A DNA stretch of 64,000 bases from Acidisarcina polymorpha (GTDB taxonomy: Bacteria; Acidobacteriota; Terriglobia; Terriglobales; Acidobacteriaceae). The translations under genes and the position numbers were made by a program. The notes under the pieces were generated by a model. That model was not told the DNA's origin, ran no database searches, and saw nothing but the letters and a program-made list of their open reading frames with translations. Every line of letters starts with the position of its first letter. The first letter of the stretch is position 1. The DNA is taken from the NCBI RefSeq assembly GCF_003330725.1, contig NZ_CP030840.1:5146001-5210000 (forward strand), written 5' to 3'. Positions 1 to 64,000 of the stretch are shown here, in pieces.

Positions 1-3000
1 GTTTGCCGAAAGGTAACCTGAACACCGTCCTCAACAGTGGCAGCTTCCGCCTCGATTTGTGACTCGCCTCTGCGGACGAGAACAAGCAGCCCTTTCTCAG
101 CTCCCGCGAGCTCAACGGTGCATTGCATGAGCCTCTCAACTAGTCGGGGAAGCATTATTTCACCCGAGAGCGCCTGCGATGCCTTTATTACAGTCTCTAA
201 ATCCAACTGGCCTACCGGCGCGCCAATAGTAGAGAGAGAAGACAGCGGAACACGTTGCTCCTCACTCAGGTCGGGATAGAGTTCATCGAGTTTTTTTACC
301 TTTGCGAAGGCACCCCAGCGTTCGTAACCATTCCGCGCGTTGAGCCGGTATGCACGGGCGACTCTGTCGATGCTGAGCGTCGAGTAATAGCGGGCCGCCA
401 CTTCATGAGCCAAACCTTCGTTTTGCACGAAGGAGTGTTCACGCGCCAGATGAATAGCCCGTTCATACAAACGCATTGCATCAGCATCTCGCCCTTCGAG
501 ACGAGCGATCTCCGCCGATACAAGCGCGTGCTTATCGGCAAATGTCGATGGATTAATTTCAGCCCACAGGCGCAGTTGTTCCAAGTGCATCGATAGGAGT
601 TGGCGCCAAGGCTCCTGACGATCGGCAGGCGCATTTTCATAGCCGGCAGCTACCGTAAGAGCATAGTAGAAAAAATAGTCGAGCAACTGAATGTGAGCGG
701 CCGAGGCTGAGAGGAGGGGTTGTGCCTTCTCGGCTGCGTCGAGAGCCTCAGCATAGTCACCTAACAGAAACCGCGATTTCAGCTCCAGAATCCAATACCA
801 GCAAATCATCAAGGGCATCTGAGTGTCGCTTAACTGCGACTTGAACTCTGCCTCATCGAGGCGTACCTGGTTGTATGAGGAGAAGCTCGTAGTCTCGCCC
901 TGCATAGTAGCGATGAAGTGTTGTTGGCTCCATATGATGTCTAAGATATTGTTGTACTTGGCTTCTCGGACAAATTGCACCGCAGCTTCCGACTCTTGCC
1001 AAACCTCGTCGAGAGGATTATTTTGCAAGAGAAGAGCCGTTACGATTTGGTGCTTGCCATAGCTGGCGAAGGCCAGATCGCCCGCCTCGATTCCCGCCCG
1101 CACCGTCATTCGGAAGCGATCTATTGCAGTTGTGACAGGATGCGCAAAGATGGCGATATTCGCCGTCGCATAATAAACGTGTGCCCGATGCGCGACAAAT
1201 CCGTATTTCTCGATAAGTTCACAGGCAAGTTTGCCGAAGCTATCGGCTTCGCTATAACGCTGTAAGACATGCCCGAGCACACATCCCCAATCGCCGTAGG
1301 CATGTGCGGCAGCGCCGCACGTCCCATGCTGGATGCCGATTCTCACCATGCGGCTCACCAGAATGCACCACAACCGAGAATCGGTAATAAAGGCTGCAGG
1401 AACAACTGTCGACAACACCTGTATTGCAGCCTCTATCTCGTGATCGATCATCAGCGGTTGATCAACTAAACTCTCGGGAGGACGTCCCGCGAGGCTTTGC
1501 GAAATTGAATCGTACTCAGCCTGGACGGTCTCCCAGCCTGGATCCACCGGCAGGTCGATATCGAACAGGCGCAGGCATGCTCTGGCGCTAGCAACAGCCT
1601 GATCGTTTTCCGACTTCTGGGTGCAGGACTCGATACTAAGACAGTAGACAGCCGCCTGGTCGACCTTTGATGTTGCGCGCGGCAACAACTCCTCAATGAG
1701 TTGCTCACATTGCTCGACGTTACCGCTCAAGAATTCGGCCCGCGCGCATTCGAGCCGCAGGTCGAACATCAATGCGTAGTGAGTTGCCCAATCCTGCTCT
1801 TGAAGCATCGTCATGCCAGCCGAGAAATACGTGCGCGCTGACGCATAGGCGGCTGCTGCGCTGGCCTTCCGCCCCACACGCAGGTTGATCGATGCCACTC
1901 GTGTCCTCTCGTCGAGTTCCATCAGTCCTGTGGCGGCGCGATTGAGTTGGTTGGCGACATCGAACAGGTGCTCGGCGAGTTGGTCCTCTTTTAATCCCGA
2001 CAACAGAGCACGGCCAATGCGAAGGTGAACTTGTGCACGTTGCTCTTCGGGAACCAGACTGTAAGCCGTCTGTTGAATGCGGTCATGCAGAAACCTGAAG
2101 CTGCGTTCTTCGTGAAAAACGAGCCCGGCGCGAACAGCTTCATTGAGGGCGGTATCAATCTCCTCTTCAGTTTCGCCGCGCGCCAATGCCAGGATCGGAA
2201 GGTTGACGACACTGCCCAGGCATGCAAATTCCTTCAGAACATCCTGGGTGCGGGCCGAGAGCCGCAATATCTTCCCGGCCATAAGGTCGACCACGTTGTC
2301 GCTACAATCTTTGGCTCGAATACGCTCTATGTTCCATTGCCAGGTCTGCGTCACTTGATCCAGTGCGATCAACCCTTCATTGGACAATGAGATGAAGAAT
2401 TGAATAGCAAAAAACGGATTGCCGCTCGTCTTTTCCTGTATCAGCTGCGCCAAAGGATAAGCGTGGTCTGACGTGCAATGCAGCGTATCGGAGACAAGCC
2501 TGCTGACATCGTCGATTTCTAGCGGAGATGAGGTCAATGATGAGTTGACCGTTGGTCCCCAGCGCCTCTAACAGGACGCTTCGCAGACGGTCCACCTCCT
2601 CTTTCCCCTTGACGAGGCTTTGACGAATCAGCGCATGGAAGGCCTGGACCACCGTTGCATAGGGTATGTCACGCTTATACTGTTCGAATTTTCCTGCAGC
2701 AAAAAGTGCTCGCGCCGTAACGAGGATGTTTTGCAACTCATTTACCACTGCGGATTTGCCGACACCTGCATGCCCGGAGACGAGAACGAGTTCCGGCGCA
2801 CCGGACGTGGAGACGCGGCCTAAAGCTTCCAGGAGAGTGCTTACCTCGCTCTCTCGCCCGTACAGCTTTTCCGGAATCAGCAGCCGGTCCGCGATGTCAC
2901 GTGTCCTCAACGGAAATGAATTAATGCGGCCATGCATCGTCCACTCGGTGAGGCAATGCAAAAGATCCGCCTCCAGGCCGGCTGCCGTTTGATAGCGCTC

Positions 3001-3789
3001 CTCTGCAGTCTTAGCCAGAAGGCGCATGACAATGTCTGAGAGCGGCCTTGGAAGATCGCAAATGCTGTTTGGTGGAGCGGGCTCGCGAGCGATGTGGCAG
3101 TGCACCCATTCCATGGTGTCAGTGGCAGCGAAGGGCAGACGTCCGGTAAACATCCGGTAGAGGGTGACACCCAGAGAGTAAAGATCGCTGCGCGCATCGA
3201 TGGAACGATTCATGCGTCCGGTCTGTTCGGGAGCCATGTAGGCTAGCGTGCCGGCGATCATCTCCGGTGGTGAGGGAGGTTGCCGTTCGCGCGGAAGTTG
3301 CGAAGCAATTCCGAATCCGGTGAGCCACACATTTCCGGCGTCGTTGACGAGGATACTCTTAGGGGTAATGTCTTTGTGTATGAGGCCATGCCGATGAACT
3401 TGGCTCACGGCTCTGGCTAAGCCGACCGCGATGCGCAGTGACTGGCTAAGATTGAGTTCTTCGCCCTGTCCCCTTTCCAAAATCAAATCCAGGGGCTCGC
3501 CTCCAGGGTCTACCAAGACCAAGGCTGGCCGCCCCTCTCGACGAATGAATTCAAGAGGCCGTGCCGACCATGCGACATCCAGTTTCGATGAAAGTGAGTA
3601 TTCGTTTTCCAATCGGCGGATCGCTGCAGTCGAGGGCTGTTCCGCAACGAGCGCAACCACCAGAACCGGCGACGAATTGTCATGTCGGCGACCACGATAA
3701 AGCGTCAGGGTCGCATCTTCTCGCAACGGCGTCAGCAAGTATCCTGCAAGTTCGGTGATGGAGGGGTTTATCCTCAACATGGTAGACAC
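1..3789 (-). pseudogene. Ser/Thr kinase - AAA ATPase - GAF sensor protein, internally deleted and frameshifted, 3' end outside window
   Basis: The 5' part (3789 down to about 2531) encodes a protein-kinase domain (HKD 138-140, then GFG in place of DFG, as I recall is usual for this family) and an AAA-type ATPase with Walker A GHAGVGKS at 339-346. After residue 420 the frame runs into a stop at 2377. Another minus-strand frame picks up at about 2531 with PLEIDDVSRLV and stays open to base 1 through a TPR-like helical region into a GAF domain (VELAGAEKGLLVL near base 100). Family members have about 100 more residues between these two points, including Walker B. That segment is missing and the frames no longer match, so the gene is probably inactive. 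A histidine kinase domain would be expected beyond the window edge. Base-level assembly error is the alternative. Confidence 0.75.
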
Positions 3790-3918
3790 TCAATACGATT
3801 ATTAATGATGAGACTCGAATGGAACGTCAAGCGTGGACGATGCCTTTCAATGCCTGCGCCTGCTTGAAGGTAAGCCAGAACGGGGAGCTATATTCACTCG
3901 ACCAAAGCAACAGAACAT

Positions 3919-4290
3919 CTATGCCTGGATCGAGGCGTGGCCAAGTAGCAGCTGGATCTGCTCCAGCTCCCGGCCTTTCTGCGTAATTTCGCGCACGTCC
4001 GGCGAGGGTCGTGGGGCGCGAGCTTGCCCAGACCGCTTGCCCTGGCATAGCGCATGACCAGGCGCCAGACCGCCTTCTCGTCCCGGATCTCCTCGCCGGC
4101 CAGCACCCCGGCCTTGGTGACCGGCCGGAATAGCCGGCCTTCGACGATGCCGGCTGCGAGAACCCAGGCGGCGATGCGGCTCTTCACCCCGGCTGGGATC
4201 GTCACGGTTCGGGTCCGCCCGCCCTTTCCTGCCATGTCGGGCAGCACCCAGCGAGCCTCCCGCTGCTGGAGGTCTTCTATATCGGTCCGC
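3919..4290 (-). pseudogene. Tyrosine recombinase (phage-type integrase) C-terminal remnant
   Basis: The minus strand reads IEDLQQREARWVLPDMAGKGG, then HDPRRTCAKLRRKAG, where active integrases have HDLRRT. After that the frame must shift to read ELEQIQLLLGHASIQA, followed by a TAG at 3919-3921. This is the catalytic C-terminal half of a site-specific integrase (Arg-His-x-x-Arg and the LLGHxS box). The tail carrying the catalytic Tyr is lost, there is a frameshift near 3975, and no N-terminal core-binding domain precedes it. It lies just upstream of the deleted kinase gene, so it may be the residue of an element that passed through here. Confidence 0.7.
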
Positions 4291-4533
4291 GGATTACTGG
4301 GTGGGATACTTGCCGATAGGTAGCATTCTTTGGGAATGGTGTCAGTATACAGACAGGACACGCGGATACCGGCCCGAACGGACAATTTGGCGATGACTAT
4401 TGGGTCTGCAGTACTTTTGCCCTGCATCATCCGGCCAAACACAGGCGGCACAACAGCCCGTAGATACGTTGCCAGACACAACGACGGCTTGCGATGCAGC
4501 GGCATGACTGTAAATGGGAAGTAGCAGGCTAAT

Positions 4534-5223
4534 ATGCAAAAGCAGGTGTATCTCAAGATCACTCAGGTAATTCTATTCATGTGCTTGAGTTGCTATGCTC
4601 AGGAGCAAGCACCATCTACAAGCCTTGTAACTTTCGTACGCTCGGATGCCAGGCCAATTGATGCGATCATCGCGACGGCACTCCAGACTCATAGACCGAT
4701 AGGCATAGCTGTGGGCGAGCACCAGCAAACTCTGTGTGAGTCAGTTCATACGTTCGAAATCCGAGCCGAAACCGCGGGAGACTCGCTAGTAAAGTCACTT
4801 ACGGGGACTGGTTATACAGTTCGGGATGAGCAAGGTGTGCTTGTGGTCATTGCATCTGATTTAACTGCCTTGCAGCAGGATTTATTAAGACACCATTTTG
4901 ATAGCTTTTCTGTGCAGAGAGGAACGACCATGGCAGGTCTCGGCGCTCAGCTGACCGGGGCGCTCTGGCTTGGCAGTGGACTTGTATCGGGCGTTGGCGG
5001 CTCCTCACTTTATTCCCTTTCGGCTAGTAAATATAAGTTGGATGACATCGGAGCATCTACGACGGAAGGGATAGCGAATAGGATCGTGTCATTGCCACCC
5101 AAAGGAGTGTGGATGTTCAAAGCAATATACACCGGTGGATCAAGTAAACCGATGCCGGCCATCCAGACGTGGTCGTATTCCGATGATCGAGAGGATATTC
5201 AGAAGATTTCGTGCGAGATGTAG
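4534..5223 (+). CDS. Secreted protein of unknown function (229 aa)
   Basis: A hydrophobic N-terminal stretch ending in SCYAQ suggests a signal peptide cleaved near residue 22, so the protein is probably periplasmic. Residues 30-110 have an alternating alpha/beta character (ATALQTHRPIGIAVGE; GTGYTVRDEQGVLVVIA) that resembles small secretin/TonB-short (STN-like) modules, but I cannot assign a family. Two Cys residues (in TLCES and KISCEM) could form a disulfide. The SD is weak, and the start was chosen because it precedes the signal peptide. It stands alone between an integrase remnant and a gene-poor stretch, with lower GC than its neighbours, so recent acquisition is possible. Confidence 0.5.
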   Translation: MQKQVYLKITQVILFMCLSCYAQEQAPSTSLVTFVRSDARPIDAIIATALQTHRPIGIAVGEHQQTLCESVHTFEIRAETAGDSLVKSLTGTGYTVRDEQGVLVVIASDLTALQQDLLRHHFDSFSVQRGTTMAGLGAQLTGALWLGSGLVSGVGGSSLYSLSASKYKLDDIGASTTEGIANRIVSLPPKGVWMFKAIYTGGSSKPMPAIQTWSYSDDREDIQKISCEM

Positions 5224-5750
5224 CGTGCGACGTGTGGCGTGTGGTGCAACAACTCTCCTAGGCCTGGCAGAACAAGAACGGTTAATTTCAAGAACGTCTT
5301 CATGGTTTCCCTGTGAAGCAGATTAAATCCTTGCCTCAGCCCTGCACGGACAGAGCAACTCCCGCAAAGTCGTTGGCGGCAATGACTTCTTCGCGGTCTG
5401 CGGCTTGGGGTAGAGGGAAGGGAAGTAACGTTGGATTGGGTGCTCATGGTGTCTCTGTTTTGAGGGTTTTGGCTCTTGCACTTGCGCGTTGAAACGCGGC
5501 ATGTGAATGCCGAACGCCCACTGGCGAAGGCGGGTGTAGCAAACGGAAAGGTCTTCAAGCGCAGCTTTTTGGGGGACCGCGCTTGCGAACTCGACAGGTT
5601 GGGGAGCCAAAACCGGAACGGCGAATGACCTTTCGGGCAAGAGAGGCTGGCCTATTACAAGGGACACTTCAAGAAAGGGAAATTAAAGTACGCTTGTATG
5701 TTGAATCTGTGGCTGATCGTTCGTACGCAGATCTGAAAGATCGAGCTTAG
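5224..5750. other. Gene-poor stretch, no recognisable gene
   Basis: Several short minus-strand frames overlap here, none with a convincing start or a known domain. One of them, ending near 5340, reads ADREEVIAANDFAGVALSVQG and could be the C-terminal tail of a lost gene. I cannot assign it. The stretch sits between two degraded loci. Confidence 0.4.
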
Positions 5751-5888
5751 CTATGGGTCGCCACCGATCGGCTTGCTTGCCGCCTGGGGAGGATAGTCGC
5801 ACTCGAACGTGACGCCGGGGACTGAGTCGCCGAGGTCGAGCGCGTAGAGAATCTCAGTGGCCGAAGGGAGGAACGAGCAGATCTGCAT
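5751..5888 (-). pseudogene. N-terminal stub of a BtuF-like (cobalamin/metal-binding) ABC transporter receptor
   Basis: A 45-codon frame reads ICSFLPSATEILYALDLGDS and continues with GVTFECDYPPQAASKPIGG before a TAG. This matches the start of helical-backbone metal receptor proteins (SLLPSATEIL...GVTHECDYP), which normally run about 280 aa. Everything after the first beta-alpha unit is gone, so no function is expected. It lies 98 bases downstream of the glycerophosphodiesterase stop on the same strand. Confidence 0.65.
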
Positions 5889-5986
5889 GACTTCAAGGAA
5901 TAGCACGGGCAGGCTTGGGGAGACAACAAGGCCAAGCCGGAACCGGGATCCCGCCCGGTTCAGACCGGCCTCCCACGTAGAACGCT

Positions 5987-6802
5987 TCAGTGCGCCGCGA
6001 GATGATGCGCTCGCAGATAATCGGCGAGCTCCGCGGGTTTGTTGGTCTGGATGCCATTGGCGCCGGAGTCGATTGCCTTCTGCCAGGTCTCGGGATTGTC
6101 GGCGTCGCCCAGCCGGTCAACATAGATCTCGGCGTTCGCCTGCTTGGCGCAGCCGATCACTTCATCCTTGAAGTCGTTGGCGTCAAAGGCGATCACCTTC
6201 GGCTGCATGGCCCGCACCAGGAACTTGCAGAGATCCGGGCTGATGGCTTCGGGCATCACTTTCAGCGTGGGGCGGATCTTGTGCACCTCATACAGAAAGA
6301 AAGGATTGCCATAGATGACGACGTGATCCTGCATATCGTGCTTAACGACGGTATCGATGAGCTGCTGCGGATCCGCGTATTTCGTATCCACGTAGACGTT
6401 GATCTTTCCCTGGGCGAGATCAAAAGCCTCATCGAGCGTTGGCACCTTCGTTCCGGCAAAGGCCGGGGAGAACTTCGCTCCGGCATCAAGAGCGCGGATC
6501 TCGTCGAAGGTGTGCTTGTGAACTTCGCCTGTGCCGTTTGTGGTGCGGTCGAGCGTGTTGTCGTGCATGATCACGAACTTGCCATCCGAGGTGGTGCGCA
6601 CGTCTAGTTCAAAGTAGTCGGCGCCAGCATCGATCGCAGCCTGAAAGGCAGGCAGAGTGTTTTCAGGATGGTGAAGATGTTCCCCGCGGTGGGCGATCAC
6701 CACGATTTTCTTGGCCGTGTCGGTCGCCGGCGCTGTCTGTGCGAGAGCAACGCCGGTCGCCATGGAGGATGCGAGAAGAAGAGACAGCAGAGTTTGGCGC
6801 AT
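5987..6802 (-). CDS. Secreted glycerophosphodiester phosphodiesterase (271 aa)
   Basis: Hydrolyses glycerophosphodiesters to sn-glycerol 3-phosphate and an alcohol. A signal peptide (ends near VALAQ, residue 22) puts it in the periplasm. The GDPD catalytic motifs are all visible: AHRGEHLHHPENT (catalytic His, substrate-site Glu-Asn), FELDVRTTSDGKFVIMHD (metal-binding Glu/Asp and the second His), then a TIM-barrel-type remainder ending GANGIQTNKP. Length is normal for the single-domain family. A GAGGG SD lies about 8 bases before the ATG. The gene starts 29 bases after the stop of the TonB-dependent receptor on the same strand, so the two are probably co-transcribed. That suggests outer-membrane import of a glycerophosphodiester and its cleavage in the periplasm. 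Confidence 0.88.
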   Translation of the reverse strand: MRQTLLSLLLASSMATGVALAQTAPATDTAKKIVVIAHRGEHLHHPENTLPAFQAAIDAGADYFELDVRTTSDGKFVIMHDNTLDRTTNGTGEVHKHTFDEIRALDAGAKFSPAFAGTKVPTLDEAFDLAQGKINVYVDTKYADPQQLIDTVVKHDMQDHVVIYGNPFFLYEVHKIRPTLKVMPEAISPDLCKFLVRAMQPKVIAFDANDFKDEVIGCAKQANAEIYVDRLGDADNPETWQKAIDSGANGIQTNKPAELADYLRAHHLAAH

Positions 6803-6831
6803 CAGTTTTTCCCTCTAAGTATTCCGGAGTT

Positions 6832-9800
6832 TCAAAAAGTGAGTCGGCCGATGATCAGCAGCTGGCGCGGATCCTGGGCGCCGGTCACGCTGCCGAAAGC
6901 GGCATTGGTTATGGTGGTGTTCAAGCCCGAGAATTGCGGGTGGTTGAAGGCGTTGTGCGCATCGGCCCGTAGCGTGAAGGTGAGCCGCTCCCAGATGGGG
7001 ATATCCCGCATCACGGCAATGTCCCACACATTCTGGCCGGGACCGTAGAGCGCAGCCCGCGGCGAGTTGCCGAGCGTGTCCTGCGGGGTGGCCGCGAAGG
7101 CGGCGGGGTTAAACCAGCGGGCAACGGTGCGAGAGCCTCGGGAGATATCCGGGCTGCCGACCCTGTTCACATACTGGCCGCCGGAGAAGATACCAAGGGT
7201 ATCTCCTTGCGAGATGAAGTAAGGGTAACCCTTCTGAAATTGGGCGACGGCGCTGACCCGCCAATGCCCGATTACCTGCGAGACGACCGGAGTATCCGCA
7301 AGCCACCTTCCGCCTGCCCCCACCGGCAGCGAGTAGACGCCTGATAGCACAAAACGCTGCGGGATGTTGATCATTGACGTGCCCCACTGCGCATGCAGGT
7401 TGTAGACGTTCTGCACTGGCGCGGCATCGGCGCGGGCAGGCGCGTCCACGTCATCCAGACCATGCGCCCAGGTGTAGGCGGCGCGCAGGGAGAGACCATT
7501 GCTCCAGCTATGGCGCAGCTCGGCGAGCATCGCCGCATAGGCTGAGGCTCCGCCATTGACCAGCGAAGTGATGGTGAGGAACTGCGGATAGGGCCGAAGG
7601 CTCTGCGCGTTTTTCACGCCGAAGCAGCAACCGGCCGTTGGAGCAATCTGGTTGATCGGCAACTCGATCGGCTGATGCACTCCGTGGTTGCCTTCATAGT
7701 CGATCTCTGCAACCCAGTTGTGGCCGAGGTCCTGCTCGATGCCGAACTGCCACTCCTGCAGATATGGCAACACCGCGGTGCGGGGCACTTGCGTGACATT
7801 TGAGCTGGGCTTGGTCACGCTGGTCGGGATCAGCGGCAGACCATTGACGTCTGCATTCGGGGAGTAGGGCGGCACACCCTGTGAGAGCTGGTAAGCGGGC
7901 GTGACTCCGTCAACGCTTTGGAAGGTCGCGTCCACCGTCGATGCCGAGGTCAGCCCCGCAGTGCCGAAGCCGATGCTCGGCAGCTGGTAAATGCCGTAGC
8001 CGCCGCGCACCACGGTCTTCGGAAGCGCGTGGTAGGCAAAGCCGACACGTGGCAGCACTCCGGTGTAGACGTTGGGGATAAGGCTGTGCGCCGCGCCGTG
8101 ATAGCCGGCGAAGAGAATGCCGCCCTGCTTGCCGGTGGCTGCGTCGGTCACGCTCGGGTCGAAGGTATACATGTTGTTGTGAATCTCGGAGAACGGTCCG
8201 TCGAACTCCCAGCGCAGACCAAAGTTCAGCGTGAGCTTGCTTGAAAGACGGAAGTCGTCCTGGATATATCCGGCGAAGTAGTTCAGGTTCTCGTGGAAGA
8301 TCGTGTTGGTGGTGCTGATGCTGGTGGTTGCCGGCAACCCCAGCTCGAGATCGGCCAGGCCAATCCCCCGAGCTTCCTGTCAGATTCGTGAAGGTGCCAG
8401 TGAAGTTATATTTCCCCGAGAGCACGCCCGGAGTGTAGTAGCTGTAGGCGTAGCGCATGGCCTCGCCGCCGACCGACAGGCTGTGGCGGCCAAGCTGAAT
8501 GGTGACCGCGTCATTCCAGATGTAATGACCGTCGCGGGTTCTCGCGAACGAGCCCGCGCCGAAGCTGGCATACTGATTCGTCGTCACCGACGGGAACTGG
8601 GTTAAGGGCACGCCCTTCAGCCCGAGTGCGTTGGCGTCGGCCGGCAGCGGCGATGCGAAGTTCTCCTCTGACACGTAGCCGAAGCGCGCCTCGTTCGATA
8701 GCTTTGGTGAGAAGATGTGGCTCCATGAGATGCCGTAGTGATCGTCAACCCAGCCGTTGAGCGCGGAGGTGTTGGCGGCGTTCTCGAGATACTGGACCGG
8801 CTGATTGGTCGGCCCGTCGCGGGAAAACTTCACCCAGACGTGGTCGTAGTCGGAGGGGTTATAGTCCACGCGATCGGCGTTGTAGAGATAGCTGCTCAAC
8901 GATCGCGGATAAGCGCAATAGTTGAACTGGCCCAGCGCGCAGTTAGGCTGTGGGAAGAACGACAGGATGTTCACGCCGACCGGGTCAAGGCGCGACTGCG
9001 GGATGACATTTCCCGCAAATGGAGTGCGCACCAGCTTGCCGTTGACGATCCTGCTCGTGGCCGGGTCATAAATAGCCGGGGTCGGAGTTCCCTGCGGAGA
9101 AATTCCTGAAAAGTCTCCCTGGCGTTCGGCCATGGTGGGCACGTCGGTGATCAAAGAAGCGGCTGCGTGGCTGAGGGTGTCTTCCCAGTCCATGAAAAAG
9201 TAGAGTCGGCGCTTGCGGCCGTCGAAGAGCTTGGGGACGAGCACCGGGCCGCCCAGCGATCCGCCGAAGTAATTGAAGACCGAGCCAGGCACCGAAGCGC
9301 CCTTGGCGGTGAAGTAGCCTAACGCATTGAAGGCCTGGGTGCTGTAGGTCTCAAAGGCGCTGCCGTGAAAGTTTGCTGTCCCCGATCTGGTCGCGGTAAG
9401 CACCGCGCCTCCACCGGATTGTCCGTATTGGGCGGAGAATGGCGAGGTGAGCACCTGCAGCTCCTCGGTCGAGTCCGGCGTCGGGATAAATCCATAGGTG
9501 CCGTCGACGCCCATATTGCTAGGCAGTCCATCGATGATCAGCGGATTGGTCACCGGCCTCCCGCCGCCGAGTGAGAGATTGTTCACATTGGAGTAATCCT
9601 GGCTGGTGCTAGCCGCGCCGGCAAAGGTTTTGGTGATCAGGAATTCGTTGGCGCCGTGGGTGCCGGTCACTTCCGGCAGGTTCACCAGCTCGGCCGTATT
9701 CAGCTCGCCGCCCACCTGCGGATTGGTGGTGTTGAGCGCTGTGCCTTCTGACACCGTGACCACCTGCGTGCTCATTCCGATCTGAAGGGTGCCGTCCACC

Positions 9801-10156
9801 ACCAGCTCCTGGTTGAGCACCAGATGCAGCTCGCCAGTCTGGAAGAGGGTAAAGCCGTCTTTTTCAAAACGCGCAAGGTAGCTGCCCGGCTTCAGGAAAG
9901 AGACGCGGTAACTACCGCTCTTGTTGGTCAGGGTCTTGTACTCGGTGGCGGAAGCGCTCTCGCGCACGGTCACGGCCACGTCGGGGATCACGGCTCCGCT
10001 CGGGTCCTTGACTACGCCGGTGATCGCTCCGTAGAAGGTCTGAGCGCGGAGATCGCCGCTGGAGAATGCGAGCATTGCCACCAGCGCAAGACAGATTCGT
10101 TGCCACCTTCGGAGCGGCGCACCGGAACGTCGTGAGTTCAGGAAGACGTATTTCAT
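6832..10156 (-). pseudogene. TonB-dependent receptor (Oar-like, carboxypeptidase-regulatory-like domain), single frameshift
   Basis: Outer-membrane beta-barrel importer about 1,100 aa long. Order: signal peptide ending near DLRAQ, a regulatory-like beta-sandwich (ITGVVKDPSGAVIPDVAVTV), a plug (NPLIIDGLPSNMGV, SPFSAQYGQSGGGAV), then a long barrel ending in the terminal aromatic IIGRLTF. The ATG at 10156 is preferred over an in-frame start 123 bases upstream because it begins the signal peptide and has an AGAGG SD. The barrel frame breaks at a run of five C (plus strand 8365-8369): the N-terminal frame reads FTNLTGSSG and the C-terminal frame resumes IGLADLELGLP. Removing one base restores a continuous protein, so this is a recent inactivation, a slippage site or a base-call error. 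The rest is well conserved. Confidence 0.85.
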
Positions 10157-10384
10157 AGAAGCCTCTGCGTTCAAAAAATCGTTGAAGAAGACGGCACAAC
10201 CGGCTGTGAGATCGGAGAAGAAGAGTTCCGTTGAGCTGCGATGAGGAGACCGTAACAAACCGATGTTAATAGTGGACAAAAAATAGGCATTTCATGAAAA
10301 AAATGACATTCCCGCTTTACGCTTACCGCATTGTTTGCTTCCGGTGGCATTCGCACGAAGTTCTCTGCAGTTCCGCCGTTCTGC

Positions 10385-10390
10385 TATAAA
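10385..10390 (+). promoter_or_regulatory. Probable -10 box of the deoR-type regulator gene
   Basis: TATAAA lies 48 bases before the TTG start of the regulator, in the 281-base divergent interval it shares with the TonB-dependent receptor. No good -35 hexamer is evident (TTCTGC at 10368 is a poor candidate). A DeoR protein would be expected to act somewhere in this interval. Confidence 0.4.
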
Positions 10391-10437
10391 ATGCGGGGAT
10401 TGAGGCAGGAAGGAACTACTTCGCGCGGAGAGCAGGA

Positions 10438-11199
10438 TTGACTGAGATCGCGGAACGAAACAGGCTCGAATCCATCGTTCAAATGTTAAGAATGAACACC
10501 TCTGCCTCTATCGGCGAGATTGCCGAGGCGTTCCATGTTTCGCAGATGACCATCCGGCGCGACATTCAAAAGCTGGTTGAGACAGGGCAGGTGATCCGAA
10601 TCCCGGGCGGCGCGCGGATCGAACACTGGCGCGGTGCCGAGCGTAGCTTCTTTGAGCGACTGCAGAAGATGTCTCCGGCCAAGCGCAGCATCGGCGCCGC
10701 CGCGTCGGCGCTCATCCGCGACGGAGAATCCGTGGTTCTTGACTCGGGTACAACCACGCTCTACGTGGCGCGCCAGCTCCGCAGCCGCAGGAATGTCGTC
10801 GTCTTCACTTTCTCGCTGGCGGTGCTCGAAGAGCTGACCTCAGCCGAAGGCATTCGGGTGGAGCTCACCGGCGGCGTCTATCGCGCCAGCAGCCATGACC
10901 TGATCGGCCATGCTGTCGCGAAGAGCCTGCTGTCGATCTTCGCGGACACCGTCATCTTTGGCGCTGCCGCGATCTCCTACACGCGCGGCGTCATGGTGCA
11001 CGATCCCGACGCGCAGATCGAGATGCTGCAGGCGGGCAAGCGCAAGGTGCTGGTGGTCGACAGCAGCAAAATCGGGACCGAGGCGACTTACCGGCTCTGC
11101 GGCATCGAAGAGTGCGACCTGATCCTCACCGACAACGGCATCACTCCGGACGATCTGGCCCGGCTGCGGCGGGTCACCGAGGTGCTGGTCGCCGATTAA
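10438..11199 (+). CDS. DeoR/GlpR-family transcriptional regulator (253 aa)
   Basis: An N-terminal DeoR winged helix-turn-helix (residues about 8-60: SIGEIAEAFHVSQMTIRRDI followed by GGAR) and a C-terminal sugar-phosphate sensor domain with the family motif LDSGTTT near residue 102. Such proteins usually repress sugar or glycerol operons and release DNA on binding a phosphorylated sugar. The start is TTG with GGAG 7 bases upstream; no in-frame ATG lies near the domain start. It is divergent from the TonB receptor/phosphodiesterase operon and heads a run with the GHMP kinase 48 bases downstream. The likely targets are both transcripts, and the inducer would be a product of the neighbouring kinase or glycerol phosphate (inference). 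Confidence 0.85.
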   Translation: MTEIAERNRLESIVQMLRMNTSASIGEIAEAFHVSQMTIRRDIQKLVETGQVIRIPGGARIEHWRGAERSFFERLQKMSPAKRSIGAAASALIRDGESVVLDSGTTTLYVARQLRSRRNVVVFTFSLAVLEELTSAEGIRVELTGGVYRASSHDLIGHAVAKSLLSIFADTVIFGAAAISYTRGVMVHDPDAQIEMLQAGKRKVLVVDSSKIGTEATYRLCGIEECDLILTDNGITPDDLARLRRVTEVLVAD

Positions 11200-11247
11200 G
11201 TCTTCGTTAACACAGCGTTGTCCCCGTTTCGCTAGCCTGTCAGGAAG

Positions 11248-12651
11248 ATGGGAAGTTGGGAAGAACCGCCGGGCGCGCTGCTTGCCGTGAAGAGCTTTTT
11301 CGAGTCTGCCGGGCCGGTCTTCGTGGCTCGCGCCCCGGGCCGGCTTGACGTCATGGGTGGCAATGTCGATTACACCGGCGGCCTGGTGCTGCAATCGCTG
11401 CTCCGCGAGGCCGTCTGGGTTGCCGCTCAGACCCGCAGTGACGGCCGCGTGCGCCTGTTCAATCCAGGGGCGACAAGCTACGGATGGGATTCGAGCTTTG
11501 AGTGCTTGCAAACCGAGACTGTCGACGCAGAGCAGATCCGGGTGCTCTGTACACGGCAGGAAAGCTCACGCTGGGCGGCTTTCGCGCTGGGAGCGCTGCA
11601 TTACCTCGGCCGCTTTCACGGCGCTTGCATTTCAGGCATGGACCTCTTCTTCGCCTCCGATCTGCCGCCGAACCGGGGGGTTAGCTCCTCGGCGGCGCTG
11701 GCGGTCGCGACACTCAAAGCAGCCTCGGGCGCCTACGGGATTTCGCTCCATGGGATCGCGCTCGCCACGGCGGCGCAATGGGTGGAAAATGTGATCGCCG
11801 GCGCAGCCTGCGGCATCATGGACCAGGCTGCCATCGTGCTGGGGCGCAGCAATCACCTGCTTCCCCTGCTTTGCCAGCCCTGTGATCCCAGGCCGCCGCT
11901 CGCACTGCCACCGGAGATCGCGCTGTGGGGGATCGACTCGATGGCGCCTCGTGCAACCACCGGAACCGCCTACGAAGTCGCACGCGCAGCCGCCTTTATC
12001 GCCTATAAGCTGATCTGCAGATGGGAAGGCTTTGCCGTTATTCCTGATGCCAGCTCTGCGATTCCGCGATGGACAGATGCCCGCTGGTCGGGCTATCTCT
12101 CCAGCCTGGCGCCCTCCGAATTCCGTGCTCGATATGAACGCCGCCTACCCGAAGTGCTGTGTGGCGGCGACGCGCTCGCCCTTATCGGCGAACATGCCGA
12201 TCCCTTTACGGCGATCCATCCTGAATTGGAATACCCCATCCGCGGTGCGGCACAATATGCGGTCGACGAGAACTTCCGCGTCCAAACGCTCTATGCGATC
12301 TTCCAAGATGGAAATTGGAGTCGCTCTGAAAGCACCGTACGTCTCGCTGGCGAAATCCTCTGCCAGTCGCATTACGCCTATTCCGAGTGCGGGCTAGCTT
12401 CTCCTGCCTGCGATGACCTGGTTGCGCGCGCGCTGGCTGCGGGTTTTCCCGGCGCCAAGATGACGGGTGGCGGTGGCGGCGGAGTGGTTGCCGTGCTCGG
12501 CCATCGTCACGATCACGCCGCCGTCGAGAGGCTTGCCCGGGAATACGGTGCCCCCCGAGAAGCCGTCCCGCATCTGTTCGAGGGCAGCTCTCCCGGTGCC
12601 GACACATACGGCGTCCGGCGGCAACTGCTCTCCCTTGATCGGCTTTCCTGA
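11248..12651 (+). CDS. GHMP sugar kinase, galactokinase / L-arabinokinase-like (467 aa)
   Basis: The three GHMP motifs are present: sugar-binding APGRLDVMGGNVDYTGG (29-45), the ATP loop LPPNRGVSSSAAL (139-151) and the C-terminal KMTGGGGGGVVAVL. GIMDQ (189-193) supplies the catalytic Asp region. Galactokinases have GRVNLIGEHTDY at motif 1; the GGNVDY version is closer to what I recall from plant L-arabinokinase (GGIADY). The substrate is therefore uncertain: galactose, arabinose or another hexose/pentose at C1. Cytosolic. Its position behind the DeoR gene supports sugar catabolism. A short AGGA precedes the ATG. Confidence 0.82.
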   Translation: MGSWEEPPGALLAVKSFFESAGPVFVARAPGRLDVMGGNVDYTGGLVLQSLLREAVWVAAQTRSDGRVRLFNPGATSYGWDSSFECLQTETVDAEQIRVLCTRQESSRWAAFALGALHYLGRFHGACISGMDLFFASDLPPNRGVSSSAALAVATLKAASGAYGISLHGIALATAAQWVENVIAGAACGIMDQAAIVLGRSNHLLPLLCQPCDPRPPLALPPEIALWGIDSMAPRATTGTAYEVARAAAFIAYKLICRWEGFAVIPDASSAIPRWTDARWSGYLSSLAPSEFRARYERRLPEVLCGGDALALIGEHADPFTAIHPELEYPIRGAAQYAVDENFRVQTLYAIFQDGNWSRSESTVRLAGEILCQSHYAYSECGLASPACDDLVARALAAGFPGAKMTGGGGGGVVAVLGHRHDHAAVERLAREYGAPREAVPHLFEGSSPGADTYGVRRQLLSLDRLS

Positions 12652-12814
12652 GCCATTCCTCACCGAAACGGAAAACTTCATTGCGTCTTGTCTGCGAATT
12701 GGTAATATTTCACACAGTATTCCCGGGTCCAACCCCGGATTAGAAAAGCCCAGCCCCTTCGAGGCATGCCAAATGTACTCTCTCGACGGGAATTGATTTG
12801 GAGTGATCCGCGCG

Positions 12815-13249
12815 ATGACTGGTGTGAATTACTTTCTTCGTCAGCGGGATGAGTTCCTGGTTTCGACCGATCCGGCCCTGCTCGACCGCAGCGCGGTTTA
12901 TGCTTTTCTGGCCGAGGCCCGCTGGTGGACCGAGCTGACGCCAGAGTCGCTTGCCCGGGCGCTCGAACACTCGCTCTGCTTCTCGCTCGTCGAGGGCGGT
13001 CGGCAGATCGGATTTGCCCGCGTGATCACCGATCGCGTCACCTTCGCCTATCTCTGCGATGTCTTCATCACGGAGCCGTGGCGAGGTCGCGGCCTGGGTT
13101 CGTGGCTCATCCGCAGCGTGCTCGAGCACCCCGACCTGATCTGCCTCAAGCGCATCTCGCTGATCACCCACGACGCCCAGCAGTTCTATCTCGGTCTCAA
13201 CTTTCGCTTTTCTCCCGATTGCGCGAGCTATATGGAGCGGCTGCGTTAA
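12815..13249 (+). CDS. GNAT-family N-acetyltransferase (144 aa)
   Basis: The acetyl-CoA pyrophosphate loop is visible as VFITEPWRGRGLGSWLI (Q/RxxGxG/A type), preceded by the beta-4 strand VTFAYLCDV and followed by the conserved QQFYLGLNFR beta-bulge. It transfers acetyl from acetyl-CoA to an unknown amine. An in-frame GTG at 12803 sits directly on the GGAG SD, so the ATG at 12815 is preferred. It lies about 160 bases after the GHMP kinase on the same strand; co-transcription is possible but not certain. Confidence 0.8.
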   Translation: MTGVNYFLRQRDEFLVSTDPALLDRSAVYAFLAEARWWTELTPESLARALEHSLCFSLVEGGRQIGFARVITDRVTFAYLCDVFITEPWRGRGLGSWLIRSVLEHPDLICLKRISLITHDAQQFYLGLNFRFSPDCASYMERLR

Positions 13250-13769
13250 CTGCGCGGCTCACTGTTAGGGGTCCCTTCAGAATTCGGACCACACCGCACG
13301 CTAGCAGTTTGTGACGTTGAAATGAGACTTACAAGGTTGATCCTGTCGCATCGCATAGGGTGAACTGTCGCTTTGTAAGTGCCTGATCGAAGATTCGTGT
13401 TCTCACTAACGTGCTTTCATGTCCCAATTCTAGGGTGGCCCCTATTGGGAAAAGCTGATTGAGTTTGAAGCGGTGGCTTTCGAAGAGTGGGAGCGCCCGG
13501 ATGACCATCAGTAAATCCGAAAAACGGAATGGCTGTGTAGACGCAAATCGCAAGTAGAGCAGAAGGTGTCCCAGTCAAATATGCGTCCGCGTTTCCAGAA
13601 CCACTTTGCGCGTTCAAATGGCAGCGAACAGAGCACCCAGACAGCAACGTAAGCTAAGGCGACATTCACGGCGTCTGCCAAAGGGGTCTCCACACTAAAC
13701 GTCCAAAATCGTACGATAAACCCTCGTGCGCAAACCTATCGCCACCCGAAAAGCATGCGCCATCGATCG
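13250..13769. other. Intergenic stretch with a possible decayed membrane-protein fragment
   Basis: No complete gene. On the minus strand near 13693-13560 one frame reads LADAVNVALAYVAVWVLCSL then FERAKWFWKRGRIFDWDT. A second frame continues with a hydrophobic stretch, LLAICVYTAIPFFGF. Together they look like a frameshifted membrane-protein remnant that I cannot name. Nothing else is recognisable. Confidence 0.35.
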
Positions 13770-14444
13770 TTATTTGCAATCTACAGAAAAAAACTTCCAC
13801 ATCTTCCTTGAAGCTGAACGTGCACGGTCGTCGATCACATCCTCCGTTACGGTCAGCAGACCGTGAAGTGCCTCTTCGAAGATCCCCGTGCGCAGCAAGG
13901 CTTCATAAAGTGCCGCATCCTTTATCGGATCTCGCCTCGTCCACTTCCGTTTTTGGGCGACACCTTTGAGATAGGCAACCAGGATAGCGGTTCTACCCTT
14001 CGCGAAGTTCTTTTGATACTGACGTCCCAGCTCAGGGAAGCGGGCGCTATCCTGCGTCACCACACGGTAGAGGGCCAGCTGTTCTGCTGAAAGCAGATGA
14101 CCGAGATATGTTCGACCGGCTTCCGTCAAGCCGCTCTGCGTCGCCTGGGCGAACCATGGAAACCGATCTGCAAGTGCCTCGTCGGATGGAAGTTTTTCCG
14201 AGAGCAAGTGATCAGTGCAAGCTGAAACCATCACGTGGCTGAAGAGAACTTCCTTATCTTCGAAATGGCTGTAGATCGTCTTGACGGACACTCCTGCCGA
14301 GGTTGCGATAGCATCCATCGAAGCGCCAGCGAACCCATGACTGAGAAAATGTTTGTGCGCAGCCCGAACAATCGCACGGTCTTTCTCTGCAACCATGGTT
14401 GCTTTAGGCGTACGTTCGACCAAAGTCTCCGTGGATGATCCCAT
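13770..14444 (-). CDS. TetR-family transcriptional regulator (224 aa)
   Basis: The N-terminal HTH reads AAHKHFLSHGFAGASMDAIA then AGVSVKTIYSHFEDKEVLF, typical of TetR/AcrR. The C-terminal half (WFAQATQSGLTEAGRTYLGH onward) is a helical ligand-binding domain resembling that of AcrR-type multidrug repressors. The frame is open further upstream, but the ATG at 14444 begins a protein of normal length; its SD is weak. It is divergent from the NADP oxidoreductase at 14557, and the 112-base gap holds two copies of a palindromic box. It probably represses itself and that gene. Confidence 0.85.
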   Translation of the reverse strand: MGSSTETLVERTPKATMVAEKDRAIVRAAHKHFLSHGFAGASMDAIATSAGVSVKTIYSHFEDKEVLFSHVMVSACTDHLLSEKLPSDEALADRFPWFAQATQSGLTEAGRTYLGHLLSAEQLALYRVVTQDSARFPELGRQYQKNFAKGRTAILVAYLKGVAQKRKWTRRDPIKDAALYEALLRTGIFEEALHGLLTVTEDVIDDRARSASRKMWKFFSVDCK

Positions 14445-14480
14445 CTCAAGTAGAGAATACAAGATGCTTTCTGAATCTAC

Positions 14481-14525
14481 AACGACCGTTTCCGCATCTC
14501 TCTTGCGTAGAGGAAAACGACCGTT
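14481..14525. promoter_or_regulatory. Duplicated operator box AACGACCGTT (two copies)
   Basis: AACGACCGTT occurs at 14481-14490 and again at 14516-14525, 35 bases apart, in the TetR/oxidoreductase divergent interval. Each is an inverted repeat (AACG-AC-CGTT). The flanks extend the symmetry between the copies: ACAACG...CGTTTCC on the left and GGAAAACG...CGTTGT on the right. This is what a TetR dimer site looks like. Inference: binding site of the 13770-14444 regulator. Confidence 0.6.
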
Positions 14526-14556
14526 GTACGTAGGCCGCAGTCCGACAGGAGAAGGC

Positions 14557-15366
14557 ATGAAGATCGGGGTCATCGGAGCCGGCCACATTGGATCGGTGCT
14601 GGCAAAGCAGTTTCGCAGCGCGGGACATACCGTCGTTATCGCAAACTCAAGAGGGCCAGAAACGCTCTCCGATCTGGCCAGGGCGACTGGTGCCACCGCT
14701 GTCTATATTCAAGAAGCAGCGGACGGAGTGGATTGCATGGTGGTCACCATCCCGATGAAGAATGTGCCCTCTCTTCCCAGAAATCTGCTGGCTCGCCTGC
14801 CCGCAGGCTCGCCGGTGATCGACACGGGTAACTACTACCCACTGCGGGATGGAAGCATCACAGAAATTGATGACGGAATGGTCGAGAGTGAATGGACCAG
14901 CCGCATCCTGCGGCATCCAGTGATAAAAGCGTTCAATAACATCACGGCCTATAGCCTCGCGAACAACAAGCGTTTAAAGGGATCATACGACCGCATCGCG
15001 CTTCCGGTATCAGGAGACGACGTCCGCTCGAAGCAGGTGGTACTCAACTTAGTGGATCAAATCGGCTTTGATCCCTATGATGCAGGCACACTCGCTGAGT
15101 CCTGGCGCTACCAACCTGGCACTCCCGCATACTGCCCCGACCCGACACTCAAACAGCTGCCAAAGCTATTGCAGAAAGCAAACCGAGCCAAAGCGCCAAA
15201 GAACCGAGATCAGGCAGCGAAGATGATGGCGAAAGTTCCCAACATCCCCCCGGCGGAACTAGTGCGTCTAGCCCGGCTTTCTGCAGGACTCGATACCTTA
15301 AAGCCCAGGACGTGGCTTGCTGTTCTTCGTCTGGGGTTTGCCATGCTTGGCGCCCCGGGTCGCTGA
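14557..15366 (+). CDS. NADPH-dependent F420 reductase-like oxidoreductase (269 aa)
   Basis: The N-terminal Rossmann fold reads IGVIGAGHIGSVLAKQF (GxGxxG) followed by VVIANSRGPETL, where the SRG region would contact the NADP 2'-phosphate. The middle AFNNITAYSL and the ESWRYQPGTPAY stretch fit the F420_oxidored / NADP-binding family used in redox or dinucleotide biosynthesis roles. Substrate unknown; many bacterial members lack F420. The ATG at 14557 has AGGAGAAGGC just upstream; the open frame extends further, but the Rossmann strand begins here. Probably under control of the divergent TetR gene. Confidence 0.8.
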   Translation: MKIGVIGAGHIGSVLAKQFRSAGHTVVIANSRGPETLSDLARATGATAVYIQEAADGVDCMVVTIPMKNVPSLPRNLLARLPAGSPVIDTGNYYPLRDGSITEIDDGMVESEWTSRILRHPVIKAFNNITAYSLANNKRLKGSYDRIALPVSGDDVRSKQVVLNLVDQIGFDPYDAGTLAESWRYQPGTPAYCPDPTLKQLPKLLQKANRAKAPKNRDQAAKMMAKVPNIPPAELVRLARLSAGLDTLKPRTWLAVLRLGFAMLGAPGR

Positions 15367-16024
15367 CCGTTTGTTGGTCGAGCGACTTCCTGCGTTCGCC
15401 ATCAAAACGGCTTTTGAGCGATGTGCGGGCGGTAGATTTGGGACGCACAAGCCACTAACCTAAAGCCGGCGGCCGCCAGGCAGAACCACCCTTTGGCACC
15501 GGACTGTTGGAACTCGGCGCTACGCAGTTCGACAATTTCAAACGCAGGTTCGATAGCCAGCATCATCGCCCGAGCCGAGTGGCGCGGCGGGGGCGACCTC
15601 CCGCGGCGGACCTTCGGTCGACCCGATAAGGCTCAGCTACAGGCCTCCAGGCGCGAGTGCTGCCACAACCTGCGCGGAGAAACGCGCTCTCTCCCCGGAT
15701 TCCTCGAAGACGGGATGACTCCACGTAAATACATGTACACACGAGGCCAGTTGATCCTTGGCGTACAGTTTCTGACGTTTGGTGTAGCGAACCCCTTGCG
15801 GCTCGTGACATCATTGTTGGGGTTTTGGCTACCTACAACGACTTCGAACCAGATGCCGGGAAAGTTCCTGGATTCGCAGAAGTCTGATAAAGCCAAGCAT
15901 TCAGGCCTTTTCGGTGCAGGAGAGATGATTCGCTCAGCACTTTCGACCAAGATGGAGACAAGCCTGCGTGGTGACAGCCTTGTCTCGCGATCCAGTGGTA
16001 GTGGAATTCTTCCTGTTCAACTCC
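15367..16024. other. Long intergenic stretch without a supported gene
   Basis: Open frames on both strands here are short or have coding patterns I cannot relate to any family. One minus-strand frame (about 15565-15405, reading IEPAFEIVELRSAEFQQSG) has a protein-like composition but no SD and no recognised domain. No terminator with a T-run was seen. Confidence 0.35.
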
Positions 16025-19000
16025 TCAAAACGATAGACGCAGGGCGAATTGCATCACCCTCGGATCCCCGGAAAGGGTAGTGATTGATCCTGCCGCAGAA
16101 CTGCTGAAGTTGCCGCTCGGCTGTCCGAACTCTGGCGTGTTGGTGACATTGAACACCTCCCAGCGGAACTCGAGATTTGCGACTTCACCCAATGGAAATT
16201 CCCGCAGCAGAGAGGCGTCGAAGACGTTTGTTCGAGGTCCGCGCAGGGTGTTTCGTCCGCTGTCGCCTATCTGGCCAGGTGCGGGCAGAGCATACGCGTC
16301 GGCCTGATTTGGAGATAGCTTTTGGCATGCCTTGTTCGCCCCGACGAAGAACCAGCATGTCGGATCTTTCACCAGATGCGGTTTACCGATAACGAACGGA
16401 ACTGCTGTCGCGTAGCCGTAGGGATCCAAGGAATCGGTCAGTGTGCCACCGGCATTTACGGTGAACGGATGCCCGCTGTAATAGGTGTAGACTCCCGAGG
16501 TGCGGAAGCCACCGAAGATCCAGGAGAGTGGTCCGCTGTTGAGCATTCTCTGGCCGTGCCCGAAGGGCAAGTCGTACACGTAGTTGACCGACACACGATG
16601 CGGAATATCGAAGTCGCTGAGTCCGTACCACGCCGAGTAGTCGCGGCCATTCGGCGCGTCACCGGAGTTTGTTTCTAGTTCTTCCGGCGCGTTATCCAGG
16701 CTGCGTGAGTAGGTGTAGGCCGCTCGAAAACTGAGTCCGTTATTAAAGCGGTGATTCAGGCTCGCTTGCAATCCGTTGTAATTTCCGTACCCGATGGCGT
16801 TGGTATATTCAATCAGCCCGAAGTTGTTGTACGGGGTGACTGCGGCAGGCTTGCCATTGGCGCCGATCGCCGTAACCACCTGGTTGTGCTCAATCAACGG
16901 CTGGTTGTAATTCGACAAGACGTCGAGATGGGTCGACTTGGTGCCGACGTAGTCGACTTCCCCTGTCCAGTTACTTGCAAATGCCCGTTGTACGCCAAAG
17001 CTCCATTGCTGGACGCTTGGCGTCGGATCGTGCGGGTTTATGGCCCGGATGTGGTATGCATTCAGCTGATTCAGGTTAATCGTGCTCGGATCCAGAAAGT
17101 TCGTCGGGAAGCCAATTTCAGGTGTGATCACAGGAGTGGTGTTGCTCGCCTGGGTCTTGTTAATCAGGTATGGCGGGTTCAGTGCCAGCTGGTCTTCGCT
17201 GCCATAGCGCTCGAACAGCGTGTAGTAGAGGCCATAGCCTGCACGCAAAACGGTTTTCTGGTCAGGGGAATAGGAGATGCCGATACGTGGTCCGAAGTCC
17301 TTAGTGTTGGTTTGCACTAGGGCTCGCTGTGACAATGAACCGGAACTGCCGAAGTTGAGTGAACCCGCACCCGCGGGATTGAAGTTCGCCACGTTGTTCG
17401 CACCCTCGAGTGCAGGCGTCGCAAAGTCATATCGCAGTCCAAGGTTCATCGTAAGCTTTGGCGTGAGCTTCCAATCATCTTGTGCAAAGCCGGAAATCAT
17501 CCAGAGACGCTGGTCTACGAACAGCACATTTGTCAGCTGATCACTCTGCGTCTGTCCGAGCAGGCCATCCGCATAAGGAAAACCAGTAAAAACGCCAGTG
17601 AACGTTAGATCACCGCGGGTGCCTGGCTCGTCCTGGAATATATTCCGCATAGGGGCGTAGACGCTGCCTCCCACCTTGAGTGTGTTTCTGCCAAATATGA
17701 TTGATACCGTGTCGTTGTATTGCAGCAGCTGCGGGATTTGTTTCTTTGGTAGGTAGTCGGCTGAGCCGAGGAAAGAGTAGTTGGTAAATGTGGTCAGGGG
17801 CACGCCGCCCCCAATGCCGGCGCTAGCGGGAATGCCTGGCACAAAATCGCCCGCGGTTTCTGCAAGACTGAATGGTTGCTGTACGGCGTAGCTGTAGTTG
17901 CGCACGAAGCCAAGGCGGAAGTCGTTCACCAGGTCCCGGCGAAAGATGTGCGTCCATCCCAGCACAAAGCTATGGGACTTCAGTTGCTGGTTGCCCCACG
18001 CCGATGTTGATGTGCCATCGGCAAGGCCGCCGAAGTAGCCGGGAATTTGGCGGGTGCGGTTGGAATAGTTGTAACGGCCAAAGACGATGTTCGACGAGGT
18101 AGGATTCCAGTCGATGCGAGCATCGTAGCTGTCGTTGTTGTCGGTCAGCAGAGCATTGCGCTGGTAGTTATTGAGCTCCGGGATCACGCCGCCGGAAGTG
18201 ACATTCGGTTCCGGAAACAAGGCAATCAGCTTGGCGACGGCTGTATCAATCCGATTGCTGGGGACCTGGTTGTTCACAAATGGCAGTCCGGTGAGAGGGT
18301 CGGTAATGGTTGGGTATTTAACCCCAACGCGTTCGCCAGTCGCAGCGCTGAAATCGCCGAGGCGTTCGTTGTCGAGCGGCACGCTTGAAATCCGAGATAC
18401 GCCCTGCTTGATGCGCGTTCCTTCGTAGTTGAAGAAGTAGAAGAGCTTGTCGGTCTTGATAGGGCCGCCCAGGCTGCCTCCGAACTGGTTCTGATTGTTC
18501 TCAGGCTTGCGTAGGCCCTGGCGATCGGAGAAGAAGTCATTCGCGTCGAAGTAGTTGTTGCGCAGATACTCGAAAGCGAGGCCATGCATCTTGTTGGCAC
18601 CGCTCTTGGTGTTTACTGAGACAACGGCACCCGGGCTGCGGCCGTATTCTGCCGAGTATGGATTGGTGATGACATTGAATTCCTGGATGACGTCGACAGA
18701 AGGATGCGAAGCTTCCGAACTCAGTTCCTGCACATTTTCTGAGAAGGTGTTGTTGTCGATGCCGTCGAGCAGAAAGTTGTTCTGTAAGGAATGTATACCG
18801 TTCACGTTAAAGTCGCCGGTCCGGCCAGCTGACGTGTTGCCACTCTGCTGCGTGTAGCGGCTAATCTGAACCCCCGGGACGGTGCGTAGCAAATCATCCC
18901 AATTGCGAAGATAGAGCGGCGTTTGCTCAATCGTTTGTGCGCTCACGACCGTACCGATCGAGGCATCATCCGGTGAGAGCGCGGTGTCTGTGCTCTTAAC

Positions 19001-19402
19001 CTCTACTGTCTGTTCCGCGGTTCCTACAGGCAGGGTCACATCGCGGCGCCCCTTTTCCCCAACGCTCAGCTCAACATCCTCATTCACCTGGTCGAAGCCT
19101 GGAGCGTTCACTGCGAAGCGGTAATGCCCAATGGGAAGGTTCTGCAGGGAAAAAGAACCGCTGCTGTCGGTATCGATGTCTCGTGCATAGCCGTTCTCGG
19201 CGTTCTCTACGTGAACGTGGGCCCCTGATACTGCAGATCCCGACGGGTCTGTGATAAGGCCTGATAGGTTTGCGGTGTTTACCTGCCCTGATGCAGAGAG
19301 GGCTGCGACGAAGAAGAGGGCGAGGAGTAGGCGGCCGACATGGGACCTAGAAAGTGGTTTGCTAGAACAAGCACAGACGGCAGCAAGGCTGGCTGGGGGC
19401 AC
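16025..19402 (-). CDS. TonB-dependent receptor, Oar-like, with carboxypeptidase-regulatory-like domain (1125 aa)
   Basis: Outer-membrane importer of the kind abundant in Acidobacteriota. Order: signal peptide ending near ALSASGQ (about residue 40), regulatory-like beta-sandwich (LSGLITDPSGSAVSGAHVHV, about 45-130), plug (NNFLLDGIDNNTFSEN; PYSAEYGRSPGAVVSV about 245-260), barrel, and C-terminal FALRLSF ending in Phe. The start is GTG with AGGAG 5 bases upstream; no in-frame ATG precedes the signal peptide. It is intact, unlike the receptor at 6832-10156. No partner gene adjoins it, so its substrate cannot be inferred. Saccharides or peptides are usual for the family. Confidence 0.9.
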   Translation of the reverse strand: MPPASLAAVCACSSKPLSRSHVGRLLLALFFVAALSASGQVNTANLSGLITDPSGSAVSGAHVHVENAENGYARDIDTDSSGSFSLQNLPIGHYRFAVNAPGFDQVNEDVELSVGEKGRRDVTLPVGTAEQTVEVKSTDTALSPDDASIGTVVSAQTIEQTPLYLRNWDDLLRTVPGVQISRYTQQSGNTSAGRTGDFNVNGIHSLQNNFLLDGIDNNTFSENVQELSSEASHPSVDVIQEFNVITNPYSAEYGRSPGAVVSVNTKSGANKMHGLAFEYLRNNYFDANDFFSDRQGLRKPENNQNQFGGSLGGPIKTDKLFYFFNYEGTRIKQGVSRISSVPLDNERLGDFSAATGERVGVKYPTITDPLTGLPFVNNQVPSNRIDTAVAKLIALFPEPNVTSGGVIPELNNYQRNALLTDNNDSYDARIDWNPTSSNIVFGRYNYSNRTRQIPGYFGGLADGTSTSAWGNQQLKSHSFVLGWTHIFRRDLVNDFRLGFVRNYSYAVQQPFSLAETAGDFVPGIPASAGIGGGVPLTTFTNYSFLGSADYLPKKQIPQLLQYNDTVSIIFGRNTLKVGGSVYAPMRNIFQDEPGTRGDLTFTGVFTGFPYADGLLGQTQSDQLTNVLFVDQRLWMISGFAQDDWKLTPKLTMNLGLRYDFATPALEGANNVANFNPAGAGSLNFGSSGSLSQRALVQTNTKDFGPRIGISYSPDQKTVLRAGYGLYYTLFERYGSEDQLALNPPYLINKTQASNTTPVITPEIGFPTNFLDPSTINLNQLNAYHIRAINPHDPTPSVQQWSFGVQRAFASNWTGEVDYVGTKSTHLDVLSNYNQPLIEHNQVVTAIGANGKPAAVTPYNNFGLIEYTNAIGYGNYNGLQASLNHRFNNGLSFRAAYTYSRSLDNAPEELETNSGDAPNGRDYSAWYGLSDFDIPHRVSVNYVYDLPFGHGQRMLNSGPLSWIFGGFRTSGVYTYYSGHPFTVNAGGTLTDSLDPYGYATAVPFVIGKPHLVKDPTCWFFVGANKACQKLSPNQADAYALPAPGQIGDSGRNTLRGPRTNVFDASLLREFPLGEVANLEFRWEVFNVTNTPEFGQPSGNFSSSAAGSITTLSGDPRVMQFALRLSF

Positions 19403-19695
19403 TGGAACTCCTGAGAAGTATTGGTTTGTTTCTACTTACAGGCTGTCTCAGGTGGGCTAGAGGATCAAGGCTTACATCGTCCTGATTGTGAAAGGTCACG
19501 CTGGTAATCTGGTCATCTTGTTCATTATGGAGGCTTTGTCAGCGTTGTTAAATTATAGTAAACGTGCTGAACCGGAAGCGGGCGGGCCTGAGAACGCCGG
19601 AGCAAGGAAGCAGCGGACAAAAAAGACACGGCGCCGGTGAGATTGCCTTCTATTTTTCTCGTTTCCGGCGGACTTCGCTACAGATGCAGCCCTCC
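19403..19695. other. Upstream region of the TonB-dependent receptor, no gene
   Basis: About 290 bases between the receptor start and the repeat at 19696. The stretch around 19530-19560 is AT-rich and may contain the receptor promoter, but no clear -35/-10 pair can be picked by eye. Confidence 0.3.
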
Positions 19696-19805
19696 GATGA
19701 ACTCCGTTCGTGCCTCACGGGGTACGATAATCCTCCGCGCTTCACCACCCAACCGGCAAGCTCCGGGTCGAATTTTACCCCCAAAAGTGGTGACTCGTTG
19801 CACCT
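19696..19805 (+). repeat. Dispersed repeat copy A (110 bp)
   Basis: Closely similar to 28756-28870, including the identical run AAAAGTGGTGACTCGTTGCA and the AACCGGC...AGCTCCG...TCGAATTTT segments. Copy B lies upstream of an intact alpha/beta hydrolase; here the repeat runs straight into a tail fragment of that hydrolase. It therefore looks like the leading part of a duplicated locus. Confidence 0.8.
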
Positions 19806-19960
19806 TCCACGATGATCTCAAACAGATCGATATTCCAGTGCTGGTGATGCATGGGGAGGACGATCAGATTTGCCCGTTCCCGATGACAGGGGCCCGGTCG
19901 GTCAAGCTGCACAAGCAGGGAAGTCTTAAATCCTGCCCGGGCCTCCCATCCCCGGCTTGA
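19806..19960 (+). pseudogene. C-terminal fragment of a duplicated alpha/beta hydrolase
   Basis: Reads FHDDLKQIDIPVLVMHGEDD then QICPFPMTGARSVKLHKQG, nearly identical to the C-terminal third of the hydrolase encoded at 28986-29807 (FHDDLKLIDIPVLVMHGEDD). Similarity ends near CPGLP, before the catalytic His region. The nucleophile and N-terminal two-thirds are absent. The fragment is joined directly to repeat copy A, so about 0.73 kb of the ancestral copy has been deleted. Confidence 0.8.
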
Positions 19961-20226
19961 TCTGTTGTGGTCAATACGTGCTTCGGAATCCCTCCGATGG
20001 GGAGGTCGCAAAGTGTGTAGGAATGAACAGCGTTGTTGACCAGACTGTCGCCCCTCTGGGAGAATGCGGCACGATTAGCGGTGGGGCCGGGCTTCCGAAT
20101 CCTCGAACCCAGGGCTGCTGCGGGTCGCTCCGCCGGGCGCCGGAGGCATCCCCATGCAGTAAGCTCATCAAATTAGGGCGCAAGAAACGGATATCCCAAT
20201 CGGTTCGTCTGCCGCAGACTCAATAC

Positions 20227-20880
20227 ATGAACATTCCCGTTGAACCATCCATTCTTTACTTCGGCGCTCCGGTAGTGCTTATCAGCACCCTGAACGAGGA
20301 CGCGACTCTCAATGTTGCTCCCATGTCCTCGGCTTGGTGGCTGGGCTGGAATTGCATGCTAGGTCTCGGGGCCACGGGGCACACCGCTCACAATCTCCAG
20401 AGAGAGAAAGAGTGTGTCCTTAATCTTCCGTCGGTCGCGCAGGTCGAAGCTGTGAACAGGCTTGCGAGAACCACCGGCTCTAAGCCGGTCCCGCCGCACA
20501 AAGTGGCAATGGGTTACAGACACGAAAAAGACAAGATCGGTATTGCTAATCTGTCGACGGAGCCCTCGGCACTGGTTCGACCAGACCGGCTGGCCGAGTG
20601 TCCCGTACAACTGGAAGCCGTCCTTGAAACGTCACGGCCCTTCGGGAGTCGGCCCGATAAAGACACCACCGCCATCGCGTTCGAGGTCAGAGTAGTTCGA
20701 GCTCATGTCAACCCCAGTATCTTGCTCGATGGTCACGAAAATCGAGTCGATCCGAACAAATGGCGACCGCTCATGATGAGTTTCTGCAGGTTCTACGGAT
20801 TGGGCGAAGAAGTCTTCCCCTCGACACTCGCCGAGATCCCCGAGTCTTTCTACCGCCCTGTCGCACACATGGCACGGTAG
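20227..20880 (+). CDS. Flavin reductase-like (FMN-binding) domain protein (217 aa)
   Basis: Residues 10-60 show the split-barrel flavin-binding pattern (VVLISTLNEDATLNVAPMSS followed by GHTAHNLQREKECVLNLPS), as in flavin reductase-like proteins that bind FMN and may use NAD(P)H. It is cytosolic with no signal. The open frame continues upstream, but ATG at 20227 begins the fold. It ends 32 bases before ada on the same strand; the pair may be co-transcribed, although no functional link between them is established. Confidence 0.75.
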   Translation: MNIPVEPSILYFGAPVVLISTLNEDATLNVAPMSSAWWLGWNCMLGLGATGHTAHNLQREKECVLNLPSVAQVEAVNRLARTTGSKPVPPHKVAMGYRHEKDKIGIANLSTEPSALVRPDRLAECPVQLEAVLETSRPFGSRPDKDTTAIAFEVRVVRAHVNPSILLDGHENRVDPNKWRPLMMSFCRFYGLGEEVFPSTLAEIPESFYRPVAHMAR

Positions 20881-20912
20881 TGGACGAGATACAGAAAGAC
20901 TGAGAGCTAATC

Positions 20913-21989
20913 ATGATGAACGAAAGCAAGTGCTGGCAATCAGTGATAGACAAAGACCAGACGAAGGATGGCAAGTTTTTCTACGGCGTCATGACTACAA
21001 AGGTTTTTTGCCGCCCTGGATGTCCCTCGCGTGCACCTTTGCGAAAGAACGTACGTTTCTATGAAACTGCGGAAAGAGCTCAGGCTGACGGTCTAAGACC
21101 CTGCATGCGTTGCAAACCGCTTGAAGTAAACCGCCTAACTGACCAAGATAGGTTCTCCGAGATCCGACGTTATATCCAGCGTAACCTGGATAGCCGCGAA
21201 CTCTTGAAACTGGAGATGCTCAGCCGGAACTTCGGCCTTAGCCCTTTTCATTTCCAACGTACTTTCAAGAGCGTTGTCGGATTGACGCCTAAACAATACA
21301 TCCAGGAGCTGCGCATGCAAACATTTAAGGAAGAGTTGAGAGATGGCGCCTCCATCTCGGGAGCGGTATACGGCGCTGGATTTGGTTCAAGCAGCAGGGT
21401 GTACGAGCGCTTGGACACCCAATTGGGAATGACACCCAAGGAATACCGATCAGGTGGCGACGGAGTTGCAATCTCGTTTGCCACATTTGGCACTCCTCTT
21501 GGTCTGATGATGCTCGGGGCGACGGACCGCGGATTATGCTTCCTGGAATTTGGAACTTCCGCGGCTGATCTCAGCGAGTCCCTCCGGCAGGAATATCCGA
21601 GAGCTACCATCAAAGCCATGTTGAAGCCCTATTCCACTCAATTTATTGCCTGGGTGGAAGCTCTGTCTGGATATCTGGAAGGAGAGAAAGCTATCGGCGC
21701 GATGCCGATAGCACTTCACGGAACAGCGTTTCAGGTAAAGGTCTGGAGATATCTCCAGACGATCCCTAGCGGAAGCGTTCAGTCCTACTCCGAAGTCGCC
21801 GAGGCAATAGGAAAGCCAAAGGCGGCGCGAGCAGTCGCATCAGCCTGCGCAGCCAATCGCATTGCGCTCGTCGTTCCGTGCCATCGCGTCATCCGTGGCG
21901 ATGGGTCTCTTGGCGGATACCGGTGGGGTCTTGAACGGAAACGAGCCTTGCTTGATGCCGAACGTCAGGCACTTGCTACAGCCCATTAG
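20913..21989 (+). CDS. ada: Ada: bifunctional methylphosphotriester / O6-methylguanine methyltransferase and AraC-type activator (358 aa)
   Basis: Repairs alkylated DNA and activates the adaptive response. Three parts are visible: the zinc domain with Cys33, Cys37, Cys64 and Cys67 (VFCRPGCPSRAPLRKN; LRPCMRCKP), where the first Cys accepts methyl from phosphotriesters; an AraC HTH region (LSRNFGLSPFHFQRTFKSVV; GAVYGAGFGSSSRVYERL); and the MGMT domain with active-site box VVPCHRVIRGDG. All catalytic residues are present and length matches E. coli Ada. The second Met is an alternative start. No alkA/alkB follows. Confidence 0.95.
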   Translation: MMNESKCWQSVIDKDQTKDGKFFYGVMTTKVFCRPGCPSRAPLRKNVRFYETAERAQADGLRPCMRCKPLEVNRLTDQDRFSEIRRYIQRNLDSRELLKLEMLSRNFGLSPFHFQRTFKSVVGLTPKQYIQELRMQTFKEELRDGASISGAVYGAGFGSSSRVYERLDTQLGMTPKEYRSGGDGVAISFATFGTPLGLMMLGATDRGLCFLEFGTSAADLSESLRQEYPRATIKAMLKPYSTQFIAWVEALSGYLEGEKAIGAMPIALHGTAFQVKVWRYLQTIPSGSVQSYSEVAEAIGKPKAARAVASACAANRIALVVPCHRVIRGDGSLGGYRWGLERKRALLDAERQALATAH

Positions 21990-22142
21990 TAACCGGCCCA
22001 CTACTCGAGCGCTCAGGTCGAAGCATCTCAACACAAACAGGGGCTGCCCTATTGCCTTTCTGTGCCTGCTCCGCTAGTGATGCCTAGTGCGAGGCAATCG
22101 TTGAATCAAACGATTCATACAAAGAGGATAAACGGTAGCGTC

Positions 22143-22715
22143 TCAATTCGCGTCTATGGTTGAAGGCTTCGAAAGTTTGCGCGTGAGCAGAATCCCGCCG
22201 ATGAGAAAGTAAATCGCTCCGAACATGGCGTAACCTCCAACATCCTTGATGTGAAGCTTGTCAAAGAGCCCGCCCAGGAAGTACGCAACCCCGGCAATCA
22301 TCGACTGTGCGCCGCTAAGGATCATCGCCCACTGGCCGCCTCTGAGCAGTCTCCGCCGAATCAGGCCAAGGATATGTTGCAGCAAACCAGCGCCAAAGGC
22401 CCAGACGCCGAAGACCGCGACTGAATAGACTGGCTGATGAAATACCGTTAGTCCTATACCGATCGCGGCCCCCACTCCCAGCAGCGCGTTGATGATCTGC
22501 GAGCTGCGTGCGCTACCTGATCTGCTCGACGTATTGAGGTCGTAAACGGTACAGGCAACGTCCCACAGCGGGTAGAGGAAGAAGAGTATGGCGGCGACTT
22601 TGGGCTGCTTGATCGCGGTTGTAAAGACGCTTGCTGCCCAAACTGCCTGGAAGACGGTACGGACGAAGTAGAGATTGCGTAAAGAACGTGCGGAATCAGG
22701 TAATATCGCTTCCAT
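22143..22715 (-). CDS. Integral membrane protein of unknown function, TetR-linked (190 aa)
   Basis: About six hydrophobic segments (such as VFQAVWAASVFTTAI, IINALLGVGAAIGIG, VAVFGVWAFGAGLLQ, YAMFGAIYFLIGGILL), so an inner-membrane protein resembling DUF308/HdeD-type proteins in layout; I cannot name the family firmly. Start at 22715 (MEAILPDSARSLRN) rather than an upstream ATG, because the operator and promoter lie between them. It lies 80 bases downstream of a TetR gene on the same strand, with its own operator at 22733. Likely repressed by that regulator. Confidence 0.65.
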   Translation of the reverse strand: MEAILPDSARSLRNLYFVRTVFQAVWAASVFTTAIKQPKVAAILFFLYPLWDVACTVYDLNTSSRSGSARSSQIINALLGVGAAIGIGLTVFHQPVYSVAVFGVWAFGAGLLQHILGLIRRRLLRGGQWAMILSGAQSMIAGVAYFLGGLFDKLHIKDVGGYAMFGAIYFLIGGILLTRKLSKPSTIDAN

Positions 22716-22732
22716 GTTTTTTGTCTCACTAT

Positions 22733-22746
22733 CTTCTAGTTGGTAG
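22733..22746. promoter_or_regulatory. Putative TetR operator in front of the membrane protein gene
   Basis: CTTCTAGTTGGTAG lies 18 bases upstream of the membrane protein ATG. It matches the palindrome in front of the TetR gene (CTACTAGTTAGTAG on the minus strand, 23388-23401) at 12 of 14 positions, including the TAGTT core. Confidence 0.6.
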
Positions 22747-22794
22747 GTAGATATGTTGTAGAAGGCATCACGCAAACGAGCCTCCAAGGCTGGC

Positions 22795-23376
22795 TTAATG
22801 CTTTGCTGGGGAAATCCGGTTCAGCTCCGCTTGTGACAGCGAACGAAAGACATCACAATTGCTCGTCACGCGTGCGGAAAGCATCGCGCCATGCAGCACA
22901 GCAATTAGCATTTGGGCCTCCGCTGCAATAGTACCCTGAAGAGATATGGTCCTTGCTTTTACTCCGGCTTTCAGGGTTCGCTCAAACCATTGGGTGAGCA
23001 TCGAGAAATGCAGACGAACCTCGACTTGAACTTCCTCCGGAAGGGAGGGCATCTCGGCACCCAGCAGTGCGCCGATACAGAACGAGAGAGTTCGGCCCGC
23101 GATGCATCCCTCCCAAAATTTGAAATAGTTCTTGATGCGCGCCAAAGGGTTCTCGATCTGATCATCGATCGTTTTCATCCCCTCTGAAATCCTCGCACGA
23201 TGGCGCCTTAGGACAGCGACAACGAGCCCGGCCTTCGTTGGGAAATGATGGTGAATGCTAGCCTTTCGGATTTTAACGGTCTCAGCAATATCGGCGTAGC
23301 TGAAGGCCGAATACCCTCGATCGACGAGGAGGGCGTTAGCTGCGTCGAGAATCCGTTCTGCTGTTTCACCGTGCAT
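22795..23376 (-). CDS. TetR-family transcriptional regulator (193 aa)
   Basis: The HTH is clear: AANALLVDRGYSAFSYADIA then VKIRKASIHHHFPTKAGLV, with the usual Tyr/His recognition-helix end. The C-terminal domain (FKFWEGCIAGRTLSFCIGAL) resembles that of YcdC/AcuR-like repressors, several of which sense small electrophiles. A near-perfect palindrome starts 12 bases before the ATG, indicating autoregulation, and the downstream membrane protein gene carries a related site. Confidence 0.88.
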   Translation of the reverse strand: MHGETAERILDAANALLVDRGYSAFSYADIAETVKIRKASIHHHFPTKAGLVVAVLRRHRARISEGMKTIDDQIENPLARIKNYFKFWEGCIAGRTLSFCIGALLGAEMPSLPEEVQVEVRLHFSMLTQWFERTLKAGVKARTISLQGTIAAEAQMLIAVLHGAMLSARVTSNCDVFRSLSQAELNRISPAKH

Positions 23377-23387
23377 GCATACTAAGA

Positions 23388-23401
23388 CTACTAACTAGTA
23401 G
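23388..23401. promoter_or_regulatory. Putative TetR operator (perfect inverted repeat CTACT-AACT-AGTAG)
   Basis: CTACTAACTAGTAG is a 5-bp perfect inverted repeat around AACT, immediately upstream of the TetR ATG at 23376. A 12/14 match recurs in front of the adjacent membrane protein gene. Confidence 0.65.
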
Positions 23402-23670
23402 GGTTGGTTGCAAGTTTTTTCGCTGGCGAATGACGGACTGCGTGGATGCTTTTCCATATCTGGTGTTGCTGCAAAGTTGAAACGTCGCCAGGCTTGCAAA
23501 GCTAAAGTGTCAGTTTGCTCCCAGTGGTCGCCGACGGTTGAAACGTGTCGACTCGCTCTTCTTGGCAATTTCCAAGGGCAGTGGAAAGCGTGGGACAGTT
23601 GTATAGTTCATACTTCCCTAAGTATCCCTATCGGGCGGTACCGCCGAATCAACCGCGCCAAGTTCCTCTT

Positions 23671-26274
23671 TTACTGCAATTCCCTAAATATTGCTTGATA
23701 CCTGGGATCCGTCCGCAGAGACTCCAGGTCATCGTCTGCAGCCAGTTGTTGTCTGTTGGAAAAACCGTGATCGATAGCCTGCTTCAAACGGTCAACCGCT
23801 TCATCAGAATGACCCAGGATAGCCATGCCTTCAGCATAGGCGTAGAAGACGTTCGCCAAAGTATTGCCTTCTGTCTTGGATGAAGTCGCGACAGCTCTCT
23901 TGAAGAGTGCTTCTGATTCGCCCGATCGCATTTCATGAGCAAGAATCAAAGCAAGGTTGACAGTGTTGTCTATGGATTGCACGGAAGCAGCACCAAGGGT
24001 TTGCAGAGATGCATCCAGAGCGTCGCGAGAAACAGACTCGGCTTCGGCAAATTTCTTTTCCATGCTAAGTGTGATCGCGAGAGTAGTCATCATTTCTATC
24101 GTGTGTGCGGCCTTCGGTCCTGCGGTTTTTCGCAGATGCTCCACCACTTCGCGCTGGATTGGCTCGGCCTCGGTTAAACGACCTTGTTCCTGTAAGGCGT
24201 CCCCGATATCTCCAAGCTCGAGCAAGGTATGCTCATTATCGGGTCCATACAAGTGTGTTGAAATACGAAGTCCCTCTCGGTCGAGCTTTTCTGCCTCTTC
24301 CGGATGCCCCTCATTGATTACTATAAGGGCGAGCTCCTCGATTGAAGAAAGAGTTACCGCATCGTAGGGTCCGAGCACCCGCTGGTTGATGGCCAAAGAA
24401 TCGCGGGCTATGTTCTCAGCTTCTACGTATCGGCCCTGGTTCCTCAGATTGTCGGTGAGCCGATTGTTACTAAACAGGAGTGCGCGGTTCTCGGGTCCGA
24501 GAATTCTGCGCTGAGCAACTAGCACTTTGCGCAGCAAGCCTTCGGCCTCGGCATATCGACCCTCTCTCGTGAGCGTGTCGGCCAGAGTATCAAGTGTGAC
24601 CATGGTGGCTTCGTTGTCTGATCCTACAATTCGCTGCTGCTCGGCAAGAGTTTGCCGTAGTAGCTTTTCAGATTCAGGATACCTATCCAGACCTCCATAG
24701 GCGGCGCCAAGCATGCTCATTGTTTGCAGAGTCTCTGGATCCGCGTTGCCAAGCAATTTTGTCTGAACACCAACAGCACGTTCGAGGAGAGCGACGCTCT
24801 GGGGATAGAGCCCTAAATTCTTGTAGCTCGATCCCATCGTTCGCATAAGTCTCGCTTGTACCTGCGGATCCTTACTGAGCCCTGCTTCAATGCCCGACGA
24901 AGCTTTGTCCAGCAGCTCGCGAGCAGTGATGGTATCGCCGTGAGACACGCTGGGATCGGATATTTTAAACATATCGGTCATGAATTCAGTCACATGTCGC
25001 GAAGTTTCCGCTTCCCGGTTCGCACGGTTTCGCTCAAGTGTCATCGCTATCGTGAATCCGCTTAGCGCCAGAAGCATGGCAGCTCCTGCGGAGGCAGCCG
25101 CCTTGTTTCGTTGAATAAATTTGGCGACCCGATAACTCCAGGAGGGCGCTATGGCCTTGACCGGATAACCGTGAAAATAAGCATCGATATCCGCGGCAAA
25201 TGAAGCAACCGAGGCATATCGGCGAGAGGGCTCCTTGCTTAATGCCGCGAGAACGATGTTGTCCAGATCGCCCCGAAGTGTATGATGTGCGTCTGCAGCC
25301 GCACCATGTGGCGGTGCCGCTTTGCTCCGGCGGACAATCTCGCTTGGCGGCGCTGGCGCCTGCTCGCAGATCACCATTGCCGCTTCAAGCGGCGACGTTG
25401 TAATGAGTTGCAAGGGTAGACATCCAGTCAGCAACTTGTACAAGAGCACACCGAGCGCATAGACGTCCGTAGCTGTGGTCACCGGCTCACAACGCATTTG
25501 TTCCGGGCTCGCGTATTCCGGTGTCATCATCCGGTCCACCGTTTGCGCTTGCATCCCTAAATTCGGCTCAAGCAGTTTTGCGATGCCAAAGTCGAGAAGC
25601 TTTGGGAGACCTTCTGCATTGACGAGGATATTGGCAGGCTTGATGTCGCGATGCACCACCAGATGCTTATGCGCATACTCTACCGCCGAGCAAACTGAGC
25701 AGAAGATCCTTAATCGCCCTGCCGTGTCCAACTGCTTATGCTGGCAAAATATATCAATTGGGATCCCTTCAACATACTCCATGACCAGGAATGGGATGCC
25801 AGTTGTAGTAATGCCGCCGTCCAGAAGTTTCCCGATGTTGGGATGATTGAGGTTGGCGAGTATCTGCCGCTCACTGCGAAAGCGTGAGAGCATGCCAGGG
25901 TCGCCTGCAAGAGGGATTCTTGCCAGCTTGATCGCGACGTTCTGTTCATAGAGATCATCGGCGCGCGATGCAAGATAAACCGTGCCCATCCCGCCTGTGC
26001 CTATCAGCCGCAGTATTTCATAAGCACCAAAGCGTTGGCCTATGACAACATTCGGCATCTCAAGAGACTCTGCAGTATTAGCAATCGATCTTTCCAAGAA
26101 CCCATCTGTCTTAGTAATTGCCGCCAGAAGAGACTCGGCCTGCCGCTTGAGCTCAGAATTGGAGCCACAGGCTTGATCTATAAACCCTTGCCGATCTTGC
26201 GGATCCAATTCGAGGACCGCATAGAAGAGATTCTCAAGCTGTTGCCAAGCGATTTGTAGCGTGTCAGGAGTCAA
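23671..26274 (-). CDS. Membrane Ser/Thr protein kinase with C-terminal TPR repeats (867 aa)
   Basis: PknB-type kinase: glycine loop GTGGMGTVYLA (92-102), catalytic Lys in VAIK (116), HRDIKPANIL (208-217), DFG (228-230) and the activation segment ending SPEQ, all intact, so active. A hydrophobic span near 395-415 (AAASAGAAMLLALSG) is the single transmembrane helix. The rest (about 450-867) is a periplasmic or extracytoplasmic string of about nine Kinesin-light-chain-like TPRs (pattern ALLERAVGVQTKLLGNADPE). The start overlaps the upstream sigma factor gene by 4 bases, so the two are translationally coupled; the kinase may sense via TPRs and modify or sequester the sigma pathway (inference). 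Confidence 0.92.
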   Translation of the reverse strand: MTPDTLQIAWQQLENLFYAVLELDPQDRQGFIDQACGSNSELKRQAESLLAAITKTDGFLERSIANTAESLEMPNVVIGQRFGAYEILRLIGTGGMGTVYLASRADDLYEQNVAIKLARIPLAGDPGMLSRFRSERQILANLNHPNIGKLLDGGITTTGIPFLVMEYVEGIPIDIFCQHKQLDTAGRLRIFCSVCSAVEYAHKHLVVHRDIKPANILVNAEGLPKLLDFGIAKLLEPNLGMQAQTVDRMMTPEYASPEQMRCEPVTTATDVYALGVLLYKLLTGCLPLQLITTSPLEAAMVICEQAPAPPSEIVRRSKAAPPHGAAADAHHTLRGDLDNIVLAALSKEPSRRYASVASFAADIDAYFHGYPVKAIAPSWSYRVAKFIQRNKAAASAGAAMLLALSGFTIAMTLERNRANREAETSRHVTEFMTDMFKISDPSVSHGDTITARELLDKASSGIEAGLSKDPQVQARLMRTMGSSYKNLGLYPQSVALLERAVGVQTKLLGNADPETLQTMSMLGAAYGGLDRYPESEKLLRQTLAEQQRIVGSDNEATMVTLDTLADTLTREGRYAEAEGLLRKVLVAQRRILGPENRALLFSNNRLTDNLRNQGRYVEAENIARDSLAINQRVLGPYDAVTLSSIEELALIVINEGHPEEAEKLDREGLRISTHLYGPDNEHTLLELGDIGDALQEQGRLTEAEPIQREVVEHLRKTAGPKAAHTIEMMTTLAITLSMEKKFAEAESVSRDALDASLQTLGAASVQSIDNTVNLALILAHEMRSGESEALFKRAVATSSKTEGNTLANVFYAYAEGMAILGHSDEAVDRLKQAIDHGFSNRQQLAADDDLESLRTDPRYQAIFRELQ

Positions 26275-26867
26275 TCATCTGCCTCCGCTGACCCTCTATT
26301 TCTCGACAAGTCTTGATAGAGCCAAGCCTTCGCCATCTTCAGTTCGCAATGGATGGTCGATTCTGATGTTTTCAGCGCCAACGCCGTTTCTTCATAGGTG
26401 AGACCTCCAAAATAGATCATTTCGACAATGTCGCTCTTACGTTGGTCTCGGATGGCCAACAGATTCAGCGAATCATCCAGCGCGACCAAGCCCGCATCAA
26501 CCTGCGGACCTACAAAAAGCCCATCATCGAAAACTAACTTGTCGGGCCGCTTGCCTCGTTTCTCGCAGTTTAACGAACGGGCATGATCGACGAGAATGCG
26601 CCGCATCAATCTGGCTGCCATCGCATAAAACTGAATGCGGTCCCGCAACTCCAAGTCCGAATCTACGAGGCGTAGATAGGCCTCGTGTACCAGAGCTGTA
26701 GCCCTGAGAGTATGATCTGGGCGCTCGCCGCGCATGCAGCCCGAAGCAAGTCTGTGGAGGTGGACGTAGACGACCGGGATAAGTTCATCAAGAGCTTTCT
26801 GATCGCCGCTGCTCCACCTCCGCAACAGCCGGGTGACCGATTCATTCTCTTGCAGCATCGCACGCAC
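26271..26867 (-). CDS. ECF-type RNA polymerase sigma factor (TIGR02999-like, 198 aa)
   Basis: Region 2 (LDELIPVVYVHLHRLASGCM then TLRATALVHEAYLRLVDSD and RRILVDHARSLNCEKRG) and region 4 (DIVEMIYFGGLTYEETALAL followed by SESTIHCELKMAKAWLYQDL) are both complete. Proteins of this type in Acidobacteria and Planctomycetes are typically coupled to Ser/Thr kinases, as here, where the kinase ATG overlaps the stop. No anti-sigma factor with a zinc motif lies nearby, so phosphorylation could be the control. The target promoter is unknown. Confidence 0.9.
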   Translation of the reverse strand: MRAMLQENESVTRLLRRWSSGDQKALDELIPVVYVHLHRLASGCMRGERPDHTLRATALVHEAYLRLVDSDLELRDRIQFYAMAARLMRRILVDHARSLNCEKRGKRPDKLVFDDGLFVGPQVDAGLVALDDSLNLLAIRDQRKSDIVEMIYFGGLTYEETALALKTSESTIHCELKMAKAWLYQDLSRNRGSAEADD

Positions 26868-27437
26868 CCTTGTCAGTCATTTGGGGAGTCTAGTCCACGG
26901 ACTATTGCGTTTTCTCCTTCGATATCGACCCGGTCCCCTTTGCCGCTTGCGATCTTTTCAGGGGAATTTCTAATTCGGCAGATCCCGGATCCTATCGTCC
27001 CAATAGTCACCCCAAGAAAAAGATAGTCCCGCGTGAAGGAATTGTCTCAGAAATTACGCCTTGGATAGTACAGGAAATCGAATACATGGCACAGCAAGAC
27101 CCAAGGAACGGTTAAGGAGACAAGACGAACGCAAATTCCTTGGGGCTTCCTGTTTAGCCTGCGCTTAACCTCCCACCAACCACACCTTTGTATCAACCAT
27201 AAGGAGAATCACTAACCAAAGTTTGCTGCGGCTTCTTGGAACCTGATCGTGAGTGCTCGCGGCAGCCATTGTGCAAGAGGCAAGTTCGGAGAGCCGATGA
27301 TCTCCGGGATGCATTGTTGGGAACCCGACAAGGCTCGGGAGAACCACTCCCGCACTGTGATAACTCGTTGGTCGTTCGTTCTGCATCAAGACCCCGAGTA
27401 CGAGTAGCCCAACCCAGTCCATCAAAGGAGAGATGTT
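26868..27437. other. 570-bp divergent interval between sigma factor and peptidase genes
   Basis: No gene. A 9-bp perfect inverted repeat, CCCAAGGAA at 27100-27108 and TTCCTTGGG at 27136-27144, could form a stem with a 27-base loop. The peptidase gene has AGGAGA 7 bases before its ATG. Promoters cannot be assigned by eye; one might belong to the sigma factor itself. Confidence 0.4.
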
Positions 27438-28628
27438 ATGTCTATAAACATGTCGCACGTTCGTTTCGCAGCTTTCGCGGGCCTGGTAGCAGCCTCCGCT
27501 TCGTTATTTGCGGAAGATGCCGCATCAGCAAAACGGGAGCTCAGCCTCAACTACGCCAATGTTGAAACCAACCTTTCCACGATCCGCACTTTCGCCGAGG
27601 CACCGAAGACTTTCGACGCGCTAAATGCCGCCGATGAGGACCTAGCACGATTTGGGTTTCCAGCGCGGCCAGATCCGCTAGCTGAGCCGGAACACTACGC
27701 CATGTGGACGCGCGCCATGCAGGCTGCGAAGATTCGCTGGCGCGGGAAGCTGAAAACGATTCAGGCAGAAAAGCGCCCCAGCGACAGTCCGCTCTCTTCA
27801 GAGCGGATGGAGTCGTCAGTACCCGCTGCGTCAGTCCCTGCGACCTCAACGTCTTATGACTGGTCAGGTGTGGTGCTTACCAAGAATCTCAGTGCTTACA
27901 ACCGGTCCCAGTCATTTAGCGACATCTACTCGCTCATGACTGTTCAGGTGGGTCAATTGCCCTTCGGAGCCGAATGTAATCCAAACGTAAGCGAGGTGGA
28001 ATTCGACCAATACACCTGGGTCGGGCTGAATGGATACGTCAAAAACGCGGCTATTCAACCAGGGTCATCTCGCGGTGCGCTTTGGGGAGGAGTGTGGACG
28101 CAGGTGCAGTGCAACCCTTACGTTCCGCTCCCCGCAACCTATCACGCAATGATTGGTTGGACTCCAGGCCTCAATATCATGGCATTCAATGTGAATCCTG
28201 GGGACATGGTGTATGCCGAAGTCGGCGCGCCTGTCGGAGGAACTCAGCCAAGCTACCTGTTCATCGAAGACTTGACTACGTTGACCTACACTGCCTATTC
28301 GGTCAGTGTTCCCGCGGGTTTGACCTACGTAGGCGATACTGCGGAGTGGATCGTTTCGCGGCCTTGCTGCCGGGCAAGCGGATATCCTCTTGCGCTGCTC
28401 AATACGGGCGAGACTTTCTTCGACGGCGGAGCAGCGTTGGATTATGCCGGCCATACTCTCTACCCGGGTTCCCAGGCCGCATCGACGCAGCTACTTACCA
28501 TGCGCGATGACTATAATGACCAAAGCATTGAACTCGTAAATCAAGGCGCGACCGGCTATGAGGGAAACCATGGTGTGATGTTGCAAACGACTGGCTGTGC
28601 CTGGTCCGGTCCCTGCCCCGTGAGATGA
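27438..28628 (+). CDS. Secreted G1 (eqolisin / glutamic peptidase)-like protein (396 aa)
   Basis: Signal peptide ending near ASLFAE (25), a proregion-like stretch to about residue 138, then a beta-sandwich starting YDWSGVVLTKN. Two features fit the glutamic peptidase family: AAIQPGS with Gln207, equivalent to the catalytic Gln of eqolisins (LQTG), and GDTAEWIVSRP with Glu303, equivalent to their catalytic Glu (AEWIVE). YHAMIGWTP stands where fungal enzymes have YDAWYEWYP. It would be an acid-active extracellular protease. Motif agreement is partial and length is greater than the fungal enzymes, so activity is inferred. It stands alone; the terminator-like hairpin follows at 28665. Confidence 0.65.
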   Translation: MSINMSHVRFAAFAGLVAASASLFAEDAASAKRELSLNYANVETNLSTIRTFAEAPKTFDALNAADEDLARFGFPARPDPLAEPEHYAMWTRAMQAAKIRWRGKLKTIQAEKRPSDSPLSSERMESSVPAASVPATSTSYDWSGVVLTKNLSAYNRSQSFSDIYSLMTVQVGQLPFGAECNPNVSEVEFDQYTWVGLNGYVKNAAIQPGSSRGALWGGVWTQVQCNPYVPLPATYHAMIGWTPGLNIMAFNVNPGDMVYAEVGAPVGGTQPSYLFIEDLTTLTYTAYSVSVPAGLTYVGDTAEWIVSRPCCRASGYPLALLNTGETFFDGGAALDYAGHTLYPGSQAASTQLLTMRDDYNDQSIELVNQGATGYEGNHGVMLQTTGCAWSGPCPVR

Positions 28629-28664
28629 TCTGACGCTGCTAGAGGACACATAGACACCAACCGG

Positions 28665-28698
28665 AGCAGAGGGGTGCCTCAAGAGCGCTTCCTCTGCT
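28665..28698 (+). terminator. Possible terminator hairpin after the peptidase gene
   Basis: AGCAGAGG (28665-28672) and CCTCTGCT (28691-28698) form an 8-bp perfect stem with an 18-base loop, 36 bases after the peptidase stop. No T-run follows, so this is weak. Confidence 0.35.
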
Positions 28699-28755
28699 TC
28701 GTTATAGGGCCAGCGCGAACAAGCCCCTTGATCGAAACCAAGACCCAGGCCTCTT

Positions 28756-28870
28756 GATGGACTCCCTTTGTGGCTCGCAGAAGGTACGATTTATCTTCCG
28801 CGCTTGACCAACCCAACCGGCGAAGCTCCGCGTCGAATTTTCCCCCCAAAAGTGGTGACTCGTTGCACCT
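28756..28870 (+). repeat. Dispersed repeat copy B (115 bp), upstream of the hydrolase
   Basis: Partner of copy A at 19696-19805; the two share the exact run AAAAGTGGTGACTCGTTGCA and most flanking bases. It ends 115 bases before the hydrolase ATG, so it may contain ancestral upstream sequence of that gene. No coding function could be assigned in any frame. Confidence 0.8.
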
Positions 28871-28985
28871 CTAATTGGATGTGTGTTCACCCTACAATCG
28901 GGGTTGTTTAGGATGCGCCGAGCAATGACAATCTGGAATGCACAAACGTGAGCGGTAAACATTTCATTTCAGAGGAAATACCAAC

Positions 28986-29807
28986 ATGAGCAGTATCACA
29001 GTGAAGGACGGGACAGAAATCTACTATAAGGATTGGGGCACCGGGCAGCCTCTGTTCTTTCATCATGGTTGGCCACTCAGCGCTGATGACTGGGACAGCC
29101 AGATGATGTTCTTCCTCGAGCACGGCTTTCGCGTCATCGCTCACGACCGGCGCGGACACGGACGATCCTCGCAGACGTTCCTTGGACATGACATGGACAC
29201 CTATGCCGCCGACGTCGCTGAGCTGGTCGAGATACTTGACCTCAAGAACTCCATCCATATCGGGCATTCCACGGGGGGTGGAGAGGTGACACGCTATGTT
29301 GCGCGCCACGGAGGAACTCGCGTGGTCAAGGCGGTTCTCATCAGTTCCATCCCCCCGATCTTCATGCAGACGGCAACAAATCCCGACGGAGTTCCCAAAG
29401 AAGTCGTTGACGGGCTCCGCAATGGAACGGCATACAACCGAGCTCAGTTTTATGAGGACATCACGATACCCTTTTATGGCTTCAACCGGCCGGGAGCAAA
29501 AGTCTCTGAGGGTATTCGTCAGAACTGGTGGCGACAGGGCATGATGGGCGCCGCCACCGCCCATTATCAGTGCATCAAGGTTCTCTCCGAGACCGACTTC
29601 CACGATGATCTCAAACTGATCGATATTCCGGTGCTGGTGATGCATGGGGAGGACGATCAGATCTGCCCGTTCCCGACGACAGGGGCGCGGTCGGTCAAGC
29701 TGCTCAAGCAAGGAACGCTTAAGTCCTACCCGGGCCTCCCGCACGGCATGCCCGCCACGCATGCAGATCAGATCAACGCTGACCTGCTGGAATTCATCAG
29801 AGCCTGA
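28986..29807 (+). CDS. Alpha/beta hydrolase, non-heme chloroperoxidase-like (273 aa)
   Basis: Catalytic triad visible: nucleophile Ser95 in GHSTGGGE, acid Asp in MHGEDDQICPF (about 224-225) and His in the C-terminal PHGMPATH. The oxyanion-region motif HHGWP (26-30) and the DRRGHGRSSQ turn are typical of the cofactor-free haloperoxidase/esterase group. These are esterases or perhydrolases; the natural substrate is unknown. A decayed duplicate of its C-terminus lies at 19806-19960. The gene is monocistronic, followed by degraded genes. Confidence 0.9.
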   Translation: MSSITVKDGTEIYYKDWGTGQPLFFHHGWPLSADDWDSQMMFFLEHGFRVIAHDRRGHGRSSQTFLGHDMDTYAADVAELVEILDLKNSIHIGHSTGGGEVTRYVARHGGTRVVKAVLISSIPPIFMQTATNPDGVPKEVVDGLRNGTAYNRAQFYEDITIPFYGFNRPGAKVSEGIRQNWWRQGMMGAATAHYQCIKVLSETDFHDDLKLIDIPVLVMHGEDDQICPFPTTGARSVKLLKQGTLKSYPGLPHGMPATHADQINADLLEFIRA

Positions 29808-29949
29808 GTTGGTACCCTTTGCCTGTTCGTCGCTCGCAGGTAAGGTGCTTCGCAGGCACCTGTCAAGCAGATCTCCTGGTTCAGAGATCGCCGTCCGTTG
29901 AATCGCTCACCCGCTTATCCACAACGCCAGGAATACCGGAATTTGATAT

Positions 29950-30265
29950 TGCTGGTTTCCTGGTTACTTTAACCGCACCATCAAAAGGTTCAGCGTGCCG
30001 ATAACGTTTATGTCGATGAATGCCTGCAGCCCGGGATCGGAAGACGTCCGGCTTATGGAGCGCGTCCGCATCGATCACCGCCTTGATCCCGCCGCAGAGA
30101 CCTGATCGACTTTCGCGCAATCGGAAACCGATCCAAGGACATCAATGTCCGCGCCTGGCGCGATAGAAATCCAGTGACGGTTTGGCCCATGTTCCGCAGA
30201 CTTGGGAGAGAAAGCGCCCGAGCTATCCGGATAAGCCTGTGAGCAGTACATGCACGCAGCCATGA
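29950..30265 (-). pseudogene. NAD-dependent epimerase/dehydratase remnant
   Basis: Pieces in different minus-strand frames, in the right order, match an NAD-dependent epimerase: ADIDVLGSVSDCAKVDQV, then AVIDADALHKPDVF, then LQAFIDINVIGTLNLL (family: DVVGSIADRAFV, HAATLHKPH, FVDTNITGTLNLLE). At least two frameshifts separate them and the C-terminal two-thirds is absent. Non-functional. Confidence 0.55.
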
Positions 30266-30354
30266 TAAACAGGGAATGTCTCTGCGACGGCGTGCCCGTC
30301 GCTCGATTTGACTTACAACGGATTTAAAGATTTTAAAGCTAACCTATATTCTGG

Positions 30355-30485
30355 AACAGCGGCTAAGAGAGTTGGGGGCGAACTTCATCGCTCGCGAGGT
30401 GAAAGCCGACCACATCGAGCGAAACGGACAGTTCATCACCGGGCAGAATCCGGCGTTGAGCGTTAGCCTTGCTCGCGCTGTAATT
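30355..30485 (+). pseudogene. DJ-1/PfpI-family C-terminal fragment
   Basis: LRELGANFIAREVKADHIER then NGQFITGQNPALSVSLARAV matches the last strand and helix of DJ-1/PfpI class-I glutamine-amidotransferase-like proteins (LITGQNPAS...A). The catalytic Cys region is missing. Its frame runs without a stop into the SMP-30 remnant. Confidence 0.55.
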
Positions 30486-30529
30486 TCCTCACTCAAGAAA
30501 GAGCTCCCGCCTCTACCAAACACCGTAAA

Positions 30530-30893
30530 CGCGCAGCCGTTTCCGCCCTCGTGTCTAGCCATTTTCCCAGTAGGGACCTTCATCGAGAACATTGCGGTGG
30601 CGAAGACGGACGACATCCGAATTTCTAACCTGGCGGAGGGTAAAGTGTACCAGGTCGGCCGGACCGGGCAGGGAACAGAGATTGCAGCAGTCGAGCAAGC
30701 GGCTAGTCTTCCCTTTGCTAAGTCCGGAGCCCTAATTGTTAGCACTTCCATAGCGTCGACGGAACTTACCGCGTTGAGCAAGGAACGGCTTAACTCATTA
30801 TTCCTTGCCCGAAGCTGTCTTCCTTAACGGCCTCACGCATCTTCACGAGAGCCGCTTTCTCGCAGTTGACTCCTATCGAGCTTTGATCTGGTA
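30530..30893 (+). pseudogene. SMP-30/gluconolactonase-like remnant with frameshift
   Basis: FPVGTFIENIAVAKTDDIRI then SNLAEGKVYQV, followed after a frame change near 30810 by PEAVFLNGLTHLHESRFLAV and DSYRALIW plus a stop. This is the first blade region of a six-bladed SMP-30-like beta-propeller (LENIAV...GVTHL...DSYRG.IW). Only about a third of the gene survives. No function expected. Confidence 0.55.
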
Positions 30894-31037
30894 AGCGCGC
30901 ATCGGCCTCCGTGACATGGATGTAGTCTGGTCCGCATCTGCAAGATTTCCGAAGATGATCTCGGCATCATGCTCGCCGTTCGGCCGGAGTTATTGAATCC
31001 CAGGACGGCTCGTATCCAAGGCAGTCTCTGAGTACGG

Positions 31038-33440
31038 CTACCGAAGAGTATATTTCGCCGACCCGACCGCGCTTGTGCTCGAACGGTTGGTCGAAGCGAT
31101 GGCCTTCACCTTTTCTGTCTTCGCTACCTTGATTGGACCCGAGTAGAGTTTTGAGCTGGTCGACGGCGTAGTTCCATCGGTTGTGTAGTAGATCGCGACG
31201 TCGCTGGCTGAATCGCGGATGACTACCGTCTGCTCGGACGAGTAGTTTCCGGCTTCAGGGAAGAAGGTCGGCGTGGGTGCAGCGCAAGCGGTGGCATTTT
31301 CGGTGATTGCCTCCGAGGTTGCGCCTGGATACCACGGAATCGTTGTTTGAGTTCCTCCCGGTGGCTCCGATGGAGTGCAGCACCGCGCGATCGAATTCCC
31401 TGAATACACTGCCGTCAGCTTATTGTCGCCGTGTGCGAGTTGCGACGCATGGAGCGGCAGCGTCGCCGCGGTCGTGTTGATGCCGGTCGGCATCAGCGTT
31501 GCGGTTTCGATCAAGGTCTGCCCACGCACGATGCTCACCGTTCCGCTCGGCGCCCCGCCGCCTCCGGGCGTCGCGGTGACCTTGACCGTCAGGACAGTCG
31601 ACGCGCCTTCTTTGAGGTCGGATTCCGCCGAAGACAAATCCACCGTAACCGTATTCTCAAGTGGGTCTCCTGCGTTTTGATAGGCGCCAATGTCGATCCT
31701 GGAACCATCTTTCCGGGGATTACCCAGGAAGTCGGTGCTGCCATATATTGAGTTGGGTGAATCGCCATTGGGGTCACACCAGCCATCGCTGCACGAGAGG
31801 TGGGCGCGACCGCCGGCAATCGCTCGTGAATTCTCGAAGGTGTAGAGGTCTGGTGGAGACGCCTCCTGATCGACAAACTCAGGTTGCGCATCGATAGAGT
31901 TTGCATCCTCGCCTCCGAGATTGTCGGCCTGGTACTTTGAAAAGCTCGAGAAGCTGCTCACGTCAGCCCACAAGATGGACGTTCCTTCTTGATAGCCCGC
32001 GGCTGAGCCGTAGAGGTTGTAATTGAGCGTTGCCGGCGGCCCAGGGTACTTCAACGAATCAGGATAGGCCTGGTCAGAGGGCACAAAGCTATGAATCCAC
32101 ATATTGGGTGAGACAGAGTAGGGGGAAGAAGCCGACTCGTGCACTAAATTGTTCTCGAAGTAGTTTCCTTGGGCTTTGCCCACCTGGTTCTGAATCTGGA
32201 AATCGCCGCTTGGTGTGCCCTCAGAGTCGTTGCCCGGCTGTGTGCCATTGTCGAACAAAGTGTTGTTGACGAAGACGTCGTGATAACTGCTGCCTCCTCC
32301 ATTGCTTCCCCCGCCCTCTTCGGTAGCGAGCGCATAACCGCCGATAGAGATGCCGCAGGCATTTTCATAGTAGAAGAGGTTATTGCGCACCGTGGCGTTC
32401 ATCCCATAGCACGGCAATTTGCCCCTGGCTGCGGTTCCCTTATGATCGGGAAGAGACCATTCAGTGCCCGTGGCCTGACAGACCTGATTCTCGCTTGTCG
32501 TCTCGATGCCGTAGTCAACCTGAAAGACCGCGTTGCGCTCGAACGTAACGAACGCGCACCCATCGCAGTAGAGGCCGTCGGCGTCGTAGGAATTTCCTTC
32601 CCCTACACTGCCAATCCCGCTGATGTTATAAACCGTGTTCCCGCTGACCAGCCCATAGCTGGCCTGATCGTAGCCAACTGGTCCGGTGCCTTCATAGCCA
32701 ATGAAGTCCAGACCAATATTGTCATTGTCATGGACCAGGTTATTCGTCACCTGGAAATTAGTTACATTTCCATTCAAGGTCACCGACTCACTGTTCCCGG
32801 TTTTGAGGTGGTCGACTTCGTTGCCGCTCACAACCAGCTTGCTTATGGGTGTCTTCGACGTGCCGTAGGCAAAGAGACCGCAACCGTTTCCGTTCTTTTC
32901 CTTCGTAGTCACGATGTCGTGGATCCGATTGTTTAAAATTTGAACGCCAGTGCCTGAGCCTGTGATCCATACGCCGCAAGGAACCACATCTTCGGAATCC
33001 GCCCTTAAGTTACGGATCTCAAATCCCTTGACGGTGATGTAACTCCGATGCCCTGAGATCGTAATGAGACCTTGTGTACCTGATACCTTCAATCCCGTCC
33101 CGTCGATGATTGCCGGCTGCACAATACCCCCAACCACGAGGGGGTGGCTCTCAAACGTAATCGGCTCCGACTCCGTTCCTGATTTCGGAAACTTCACAAA
33201 GCCGTTGTAGACTCCCCCCATTACATGCACCGTTGCGCCAGCCGTGACCGTGTCGGCCGCATGCTGGATCGTCAACCACGGCGAGGCTAACGTGCCTGCA
33301 TTTGAGTCGTTGCCCGTAGTCGCTACGTAATAGACGGCACCGTCTTGTGCCGCCAGGGAATGCACCGCCATGAAGACAAGCACAAAGAACGCGGCACCCG
33401 TGGCGCCGACTTGCCGTAAGATCGCAAACCTGCATTTCAT
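31038..33440 (-). CDS. Secreted right-handed parallel beta-helix protein with Ig-like and chitobiase-type C-terminal domains (800 aa)
   Basis: Signal peptide ending near HSLAAQ (about 31). Residues about 35-560 have the GNDSNAGTLASPWLTIQ opening common to pectate-lyase-like/DUF1565 proteins, then repeated strands such as VQILNNRIHDI, LVVSGNEVDHL, FQVTNNLVHDN typical of beta-helix coils. A BIG3-like Ig repeat follows (TVDLSSAESDLKEGASTVLT through LTAVYSGN), and last a CHB_HEX_C-like module (FFPEAGNYSSEQTV; IYYTTDGTTPSTSS). It is extracellular, probably carbohydrate binding or degrading, but no catalytic residues could be identified. The ATG at 33440 has an AGGGGG SD at good spacing; a TTG further up is less likely. 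Confidence 0.82.
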   Translation of the reverse strand: MKCRFAILRQVGATGAAFFVLVFMAVHSLAAQDGAVYYVATTGNDSNAGTLASPWLTIQHAADTVTAGATVHVMGGVYNGFVKFPKSGTESEPITFESHPLVVGGIVQPAIIDGTGLKVSGTQGLITISGHRSYITVKGFEIRNLRADSEDVVPCGVWITGSGTGVQILNNRIHDIVTTKEKNGNGCGLFAYGTSKTPISKLVVSGNEVDHLKTGNSESVTLNGNVTNFQVTNNLVHDNDNIGLDFIGYEGTGPVGYDQASYGLVSGNTVYNISGIGSVGEGNSYDADGLYCDGCAFVTFERNAVFQVDYGIETTSENQVCQATGTEWSLPDHKGTAARGKLPCYGMNATVRNNLFYYENACGISIGGYALATEEGGGSNGGGSSYHDVFVNNTLFDNGTQPGNDSEGTPSGDFQIQNQVGKAQGNYFENNLVHESASSPYSVSPNMWIHSFVPSDQAYPDSLKYPGPPATLNYNLYGSAAGYQEGTSILWADVSSFSSFSKYQADNLGGEDANSIDAQPEFVDQEASPPDLYTFENSRAIAGGRAHLSCSDGWCDPNGDSPNSIYGSTDFLGNPRKDGSRIDIGAYQNAGDPLENTVTVDLSSAESDLKEGASTVLTVKVTATPGGGGAPSGTVSIVRGQTLIETATLMPTGINTTAATLPLHASQLAHGDNKLTAVYSGNSIARCCTPSEPPGGTQTTIPWYPGATSEAITENATACAAPTPTFFPEAGNYSSEQTVVIRDSASDVAIYYTTDGTTPSTSSKLYSGPIKVAKTEKVKAIASTNRSSTSAVGSAKYTLR

Positions 33441-34200
33441 GAACTGTTCCCCCTTCTTACGTGGCAACGGCTTCCTATGGGACAGAGATCATTTCAGTTT
33501 TCATCTAGCTGCCTTCACCCGAACATCTGCCCGTGTTGGCGCGCCGCCGGTGCAAGAAATCCACCAATAAAGCGAACTGAGCAACGGCTTTCAATCAAAT
33601 TCGAAGTGCATCTGGTGAAGTCGGCGTTGCCTACTGCTTTTTTCAAAGTGAAACAAAAGGAAAGCAAGCAGCGTTTCGAAATTTTACGGATGTAATCGTT
33701 GATCGTCAATAAGTTATTTTTCGGTTGTAGTAGTGGCGAGATGCGCGAGGGCTACAGAGCGGGGCGGTCGACGATCGCCGACCTGAATCGACGTTTTTAT
33801 AAGGCCGGGAGACGCGGGAGAGATTCGAACCCACGTTGAGGGATTAGCAGACCCCTCCTCGAACGTGATCCATAAGCAGACATAAAAGGGCCAAGCGATG
33901 CGGAACGAACGATGGGGAACGTAATACGATACGTCTCAAGCTACGTCGATTCGACAGTCTGCACTTACTTACAGAGACTGGCAGAGCCATCGGGTCCTGT
34001 AGGTCATCGTAGGGTCAAGAATTGCTGGAATCACACGGTGGATGTCTGACGAAGAACCCTGGCAAGCTAACGAAGAAACCGAAGCGCTTTGTCTCGAGTT
34101 TTCCAACTGTGATTCCATAATCCACGCCACAGATATCCTAGAGCTTCCTCCAGGTAGAGCACACGTCTGATCGAAAGCCGGCACAGAATCGAGAAGCAAT
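33441..34200. other. 760-bp gene-free stretch containing a tRNA-like remnant
   Basis: No supported protein-coding gene on either strand. AT content is higher around 33590-33730. The only recognisable element is the tRNA-Ser-like piece near 33820-33880, listed separately. Confidence 0.45.
33810..33872 (-). tRNA. Degraded 3' part of a tRNA-Ser(GCU)-like gene
   Basis: The minus strand contains an anticodon-loop sequence CTGCTAA (anticodon GCT) flanked by GGG/CCC, then a T-arm-like GTGGGTTCGAATCTCTC and an acceptor-like CGTCTCC. The D-arm and 5' acceptor half are absent, the T-stem pairs poorly, and the long variable arm is missing. It is not a functional tRNA, but such 3' fragments mark old integration sites of mobile elements. 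Confidence 0.4.
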
Positions 34201-34800
34201 TCACTTGAGCGGGCGCGAACCTGCTATGAGTATGTCAACGAGTCTTCTGGCACTTTGCTGCCAGTCAGAGCCGGAGCCCACGTGCGAGACGCCGATCAGC
34301 GCCCGAAGCAGGTCGTATGCATCCAGGTTTCTTCGTAGATCGCCACTCCTCTTAGCCCGTTTCACCAGCCCATCAATCGCGCTCTGAATCATGGCGCGAG
34401 AACCTTCATGAAGCCTGGATGGGCCTCCGGCAATGGTATTGAGAGCGGGCGCAATGATGTGCTTTGCCGCAATGTAATCGACCAGCAGCAGCATCCAGGC
34501 TCGTAGCGCTTCGATAGGGGACATAGTCTCGGTGAAACGGGCCGCGGCCGCTGCGATTTTCTCCACTTCGTTCCGGTAGACACCTTCAATCAGTTCATCG
34601 CGTGTAGGGAAGTGGCGATAGAGGGTACCTACCCCAACACCCGCCTGCTTCGCGATCTCCTCCAGGCTGGCATTGGCGCCTTGTCGAGTGAAGACACCCT
34701 TTGCAACTTCAAGAATGCGCTCGCGGTTGCGCAGCGCGTCTGAACGTAGTTTCCGGGTAGTTGTCGAACGCTTCTTGGTGGTCTCCAAAGTTTTTTGCAA
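34201..34800 (-). CDS. TetR-family transcriptional regulator (199 aa)
   Basis: HTH: AKGVFTRQGANASLEEIAKQ then AGVGVGTLYRHFPTRDELIE. The C-terminal domain (IAAKHIIAPALNTIAGGPSR) resembles the SACE_7040-type TetR_C family. Start is TTG at 34800; a stop lies in frame upstream, and the GGAGG of an adjacent palindrome serves as SD about 10 bases before. The operator thus overlaps its ribosome-binding site. Divergent from the epimerase gene at 34906, which it probably represses with itself. Confidence 0.88.
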   Translation of the reverse strand: MQKTLETTKKRSTTTRKLRSDALRNRERILEVAKGVFTRQGANASLEEIAKQAGVGVGTLYRHFPTRDELIEGVYRNEVEKIAAAAARFTETMSPIEALRAWMLLLVDYIAAKHIIAPALNTIAGGPSRLHEGSRAMIQSAIDGLVKRAKRSGDLRRNLDAYDLLRALIGVSHVGSGSDWQQSARRLVDILIAGSRPLK

Positions 34801-34802
34801 CC

Positions 34803-34844
34803 GGAGGCTGCCTCCAATTATCTACTCATACGGAGGCTGCCTCC
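34803..34844. promoter_or_regulatory. Double perfect palindrome GGAGGCTGCCTCC (two operator copies)
   Basis: GGAGGCTGCCTCC occurs at 34803-34815 and again at 34832-34844, 29 bases apart, in the TetR/epimerase divergent interval. Each copy is a perfect 6+1+6 palindrome. The copy nearer the TetR gene covers its SD. A related sequence (GAGGCCTGCCTCC, 35827-35839) precedes the next gene, 35900. Predicted binding site of the 34201-34800 regulator. Confidence 0.75.
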
Positions 34845-34905
34845 ATTTGAGTCGAGGCTGCATCCTTTCGTCAATCTTAGCTCGAATGAGATTAGGGAGG
34901 CACAT

Positions 34906-35790
34906 ATGCGCGTATTCGTCACTGGAGCCACCGGATTCATCGGTTCCGCAGTCGTGAAAGAACTCGTCGGCGCAGGCCATCAGGTAGTTGGAATGACACG
35001 ATCAGACGCTGGCGCAAAGTCGCTTGAAGTCGCAGGTGCGCAGGCGCATCGAGGCGATTTAGAGGACCTGGAAAGTCTGCGCAGCGGAGCAGCCGCGACT
35101 GATGCCGTCATCCACACTGCGTTCTGGCATGACTGGACAAGATTTGCGGAGGCCTGCGAGCTGGACAGGCGCGCCATCGAGACCATCGGCGCCGTGCTCC
35201 AGGGTTCGAGCCGTCCGTTCATCGTCAGTTCCGGAGTCGGAGTGGCTCAGGGCCGCGCCGCCACCGAGGACGATCCGCCGCTTTCTTCCCCATCCCTTCC
35301 TCGCGTATCAGAGACGACGGCCGTCGCTCTCATGGAGCGCGGAGTCCACGCGTCTGTGATGCGCTTGCCGCAGGTACACGACACCGTAAAGCAGGGCCTG
35401 GTCACGCCGCTGATTGCGGTGGCTCGCGCTAAGCGAGTCTCGGCGTACATTGGCGAAGGTTACAACCGCTGGCCCGCAGCGCATATTTCGGATGTCGCGC
35501 GCCTCTACCTGCTTGCTCTGGAGAAGGGCACGGCCGGAGCCCGTTACCACGCGGTTGCAGAAGAGGGAGTGGCGCTCAAAGACATCGCCACCGCTATCGG
35601 CCGAGGGCTGAGTGTGCCCGTCGTTTCCATTCCGCAGGAACAAGCCCAGGAACATTTCGGCTTCCTCGGGTTCTTCGCGGGGAGGGACCCTCTGACCTCG
35701 AGCGCGCAGACGCGTGCAAAGCTCGGATGGAACCCCACAGGCCCCACCCTGCTCACCGATCTCGGGAACATGCGTTATTCCGAGATCTGA
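34906..35790 (+). CDS. NAD(P)-dependent epimerase/dehydratase, extended SDR (294 aa)
   Basis: Rossmann motif VFVTGATGFIGSAVVKEL (GxxGxxG, residues 3-20) and VVGMTRSD strand 2. The usual catalytic YxxxK is not obvious: the region FIVSSGVGVAQGRAATEDD has the Ser strand, but the following segment lacks a clear Tyr-x3-Lys. This is typical of atypical extended SDRs, some of which act as dihydroflavonol reductase-like or structural NAD binders. Start ATG 34906 has GGGAGG at good spacing. Regulated by the divergent TetR gene; an SDR follows at 35900. Confidence 0.82.
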   Translation: MRVFVTGATGFIGSAVVKELVGAGHQVVGMTRSDAGAKSLEVAGAQAHRGDLEDLESLRSGAAATDAVIHTAFWHDWTRFAEACELDRRAIETIGAVLQGSSRPFIVSSGVGVAQGRAATEDDPPLSSPSLPRVSETTAVALMERGVHASVMRLPQVHDTVKQGLVTPLIAVARAKRVSAYIGEGYNRWPAAHISDVARLYLLALEKGTAGARYHAVAEEGVALKDIATAIGRGLSVPVVSIPQEQAQEHFGFLGFFAGRDPLTSSAQTRAKLGWNPTGPTLLTDLGNMRYSEI

Positions 35791-35822
35791 ACTGATAGCG
35801 AAAACAGGAACGATGTAGCTTG

Positions 35823-35853
35823 ACAGAGGCCTGCCTCCACTGCTGGCCTCTGT
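35823..35853 (+). terminator. Hairpin between epimerase and SDR genes
   Basis: ACAGAGGCC (35823-35831) pairs perfectly with GGCCTCTGT (35845-35853), 9-bp stem and 13-base loop. No T-run follows, so it may attenuate rather than terminate, and it overlaps an operator-like sequence. Confidence 0.4.
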
Positions 35854-35899
35854 ACCCTATCCTGCTCTCGCTGTAATTCCACAATCACGGAGGATCAAA

Positions 35900-36775
35900 A
35901 TGCAAAAGACATGGTTAATCACCGGCGCCTCGCGCGGATTTGGCCGCATCTGGGCTGAGGCTGCTCTTACACGCGGTGATCGGGTGACAGCGACCGCCCG
36001 CCAACTGGCAGACATAGCCGATCTCGCGGAACGTTTCGGCGATGCGGTTCTGCCCCTTGCGCTCGACGTCACCGACTCCGCGCAGGTGCAGCAGGCAGTT
36101 CATCAGGCATACGCGCACTTCGGCCAGCTGGACGTCCTTGTCAATAACGCCGGGGCGAGCCTGTTCGCGGCTACAGAAGAAGCGAGCGACGAACAGATCC
36201 GCGGCCTCTTCGATGCGAACTACTTCGGCATGGTTCGAGTGCTTCGAGCGGCTCTGCCTCTGTTGCGGAAACAAGGGAGCGGTCACATTCTCGGCGTCTC
36301 GAGCGGGCTGGGCATAACGGCAATGCCGCTCATCGGCTTCTATTGCGCTACCAAGTGGGCGGTCGAAGCTCTCCACGAATCCCTCACCCAGGAGGTGAAG
36401 GCGTTCGGGCTGAAGGTGACACTTGTGGAACCCGGAGCCTACGCAACCGACTTCGGCAAGTCCTCACAGATCGCAGATGTTCTCGAACCATACGCGGAGT
36501 TCCGCAAACAGTTTCTTTCCCGCTTGGCCGATGTTGAACGAGGCGATCCGGAGGCGACCGCAGAAGCCATCCTGAAGCTTGTGGACGCGGAAAATCCGCC
36601 GCTGAGACTTGGCCTGGGCACTTCTATTCTTCCCAGGGCCCGCGCCGCGTATGCGGAGCGGCTACAGACGTGGGAAGCGTGGGAGGACGTGTCGAATGCG
36701 GCGATGGGCGAGCCGAAGAAATCGATGGCAGCATGGATTGAGCAACTGACCCATGGAGCTCCGGATCAGGATTAA
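35900..36775 (+). CDS. Short-chain dehydrogenase/reductase, NAD(P)-dependent (291 aa)
   Basis: Classical SDR: TGASRGFGRIWAE (cofactor loop TGxxxGxG, 8-15), DVTDSAQV, NNAGASLF (NNAG), the catalytic Ser in ILGVSSGLG and YCATKWAVEAL (YxxxK). Residues after Rossmann strand 2 (ATARQL) favour NADP(H). Substrate unknown. GGAGG lies 6 bases before the ATG. It follows the epimerase by 109 bases with a hairpin between, so it may be part of the same TetR-controlled unit. Confidence 0.9.
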   Translation: MQKTWLITGASRGFGRIWAEAALTRGDRVTATARQLADIADLAERFGDAVLPLALDVTDSAQVQQAVHQAYAHFGQLDVLVNNAGASLFAATEEASDEQIRGLFDANYFGMVRVLRAALPLLRKQGSGHILGVSSGLGITAMPLIGFYCATKWAVEALHESLTQEVKAFGLKVTLVEPGAYATDFGKSSQIADVLEPYAEFRKQFLSRLADVERGDPEATAEAILKLVDAENPPLRLGLGTSILPRARAAYAERLQTWEAWEDVSNAAMGEPKKSMAAWIEQLTHGAPDQD

Positions 36776-37014
36776 GGATAGGATCTATACCTTCCATCAG
36801 CAAAGTTGGAGAAAGGATGCCGGCAGGAGAAGTTCCCGTCAAATGACAATCGCGAAGAAGATTGCAATTGGTAATCGGCAACTACATCGACAAAAAGAAC
36901 GAGGAACATATTCCAGGATCATGCTGTCTAAAAAGGCTGTTCAGTTCCGAACGGATCAATCTCGCCAGTGAACGCGATCCGCGAGGGCAGGCTGACTAAC
37001 TCACGCTTAGGTCA

Positions 37015-37040
37015 GTGGGGCTTCGCTGGCGAAGCCCCAC
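37015..37040 (-). terminator. Strong hairpin terminating the 37046-37795 gene
   Basis: GTGGGGCTTCGC (37015-37026) and GCGAAGCCCCAC (37029-37040) form a perfect 12-bp stem with a 2-base apparent loop (tightened to four bases in practice). It is 6 bases past the stop of the minus-strand SDR. No clear U-run on either strand, so it might be bidirectional or factor dependent. Confidence 0.55.
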
Positions 37041-37045
37041 CGCGC

Positions 37046-37795
37046 CTAGATCTGACCCATTCCGCCATCTACGAACAATTCAGCTCCGGCGACATAACTG
37101 CTGTCCTCTGAAGCCAGGAACAACACCGCTCTAGCGATCTCGTCAGGATTCCCAACGCGCCCGAGCGGGACGATCTGACCGAAGCTGTCTTTCCGCTTCC
37201 TGCCTTCTGGAGTGTCGCCAAGAAGTTCGCGCAGGCCTTCGGTGTCAATGGGGCCTGGGCTTACCGCATTGACGCGGATTCCGCGCTCTTTCAAATCGGT
37301 CGTCCAGGTGCGGGCGAAAGATCGAATGGCGGCCTTTGTAGCCGCGTAAACAGTGTTAGCCGGAAGTCCCTTACTCCCGACGACTGAGGACATGAGAACG
37401 ATCGAACCTCCAGCGGTCATCAGGGGCAATGCCTTCTGCGCGCTGAACAGCAGACTCTTCACGTTGCCATCGAACATGCGGTCGAAGTGGGCTTCCTCGA
37501 CACTCCCAAATGGGGCGAACTCAGCCGCGCCCGCGTTCGCGAATACGATATCGAGCTTGCCCTTTTCCTCTCCGATCTGCTTGAAAAGCCTGTCGAGATC
37601 AGCCATGTTGGCAACGTCGCCCTGAACGCCGGTGCTACTCGTTCCCAGCGTTCTTACTGCTTCCTCTACTTTCTCCCGGCGGCGACCTGTGACGTATACG
37701 TGTGCCCCTTCGGCTACGAAAAGCTTGGCTGTTGCTATACCAATTCCGCTTGTGCCGCCCGTTATCAACGCTACCTTACCGTCAAGCTTTGCCAT
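37046..37795 (-). CDS. Short-chain dehydrogenase/reductase (249 aa)
   Basis: Classical SDR: ITGGTSGIGIATA (TGxxxGIG), VTGRRREKVE (NADP preference), ANAG in IVFANAGAA, catalytic Ser in IVLMSSVVG, and YAATKAAIRSF (YxxxK), ending in the FABG-like VAGAELFVDGG. Length is standard. Probably reduces an unknown carbonyl substrate with NADPH. GGAG lies 6 bases before the ATG. It is downstream of two alpha/beta hydrolase genes on the same strand (48 bases from the stop at 37844), so may be co-transcribed with them. Confidence 0.92.
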   Translation of the reverse strand: MAKLDGKVALITGGTSGIGIATAKLFVAEGAHVYVTGRRREKVEEAVRTLGTSSTGVQGDVANMADLDRLFKQIGEEKGKLDIVFANAGAAEFAPFGSVEEAHFDRMFDGNVKSLLFSAQKALPLMTAGGSIVLMSSVVGSKGLPANTVYAATKAAIRSFARTWTTDLKERGIRVNAVSPGPIDTEGLRELLGDTPEGRKRKDSFGQIVPLGRVGNPDEIARAVLFLASEDSSYVAGAELFVDGGMGQI

Positions 37796-37843
37796 TTGAT
37801 CTCCTGCTGTTGGATGTGCTTTAACTTCAATTAGTCCGAAAAA

Positions 37844-38689
37844 TCAACCGCGCAGAAACAATGTCGTGTGCTCCACGAAGAGCTCTGGATATTGAAAGAG
37901 CGAGCCGTGCGCGGAATCCGGGTAAAGGATCAACTGCGCTTTAGGTAGGTTCTGTTGAAGATAGAACGAGTTGATGGTGTAGAAGATGATGTCGGATTTC
38001 CCGCCGACAATTAACACAGGCATCTTGATGTCCTTCAAGTACGCGAACCGTTCGCCGACAGGCTTTCCCCACTCTTGAAGAGCCGCAAATTGCGCGGGCT
38101 GCACCTTCTCACTTATGGCGGCATCGCGATTCTCCACACGAGCGTCCCTGCGCTTGAAAAATGCACGGCCTGCGGCCTGGCTTGCCGGCGAAGCGGTAAA
38201 GAAACCGTCGATCCAGAAATCATCGGGATTGCCATATTTGTTTGTAAAGATCTTCTCCGACTCCGCAGTCAGCGGGATGCCGTCACCGTTGCGGGGACCG
38301 CTGCCAACGATCACGAGCTTGCGCACCAACTCCGATCGTTGCAGGGCAAGGTTCTGCGCGATCATGGAACCGATGGAGAAGCCGAGGACATCGACCTTAG
38401 TTAGCCCGAGTGCGCCGATGAAGACACCGGCACTCGTTGCCATTTCGGCAAAAGTCGTGGGGACTTCTCCTGTGGAACTAGCGACGCCCGCATTGTTGAA
38501 GAGGATCACTTCGCCATGCTGCGCGAAGCCGTCTGTCACAGATGGGTCCCAGCTATCCATGTTGCCAAGAATATGCGGGATGAAGACGGCAGGTGTGCCT
38601 TCTTGCTTACCAAAGCGACGATAAGCAAAGCGGACGCCGTTGGCTTCGACGAACTGAGTTGGCGCGGTGTTGTGCGTGTAGGTGCTCAT
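37844..38689 (-). CDS. Alpha/beta fold hydrolase (281 aa)
   Basis: Nucleophile Ser105 in VLGFSIGSMIAQ, acid probably Asp in VGGKSDIIFY, and His in PDSAHGSLFQYPE, with the HILGN segment (39-43) as oxyanion region. The family includes esterases, haloperoxidase-like and C-C hydrolases; the substrate is unknown. No signal peptide. SD weak. It sits between an SDR (37046) and a secreted hydrolase (38802) in the same direction. Confidence 0.88.
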   Translation of the reverse strand: MSTYTHNTAPTQFVEANGVRFAYRRFGKQEGTPAVFIPHILGNMDSWDPSVTDGFAQHGEVILFNNAGVASSTGEVPTTFAEMATSAGVFIGALGLTKVDVLGFSIGSMIAQNLALQRSELVRKLVIVGSGPRNGDGIPLTAESEKIFTNKYGNPDDFWIDGFFTASPASQAAGRAFFKRRDARVENRDAAISEKVQPAQFAALQEWGKPVGERFAYLKDIKMPVLIVGGKSDIIFYTINSFYLQQNLPKAQLILYPDSAHGSLFQYPELFVEHTTLFLRG

Positions 38690-38801
38690 ATGAATTGTCC
38701 TGGGACCTCGTGGTTCGGTGATCTAAGAGGAGGCGGCTTGAGAGCCCGCCACCGGATAATAGAAGTGAAAGTCGAAGCTTGGAAATAGAGTGGGTGTACT
38801 G

Positions 38802-39599
38802 CTACTGGCGATCGCTGTCCAGGGCATGGCTGGCGCGAACGATGACATTTGCGACGAGCTCAGGTTGCGACAGCATCACCACATGGCAGGAATCCGCCGT
38901 CGTGGTCACCGCGTTCATCCGTTTCGCCTCCAACTCCTCGAGTTGAGGTTCGATCGTGCGGTCACGGCTGGCAATGATGAACCATGAGGGCTTTGTTCGC
39001 CACGCCGATGTGCTCACGGATGCACCCAGGGCGGAAGCAGAGATAGGACCTTGAGTCGCGAGCAGCGTAGTCCTCTCCCGCAGAGGCAAATCCTGTGCGA
39101 AGTCTGCAAGGATTCCCTCGGTATTAAGTTTCAGAAATCCTTCCGCGCCTTTCGTGATCTGATTAGAGGCGGGAGAGGCTGGGGCCAAGGTATTCAGCGT
39201 GAAGGCCGATTCTCCGGCATCCGGAGCGTAGGCGGAAATATATACGAGTCCGCTGACCTTCGGGTCGTTCCCAGCTTCGGTGATAACCACCCCGCCACAA
39301 GAGTGCGCGACGAGGAGCACCGGCCCTGTCTCCAACGCAATCGCCCGTCGAACTGTCGCCACATCGTTTGCCAATGAAGTGAGGGGAAGTTGGACCGCCA
39401 CTACATGAAAACCTCTCTGCTCCAGAAGTGGAATGACTTTAGACCAACTAGAGCCGTCTGCCCAAGCTCCATGAACGAGGATGGCTTCCTTTGTCGTGCC
39501 AGGTTCCACTTCCTGAGTGAATGCCGCGGTGCTACAGATGAGCAACGCCGCAGCTGCGAAGATGAGAGAGGTGTTTCGTAATCTCTTGAGGGCGTTCAT
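38802..39599 (-). CDS. Secreted alpha/beta hydrolase (265 aa)
   Basis: The ATG at 39599 (AGGAG SD) starts a signal peptide ending near AAFTQ. The mature part begins ILVHGAWADGSSW, typical of the esterase/salicylate-esterase-like group, with nucleophile Ser in LVAHSCGGVV and His in TADSCHVVMLSQPE. The frame extends upstream, but that Met lacks an SD. Transcribed away from the divergent TetR gene at 39833, whose palindromic operator lies between them, so it is probably a TetR target. Confidence 0.87.
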   Translation of the reverse strand: MNALKRLRNTSLIFAAAALLICSTAAFTQEVEPGTTKEAILVHGAWADGSSWSKVIPLLEQRGFHVVAVQLPLTSLANDVATVRRAIALETGPVLLVAHSCGGVVITEAGNDPKVSGLVYISAYAPDAGESAFTLNTLAPASPASNQITKGAEGFLKLNTEGILADFAQDLPLRERTTLLATQGPISASALGASVSTSAWRTKPSWFIIASRDRTIEPQLEELEAKRMNAVTTTADSCHVVMLSQPELVANVIVRASHALDSDRQ

Positions 39600-39732
39600 T
39601 GAATCTCCTAAACGAAGCCGCATTGATCGGAGTCCGGTCAAGCGGGTAGACAGTATGTGGGGGCAACTTGATAACGAATATCAGGCGTGAAGCGAACTGA
39701 GATATCCAATATTCCGGCAATATCTGTTTAAA

Positions 39733-39758
39733 GATACGCAACCTAGCGTATCGATACG
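39733..39758. promoter_or_regulatory. Palindromic operator GATACGC-N6-GCGTATC / CGTATCGATACG
   Basis: GATACGC (39733-39739) and GCGTATC (39746-39752) are perfect inverted repeats around a 6-base spacer. The second arm also forms a perfect 12-bp palindrome CGTATCGATACG (39747-39758). It lies between the hydrolase and TetR genes, 75 bases before the TetR start. Predicted binding site of that regulator. Confidence 0.6.
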
Positions 39759-39832
39759 TTGCAGATAAGATACAGTGGGTAGCGTTGGCGATGCATAATA
39801 AACGATGTACTCCAGTTATTCAGAGGGGCGAA

Positions 39833-40435
39833 ATGAGGAAAGCAGCCAAGCAACAAACTAAGGGAGGCCGGCCCCGAAACGAACGACTTCATCAGGCCAT
39901 GTTGGACGCCGCCCTCGATTTGGTTCTAGAAGTAGGGTTTCGGGGCGTCACCATTGAGGGAATCGCCGCGAAGACTGGCGTTGGCAAGACAACTCTCTAT
40001 CGAAGATGGCCCAACAAAGCAGCGGTGGTGATGGAGGCGTTTTGCGGGTTGCGAGGCCCTGCGTCTCGCTTTCCTGAAAATGCGCTTGCCATGGAACGCC
40101 TGAGATTGCAGATGCAGGTAACGGCTAAGGCCTTTCGTGGCAAACTGGGAGCATTGTTGAAGGCTCTTATGGCCGAAGCCCAGTTCGATCCCGAGCTTGC
40201 GAAAGCCATCAGGGAGAAATGGACTCTCCCAAGACGGAAGCTTGTTCATGAGATTCTGCAGGAAGCGATAAGGAACGGTGAAGTGAGGGCCGACATCGAC
40301 ATCGATGCAGCTATAGACGCGTTTTATGCTCCGATCTACTATCGGCTGCAAACGGGAATCGCGCCGATCTCGGAGACTTATGTGAATAGTGTCTTCCAAC
40401 AGGCGATGGAGGGACAGCGAAGCCGTAAAAGTTAG
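39833..40435 (+). CDS. TetR-family transcriptional regulator (200 aa)
   Basis: HTH: DAALDLVLEVGFRGVTIEGI then TGVGKTTLYRRWPNKAAVVM. The C-terminal domain (AKAIREKWTLPRRKLVHEIL through YAPIYYRLQTG) matches the TetR_C_11-type. The ATG at 39833 has AGGGG at good spacing; a TTG upstream at 39785 is less likely. A lysine-rich pre-HTH arm (RKAAKQQTKGGRPRNE) is present. Probably represses the divergent secreted hydrolase and itself. Confidence 0.88.
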   Translation: MRKAAKQQTKGGRPRNERLHQAMLDAALDLVLEVGFRGVTIEGIAAKTGVGKTTLYRRWPNKAAVVMEAFCGLRGPASRFPENALAMERLRLQMQVTAKAFRGKLGALLKALMAEAQFDPELAKAIREKWTLPRRKLVHEILQEAIRNGEVRADIDIDAAIDAFYAPIYYRLQTGIAPISETYVNSVFQQAMEGQRSRKS

Positions 40436-40608
40436 CCATCAGTGCTTGAGTTGGAAGATTCAACTAGCCGTCTTATTAGCAGCCCTATGCGCGTCTCGAC
40501 GAACTCCCGGAACAAAGTGGCAGCTTTTGAGCGCTCCGCTCCACGTGATCGGCGACCAGAGAATCTGGTGACATCTTGAGCGCGATCGATTGTGCCACCA
40601 AGTGAGTT

Positions 40609-40943
40609 ATGCCTCGTTCATTCACCGCCACGCCAGCTGCCTTTGGGAGCCATGAGAAAACTCTTTTGGTGAGTTCCACGAAATCGATGACGGGGCATTT
40701 ACTCGGAGGTGCGGGAAGTCTTGAGGCTGGCCTCACAGTACTCACTATTCGCGATCAGGTCGCGCCACCGACTACCAACGTGGAAAGCCTTTGCGAAGAG
40801 GAACGTGGTTTGATCTTGTGCGGGACTCGCCGCGTTCTGCTCAGATTAACTTTGCGATGACCAATTCTTTTGGTTTCGGCGGAACGAACGCGTCGCTCAT
40901 TTTGAGGCAATATATCAGCGATGAGATCGCGCCCGTTCGATGA
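40609..40943 (+). pseudogene. fabF (3-oxoacyl-ACP synthase II) C-terminal remnant
   Basis: SSTKSMTGHLLGGAGSLEAG then LTVLTIRDQVAPPTTNVESL, and after a frame change near 40857 MTNSFGFGGTNASLILRQYI. This is the last 100 or so residues of a KAS II enzyme, including one active-site His (TGHLLGG). The Cys and most of the thiolase fold are missing and the frame is broken, so it is inactive. Confidence 0.75.
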
Positions 40944-41106
40944 CATAGGACCGGGCAGTGATGTAGACGAATGCTCCTTCATGGACAAAACATTTCGCCG
41001 GCGCCAAACCAATTCCGGAGTTTACTCCGGTAATCAGCGTGCTTTTCCTTCGAATCTCCCTGGCATAACCTTCTCGTCCGAATCTTCTAGGGGACGCGTT
41101 GTTCAT
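40915..41106 (-). pseudogene. SDR N-terminal remnant
   Basis: EIRRKSTLITGVNSGIGLAP followed by AKCFVHEGAFVYITARS is the start of a classical SDR (TGxxSGIG loop). It ends after about 50 residues without the NNAG or YxxxK motifs, and overlaps the fabF remnant on the other strand. Confidence 0.65.
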
Positions 41107-41171
41107 TGTTCTGCAGGAATTGCCGGAGGGTGAGAGGGGGCTGCCCAGTCAATCTCTCAACTACATTCGTC

Positions 41172-41460
41172 TCAATGTTGAAACCCTGTGCACGCGGCTA
41201 CGGCGGCTTCGATTGCGTTCTGATGTTGCTGCACGCGCTTACCGGAGAAAAGGTCGTTGGTCGAGATAAGTAGCAGCCGGTCGACTCCCGCAAAAGCGGC
41301 CACCAGCGTTGAGGGATCGTTGAAGTCAGCAGACCGCAGTTCCACATTAGCCTTGGCATACATGGAGAGCTTCTCAGGCGTGCTTGGCTGAACAAGTAGA
41401 CAGAGTGCTCGCGTTCCTCAACTGGCGTGAGAATCTTCCGGCTTACGATCACCTTTAATT
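41172..41460 (-). pseudogene. NmrA-like / NAD(P)H azoreductase-type SDR remnant
   Basis: YAKANVELRSADFNDPSTLV then AFAGVDRLLLISTNDL and KRVQQHQNAIEAAVAA match the second beta-alpha units of NmrA-like NAD(P)-binding proteins. A frameshifted upstream piece contains SRKILT. The C-terminal half is missing. Inactive. Confidence 0.65.
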
Positions 41461-41468
41461 CTTTCTGA

Positions 41469-42961
41469 CTACGGTGTCCAGCCGCCGCCCAGCGCTCGGA
41501 AGGAGCTGACAGCCGCACGTGCGGCGGTCTCACGGGTTGATGCCAGATCGTCTTTCGCCATCAGCAGTTGACGATTCGCGTCGAGCACGTCGGTGAGTGG
41601 AATGACTCCGGCTTTGTAGGACTGTTCGGAGAGATCTTTGACCCGTTGCAGAGAAGATATCTCATGGGAAACCTCATGACTCCGCAACTCGGATTGGGCC
41701 AACGCACTGAAGGCATCCTCTACATCCTCGGTTGCGCGAAGGACGGAGCTTCGATACTGAACCAAGGCTTCTGCGTTTGCGCCGCGGGCCTGCCTTACCT
41801 CGGCATCGACGCGCCCGAAATCGAATAGACGCCAACGAAGACCAGCCACTGCGGTAGGCTGAAAGGCCCGCTCACGGAACAGATCTCCTGGACTGATGGC
41901 CTCATTACCGAGCAGTGCTGAGAGCGAAATTTTAGGGTAATACTCGGCGATGGCTTGGCCGATCCGGGCATTGGAGGCGGCAACCCTCCGCTCCGCAGCG
42001 ATAATGTCGGGGCGTCTCCGAAGCAAGTCGGAAGCGTCGAGAGCGTTGGCAATCCCGGGAATGACGGGGATGTCCGACGGAGTTGTCAGTTGTGCGGCGT
42101 ACGTGCCCGGCTGCGCACCCATCAGCACATCAAGCCGATTGAGTTGTGCTTCGAGAATGATGTTGAGGATGGGCACGGTTGCCTTTGCCTGCGCGAGAAG
42201 CGCCTCTGCTTGTGCGAGTTCGCGATCGGACGCGACACCAGCATTCTTGCGCTGTAAAACCAGTTGCAGGAGATGCTCGTCGGTAGCAATATGCTCCTTC
42301 GCAAAGGCGAGCCGAACCTGCGCGCCACGGATCTGCATATAGGCGTCGGCTGCCTCGGCGACCACGGATACGCGCGTCCCGAACCGTTCTGCTTCGGCAG
42401 CCTGCGCCTCCGTGTTTGCCGCCTCGGCTCCTCGTCTCAAGCTGCCAAAGATGTCGGTTTCCCATGTCGCTCCGACTCCTAGGTCGAGATAGCTCTGATT
42501 GCGATCGAAGCCGGGAAAGAGGTTGGCATATCGCCCGATGGGGTTGTCAAGGGACTGCCGAAAAGAATTACTGTCTCCTTCAAGATCGAAATTCGGCAAG
42601 CGCTTAGCTCCGGCTTCCTTCGCTGCCGCTCGCGCCTGCTCGACGCGCGCAAACGACCCAGCAAGGTCCAGATTTTGGGCGAGTGCCCGCTCGACGATGT
42701 TGGTTAGGGCGGGGTCGTTAAATCCTGTCCACCACGTGTCGAGCGAGGGGACCGGGGTCGCGGGCGTACGCGCTTCTACTGTGGGAGCGTTGTGGTACGG
42801 CTGAAGTTTGACGACTGGTTGTTTGTACCCAGGCCCCACGGAACACCGGCGATCAAGAAGACCACAAGTGCCGCTGCCACAGAAATCGTGGAGGTTGGCG
42901 CATATGTCCAATTGCCATCGGTTCGTTTGGTCAGAGCATTCCTGAGGCTTCTAAAGGTCAT
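41469..42961 (-). pseudogene. RND efflux outer-membrane factor (NodT/OprM-like), frameshift in lipobox
   Basis: TolC-type channel protein. The main frame (from about 42845 down) begins SVGPGYKQPVV and carries the two duplicated OEP coiled-coil/barrel halves (WWTGFNDPALTNIVERAL, TAVAGLRWRLFDFGRVDAEV, EQSYKAGVIPLTDVLDAN), full length. Its true N-terminus is in another frame: MTFRSLRNALTKRT and a hydrophobic stretch ending VVFLIAG. Adding one base (AACACC to AACAACC near 42845) would join them as LIAGCSVGPGY, a proper lipoprotein signal. As read, the signal peptide is disrupted; the frame of 480 codons from 42911 lacks a lipobox. A one-base sequence error or a real mutation. Confidence 0.8.
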
Positions 42962-43025
42962 AATGAGTAATGATTATCGTAATTCATAACAACATGTCAA
43001 GGTACCCATAAGCTATGATGGAAGG

Positions 43026-43655
43026 ATGGATCAGGAGATCACGATCGATGTTAGCGGGGTCTCAGGACAACGAGGTCCGGCGGACCACAAGCGACGCCAG
43101 CAGATTCTTCAAGCTGCCGATGAGCACTTTCGGCTTTACGGATACCGGAAGACCACGCTTGCTGACATTGCCAAAGCGATCAATCTTTCTACGCCGTACC
43201 TGTACAAATTTTTCGATTCGAAGCAGGCTATTGGCGAGGCGATATGTTCCCATTGCCTTGGCACGATTCTCACCGAGGTGGAGCAATCCATCGCGGCGAC
43301 AAGATCCCCGGTGGAGAAGATGCGTCGTGTTTTCATTGGTTTAGAGAGCCGGGGCTGGCGGCTCCTGAACGAACAGAGAAAAATGCACGATCTAGTTTCT
43401 GCATCCTTCGAAGAGGGTTGGGGCTCTCTCGATCGTTTCAAAGAGGCTGTCTTCCAGATAATTCGCAGGATCGTCGTGCAAGGGCGCGAGTCGGGTGAAT
43501 TTGAGCGAAAGACACCGCTCGAAGAAACCTGTCGAACTATCGCCCGAATGACTGAGTTGTTCTTCCATCCCACTCTCCTAGAGCAGGCAGGCAAGAGCCA
43601 GGAAGAAGAAGCGGTAGCGGCTGCCAATGTCGTCATCCGTTCTCTCACCGCATAG
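43026..43655 (+). CDS. TetR-family regulator of the RND efflux operon (209 aa)
   Basis: HTH: ADEHFRLYGYRKTTLADIAK then AINLSTPYLYKFFDSKQAIG. The C-terminal TetR_C_7-like domain (SASFEEGWGSLDRFKEAVFQ) fits regulators of drug or solvent efflux. It precedes the adaptor gene by 93 bases on the same strand and is divergent from the outer-membrane factor; the local gene order argues it represses both. Well-positioned ATG. Confidence 0.87.
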   Translation: MDQEITIDVSGVSGQRGPADHKRRQQILQAADEHFRLYGYRKTTLADIAKAINLSTPYLYKFFDSKQAIGEAICSHCLGTILTEVEQSIAATRSPVEKMRRVFIGLESRGWRLLNEQRKMHDLVSASFEEGWGSLDRFKEAVFQIIRRIVVQGRESGEFERKTPLEETCRTIARMTELFFHPTLLEQAGKSQEEEAVAAANVVIRSLTA

Positions 43656-43680
43656 ACTTGAATACTTGAAGTTATGAGTG

Positions 43681-43705
43681 ACGAGTTGACATATTAATTA
43701 CTCGT
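43681..43705. promoter_or_regulatory. Inverted repeat ACGAGT-N13-ACTCGT overlapping a TTGACA box
   Basis: ACGAGT (43681-43686) and ACTCGT (43700-43705) are perfect inverted repeats. A consensus -35 hexamer TTGACA (43686-43691) starts in the left arm, and AT-rich -10 candidates (TATTAA at 43707) follow. It lies in front of the adaptor gene. A repressor bound here would block the efflux promoter. Confidence 0.45.
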
Positions 43706-43748
43706 ATATTAAGTTCAACTCCAGTTCGTGTTCTTGGAGTGGAACAAC

Positions 43749-44840
43749 ATGCCGACTTCGAAATCCTTCCATCTTTTGCTGGTCCTCATTCCGGTTGTCA
43801 TCGGTATGTCTGGTTGCAAACCGCAGGTACAGCCCGACCCGAGGATTCAACCAGACATGGTTCGCGTTGTTCGGGTTGGCTTGGCACAGGCGGGAGAGCA
43901 CGCGTTCACTGGCGTCGTAACCGCCCGTGTTCAAAGCGACCTGGGCTTCCGGGTTCCCGGGAAAGTTACAAAACGTTTCGTCGACGTCGGGCAGGTGGTT
44001 CGTGCGGGTCAAGAACTGATGCGAATCGATGTTACCGACTACGCCCACGTCATCACGACGCAGACTCAAAACGTCGAGGCAGTGAAGGCCAAGGCGCAAC
44101 AAGCCTCCGCTGATGAAGCAAGGTATCGCGGCTTGGTCAGTACCGGCGCTGTATCTGCGTCCACCTACGATCAGGTCAAGGCGAATGCCGATGCAGCGCT
44201 GGCGCAGCTCGCAGCCGCAGAAGCCCAGGCCCAGGTTGCAAAGGACGAAGGAGACTACTCTCTCCTGCTTGCCGACTCTGACGGAACCGTAGTGGAAACG
44301 CTCGCGGAGCCAGGACAGGTGGTCGCAGCCGGACAGACCGTCGTGAAATTGGCACACGCGGGACCGCGCGAAGCGGCCGTCAATCTCCCGGAAACAGTTC
44401 GCCCGGCGCTTGAATCGACCGCCCGTGCGACCGTGTACGGCAAGACAGAAAGCGTGGAAGCCCGCTTAAGACAGCTCTCCGATGCTGCCGACCCGGCGAC
44501 GCGCACCTTTGAAGCCCGATACGTTCTCGGCGGCGCCGAGGCTAAGGCTCCTCTCGGCGCAACCGTGACCATCCAGCTTCCAGTGTCCGCGGGCACGAGC
44601 ACAGTAGAAGTCCCAGTCGCGGCAATTACCGACCGAGGCCGGGGACCCGGCGTATGGGTGCTCAACGAAACATCTTCCACGGTTTCTTTCCGCCCTGTGT
44701 CGGTTCTTCATCTGGAAGACGAAGACGCCACGCTTTCTGATGGTGTCAAGCCGGGAGAGGAGATTGTGGCTCTCGGGGCACATCTTCTTAACGAAGGTCA
44801 GCAGGTGCGGGTTGCCGACGAGAAAGCGGCGGCGCGATGA
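43749..44840 (+). CDS. RND efflux periplasmic adaptor lipoprotein (363 aa)
   Basis: Membrane-fusion protein linking inner-membrane pump and outer-membrane channel. Lipoprotein signal with lipobox GMSGC (Cys about residue 23). Barrel-sandwich hybrid half-motifs GFRVPGKVTKRFVDVGQVVR and DGTVVETLAEPGQVVAAGQT, a coiled-coil hairpin between them (QTQNVEAVKAKAQQASADEA), a beta-barrel and membrane-proximal domain. The ATG at 43749 has GGAG at 9 bases; an upstream Met is less likely. Its stop overlaps the pump gene start by 4 bases, so they are translationally coupled. Confidence 0.92.
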   Translation: MPTSKSFHLLLVLIPVVIGMSGCKPQVQPDPRIQPDMVRVVRVGLAQAGEHAFTGVVTARVQSDLGFRVPGKVTKRFVDVGQVVRAGQELMRIDVTDYAHVITTQTQNVEAVKAKAQQASADEARYRGLVSTGAVSASTYDQVKANADAALAQLAAAEAQAQVAKDEGDYSLLLADSDGTVVETLAEPGQVVAAGQTVVKLAHAGPREAAVNLPETVRPALESTARATVYGKTESVEARLRQLSDAADPATRTFEARYVLGGAEAKAPLGATVTIQLPVSAGTSTVEVPVAAITDRGRGPGVWVLNETSSTVSFRPVSVLHLEDEDATLSDGVKPGEEIVALGAHLLNEGQQVRVADEKAAAR

Positions 44841-47800
44841 GCAACTTCGAAATTCAAGAGCCGCATTTCGAGAAGGAGCGCAAGCGCGAGAGCGGAATCA
44901 ACCTGTCTGCGCTTGCTGTCCGCGAGCGATCCGTCACTCTGTTCTTTCTTCTCGCCGTCATCCTCGCAGGAGCCCTCGCCTATTTCAAACTTGGGCGCGC
45001 CGAAGACCCGAGCTTCACCATCAAAGTCTTCACCGTCACCGCCGCGTGGCCTGGCGCAACCGCGCAGGAGATGCAGGACCTTGTCGCAGAGCCGCTGGAG
45101 AAGCGGATGCAGGAACTCACGTACTACGACCACGTAGATACGTTTACTCGGCCCGGCCTAGCCTTCCTGACGATTACGCTCAAGGACTACACGCCCCCCG
45201 CAGCCGTCCCGGATGAATTTTATCAAGGTCGAAAGAAGGTCCAGGATGAGGCTTCGCGGCTACCGCAAGGAGTCTTGCCGCCGGTCTTGAATGATGAATA
45301 CACAGACGTCATCTTTGCCGTTTACTCGCTCGAGGCTCCTGGTTTGCCGCCACGGCTGCTTACCCGGGAGGCCGAGGCATTGCGGCAGGATCTATTGCAC
45401 GTCGACGGAGTGAAGAAGGTGAATCTCTTCGGAGAACGCCCGGAGAGAATCTTTGTTCAATTCTCTTATGACCGGATCGCAACGCTTGGTGTCAGTGCGC
45501 GCGATATCTTCGATGCCCTAGTCAAACAAAATGTCGTAACTCCATCCGGCTCCATCGACACTCAAAACCAGCAGGTGTATATCCGCCTTGATGGTGCGCT
45601 GAACGATCTCGACAAGATTCGAGATACCCCTATTACTGCCGGCGGCAGGACGCTCAAGCTGGCGGATGTCGCAGATGTCGAGCGCGGCTATGAAGACCCA
45701 GCGACCTTTCTGGTGCGACACAACGGTCAGCCGGCGATGATGCTCAATGTTGTGATGCGCGACCGTTATAACGGTTTGGAATTGGGCAAGGCCCTCGAGC
45801 AGGAGCAGAAGAAGATCCAGGCGGCCCTTCCTACCGGAATGACGCTCGCGAAGGTAACCGACCAGTCCACAATTATTCACGAAGCAGTCGGTGAGTTTCA
45901 GCTCAAGTTTTTTGTGGCTCTTTTAGTCGTGATGATCGTGAGCCTGCTCAGTCTGGGATGGCGCGTGGGTATCGTGGTCGCGGCCGCTGTTCCCATCACG
46001 CTTTCGGCGACGCTCGTCATCATGCTGGCGACGGGTAAAGACCTCGACCGCATCACGCTCGGCGCTCTCATCCTTTCACTCGGCCTTCTGGTAGATGACG
46101 CGATCATCTCGATTGAAACGATGGTCGTGAAGATGGAGGAAGGCTGGGACCGTATCCGGGCTGCGAGTTACGCGTGGAGCCACACAGCGGCACCCATGCT
46201 CGCCGGTACTCTGGTCACCATCATCGGCCTGACGCCTGTCGGCTTTGCGGCATCCAGCGCTGGCGAATATTGCAGAAATCTCTTCTGGGTCGTGTGTATC
46301 GCACTGCTTACCTCGTGGGTCGTGGCTGTCACCTTTACCCCATATCTCGGAGTAAAGCTGCTGCCTAACATCCCCGCGATGGAGGGTGGCTACGCCGCGA
46401 TCTATGAAACTCCCAACTATCAGAGGTTACGCAAGCTGATCGTCTGGTCGGTTGAGCACAAGTTCCCCGTGGCCGGCGCTGTTGTCCTGGTCTTCTTCGT
46501 GTCGCTCTTCGGAATGGGGATGGTCAAGCAGCAGTTCTTCCCCAGCTCCGACAGACCCGAGGTGCTGGTCGACATCACGATGCCGCAAGGCTCCACGATT
46601 GAGGCCACGCAGGCAACGGTCATCCGGGTCGAACATTGGTTGCGCGCACAGCCCGAGGCTAATGTTGTCAGCTCGTATATCGGCGGCGGAGCCCCGCGCT
46701 TCTGGCTGTCTTACAATCCCGAACTGCCAGATCCCAATTTCGCCAAGATGATTATCTTGACGCCCGATGCTAAAGACAGAGACAGGCTGATGTTTCATCT
46801 TCGCCAGGAAGTTGCTAAGGGGCTTGCGCCTGAGGCTCGTATACGAGCGGTCCGGTTTGTCTTCGGTCCCTATTCGCCGTGGCCTGTAGCTTTCCGGGTG
46901 ATGGGGCCGGACCCGAATGTTGTCCGCGCGATCGCGGATCAGGTCTTGGCAAAGATGCGCGCGAATCCCAATGTGCGCCAAGCTAATGAAGATTGGAACG
47001 AGCGCGCTCCGGTTGTACGCTTCGTCCTCGATCAGGATCGGCTTCGCCTCATTGGTCTTTCGTCGAATGACGCTGGACAGCAGATTCAGTTCCTCACGAC
47101 GGGTGTCACGGTGACGCAGGTTCGCGAGAACATTCGTACCGTAGATGTTGTGGCCCGCACTCTGGGCCCGAATCGACTCGACCCCACAAAGTTGCTCAAC
47201 ATGACGTTGACCAGCAGTAACGGCAAGCTGGTTCCTCTCAGCCAGGTCGGGAAAGTTGAGATAGCGGAGGAAGATCCGATCCTCAAGCGTCGCGATCGTA
47301 CGCCGACCATTACTGTCCAGAGCGATCACGATGATGCAGTGCAGCCGCCCCAGGTTACTGCTGAAGTTTTGAAGTCAATTCAGCCGATCATCGATAAGCT
47401 GCCCGCTGGATACAGGATCGAAGTGGGAGCGAATGCCGAAGAGTCCCTGAAAGCCAATACCGCGCTCGCCAAGGTCTTCCCCATCATGTTTGTCTGCATG
47501 CTGGTGGTCATCATCTTTCAAGTCAGATCTCTGTCGGCCTTGACGATGACCATCTTGACAGCTCCGCTGGGTCTCGCCGGAGTAGTTCCTACGCTGCTGT
47601 CATTCCACGTTCCGTTTGGTTTCAACCCGATCCTTGGGTTGATTGCTCTGGCGGGAATATTGATGCGCAATACGCTAATCCTGATTGGCCAGATCAAGAC
47701 TAACAAGGAAGAGGGACTCGACGACTTTCACGCCGTTGTCGAAGCAACCGTACAGCGATCGCGACCAGTAGTGCTAACAGCCCTGGCTGCGGTGCTTGCC

Positions 47801-47974
47801 TTCATTCCCCTGACGTTCTCGGTCTTCTGGGGTTCACTTGCGTATACGCTGATTGGCGGAACGGCGGTGGGAACCGTCCTGACACTGGTATTTCTACCAG
47901 CACTTTACACCATCTGGTTCCGCGTAACGCCGACCGTTCGAGAGGCAGCACGCGAGATGCAATCCGTCTCTTGA
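44837..47974 (+). CDS. RND-superfamily efflux pump, inner-membrane permease (1045 aa)
   Basis: Proton-driven AcrB-type transporter (HAE or related metal/solvent family). Twelve TM helices in two halves; the TM4 proton-relay pair is present in GLLVDDAIISIE, and the two periplasmic porter domains (TYYDHVDTFTRPGLAFLTIT; VSSYIGGGAPRFWLSYNP) follow TM1 and TM7. The N-terminal half begins FFLLAVILAGALAYFKLG (TM1). Length normal. The substrate cannot be inferred. Co-transcribed with the adaptor and paired with the divergent outer-membrane factor, forming a complete tripartite system if the latter is functional. Confidence 0.93.
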   Translation: MSNFEIQEPHFEKERKRESGINLSALAVRERSVTLFFLLAVILAGALAYFKLGRAEDPSFTIKVFTVTAAWPGATAQEMQDLVAEPLEKRMQELTYYDHVDTFTRPGLAFLTITLKDYTPPAAVPDEFYQGRKKVQDEASRLPQGVLPPVLNDEYTDVIFAVYSLEAPGLPPRLLTREAEALRQDLLHVDGVKKVNLFGERPERIFVQFSYDRIATLGVSARDIFDALVKQNVVTPSGSIDTQNQQVYIRLDGALNDLDKIRDTPITAGGRTLKLADVADVERGYEDPATFLVRHNGQPAMMLNVVMRDRYNGLELGKALEQEQKKIQAALPTGMTLAKVTDQSTIIHEAVGEFQLKFFVALLVVMIVSLLSLGWRVGIVVAAAVPITLSATLVIMLATGKDLDRITLGALILSLGLLVDDAIISIETMVVKMEEGWDRIRAASYAWSHTAAPMLAGTLVTIIGLTPVGFAASSAGEYCRNLFWVVCIALLTSWVVAVTFTPYLGVKLLPNIPAMEGGYAAIYETPNYQRLRKLIVWSVEHKFPVAGAVVLVFFVSLFGMGMVKQQFFPSSDRPEVLVDITMPQGSTIEATQATVIRVEHWLRAQPEANVVSSYIGGGAPRFWLSYNPELPDPNFAKMIILTPDAKDRDRLMFHLRQEVAKGLAPEARIRAVRFVFGPYSPWPVAFRVMGPDPNVVRAIADQVLAKMRANPNVRQANEDWNERAPVVRFVLDQDRLRLIGLSSNDAGQQIQFLTTGVTVTQVRENIRTVDVVARTLGPNRLDPTKLLNMTLTSSNGKLVPLSQVGKVEIAEEDPILKRRDRTPTITVQSDHDDAVQPPQVTAEVLKSIQPIIDKLPAGYRIEVGANAEESLKANTALAKVFPIMFVCMLVVIIFQVRSLSALTMTILTAPLGLAGVVPTLLSFHVPFGFNPILGLIALAGILMRNTLILIGQIKTNKEEGLDDFHAVVEATVQRSRPVVLTALAAVLAFIPLTFSVFWGSLAYTLIGGTAVGTVLTLVFLPALYTIWFRVTPTVREAAREMQSVS

Positions 47975-47978
47975 ATCA

Positions 47979-47996
47979 AGAGATCTATAGATCTCT
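47979..47996. terminator. Perfect 18-bp palindrome after the pump gene
   Basis: AGAGATCTATAGATCTCT (47979-47996) starts 4 bases after the pump stop. As a hairpin it would need a loop and lacks a U-run, so its role as a terminator is uncertain; it could be a protein-binding site. Confidence 0.35.
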
Positions 47997-48151
47997 AGGC
48001 GGATCGACAGTCCCCTGCGCTTGACGCCACTCGGCCAATGATTGTGAGGGTGATAAAGTTGGCCGGTGAGCTGAGAGACCAGCCTCGAGGTCAAATGGCG
48101 GGACCGAACTCCCGAGCGGCTGCCACGTGTTGCGACAGCCTCTCTGATTCT

Positions 48152-48385
48152 CTAGATCCCTGGTGGAGGTGGTATGTGCAGGTCGAACTTATCCGCTATG
48201 GCCAGAAGTTTTTCCTTGGAAGACTCAAGGATGTTAGGGTCTTGTGCATCCCGCTGGTCGAATACGCCAATCTCCTTGAAAAGGGCGGCGAACTCCCCCG
48301 GCGCCAGTGTCACAAGGATCCTGGAACCTTCCGCGCTGATAGTCTGAAATGTATGTAGAACGCCTTTTTTACCGTGGAATTCTCC
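48152..48385 (-). pseudogene. Cupin-domain protein C-terminal fragment
   Basis: Reads EFHGKKGVLHTFQTISAEGS then RILVTLAPGEFAALFKEIG and IADKFDLHIPPPPGI before a stop. VLHTFQ...RILV is the last double-stranded beta-helix strands of a single-domain cupin (PHTFxN). The N-terminal metal-binding half is missing and a stop lies just upstream in frame. Confidence 0.6.
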
Positions 48386-48397
48386 ACTTTTTTGCCA

Positions 48398-48922
48398 TTA
48401 AGAGTGTCTGGAGCGGAAAGCTGCTACGTTGCTCTTGTTTCCACAGAGTGCGTACGAATGCCACCGCTGGGTCTTGCTGCGGGTTAAATCGTAGAAGGCA
48501 GCAGCGCACGCCTCATTCGCACAGATCTTCAGACGATCCAGTTGACCCGTATTGATGAGATTTGCGCAGTCCTGTAGTACGGTTCCTACAACAGCATTCC
48601 CCGAGATTTGGGACCATGTGGCTTTGCTCGGTTCTGAGAAGCCGAGCGTGAATTTCGTAGAAGCCGCGATCTCATCCAGGCTTTTTCGAGCAACGCGGCT
48701 GGAAGTAGGCTTCAACATCATGAGCAGAGCTTGACGAAGCTCGCGGAGCTGATCGAGAGTAGCCTTGTCAACACTCTTTAGACCGGCTCGGAAAAGCCGG
48801 CATAACGATAGAGCACTCGTTGGCGTCGCTAATCGATCTACTCCACCATCGAACCCAACGCCGCGCGAGTTCAGTAACTCAACAATACGATTTCCGGATT
48901 TGGTCAGGTAGTCCGTGCTCAT
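48398..48922 (-). CDS. CGNR zinc-finger / ABATE-domain protein (174 aa)
   Basis: N-terminal ABATE-like helical domain and a C-terminal zinc finger of CGNR type: ICANEACAAAFYDLTRSKTQ then CGNKSNVAAFRSRHS. The Arg of the family's CGNR signature is Lys here (CGNK). These are putative transcriptional regulators (some are stress-response like). Length normal. It lies just upstream of the cupin fragment on the same strand, so it may have been a regulator of it. Confidence 0.85.
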   Translation of the reverse strand: MSTDYLTKSGNRIVELLNSRGVGFDGGVDRLATPTSALSLCRLFRAGLKSVDKATLDQLRELRQALLMMLKPTSSRVARKSLDEIAASTKFTLGFSEPSKATWSQISGNAVVGTVLQDCANLINTGQLDRLKICANEACAAAFYDLTRSKTQRWHSYALCGNKSNVAAFRSRHS

Positions 48923-49351
48923 TCTCTCGTGTTCCAGATCTTACTCAGTCAGACCAGATCAAATCTGCTGAGTATGTAATACCCAGAGTATAGATGCCGC
49001 TTACGGCTGGGCGATGCAATGCAAGTCCTGAACACCGAATCCGCGTAAGCCGCAACCAGAAGAGAGCCGGGGTAGGATTAAACTTTTTAGAGCTTCCGGG
49101 ATGAACATGCGCAAAGCTGCACCCAAGACCCGGAATTGGCATAGAGCCGGGGAGCAGTGCTAGTTGGGTCAGAATGAAAGCCGATAGCTTGAGGGCAGGG
49201 AACTAGGCAACGTCTTCACCGACAAGGCTTCCGGTAAGAACGCGAAATCAACGCACGTCCGCCGAGGGCAACACGCTCTACTGTCACTCGGTGGATCGGC
49301 TTGCGTGGCGCAAGCTCACGCGCGAAGCCTCCATTCGGGCGAGGGGAGAGG
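48923..49351. other. 429-bp gene-free stretch
   Basis: No protein-coding feature supported. A 7-bp perfect stem GCTTGCG-TGG-CGCAAGC (about 49301-49317) lies near the 3' end of the minus-strand transporter gene and might stop its transcription. Confidence 0.4.
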
Positions 49352-50236
49352 CTAGGCGCCGCGGTTCGCGTCCGGAGCCCACAACGCAATATACAGCCCC
49401 GCCGCGATAATCAGCACTGCCCCGGACAGCATCCATATCGTCGGCTTCTCGTTGAACAGGAAATATGCCACGACCGATCCGACGACAAGCTGCGTGTAAT
49501 GATACTGGGACACCGTAGCCGCCGTGGTGTACCTCAGCGCGACGACGATGCAGATGCTGCCTATCGCGCACAGCAGCCCCATGGCTAGCAACGCCACGAA
49601 CAGCCGGCTATCCAGGGGCGCGGCGTGGAAGAGCATTCCGGCGAGTCCAACAGCCGCCGACAGCAGCGCCGAAAACCACGTCATGCTCTCCGCCCGTTCT
49701 GTCTGGGAGATTACCCGCGACCAGACTACTGCAACCGAAAAACAGGTTACGCAGACCACGCAGGCGGCAAACCCGGCCCAGGCGCTGGATCCGCTTGATC
49801 GGGAAGGATAAACCGCAACGACTACGCCAAGGAAGCCGGCCAGGATAGCTGTCGCCTTGCGCCAGTCGAGGCGCTCCTTCAGAAAAATTCTCCCGAGGAC
49901 CGCCACCAGCAGCGGCGACGTGAATACCAGGATGTAGAACAACGTCAGCGACAGATGCCGCAGTGCGATGACCACGCAGAGATTGTTTGCGACATCGAGC
50001 GATGCGCGGCCCAGGAGACGCGTTGGTCTCTTCGGCCACAACTCCTTGACCTCCCCTCGCACCAACGCGTACAGCGAGATGAACATGGCCATGAAGATGC
50101 CAAGGAACGCGACGATCTCGTAATTCGGAAGCAGTGACCGGCCGGCCAATTTCATCGCGCTATCTGTCAGCACCCAAAAAGTAAAGCCGGCTATGGCGAA
50201 GCAGATTGCTCTGAGGTGTAAGGTTTGTGAGCTCAT
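49352..50236 (-). CDS. EamA/DMT-superfamily transporter (294 aa)
   Basis: Ten predicted TM helices in two EamA repeats: SLDVANNLCVVIALRHLSLT (first repeat) and TTAATVSQYHYTQLVVGSVV with the terminal LSGAVLIIAAGLYIAL (second). Drug/metabolite transporters of this kind export small metabolites; substrate unknown. Complete N- and C-termini. No neighbours suggest a substrate. SD weak; ATG at 50236 starts just before TM1. Confidence 0.9.
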   Translation of the reverse strand: MSSQTLHLRAICFAIAGFTFWVLTDSAMKLAGRSLLPNYEIVAFLGIFMAMFISLYALVRGEVKELWPKRPTRLLGRASLDVANNLCVVIALRHLSLTLFYILVFTSPLLVAVLGRIFLKERLDWRKATAILAGFLGVVVAVYPSRSSGSSAWAGFAACVVCVTCFSVAVVWSRVISQTERAESMTWFSALLSAAVGLAGMLFHAAPLDSRLFVALLAMGLLCAIGSICIVVALRYTTAATVSQYHYTQLVVGSVVAYFLFNEKPTIWMLSGAVLIIAAGLYIALWAPDANRGA

Positions 50237-50463
50237 CGGCTTTCAGGAGATCCGAAAGCATAGTGGGGCGAATTGCTGCAGGGGCATCTTCACTATCCGA
50301 CTCATGATTACAAAAGCATAACCGGCTCCGACCCACACGCAGGGATATAACCATGAAAGCATGAGAATCTCAGGCGAGGCACTTCAACACAGAAGTCAGT
50401 ATCCTGGGGAAAGCTTCGAAGTAGGGAGCACGCGTGATCAATGGCATTTCCGAGAACTTACGA

Positions 50464-51639
50464 CTATGGGATTTTGAAGGCCTTGACTGCGATCGCGTTC
50501 GGACCCCTGGCTGCTGGAAGCATGGTGAAGAGCGATCCGACCCGCAGTTCACCCTTCGGTGAGTAGCTGGTGGTGCGCAGAACAGAAACGTCGCCAGAGC
50601 GTGAGTTCGCGACCAGAAGCAGGTGGCCGGCGCTCGAGAAGGCCATCGCGTCTGGGCCGTCCCCGACCTGTACTGCATTGATCCGTTTGCCGTCATCGAT
50701 GCTGTAAGCCCCCACCGTATTGGCGCTGAAGTTACTCACCCAAAGTAGGGAATTATCAGCGCTTACGATGCCGCGGGCCGGGTGAGCGCCGATCAGCGAC
50801 GCGCCTCCTACTTCGTTTGTGCCGGTGGCAATCTCGGAAACCGTGTTGCTATCGAAGTTCGAGACGAAGATCTCGCCGCCATCAGGCTTCATCGCAAGGT
50901 CAACCGGGGTCTGTCCGACATCGAGAAGATCGAGCAGGTGGTCGGACTTCTCCAGATCGTTCATCGGAGTGGGACGAGCCAAGGCTAGAACCATCACTTG
51001 ATGGCCGCCCGAGCAGGCAATGAACGCCTTGGAAGAAGTGGGCAGGATCACCGCATCGGTCGCCCCCGTACATCCGGGAAAGACGCTCCGTACCCGCAGC
51101 GTGTGCGGGTCAATCAAGGTAACGCTTCCGCCCGCGCGGTTGGTTACCAGCAGGGTTGAGCTGTCAGGAGCAATGCGCGCCATGCCGGGCGATTCTCCCG
51201 TGCCGACCACACCGATCTCCTTGCGCGCCTCAAGATCCAGAATTGAAACGTTGTTTGAGCCGGAATTGGCGACATATCCGCGGTGCCCGTCAGCCGACAC
51301 ATCGATGAAATACGGCTTGCGATGGACCGGGATGGTAGCGGTGACTGTGTTCTTCTGCGAGTCAATCACCGAAATCGTTCCGTCCCCCGAGTTGACGACG
51401 TAGATTTCGTTGCGGATTGGGCTGACGGCGACACCGGAAGGGTTAGTCCCCACAGGAAGTTCCCGATCGCGGCGCACGTTGACTAGATCCAGCACAGTGA
51501 CTGTGTTGCTGCCGCCGTTGGTGACGTAGGCGTATTCGCGATAGTCGGAGGGGTAATCGGGGAAGTCGCGTTGGCGGCAACCCGCCAGCAGCAAAATGGA
51601 GGCGCACAAAATCGAAACACGCCTCCAGCGATGAATCAA
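50464..51639 (-). CDS. YVTN-type beta-propeller lipoprotein (391 aa)
   Basis: Lipoprotein signal with lipobox LLLAGC; the mature part is a seven-bladed beta-propeller with YVTN repeats (AYVTNGGSNTVTVLDL; IYVVNSGDGTISVIDS; GYVANSGSNNVSILDL; IFVSNFDSNTVSEI; LWVSNFSANTVGAY; LLVANSRSGDVSVL). Surface or periplasmic scaffold of unknown role. A start further up would overlap the DAHP synthase stop; a TTG at 51639 with GGAG 10 bases before gives LIHRWRRVS as N-terminus and leaves a 19-base gap to the upstream gene, so I prefer it. Confidence 0.8.
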   Translation of the reverse strand: MIHRWRRVSILCASILLLAGCRQRDFPDYPSDYREYAYVTNGGSNTVTVLDLVNVRRDRELPVGTNPSGVAVSPIRNEIYVVNSGDGTISVIDSQKNTVTATIPVHRKPYFIDVSADGHRGYVANSGSNNVSILDLEARKEIGVVGTGESPGMARIAPDSSTLLVTNRAGGSVTLIDPHTLRVRSVFPGCTGATDAVILPTSSKAFIACSGGHQVMVLALARPTPMNDLEKSDHLLDLLDVGQTPVDLAMKPDGGEIFVSNFDSNTVSEIATGTNEVGGASLIGAHPARGIVSADNSLLWVSNFSANTVGAYSIDDGKRINAVQVGDGPDAMAFSSAGHLLLVANSRSGDVSVLRTTSYSPKGELRVGSLFTMLPAARGPNAIAVKAFKIP

Positions 51640-51658
51640 TTGCAGCGATCTCCGATGC

Positions 51659-52747
51659 TTACCGCCCTGCAGATCGAGCCGTCCCCGTGACAGGGCCTCC
51701 AACGGGCTCAGAAATCTCAATCCCATGCGGCACGTTGCGGTGGACAACCGGAGCGATCTGGGTGATCTCGTCCATCATCTGGACGAACTGTTCGGGATAG
51801 ATCGATTGCGCGCCATCAGAGAGTGCCTTGTCGGGCTGATCATGTACTTCCACCATCAGGCCGTCCGCACCCACCGCAACCGCGGCGCGCGCCAGTGGAA
51901 CCACCTTGTTCCGCTTACCTGTCCCGTGGCTCGGGTCCACCAGAATTGGCAGGTGGCTGAGCCGGTGGACTGCCGGCACAATGCTCAGGTCGAGGGTGTT
52001 GCGGGTGTGGTCGATAAAGGTGCGCACCCCGCGTTCACACAGAATGACCTGATAATTGCCCTCGCTCATGATGTACTCGGCGGCCATCAGCAGCTCATCG
52101 AGGGTCGCAGACATTCCGCGCTTCAGCAGCACTGGCTGGCGTTTGCGACCAACGGCTTTCAGCAGGGTATAGTTCTGCATGTTGCGAGCGCCAATCTGAA
52201 TGACGTCGGCGTAATCAGCGACCAGATCCAGATTTTCGGTGTCCATGGCTTCGGTGACGATGCGAAGGCCGAACCGGTCGCGGACCTCCGCCATGATAAT
52301 CAGCGCCTGTTCCCCCAGGCCCTGAAACATGTAGGGGGATGTGCGAGGCTTGTAAGCGCCACCGCGAAAGAACTGGGCGCCCGCGGCGGCGATCTGTTCA
52401 GCTACGGCGAAGGCTTGTTCGCGCGACTCGATCGAACACGGGCCGGCGACGATCGCGAGGTCTCGTCCACCGATCGTGGCGTTGGTGCCGGGAAAGGAAA
52501 TGACCGTGTCTTCTTCCTTAACGTCGCGGCTAACCAGCTTATAGGGCTTTGTGACGCGAATCACTTCGGCAACGCCGGAAAGCTCTTCCAGGTTCCCCTG
52601 GTCGATCTGGCCCTGATTACCAGTGATCCCGACCGCGGTACGCTGGGCGCCCGGCATGGGGTGAGGGCGAAAGCCCAACTTTTCGATATGTTCGCAAACT
52701 GCGTTGATTTGCTCAGGCGTCGCCTGGGCCTTCATGACAACTAGCAT
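51659..52747 (-). CDS. aroF: 3-deoxy-7-phosphoheptulonate synthase, type I-beta (362 aa)
   Basis: First enzyme of the shikimate pathway: PEP + erythrose 4-phosphate to DAHP. The N-terminal ferredoxin-like/ACT-like regulatory domain ([20 protein letters not shown]) is followed by the TIM barrel with [48 protein letters not shown] and [12 protein letters not shown]. All substrate and metal-binding motifs are intact. The ATG at 52747 has AGAGG; an in-frame upstream Met is not supported. The N-terminal domain indicates allosteric control by aromatic products in related enzymes (for example Tyr or Phe). Confidence 0.95.
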
Positions 52748-53361
52748 GACCCGACCTCTTAGAACCTTGTTTAGTGTACTGGGAACGGAGCGCAAGCAGC
52801 AACGTGCCCAAGGTGTAATCAACCGGAATCTTCCTCCAGTTGAAGCACTCTTGGACTGGTTCTGATCAGGGCATCCGGGGGAGGGATCTTGAAAGTGCAA
52901 CCCATCGAGAGAACTTTGGCGAGAAAACACTGCAAAAGAAATCTGCCGCGCGGCCTGAGCACTCAATACCTCAAGAACTTGCGACCGGCGCGGCAGGAAA
53001 GGTTGAAACTCCGGTGAATTGAAGATAAGTCGGATGACGCCTTAACGAAATCCCACGAAGGTTGTAGTTTCTGAATTTTCTTTGCCTTGTCCCAAATCGG
53101 AATGCCGCCACGGTAGCCGTTCGATGAAGCCCGCCCCTCGGGTCGTCCTCGTGTCAAGCTGAACTTTGGTTCTGCCACTGACATCGCCGGAGAAGGGCGT
53201 GGCAGTGTGCCGGAGTGACCACCAGTGGAGTCGAACCGGATGAATTACGTGACATCTCCGGATGGTGAAGGTGACCTAAGCTCCAGTCCTGCTAATACGA
53301 CGCAGCACAGAATAGATAAAGCACCCGGGTGTTTATGATTTAGTAATCCGGAGGCACTTTA
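52748..53361. other. 614-bp gene-free stretch
   Basis: No coding region supported. The first part (52760-52960) is upstream of aroF and probably contains its promoter. Open frames on either strand are short and unlike known proteins. The last bases contain the GGAGG of the next gene. Confidence 0.4.
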
Positions 53362-53853
53362 TTGTCGTTCATGCTGAGACTCGCATCGGTCACGATGGCC
53401 CTCGCGCTCCTAGTTTCCGCCAACGCGTCGCCTGCAAGCGCGCAGCAGGAACTTACCCCCAAGCAAACCCAGATCGTGAAGACGGTGAATACGGTTTTCA
53501 CCGCCGCGCAGGCCGATGATACGACGCTGTTCGATTCCGTCCTTGCACCTAACTTTTATATCTTTGACGGGGGAGCCCGATTCAACGGAGATTCCATTAT
53601 GGCCTTCATCAAAGCCCAACATCGCGCGGGCAAGCGTTATGAATGGAGTATCACCGAACCGGACGTCCATATCAGCGGCAAAACCGCTTGGATTGCCTAC
53701 ATCAACAAGGGCAGGATTACCGATGCCTCAGGTACGATCGATCAGCAGTGGCTGGAGTCCGCATTCCTTGAGAAGCAGGCAGGCTCCTGGAAGATCGTCT
53801 TCATGCACAGCACTCGCGTCCCTATGGCGTCCCAGAAAGACCGTAAGCAATAA
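53362..53853 (+). CDS. Secreted NTF2/SnoaL-like (DUF4440) protein (163 aa)
   Basis: Signal peptide ending near SPASAQ (about 28). The rest shows the cone-shaped NTF2-like pattern: QADDTTLFDSVLAPNFYIFD at the start, DVHISGKTAWIAYINKGRI and WLESAFLEKQAGSWKIVFMH at the end. Periplasmic; function unknown, as usual for this group. The TTG start at 53362 has GGAGG with 7-base spacing; a Met 3 codons later would be 16 bases from the SD. Confidence 0.82.
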   Translation: MSFMLRLASVTMALALLVSANASPASAQQELTPKQTQIVKTVNTVFTAAQADDTTLFDSVLAPNFYIFDGGARFNGDSIMAFIKAQHRAGKRYEWSITEPDVHISGKTAWIAYINKGRITDASGTIDQQWLESAFLEKQAGSWKIVFMHSTRVPMASQKDRKQ

Positions 53854-53905
53854 TTCGATGTGCCGGAATGACGCAGAAACCGCTGAAGCGCAGGTGAAGT
53901 CCGCA

Positions 53906-54094
53906 CTACCTGGAAGGAGTCTGCCGCTCAGCCTTGATCAGCGCACGCCACTTCAGCCCAACGTAGCCAAGATAGGCAAGTTGCAAGCCCCACGCGAAGC
54001 AATAGGCGGCAATCAGGTGATGATGACCGAGGGCCGACTCGTTATGATGGTCCCAGGGAAAGAGCGAGGCAAAGAGCAACGAGCGACTGATCAC
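53906..54094 (-). CDS. CcmD-like small membrane protein (62 aa)
   Basis: GTG start overlapping the ccmC stop (GTGA). One TM helix (HHLIAAYCFAWGLQLAYLGY) followed by a basic tail ALIKAERQ. Position directly after CcmC, size and topology fit CcmD, which is poorly conserved, so the assignment is by context. Too short to confirm by motif. Confidence 0.6.
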   Translation of the reverse strand: MISRSLLFASLFPWDHHNESALGHHHLIAAYCFAWGLQLAYLGYVGLKWRALIKAERQTPSR

Positions 54095-54816
54095 GAGGCA
54101 ACCTCGACGTGTCGGGTCACCGGCGCCTCGAGCGACCGAAGGGCGGCGGCTTGGTCGAGTAGCTGCTGTCTCCGTTCTACAGCGTAACGGATGCTCACCA
54201 CCAGCAGCGCCCAGGCCATCCATGCATAGATGTTCCAGGCGACAGCCGGCTTCATGCTTGGCGCGATGCCCGACCCGGGGCCGCCAAAAAAGACCGGAGC
54301 CGGATGCTGGGTGCGCCACCAACGAGTCGACATGTAGACGATCGGCACGTCGATATAGCCGAAGATGGCGAGCACCGCGGAGATCGTGCGCATCTGCGGC
54401 CCGGCGGCGAAGTTCCTCAACAGCAGATAACTGACGTAAATGAGCCAAAGAATGAGAGTGGTGGTAAGGCGCTCGTCCCACGTCCACCAGATCCCCCAGG
54501 CGTAGCGCGCCCAAAGCGAGCCGGTGACCAGGCCAACCAGGCAGAAGACAACGCCCATTTCGGCAGCCGAGACGGCCAACGCATCGGCGCGAAGGGACAA
54601 CGCGGGCCGCTTATTTCGCGAAAGCAGATAGACGACTGAACCGATCAGGTTCGCGGCAAAGCAGAGCGACATCGCGATCCACGCCGGCAGGTGGTAATAG
54701 AAGATCCGTTGGACATTGAACATGGCTTCGTCAGCCGGTACCGTCATGGCGACGTGAAAGCCATAGCCGAGGAGACCGAGGGTGACGATTGCGAGTATCC
54801 AGCGAAAAATCTTCAT
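54091..54816 (-). CDS. ccmC: CcmC-type cytochrome c biogenesis heme protein (241 aa)
   Basis: Six TM helices, with the tryptophan-rich heme-handling motif WGIWWTWDERLT (107-118), and flanking His residues H42 (FYYHLPAW) and H171 (RTQHPAPVF) positioned as in CcmC. It delivers heme to CcmE in System I cytochrome c maturation. The partner ccm genes other than the CcmD-like one are not in this window. SD weak; ATG 54816 begins TM1. Confidence 0.85.
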   Translation of the reverse strand: MKIFRWILAIVTLGLLGYGFHVAMTVPADEAMFNVQRIFYYHLPAWIAMSLCFAANLIGSVVYLLSRNKRPALSLRADALAVSAAEMGVVFCLVGLVTGSLWARYAWGIWWTWDERLTTTLILWLIYVSYLLLRNFAAGPQMRTISAVLAIFGYIDVPIVYMSTRWWRTQHPAPVFFGGPGSGIAPSMKPAVAWNIYAWMAWALLVVSIRYAVERRQQLLDQAAALRSLEAPVTRHVEVAS

Positions 54817-55029
54817 GGTACTAGCCCAAGTTTAACGCACTCCTAAGCTTCAAAGTTGACTTCTCTCTTAGCGCTTTGCGGAGTCGACGATGAACCTCGA
54901 ATCGGTGCTGGTCGTCCACTCAATTGCCACGTTGCTCGCCTGGAGGCAGAATTCGCGACTGGACTCCGTTCACAAATCCTTCTTGAGGAAGGTCGATCCG
55001 GGCTACACCTTCCCCGGTTTTGCTCTATC

Positions 55030-55059
55030 CTCTCCGGTTTTGCTCTACTATGGTCCGAG
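55030..55059 (+). promoter_or_regulatory. Possible promoter of the 55070 gene
   Basis: A candidate -10 hexamer TACTAT (about 55048-55053) lies roughly 16 bases before the ATG, preceded by TTGCTC boxes about 20 bases upstream. Spacing is not ideal. The region is T-rich (GGTTTTGCTCTATCCTC), unlike the flanks. Confidence 0.3.
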
Positions 55060-55069
55060 TGTGGGAGAT

Positions 55070-55336
55070 ATGCTGTTGCAGGCTTTGAAGTACGCGGTGA
55101 TTGGTTTCGTGGTTCTCTACTTCGGCGATTGGGCGGTGCTGGGCTTGCGAATGGCTCGGCACTCGGGCCTCGGCTCAGTGACGGTAAGTCAATATCTGGC
55201 TACCCCGCTCAAGGGCAAGAAGCAAGAATACGACTACCTAGGATCTGCAGATCAGCCCTGCGTGAAGTCGATCTTTCCCCACAACGACGATCAGCCCTGT
55301 TGGTGGCTGGAGCGGCACAAGAATCAATGGCAGTAG
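55070..55336 (+). CDS. Small conserved-type protein of unknown function (88 aa)
   Basis: One N-terminal TM helix (LLQALKYAVIGFVVLYFGDW) and a short soluble tail with VTVSQYLATPLKGKKQEYDY and paired Cys residues (QPCVKSIF; QPCWWLERH). I recall similar small proteins in Acidobacteriaceae but know no function. The frame is open up to 54890; I prefer the ATG at 55070 because the upstream 60 residues look like a promoter region and not protein. Confidence 0.5.
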   Translation: MLLQALKYAVIGFVVLYFGDWAVLGLRMARHSGLGSVTVSQYLATPLKGKKQEYDYLGSADQPCVKSIFPHNDDQPCWWLERHKNQWQ

Positions 55337-55367
55337 GCCGAAGCATGGCCCGGGCAACTGCCGCGCT

Positions 55368-55802
55368 TCAGATGGCCTTGGAAAAGTGCTGGCGCCGCGC
55401 CTCCCACTCTTCGGTGGGAAACATCGACGGTCCGGCTTCAACCAGGCGTGGAAGCATGTTGAAGACCGAAACCGCAGTCCATCTCCGGCCTTCGCGGGTC
55501 CTATAGCCTTTCTCGTTCAGGTCGCTGGCCACGCTCGTGAAAGGGAAGTCTTGAACCAGCAGCTCCATCATGTGCATGAGAATGCGGTTCTCGTCCGGAT
55601 CGATCTCCAGGCGCAGGCAGTCTTCGGAGATGCGAAGCCCGTAGGGAATGTCCTCGACCCGGCCGTCGATCGGGGCGTTGCCGGGCAACTCCCGGCGCCA
55701 TTCGATCGACGCAATCTGCCAACCGGCGTCCGCGCGTTGGCGAAGCAGGTCATTGGTGAGCGGCCCGTTAAGAATGTCCCGGGTCTTTTCAAAGTACGCC
55801 AT
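55368..55802 (-). CDS. Protein with a recombinase-like C-terminal fold (144 aa), unknown function
   Basis: Start ATG 55802 with GGAGGG SD. N-terminal MAYFEKTRDILNGPLTNDLL; C-terminal part SVASDLNEKGYRTREGRRWT then VSVFNMLPRLVEAG resembles the small helical 'Recombinase' domain of serine recombinases (LNxxGYRTRxGxxWxxxxVxxML), but there is no resolvase catalytic domain in front of it. Probably a DNA-binding or phage-derived regulator. Conserved family unknown to me. Confidence 0.55.
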   Translation of the reverse strand: MAYFEKTRDILNGPLTNDLLRQRADAGWQIASIEWRRELPGNAPIDGRVEDIPYGLRISEDCLRLEIDPDENRILMHMMELLVQDFPFTSVASDLNEKGYRTREGRRWTAVSVFNMLPRLVEAGPSMFPTEEWEARRQHFSKAI

Positions 55803-56063
55803 GGCAAACCCTCCAGAGACTGGTGTCGGATTCAGCAAACCGAAGGCCATTTTGAAACGGCTCTTGTCGTCAGCTAAGTTGCTGATGCTTCGTAGATATC
55901 CCGTTGAGCATCGTCTTCGCGGTGTCCAATAATCAGGAAAGGGTGTTCGCATTCGAACAGGAGTGCGACCGGACACCCGATGGACCCAACGTCTCCAAGC
56001 TTGTTCTGTGTTTTGATGTGAGTGTCAGGACGGCCTCCTCAGAGAAATCAAGAGATGGGAAGC

Positions 56064-56534
56064 ATGAATCTTCATACCTACAGAGTTCAAGTCGAGTGGA
56101 CCGGAAATGATGGCGAAGGCACCCTGAATTACAAAAGCTATCGCCGCGACCACACCATCGCTGCAGTAGGGAAGCCGCCGATTCCGACGTCGAGTGATCC
56201 AAGCTTTCGCGGCGACCCGACGCGGTACAATCCCGAGGAACTCCTCGTAGCCAGCCTTTCCTCCTGCCACATGCTCTGGTACCTGCATCTCTGCGCGGTC
56301 AATCACGTCACCGTCCAGTCCTTTCGAGACTTCGCCGAGGGAACCATGGAAGAGGCTCAGGATGGCTCTGGAAAGTTCATCCGAGTGGTGCTGAAGCCGT
56401 CGGTCACGATCGCGGCGGGAAGCGATCCGGCCAAAGCCGCAGAGTTACATCACGCGGCGCATGGATATTGCTTTATCGCGAAATCGGTCAATTTTCCTGT
56501 AGAGGTGGTTCCGGAGATTGTTTTGGCTGCTTAG
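56064..56534 (+). CDS. OsmC-family peroxiredoxin-like protein (156 aa)
   Basis: Pattern of OsmC/Ohr: EEALVASLSSCHMLWYL-type segment (here EELLVASLSSCHMLWYLHLC) with Cys in SSCHM, and a second conserved region AAHGYCFIAKSVNFPVEV with Cys in GYCF, giving the two reactive Cys of organic-hydroperoxide reductases. The first Cys precedes a helix as in OsmC. Cytosolic. The ATG at 56064 or 56055 are both possible. Its 3' end overlaps the convergent UvrC-like gene by 4 bases. Confidence 0.85.
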   Translation: MNLHTYRVQVEWTGNDGEGTLNYKSYRRDHTIAAVGKPPIPTSSDPSFRGDPTRYNPEELLVASLSSCHMLWYLHLCAVNHVTVQSFRDFAEGTMEEAQDGSGKFIRVVLKPSVTIAAGSDPAKAAELHHAAHGYCFIAKSVNFPVEVVPEIVLAA

Positions 56535-57838
56535 TTCGATGAACTTGCAGGCGAAGTTGTGTTCGGCGCAACCGCCGCCAGTGTTCCTCGAAATACCCGC
56601 GAAATGGCGCGGAGTATCGGCTTCGCGGGCGGCGCAGTCTCTGGATCGTAGAAGACCGCTTCCCCCACCCGCTTGGCTTCTGGCCGGTAGTACCAGCGAG
56701 TGAAAAGGCTGAGGTGATCGGACAGGGTTTGATTCTCGCCCTTCACTCCCGCCGCGGCTGACCTGAGGGCGTCGAACGACTCGCTGAGACGCTGCTCCAA
56801 GACATCCTTCCCGCGATCTTTCAGCTTTGTGGGACTGACGGTCGTGGCGATCGCGGAAGGCGAACCCTCCTCCTGCAGCGGCACCGCTTCAAGCGCGAAA
56901 GGATGCGTGTAGAGTGACGAAGAGCCGGATTGCTCGTTATGAAGCCGCATGCCAAACGTGTCGTAGAGGGTGGGACCGGCGAGGATGCCCGCACTCAGCT
57001 GGAAGAGTGCCACGTGACCTGGCTCTGATGATGGCTGAACAATGATGGCGCCAAGCCGGGCAAGCGGATGGACCGCATCCGATGCAAGTGCGGCTGTGGC
57101 TTCGATTTTCTGGATACGGGCGTGAATAGCGGCGGCCTTCTCGAAATCCAGGTCCTGGGAAGCGAGATCCCTTTCCTTAGCCAAGGCATCGAGGAGGCTC
57201 TGCCCGCGAGAAGTCAGAAAAGCGTGAACCTTGGCGGCTTCTTCGCCATAGCGCTCATCGGTGCAGCCCTTGAAACAGGGAGCGAGGCACATCTTCATCT
57301 CGGAGTAGACGCAGCCCGGAAAAGCTGGATCGGGGTCGAGATCGGGGTAGCACCGGCGCAGGAGGAAGAGGTTGAGCGCCTCGTCACAGAAGCGTTCGGC
57401 GGCGGCGCGTGAAGGAAAAGGGCCGAAGAGCGAGCCGGCGGCAGATCTAGAAATCGAATTCGTAACATACACTCGCGGATAGCGGTTTTTGCTGGTCATG
57501 CGCAGAAAGTAGGGCGCATAAAGGTGGAGGCGCTTGCGGGCGCGTTCGCCGAATGCCTGCAGGGTGGCGCGGTAAAGAGCGAGCGAGGATTCAAAGTCGG
57601 AGCCGGTGGCCGTGTATTCGATCCGAACCACCCGTTCGGTAAGGCGCAGACGCCGGGTCTGGGTTGGCTTGGCGTCGAGAAACCGTTTGAGCCGGCGCCG
57701 GAGGTTAGTGGTGCGGGCGAGGTAGGGTTCGGCCTTGGGGTCGGCGCCAAAGAGAGCGAAAATTCCCGGCTTCTCCGGCAGCAGAGCGAGCGTTGGCGCT
57801 GGGTTTGAGGAGTCGAAGGTGAGGGTCTGGGCGAGCAT
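56531..57838 (-). CDS. Short UvrC-like (GIY-YIG / excinuclease-type) protein (435 aa)
   Basis: N-terminal GIY-YIG-like domain with degenerate motifs: GIFALF for GIY and YLARTTNLRRRL for YVGKAxNLRxR. Cysteines in VYSEMKMCLAPCFKGC and CYPDLDPDPAFPGC resemble the UvrC Fe-S cluster region, followed by a UVR-type helix (DLDFEKAAAIHARIQKIE). UvrC proteins are about 600 aa and continue with the RNase-H-like endonuclease and HhH domains, which are missing here (it ends SPASSSN). Related to Cho/UvrC paralogues; probably not the main excinuclease. Convergent 4-base overlap with the OsmC gene. Confidence 0.8.
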   Translation of the reverse strand: MLAQTLTFDSSNPAPTLALLPEKPGIFALFGADPKAEPYLARTTNLRRRLKRFLDAKPTQTRRLRLTERVVRIEYTATGSDFESSLALYRATLQAFGERARKRLHLYAPYFLRMTSKNRYPRVYVTNSISRSAAGSLFGPFPSRAAAERFCDEALNLFLLRRCYPDLDPDPAFPGCVYSEMKMCLAPCFKGCTDERYGEEAAKVHAFLTSRGQSLLDALAKERDLASQDLDFEKAAAIHARIQKIEATAALASDAVHPLARLGAIIVQPSSEPGHVALFQLSAGILAGPTLYDTFGMRLHNEQSGSSSLYTHPFALEAVPLQEEGSPSAIATTVSPTKLKDRGKDVLEQRLSESFDALRSAAAGVKGENQTLSDHLSLFTRWYYRPEAKRVGEAVFYDPETAPPAKPILRAISRVFRGTLAAVAPNTTSPASSSN

Positions 57839-57955
57839 TCTCGGTTACAGCAAGTTTACCGATTCGCAACAACGAACCACGATACGTGGCCCCGATATGG
57901 AGTCATCCCTTGGAAAAGATCAGAAAGCGTAGCGAACCCCGAATTGCGAAATGCT

Positions 57956-59338
57956 CTAGGCGCCGGCGATGGTCATCCCCTCGATCCTGAGGGTGGGAGC
58001 GGTCACTGCTCCGCGGAACTCAAGGTCGTTGCCGATGGCAACGATGTTGTTGAACATTTCCTTGAGATTGCCGGCAATCGTAATTTCCTGAACGGCATAA
58101 GCAAGCTCGCCGTTTTCAATCCACAGGCCGGAAGCGCCGCGGGAATAGTCGCCGGTGACCATGTTCACCCCGAAGCCCATGAGTTCGGTGACATAGAGGC
58201 CTGATTTGATATCAGCCAGTATCTCGGCGGGGGCGAGGCTGCCCTTTTCAAGAAAGACGTTGCCGCCGCCGATGCCGGGATTTCCAGCCAGCCCGCGAGA
58301 AGCGTTGCCGGTACTTTGCATGTTGAGCTTGAGCGCCGTGTAGGTGTTGAGCAGATAGTTCTTCAGAACGCCATTTTCGATGATCGCCTTGCGGCGGGTC
58401 GGCAGACCCTCGCCATCAAAGGGCGAGGTACCGAAGCCTCCAACGAGCGTGCCATCGTCGATGATCGTGATGTTGGCAGCGGCGACCTGTTCGCCGAGCT
58501 GGTCGGCGAAGAACGAGGCTCCCCTATAGATGGCGTCCCCATTGGCTGCTTCGAAGATGTTGCCAACGAGCCCTCGGGCCATCTCTGGAGCGAAAACGAC
58601 GGGGACGCGCTGGGTCGGCACCCGGCGAGCGTCCAATCGTCTTAGAGTGCGCCGCGCCGCCTCTGCGCCAATCGATTCCGGGGATTCCAGTTTGGTCAAT
58701 GTGCGCGCCGCTGTGTACCAATAATCGCGCTGCATTTGTCCATCCTTGGACTGCGCAATCGGGACCGCGGAGATGGAAGCGTAAGAGCGGCGGTATTCGC
58801 CCAGAAATCCTCGAGAATTGGCCAGGATCTTTCGCCCGGTAGCCGCGTCGAAGCTGCCTCCGTCGCTATTTTGAATGCGGGGATCGGCGGCCAGCGCCGC
58901 AGCTTCAGCGCGGCGGGCATAGTCGATTCGCTGCTCGCCGGGAAGGGAATAGACATCTTCGTAGTAAAGGTCCAGGTCGCCGGTCAACTGGCCGAAGCTG
59001 GCCGCCTCAGGAAGTCCGGCAAAGGGATCTTCGGAGGTGACGCGAGCCAGCGCGATTGCCCCCGAGACAAGATGGTCGATTCCCTCCGGAGAGAAGTCGC
59101 TCGACGAAGTACTGGCGGCGCGCTGCCCGAGGAAGACCCGCAATCCCACTCCACGCGAGCCGGACTCCTTCAATGTGTCGACCTGCCCGAGTCTCACCAG
59201 AGTGGAGAATTCGTCTCCCTCGCGGATGACAACTTCGGCGTCCGTGGCCCCGGCGCGAGTGGCTTTGGCGACAATGTCGGCGGCGAGTTGCTGAAGATTC
59301 CGGGTAATTTCCGCAGGAGCGGCGATGTTGGTGCTCAT
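57956..59338 (-). CDS. pmbA: PmbA/TldE-family metalloprotease-like protein (460 aa)
   Basis: TldD/PmbA fold: N-terminal LQQLAADIVAKATRAGATDA and RLGQVDTLKESGSRGVGLRV, middle VPVVFAPEMARGLVGNIFEA, C-terminal RGLAGNPGIGGGNVFLEKGS, ELMGFGVNMVTGDYSRGASG and the end NGELAYAVQEITIAGNLKEM. The TldD partner normally contributes the HExxxH zinc site, and it is not in the window. The TldD-PmbA heterodimer degrades peptides (microcin maturation, CcdA). ATG start. It lies upstream (head-to-head) of the flippase gene at 59450. Confidence 0.92.
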   Translation of the reverse strand: MSTNIAAPAEITRNLQQLAADIVAKATRAGATDAEVVIREGDEFSTLVRLGQVDTLKESGSRGVGLRVFLGQRAASTSSSDFSPEGIDHLVSGAIALARVTSEDPFAGLPEAASFGQLTGDLDLYYEDVYSLPGEQRIDYARRAEAAALAADPRIQNSDGGSFDAATGRKILANSRGFLGEYRRSYASISAVPIAQSKDGQMQRDYWYTAARTLTKLESPESIGAEAARRTLRRLDARRVPTQRVPVVFAPEMARGLVGNIFEAANGDAIYRGASFFADQLGEQVAAANITIIDDGTLVGGFGTSPFDGEGLPTRRKAIIENGVLKNYLLNTYTALKLNMQSTGNASRGLAGNPGIGGGNVFLEKGSLAPAEILADIKSGLYVTELMGFGVNMVTGDYSRGASGLWIENGELAYAVQEITIAGNLKEMFNNIVAIGNDLEFRGAVTAPTLRIEGMTIAGA

Positions 59339-59449
59339 AAGGAAACGCTAGGCACTCCTGAGCCAAATTGCAAGCCGACCCGCCCAGGCGATGGGCGGCG
59401 CGACCGCAAGCTATGCTTAAAGGCGAACCAGCGGAGGAAGATCTACCGA

Positions 59450-60988
59450 ATGGAGAGCCTGCGGCGGATTCTAAAAATGCTGATAGCATTTGTGACCGGC
59501 CAGGGGGTCACGGTCTTCTCCCAGTTGCTGATCCCGCCGCTGTTTCTACACAGATCTGCCAACGGCATCGTTGTCTATGGGGAATGGATTACGCTCAGCG
59601 CGGCCGTCTCCTATTTTGGATCCCTGAATTTTGGTGTGCAGACCTACGCGGCTAACCAGATGAGCATCCATCGCAACCGCGGGGAGTTGGAGGAATGCAA
59701 GCGGGTGCAGGCAAGCGCCCTTCGTCTGCTGCAATGGATGATGCTCGCTCTGCTGCCTATTGCCGGTTTGATCGCGTTACTGCCCGTGGCGCGATGGCTT
59801 CATCTGCGTACAATCGGCGGGCGCGAAGCCAAGCTCGTCCTTGAGCTCTTCGTCGCGCAAATCTTTGCTTTGATGGTATTTTCCTTATTCGCAAACAGTT
59901 TTATGGCAGTGAACCGGGCGCATCGGGGAACGAACTGGAACAATGGGCTTCGTTTAGCATCGGCGGCCGTGCTGGCGGTGCTGATCTGGAGGCGAGCTTC
60001 ATTCGCGTCAATGGCCGCTTCCCAAGTGTCGATGACAGTGCTCTTCGGATTATTGCTGATGCTCGATCTGCATCGTACCGCGCCTGAACTGGTCCCCTCG
60101 CCGCGCTATGCGAGCAATGAAGTGATGCGGGGAATGTTGAAGCCAAGCTGGCACTTCACCGTCTTATCGCTTACTGGATTTCTGACCTGGCAGGCGCCCA
60201 TCCTGCTCATGCAGCGTGTCCTCGGCCCGGCAGCAGTCGCGGTTTTTGCTCTGACCCGAACCGTCTTCACGATGTCGAGACAGGCCTTGGCTGTAGCCAG
60301 CTATTCGATTGGGCCGGAGATTACCAGCCTCGTCGGCCGCAAGGACTGGAAGCAATTGCGCCGTCTCTACGATCTCTCCGAACGAATCGTGTTGCTGCTC
60401 GTGCCGACCGTCAGCGTGGCGACGCTTCTCGCCAGCCCGTGGCTTCTGGCCGTGTGGCTTCACCGACGCAGCCTCTATGAGCCAGGCCTCTGCATGTTGA
60501 TGGCGCTCACCTCGGCGGCGATGGGCATCAAGGAACATAAATATCAGTTTCAATCCTCAAGCAATCAACATGCGGACCTTTCAAAGGTGCTCTTCCTGGC
60601 CTACGGCGCCGTTCTGCTGGTCTCGGCAATAACTATGCGATATTTCGGAGTTTTGGGATTCATGATCGCCTGGCTGGTCGCCGAGACTGCCCAGACGATC
60701 GCGATTGTCCGCATGAACAAGAAGATGTTTCCTGCCGATTACGGCATCACGGCTAAACCAATATTGCGGTTGACGGGAGTACTATCCATAGTCTTCGCGG
60801 GAGCAGTCTACCCGGCTTTCCAGGCGCCGCAGGAATCGCTTCCCATAATCCTTATCGTTGCCGTCCTCTATACGCTGGCGACTGCGCTGCTTTGTTACTG
60901 GGTGTTTGGAGTTTCAGAGGTCACCCAACTGGTGCTCGGACGCTGGCGTCACAAGTCAGTTGCGGCCTCAGCTTCGCAGGTGGGTTGA
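59450..60988 (+). CDS. Polysaccharide flippase, Wzx/MOP superfamily (512 aa)
   Basis: About 12-14 hydrophobic helices across the length. The start (MESLRRILKMLIAFVTGQGV then TVFSQLLIPPLFL) and spread of hydrophobic helices (such as EAKLVLELFVAQIFALMVFS and PILLMQRVLGPAAVAVFALT) suit a lipid-linked-oligosaccharide flippase. The ATG at 59450 has GGAGGAAG about 9 bases before; the frame is open far upstream, but that overlaps the antisense PmbA gene. Inner membrane; the polysaccharide is unknown and no glycosyltransferase lies nearby. Confidence 0.8.
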   Translation: MESLRRILKMLIAFVTGQGVTVFSQLLIPPLFLHRSANGIVVYGEWITLSAAVSYFGSLNFGVQTYAANQMSIHRNRGELEECKRVQASALRLLQWMMLALLPIAGLIALLPVARWLHLRTIGGREAKLVLELFVAQIFALMVFSLFANSFMAVNRAHRGTNWNNGLRLASAAVLAVLIWRRASFASMAASQVSMTVLFGLLLMLDLHRTAPELVPSPRYASNEVMRGMLKPSWHFTVLSLTGFLTWQAPILLMQRVLGPAAVAVFALTRTVFTMSRQALAVASYSIGPEITSLVGRKDWKQLRRLYDLSERIVLLLVPTVSVATLLASPWLLAVWLHRRSLYEPGLCMLMALTSAAMGIKEHKYQFQSSSNQHADLSKVLFLAYGAVLLVSAITMRYFGVLGFMIAWLVAETAQTIAIVRMNKKMFPADYGITAKPILRLTGVLSIVFAGAVYPAFQAPQESLPIILIVAVLYTLATALLCYWVFGVSEVTQLVLGRWRHKSVAASASQVG

Positions 60989-61040
60989 TGTTTTGCGTTT
61001 GAAGCTGAATAAAATGACTGTAATCTTCTTGAAAGTTGGC

Positions 61041-61224
61041 GGGGGGGCTCGCATGGCATCGAGTACCCAGGAATGCGGTGCCCACATCCCGCTTTTGGGA
61101 CGCGGGTTTGGAGCTCTGCCACTCTCCTCGAAGCCGCCCACTGCGATTCGATCTCGACGGGTGCCCGTCGTTCCCGTCGCCCAACAGTTAAGGCTGAACC
61201 ATAACCACTCTAAGGGCTAGCCGG
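61041..61224. repeat. Tandem degenerate copy of the RAYT 3' end and REP (184-bp period)
   Basis: GCATGGCATCGAGTAC at 61051-61066 recurs as GCATGTTATCGAGTAC at 61235-61250, 184 bases on. The hairpin at 61081-61107 and the following gene-tail sequence (CTCTCCTCGAAGCCG...CATAACCACTC) recur at 61265-61412, which is the real 3' end of the transposase gene. This copy is therefore a duplicated, non-coding tail of the transposase plus its REP. Confidence 0.75.
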
Positions 61225-61264
61225 GCGGTGGCCCGCATGTTATCGAGTACCATGAATGCGGGTG

Positions 61265-61292
61265 CCCCACGTCCCCGCTTTCGGGACGTGGG
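61265..61292. repeat. REP hairpin downstream of the RAYT gene
   Basis: CCCACGTCCC (61266-61275) and GGGACGTGGG (61283-61292) form a perfect 10-bp stem with a 7-base loop, 1 base from the transposase stop. It resembles the upstream REP at 61847, consistent with recognition by the encoded transposase, and it could also act as terminator. Confidence 0.75.
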
Positions 61293-61293
61293 T

Positions 61294-61791
61294 TTAGGCG
61301 AACGCCGCCTCTCTCCTCGAAGCCGTCCACTGCGACTCGATCTCCACGGTGCCGAGCGCTCCCGTCGCCCAATGGTTAAAGCTGGACCATAACCACTCCG
61401 AGGGCTGGCCGGCCAATCCGCGCTTCACCGGATTATGGTGCATGTACTTCAACTTCTGTACCCGTTTATGCTCCGAGTAGACGTTGAAATCGTAGTAGCG
61501 CGGCTGCCAGAAGGGTCGCTCCCAGCGCTGGACGGCGACTGACAGCTTTAGCGCCTGGATCGGTTGCGAAAGAAGAACAGTTCTCGGCTCGCCCACCAGC
61601 ATGTGGATGTGTTCGGGCATGACGACGTAACCGGCGACGATAAAGTGGTAGCGCTGCCGCATGGTGTCAAGCGAGCGTTCGAAGAGCTCGCGCGCGGACG
61701 TGGCGCCGAGGTAAGCCTGGCGTCCGTAGCAACTGAAGGTAACAAAATGGAACTGACCAGATTGCTGGTAACGAACCAGACCCTTTGGCAT
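61294..61791 (-). CDS. REP-associated tyrosine transposase (RAYT, Y1_Tnp, 165 aa)
   Basis: Y1 transposase: the metal-binding HUH is HIH in VMPEHIHMLVGEP, and the catalytic Tyr is in KLKYMHHNPVKRG. N-terminal PKGLVRYQQSGQFHFVTFSC is typical of RAYTs, which mobilise or spread REP hairpins rather than moving themselves. The ATG at 61791 starts before this block; an upstream ATG is possible. REP hairpins flank the gene on both sides (61266-61292 and 61847-61872). Confidence 0.9.
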   Translation of the reverse strand: MPKGLVRYQQSGQFHFVTFSCYGRQAYLGATSARELFERSLDTMRQRYHFIVAGYVVMPEHIHMLVGEPRTVLLSQPIQALKLSVAVQRWERPFWQPRYYDFNVYSEHKRVQKLKYMHHNPVKRGLAGQPSEWLWSSFNHWATGALGTVEIESQWTASRREAAFA

Positions 61792-61846
61792 GCCAGCATC
61801 GTAGCCCACATGGTCCATGGATGGGAAAGAGGCTTGGAGATGAAAG

Positions 61847-61872
61847 CCCACATCTCAAGAGCGAGATGTGGG
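61847..61872. repeat. REP hairpin upstream of the RAYT gene
   Basis: CCCACATCTC (61847-61856) and GAGATGTGGG (61863-61872), 10-bp perfect stem with 6-base loop. The outer CCCAC...GTGGG matches the downstream REP. Confidence 0.7.
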
Positions 61873-61918
61873 GCACCCGGACTGGTGAAGAGGCTCAGAT
61901 CTGGCTTCTTGCCAATAA

Positions 61919-62623
61919 TTACTGGTCAGCCTGAGTGCCTTCTCCACCGCCTCGCACTGCACCGTAAATTGCAACGGAAAACACGGCTAAGGAGGGGAGC
62001 GCCCCAGCCGCTTTCGGTACGTAGCGGAAAAGCCATCCAGTGGCGACCGCGGAGAAGAAGTATGTCGCTAGAATTCCTGCCTGCATCAACAGGCGCTCTT
62101 CATAGTTTCGGCTCGCATGCGGAGCCTTGCGCCCGGCGGTGAATCGGACCATTCCGTTCATGAACGTCGTCCAGGTGCCAGTGATGTACGTTGTGACGAT
62201 ACCCGGAACCTTCAACTGCAGCATGGCTCCGCTCTGCATACCAATGGCGAAGGCCACAAAGGCCAGCAAGTAGTCTACCGACCGAGTCGAGGGCTGCAAC
62301 ACTGCCCTTGCAACCTCCGCACCGGACATGAAAATAGCTTCAATAAGAAGCGTCCAAGAGATCGATCGAGCCCATGCAACTCCGGGCTGGACTTGCTTTG
62401 TCAAGGCAGAGGCAGAGATAACGCCCAATGCATAAGACAGAAGTGAAATCAGCGGAGGAAGAACGGAGCCGTGCAGCTGAAACACTGCGATTCCCAGAAG
62501 GACCGTATTCCCGGTCATGTTCGCAACGAAGGCGTGAGCTGGCCCTAAATAGCTCCAACTATCCGCGGATCCCGCCGCTGAGGCCAAGAGAAACAACAGC
62601 ACATCTCGTTCGTATGGGCGCAC
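61919..62623 (-). CDS. DUF1275 (YoaK-type) membrane protein (234 aa)
   Basis: Six TM segments with family motifs GSADSWSYLGPAHAFVANMT then GNTVLLGIAVF near the start and QSGAMLQLKVPGIVTTYITG with TWTTFMNGMV in the middle. Function unknown; predicted transporter-like. The GTG at 62623 with GGAGG and 6-base spacing starts a 234-residue protein of normal length. The frame is open for 85 more codons upstream, but these are hydrophilic and unlike the family. Confidence 0.75.
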   Translation of the reverse strand: MRPYERDVLLFLLASAAGSADSWSYLGPAHAFVANMTGNTVLLGIAVFQLHGSVLPPLISLLSYALGVISASALTKQVQPGVAWARSISWTLLIEAIFMSGAEVARAVLQPSTRSVDYLLAFVAFAIGMQSGAMLQLKVPGIVTTYITGTWTTFMNGMVRFTAGRKAPHASRNYEERLLMQAGILATYFFSAVATGWLFRYVPKAAGALPSLAVFSVAIYGAVRGGGEGTQADQ

Positions 62624-62826
62624 TGGTTCCCTCCGGCGGGATCGATTGAAGTTTGTAAGAATTGCGGCGTAATCTTGGAATCGCAGCGAGATGGAAGCGG
62701 GCACGTTTTGGAGTCTGCTTGATGGATGCTCTTCGGCAGCTCGGTGGATGCAACGCGATAGGCTCGCTCGCGTGAACCAACCGATGGCCGGGCTCCGCGC
62801 AATATTACGAACATAAGTGACAGGAG

Positions 62827-64000
62827 ATGGCATCTCAAAAGCCGATGCAAAACATACTCGCTCTCGACCAAGGCACAACTAGCTCTCGCGCTGTCCTCGT
62901 CGGACACGACGCGAAGATCCTCGGCGTTGCCCAGCATGAATTCAAGCAAATATATCCCAACGTGGGCTGGGTCGAACACGATCCCTACGACATTCTCACC
63001 TCACAGCTGAGTTCGGCGGTTGAAGTTCTGGGAAAAGCAAATATCCGTCCTCGAGACGTGATCGCGATCGGAATTACGAACCAGCGGGAAACGACGATCG
63101 TTTGGAACCGGGACACGGGCAAACCAATCTATAATGCTATCGTTTGGCAAGACCGGCGCGGCGCTCCGCTGTGCGAAAAGCTGACCAGAGATGGTGCCGA
63201 AGACACGATACGCCAGAAGACCGGATTGCTCATCGATCCGTATTTCTCCGCCACGAAAATCTCATGGATTCTTGACAACGTTGAGGGTGCCCGCGCCCAG
63301 GCAGAGCAGGGCAAACTTGCTTTTGGCACTGTCGACAGCTGGCTGGTCTGGAACCTTACCAGCGGGAAGCGCCATATCACCGATCGTACCAACGCCAGTC
63401 GCACCATGCTCTATAACATTGTCGAAGACCGGTGGGACGCCGACCTGCTGAACATGCTCAACATCCCCGAGAGCATGATGCCGGAAGTGGTCTGGTCGAG
63501 CGAGATAGTGGGTCAGGTCACAACCTCGCTCGGCCTGGGCAGCGTTCAAATAGCCGGGATCGCGGGCGACCAGCAATCAGCGCTCTTCGGTCAGCTATGC
63601 GTCTCTCCAGGCGACGCCAAGAATACCTATGGTACCGGCTGCTTTCTGCTCCAGAATATCGGGAACAAGTTCACTCTTTCGCAGCAGCGCCTGATCACCA
63701 CGCTCACCTGCAGTCCACAGAAGAAGCTCGAATATGCGCTGGAAGGCAGCATTTTCGTCGGTGGCGCGGTGGTGCAGTGGCTTCGCGACAACATGCGCTT
63801 CTTTTCGTCGTCGCCCGATGTTGAAAGCGTCGCTGCATCAGTCAAGGACACCGATGGGGTGGTCTTCGTTCCGGCATTCACGGGCCTGGGAGCGCCGCAT
63901 TGGGATCCCTATGCCAGCGGAATGATTATTGGAATTCAACGCAGTACGCAGATCGGTCACATTGCCCGGGCTGCCCTGGAGAGCATCGCCTTCCAGGTCG
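62827..64000 (+). CDS. glpK: Glycerol kinase, N-terminal 391 codons (runs off the window)
   Basis: ATP + glycerol to sn-glycerol 3-phosphate. FGGY-family start [16 protein letters not shown], the conserved [17 protein letters not shown] segment, [41 protein letters not shown] and [17 protein letters not shown] all match GlpK. The start is ATG 62827 right behind AGGAG, or ATG 62845. The C-terminal about 100 residues lie beyond the window. It lies head-to-head with the DUF1275 gene; no glpF or glpD was seen here. Confidence 0.93.

Follow-up and report, generated by a model that had tools for sequence, protein, structure and literature searches.

Tandem palindromes between a TetR-family gene and a divergent oxidoreductase gene of Acidisarcina polymorpha: probable operators whose half-site letters covary with two residues of the recognition helix

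The window, i.e., the whole 64,000-nucleotide stretch of Acidisarcina polymorpha DNA analysed here, contains a tetR gene and a divergent gene encoding an oxidoreductase, and the 105-bp gap between them holds two copies of the same palindrome. The sequence GGAGGCTGCCTCC occurs there in two exact copies whose starts are 29 bp apart (Table 1), as the original prediction of two identical 13-bp palindromes 29 bases apart had described. The wording "perfect 13-bp palindrome" applies to the two 6-bp arms of each copy and not to the one central base between them, which cannot be symmetric. A lone palindromic 13-mer is no signal, because the 20 sequences of this form in the 64-kb window are close to the simulated mean of 19.2. 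An identical pair of palindromes not more than 60 bp apart, in turn, was found once in the window vs in none of 200 first-order Markov simulations, and a search of the genome (7.6 Mb, 5 contigs, 96.4% complete) located GGAGGCTGCCTCC at the two window positions only. A tandem-operator divergon has this arrangement, with a pair of operator-like palindromes separating a regulator gene from its divergent target, and we consider that the pair very probably represents the DNA binding sites of the adjacent TetR-type repressor itself.

Table 1. Coordinates in the window of the genes, predicted operators and predicted promoters discussed in the text.
Feature	Position	Strand or reading	Remarks
Operator O2, tetR-proximal (predicted)	34802..34816, core 34803-34815	tetR strand reads TGGAGGCAGCCTCCG	Conserved palindrome
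Operator O1, tetR-distal (predicted)	34831..34845, core 34832-34844	tetR strand reads TGGAGGCAGCCTCCG	Conserved palindrome
Degenerate third copy CGAGGCTGCATCC	34853..34865		Probably no separate site; 2 mismatches
Predicted tetR promoter	34845..34874	-	Putative: TTGACG 34874-34869, 18 bp, TCAAAT 34850-34845, abuts O1
Predicted divergent-gene promoter	34795..34824	+	Putative: TTGCAA 34795-34800, O2 spacer, TTATCT 34818-34823 or TATCTA 34819-34824
TetR-family regulator, 199 codons	34201..34800	-	Start uncertain: TTG 34800 or TTG 34788
Val57 and Gly58 codons, recognition helix	34627..34632	-	Residue 57 covaries with half-site position 6, residue 58 with position 4
NAD(P)-dependent epimerase-type SDR oxidoreductase, presumed target	34906..35790	+	PF01370, 3.5e-17

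The tetR gene encodes a protein with an N-terminal helix-turn-helix domain (TetR_N, PF00440; 5e-13, 49 bits vs a cut-off of 24) and an SbtR-like C-terminal domain (PF21597; 2.3e-12, 47.5 bits vs a cut-off of 27). Its predicted structure (mean pLDDT 85.8, residues 1-13 below 50) has the all-helical TetR fold, the best structural match among the chains compared being SCO0520 of Streptomyces coelicolor (2q24; Z 21.8, rmsd 1.9, 171 residues aligned). SCO0520 is the closest solved structure also at the sequence level (E 2.7e-41, 43% identity); its helix reads GVGSGTLYRNF, and the portion of PMC4418694 available to us names no operator for it. Concerning the other side of the gap, four of the five divergent ORFs of relatives that were tested with profiles encode an SDR or an aldo/keto reductase and the fifth, the short ORF of L012, gave no family; the remaining enzyme types were assigned by eye from the N termini. 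According to extracts of a survey of Streptomyces, 250 of 372 TetR-family genes are divergent from a neighbour, divergent enzyme genes less than 200 bp away are likely targets, and enzymes make up 60% of all likely targets (Ahn et al., 2012; PMC3511530).

Orthologous genes were found to keep the sites in their upstream regions, where absence would have spoken against a binding function. A search with the TetR protein in 250 genomes of the same family (Acidobacteriaceae) found relatives in 64 of them, and 68 upstream regions were counted, which include the window's own region and that of its paralogue L033 and leave out five distant paralogues (L034, L035, L077-L079) and the matches G107:C62, G226, and G212. 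Our first pairing rule was lenient and gave a pair in every region; under strict rules, two inverted repeats with at least 5/6 arm pairs are present in 59 of the 68 regions, and with at least 4/6 arm pairs in 64. The downstream (proximal) site has at least 5/6 arm pairs in 67/68 regions, although in L049 the site counted as downstream is actually the distal one. The family consensus is CGGAGAnnnTCTCCG, of which the CGGAGG form of the window is a variant, and the site columns are far better conserved than the intervening bases, promoter-like elements excepted. As a bare pattern, two sites 10-30 bp apart occur in 66/250 family genomes vs 4/250 for the reversed control; among the matches listed, some of these 66 genomes match in apparent coding stretches and not beside tetR. 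This conservation, together with the placement on promoter-like signals described below, supports the claim that the palindromes are the DNA-binding sites of the 34201-34800 protein, as judged from the sequences compared.

Tandem sites upstream of tetR were also observed in the distant paralogues, being of the CGGAACATTGTTCCG type in L034, L077, L078, and L079, and of the CGGAGCA..GCTCCG type in L035. We have dropped the idea of a genome-wide regulon and claim no further target: a scan of the own genome for CGGAGR-nnn-YCTCCG with at most one mismatch gave at least 200 forward matches vs at least 100 for the reversed control.

The start-to-start distance between O1 and O2 is 29 bp in 25 of the 68 regions, 30 bp in 11, and 34 bp in 12. 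The two preferred spacings, 29-30 bp and 34 bp, differ by half a turn of the helix, which speaks against a fixed dimer-dimer contact, while each site keeps its phase relative to its own promoter-like element. On the tetR strand, TTGAC lies upstream of O1 in 50/68 regions (28-29 bp ahead in 46/68), and TARAR directly abuts O1 in 51/68. These elements are likely to form the tetR promoter, whose transcription start would then fall in O1. The proximal site belongs to a rigid block, GATAAC-O2-GTTGCAA, in which TTKCA follows O2 in 61/68 regions and ATAA (tetR strand) precedes it in 52/68. It is plausible that TTGCAA and TTATCT or TATCTA, separated by 17-18 bp that include O2, are the promoter of the enzyme gene. 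A strict consensus promoter scan of 34700-35000 found no promoter. The suggestion that the palindromes cover the tetR promoter agrees with these data, in the sense that the sites lie on conserved promoter-like signals from which the promoters are predicted.

The sites themselves, their conservation, their place and the covariation described below can be read directly from the genomes, and from them a mechanism can be proposed. The adjacent TetR protein would recognize tandem operators of 15 bp each, with TGGAGG-CAG-CCTCCG as the tetR-strand sequence, and we infer that one dimer would occupy each of them. Since O1 would abut the tetR promoter and O2 would occupy the spacer of the divergent oxidoreductase promoter, flanked by its -35-like and -10-like elements, one repressor would shut both its own gene and that of the divergent enzyme. 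The repressor would be released by a small-molecule ligand, which may be an enzyme substrate or a compound related to one. The letters of the half-sites would be set by the recognition helix, with Val57 reading position 6 and Gly58 reading position 4. Taken as a whole, i.e., tandem operators, repression of itself and of the divergent gene, release by a ligand, and a helix code, we hold this proposal with high confidence.

The repeats might instead work at the RNA level and attenuate or terminate transcription in the tetR leader, since the window RNA can form a stem of 10 pairs and an A/T-rich stretch follows the site in relatives. However, this stretch does not directly follow the stem and is A-rich in the window, the terminator scan of 34700-35000 returned none, and the changes in the arms track the residues of the recognition helix, which is not expected of an RNA element. 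An attenuator was accordingly dropped as highly improbable.

A second function in RNA had been attributed to the proximal palindrome, namely, that it contains the Shine-Dalgarno (SD) sequence of a TTG-started tetR, so that DNA binding and translation signals would share bases. In the window itself this is possible: a GGAGG within O2 lies 10 nt ahead of TTG 34800, which may be the tetR start, and the ATG has been lost; TTG 34788 may be the start as well. At the place of the ATG start of the nearest relatives L004 and L259, the window tetR has ACC, and only TTG candidates are present. As a general feature, the sharing lacks support. A TTG exists at this place in 54/68 regions and is in frame with tetR in 19 of them (open in 16), i.e., in about one third, and therefore at about chance level, whereas an in-frame ATG lies 13-34 nt beyond O2 in 58/68 regions. 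In L259, the nearest relative, with 90% identity over the compared part, the matching place has GTG, that frame contains a stop, and an ATG lies downstream. TTG 34800 is moreover one half of the palindromic and conserved TTGCAA, which is present whether or not it is in frame, and a start codon at working distance from the operator GGAG is not kept in relatives. On the frame counts and the closed frame of L259 we reject operator/SD sharing as a conserved trait; a TTG start, at 34800 or 34788, is a feature of the window's strain, and any SD sharing would at best be local.

A broader form of this idea holds that the 34803 site is both operator and SD of a TTG-started tetR and that binding of the protein, or an RNA hairpin, also controls translation. 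The RNA fold over 81 nt with both sites beats its shuffles (z -3.0), but that over 46 nt with one site is not clear (z -1.4, with 17/200 shuffles as good). In addition, with GATAAT (34822-34817) as the -10, transcription would begin within O2 and the SD would be missing from the mRNA. With the frame counts also standing against it, we regard translational control as unlikely, and repression at the DNA level remains the preferred reading of both sites.

The third similar sequence said to precede the next gene is a weak candidate whether the copy at 34853 or that at 35826 is meant, and we have dropped a third operator at either place. A counterpart of CGAGGCTGCATCC exists in L004 and L259, the two nearest relatives, and in the remaining upstream listings, which were inspected by eye and not counted, none was noticed. 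The sequence GAGGCCTGCCTCC at 35826-35838, ahead of the 35900 gene, forms part of an inverted repeat (35823-35853) between the two SDR genes, composed of ACAGAGGCC, 13 nt, and GGCCTCTGT, that was not seen in the matching stretch of any of the nine relatives inspected.

The link between this regulator and these sites rests on the covariation of helix residues with site letters. Sites were called with the half-site CGGAGA, leaving positions 4 and 6 free and requiring 7 of the 8 other named arm bases. After removing 45 duplicates as well as L267 and L281 from 246 loci (L036-L039 were not entered), 199 remained, of which 25 without a good site stand outside the count, leaving 174 non-redundant loci. 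These 25 loci comprise four distant paralogues, the nearer relatives L116 and L126, and 19 proteins with 39-45% identity that carry Ile57 or Val57. At 170 of the 174 loci, the half-sites have mostly G at position 6 when residue 57 is Ile or Val and lack such a majority when it is any other residue. Ala58 goes with a majority of G at position 4 in all 12 Ala58 loci and in 0/162 others, i.e., with 174/174 loci concordant. The rule was first seen on 132 loci, and the 42 added later fit it in 42/42 cases at both positions, these being loci of the same family, many of them near kin of earlier ones, with one Ile57 and three Ala58 among them.

Four loci are discordant at residue 57. L059 has Val57 but GGAGA sites, and the second "site" of L180 looks spurious. 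The other two, L129 and L176 (Komagataeibacter and Gluconobacter), have Ile57 but half-sites that are mostly GGAGC; in these exceptions, another residue may also help to determine the site letters. Among near neighbours, the window has Val57 with GGAGG and L259 has Ile57 with G in 3/4 half-sites; the sister L004 has Ala57, yet G in 2/4 half-sites, and this counts against the helix-operator link. L125 (Bradyrhizobium sp. LTSP849) has Ala57 and GGAGA and is grouped with Ile57/GGAGG proteins on a branch with 92% SH-aLRT. Three of the four Ser57-Gly58 loci (L074, L206, and L280) have sites that are mixed at position 4. On the tree, there are four changes per trait, with three and one independent pairs on supported branches; because the switches are so few, a sign test cannot reach significance and shared descent stays a statistical alternative.

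It could be argued that the sites belong to another regulator and that the neighbouring TetR is incidental, given that the link to the adjacent gene is predicted from sequence and that the genome has related TetR paralogues with similar sites. Against this, the site letters follow the helix residues of this very gene, and they do so within one genome, where L003 (Val57) has GGAGG and L033 (Ala57) has mixed GGAGA, GGAGT, and GGAGG half-sites. We give this alternative hardly any credit, and the adjacent TetR protein is retained as the presumed regulator that binds both palindromes.

Through the shared TLY motif and a table in PMC2723105, residues 57 and 58 of the window protein correspond to Gln38 and Pro39 of TetR and to Gln53 and Ala54 of AmtR, and in the parts of the literature accessible to us these equivalents touch operator bases (PMC2723105, and for TetR also PMC7102968). 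The same source, as far as it was available, cites a change of Pro39 in TetR that alters affinity and specificity (Helbl and Hillen, 1998). It also gives AmtR Ala54, the equivalent of residue 58, a minor weight for affinity and specificity (PMC2723105), which counts against residue 58 reading position 4. Those studies deal with TetR mutants (Helbl and Hillen, 1998) or, in the case of AmtR, a single protein, whereas the loci compared here form a natural operator-helix series.

The distribution of the two residues among paralogues was also analyzed. A regulator was called switched when it carries Ala58 or Ile/Val57, and 111 genomes had typed copies. Switched and unswitched copies occur together in 9 of the 15 genomes that hold a switched regulator, whereas, of the 96 genomes with unswitched copies only, 3 have two or more of them (Fisher p 1.8e-7, shared descent ignored), all copy numbers being "at least" values that come from searches with different cut-offs, in genomes whose drafts may hide copies. 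In this first count, L267 was taken as unswitched though its helix is outside the pattern, L059 (G221) was taken as switched by its helix despite its GGAGA sites, and G107 and G679 entered without their partial second copies. A recount with the doubtful cases set against the idea gave 8/15 vs 5/96 (p 1.4e-5, shared descent again ignored). The genome of the window is among the nine, its paralogue L033 being 66% identical and facing another SDR gene. That one or two changes in the helix (Ala/Pro to Ile/Val at 57, Gly to Ala at 58) and matching changes in the half-sites have repeatedly made insulated copies after duplication is a tentative idea, to which we give somewhat less than an even chance.

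The site pair is an ordinary TetR divergon with tandem operators and not an exotic element. In the TetR-tetA type divergons, too, a regulator gene points away from a gene for an enzyme or a pump, palindromic operators lie between the two, and autoregulation is expected; the window differs from them in the operator letters and in having an oxidoreductase in place of a pump. MAB_4384 of Mycobacterium abscessus (5ovy) is a related regulator (E 2.7e-18) which, according to the extracts consulted of PMC5895659, binds, as two dimers per operator, to a palindrome located between divergent genes. That system, as described there, has one 27-bp palindrome and an efflux pump, whereas the window has two separate 15-bp palindromes and an SDR. 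Comparative genomics of the LacI family (PMC4052901, seen in excerpt) likewise tied regulators to motifs across genomes, with paralogues and co-evolution among its themes, in another regulator family. A literature search for TetR with the exact 13-15-mer site words found no report. Papers on TetR paralogue crosstalk and specificity, judged by title and abstract start, included none on this helix-operator series, and a search combining Acidobacteria, TetR, and operator gave, among the matches listed, none that concerns an acidobacterial TetR by its title.

The added value of this locus is thus the natural series to which it belongs, in which changes at two helix residues are matched by changes at two operator bases, as a small readable code. 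The TetR subgroup that carries it is found in Acidobacteriaceae and in several Proteobacteria. Such a code predicts operators from protein sequence and offers candidate orthogonal repressor/operator pairs. Our results suggest that the part worth following is the helix/operator series and its link to the paralogues, with insulation as a lead that the code makes testable by single-residue swaps. If insulation is true, the Val57/GGAGG regulator of the window and its Ala57 paralogue would each control their own oxidoreductase without cross-talk.
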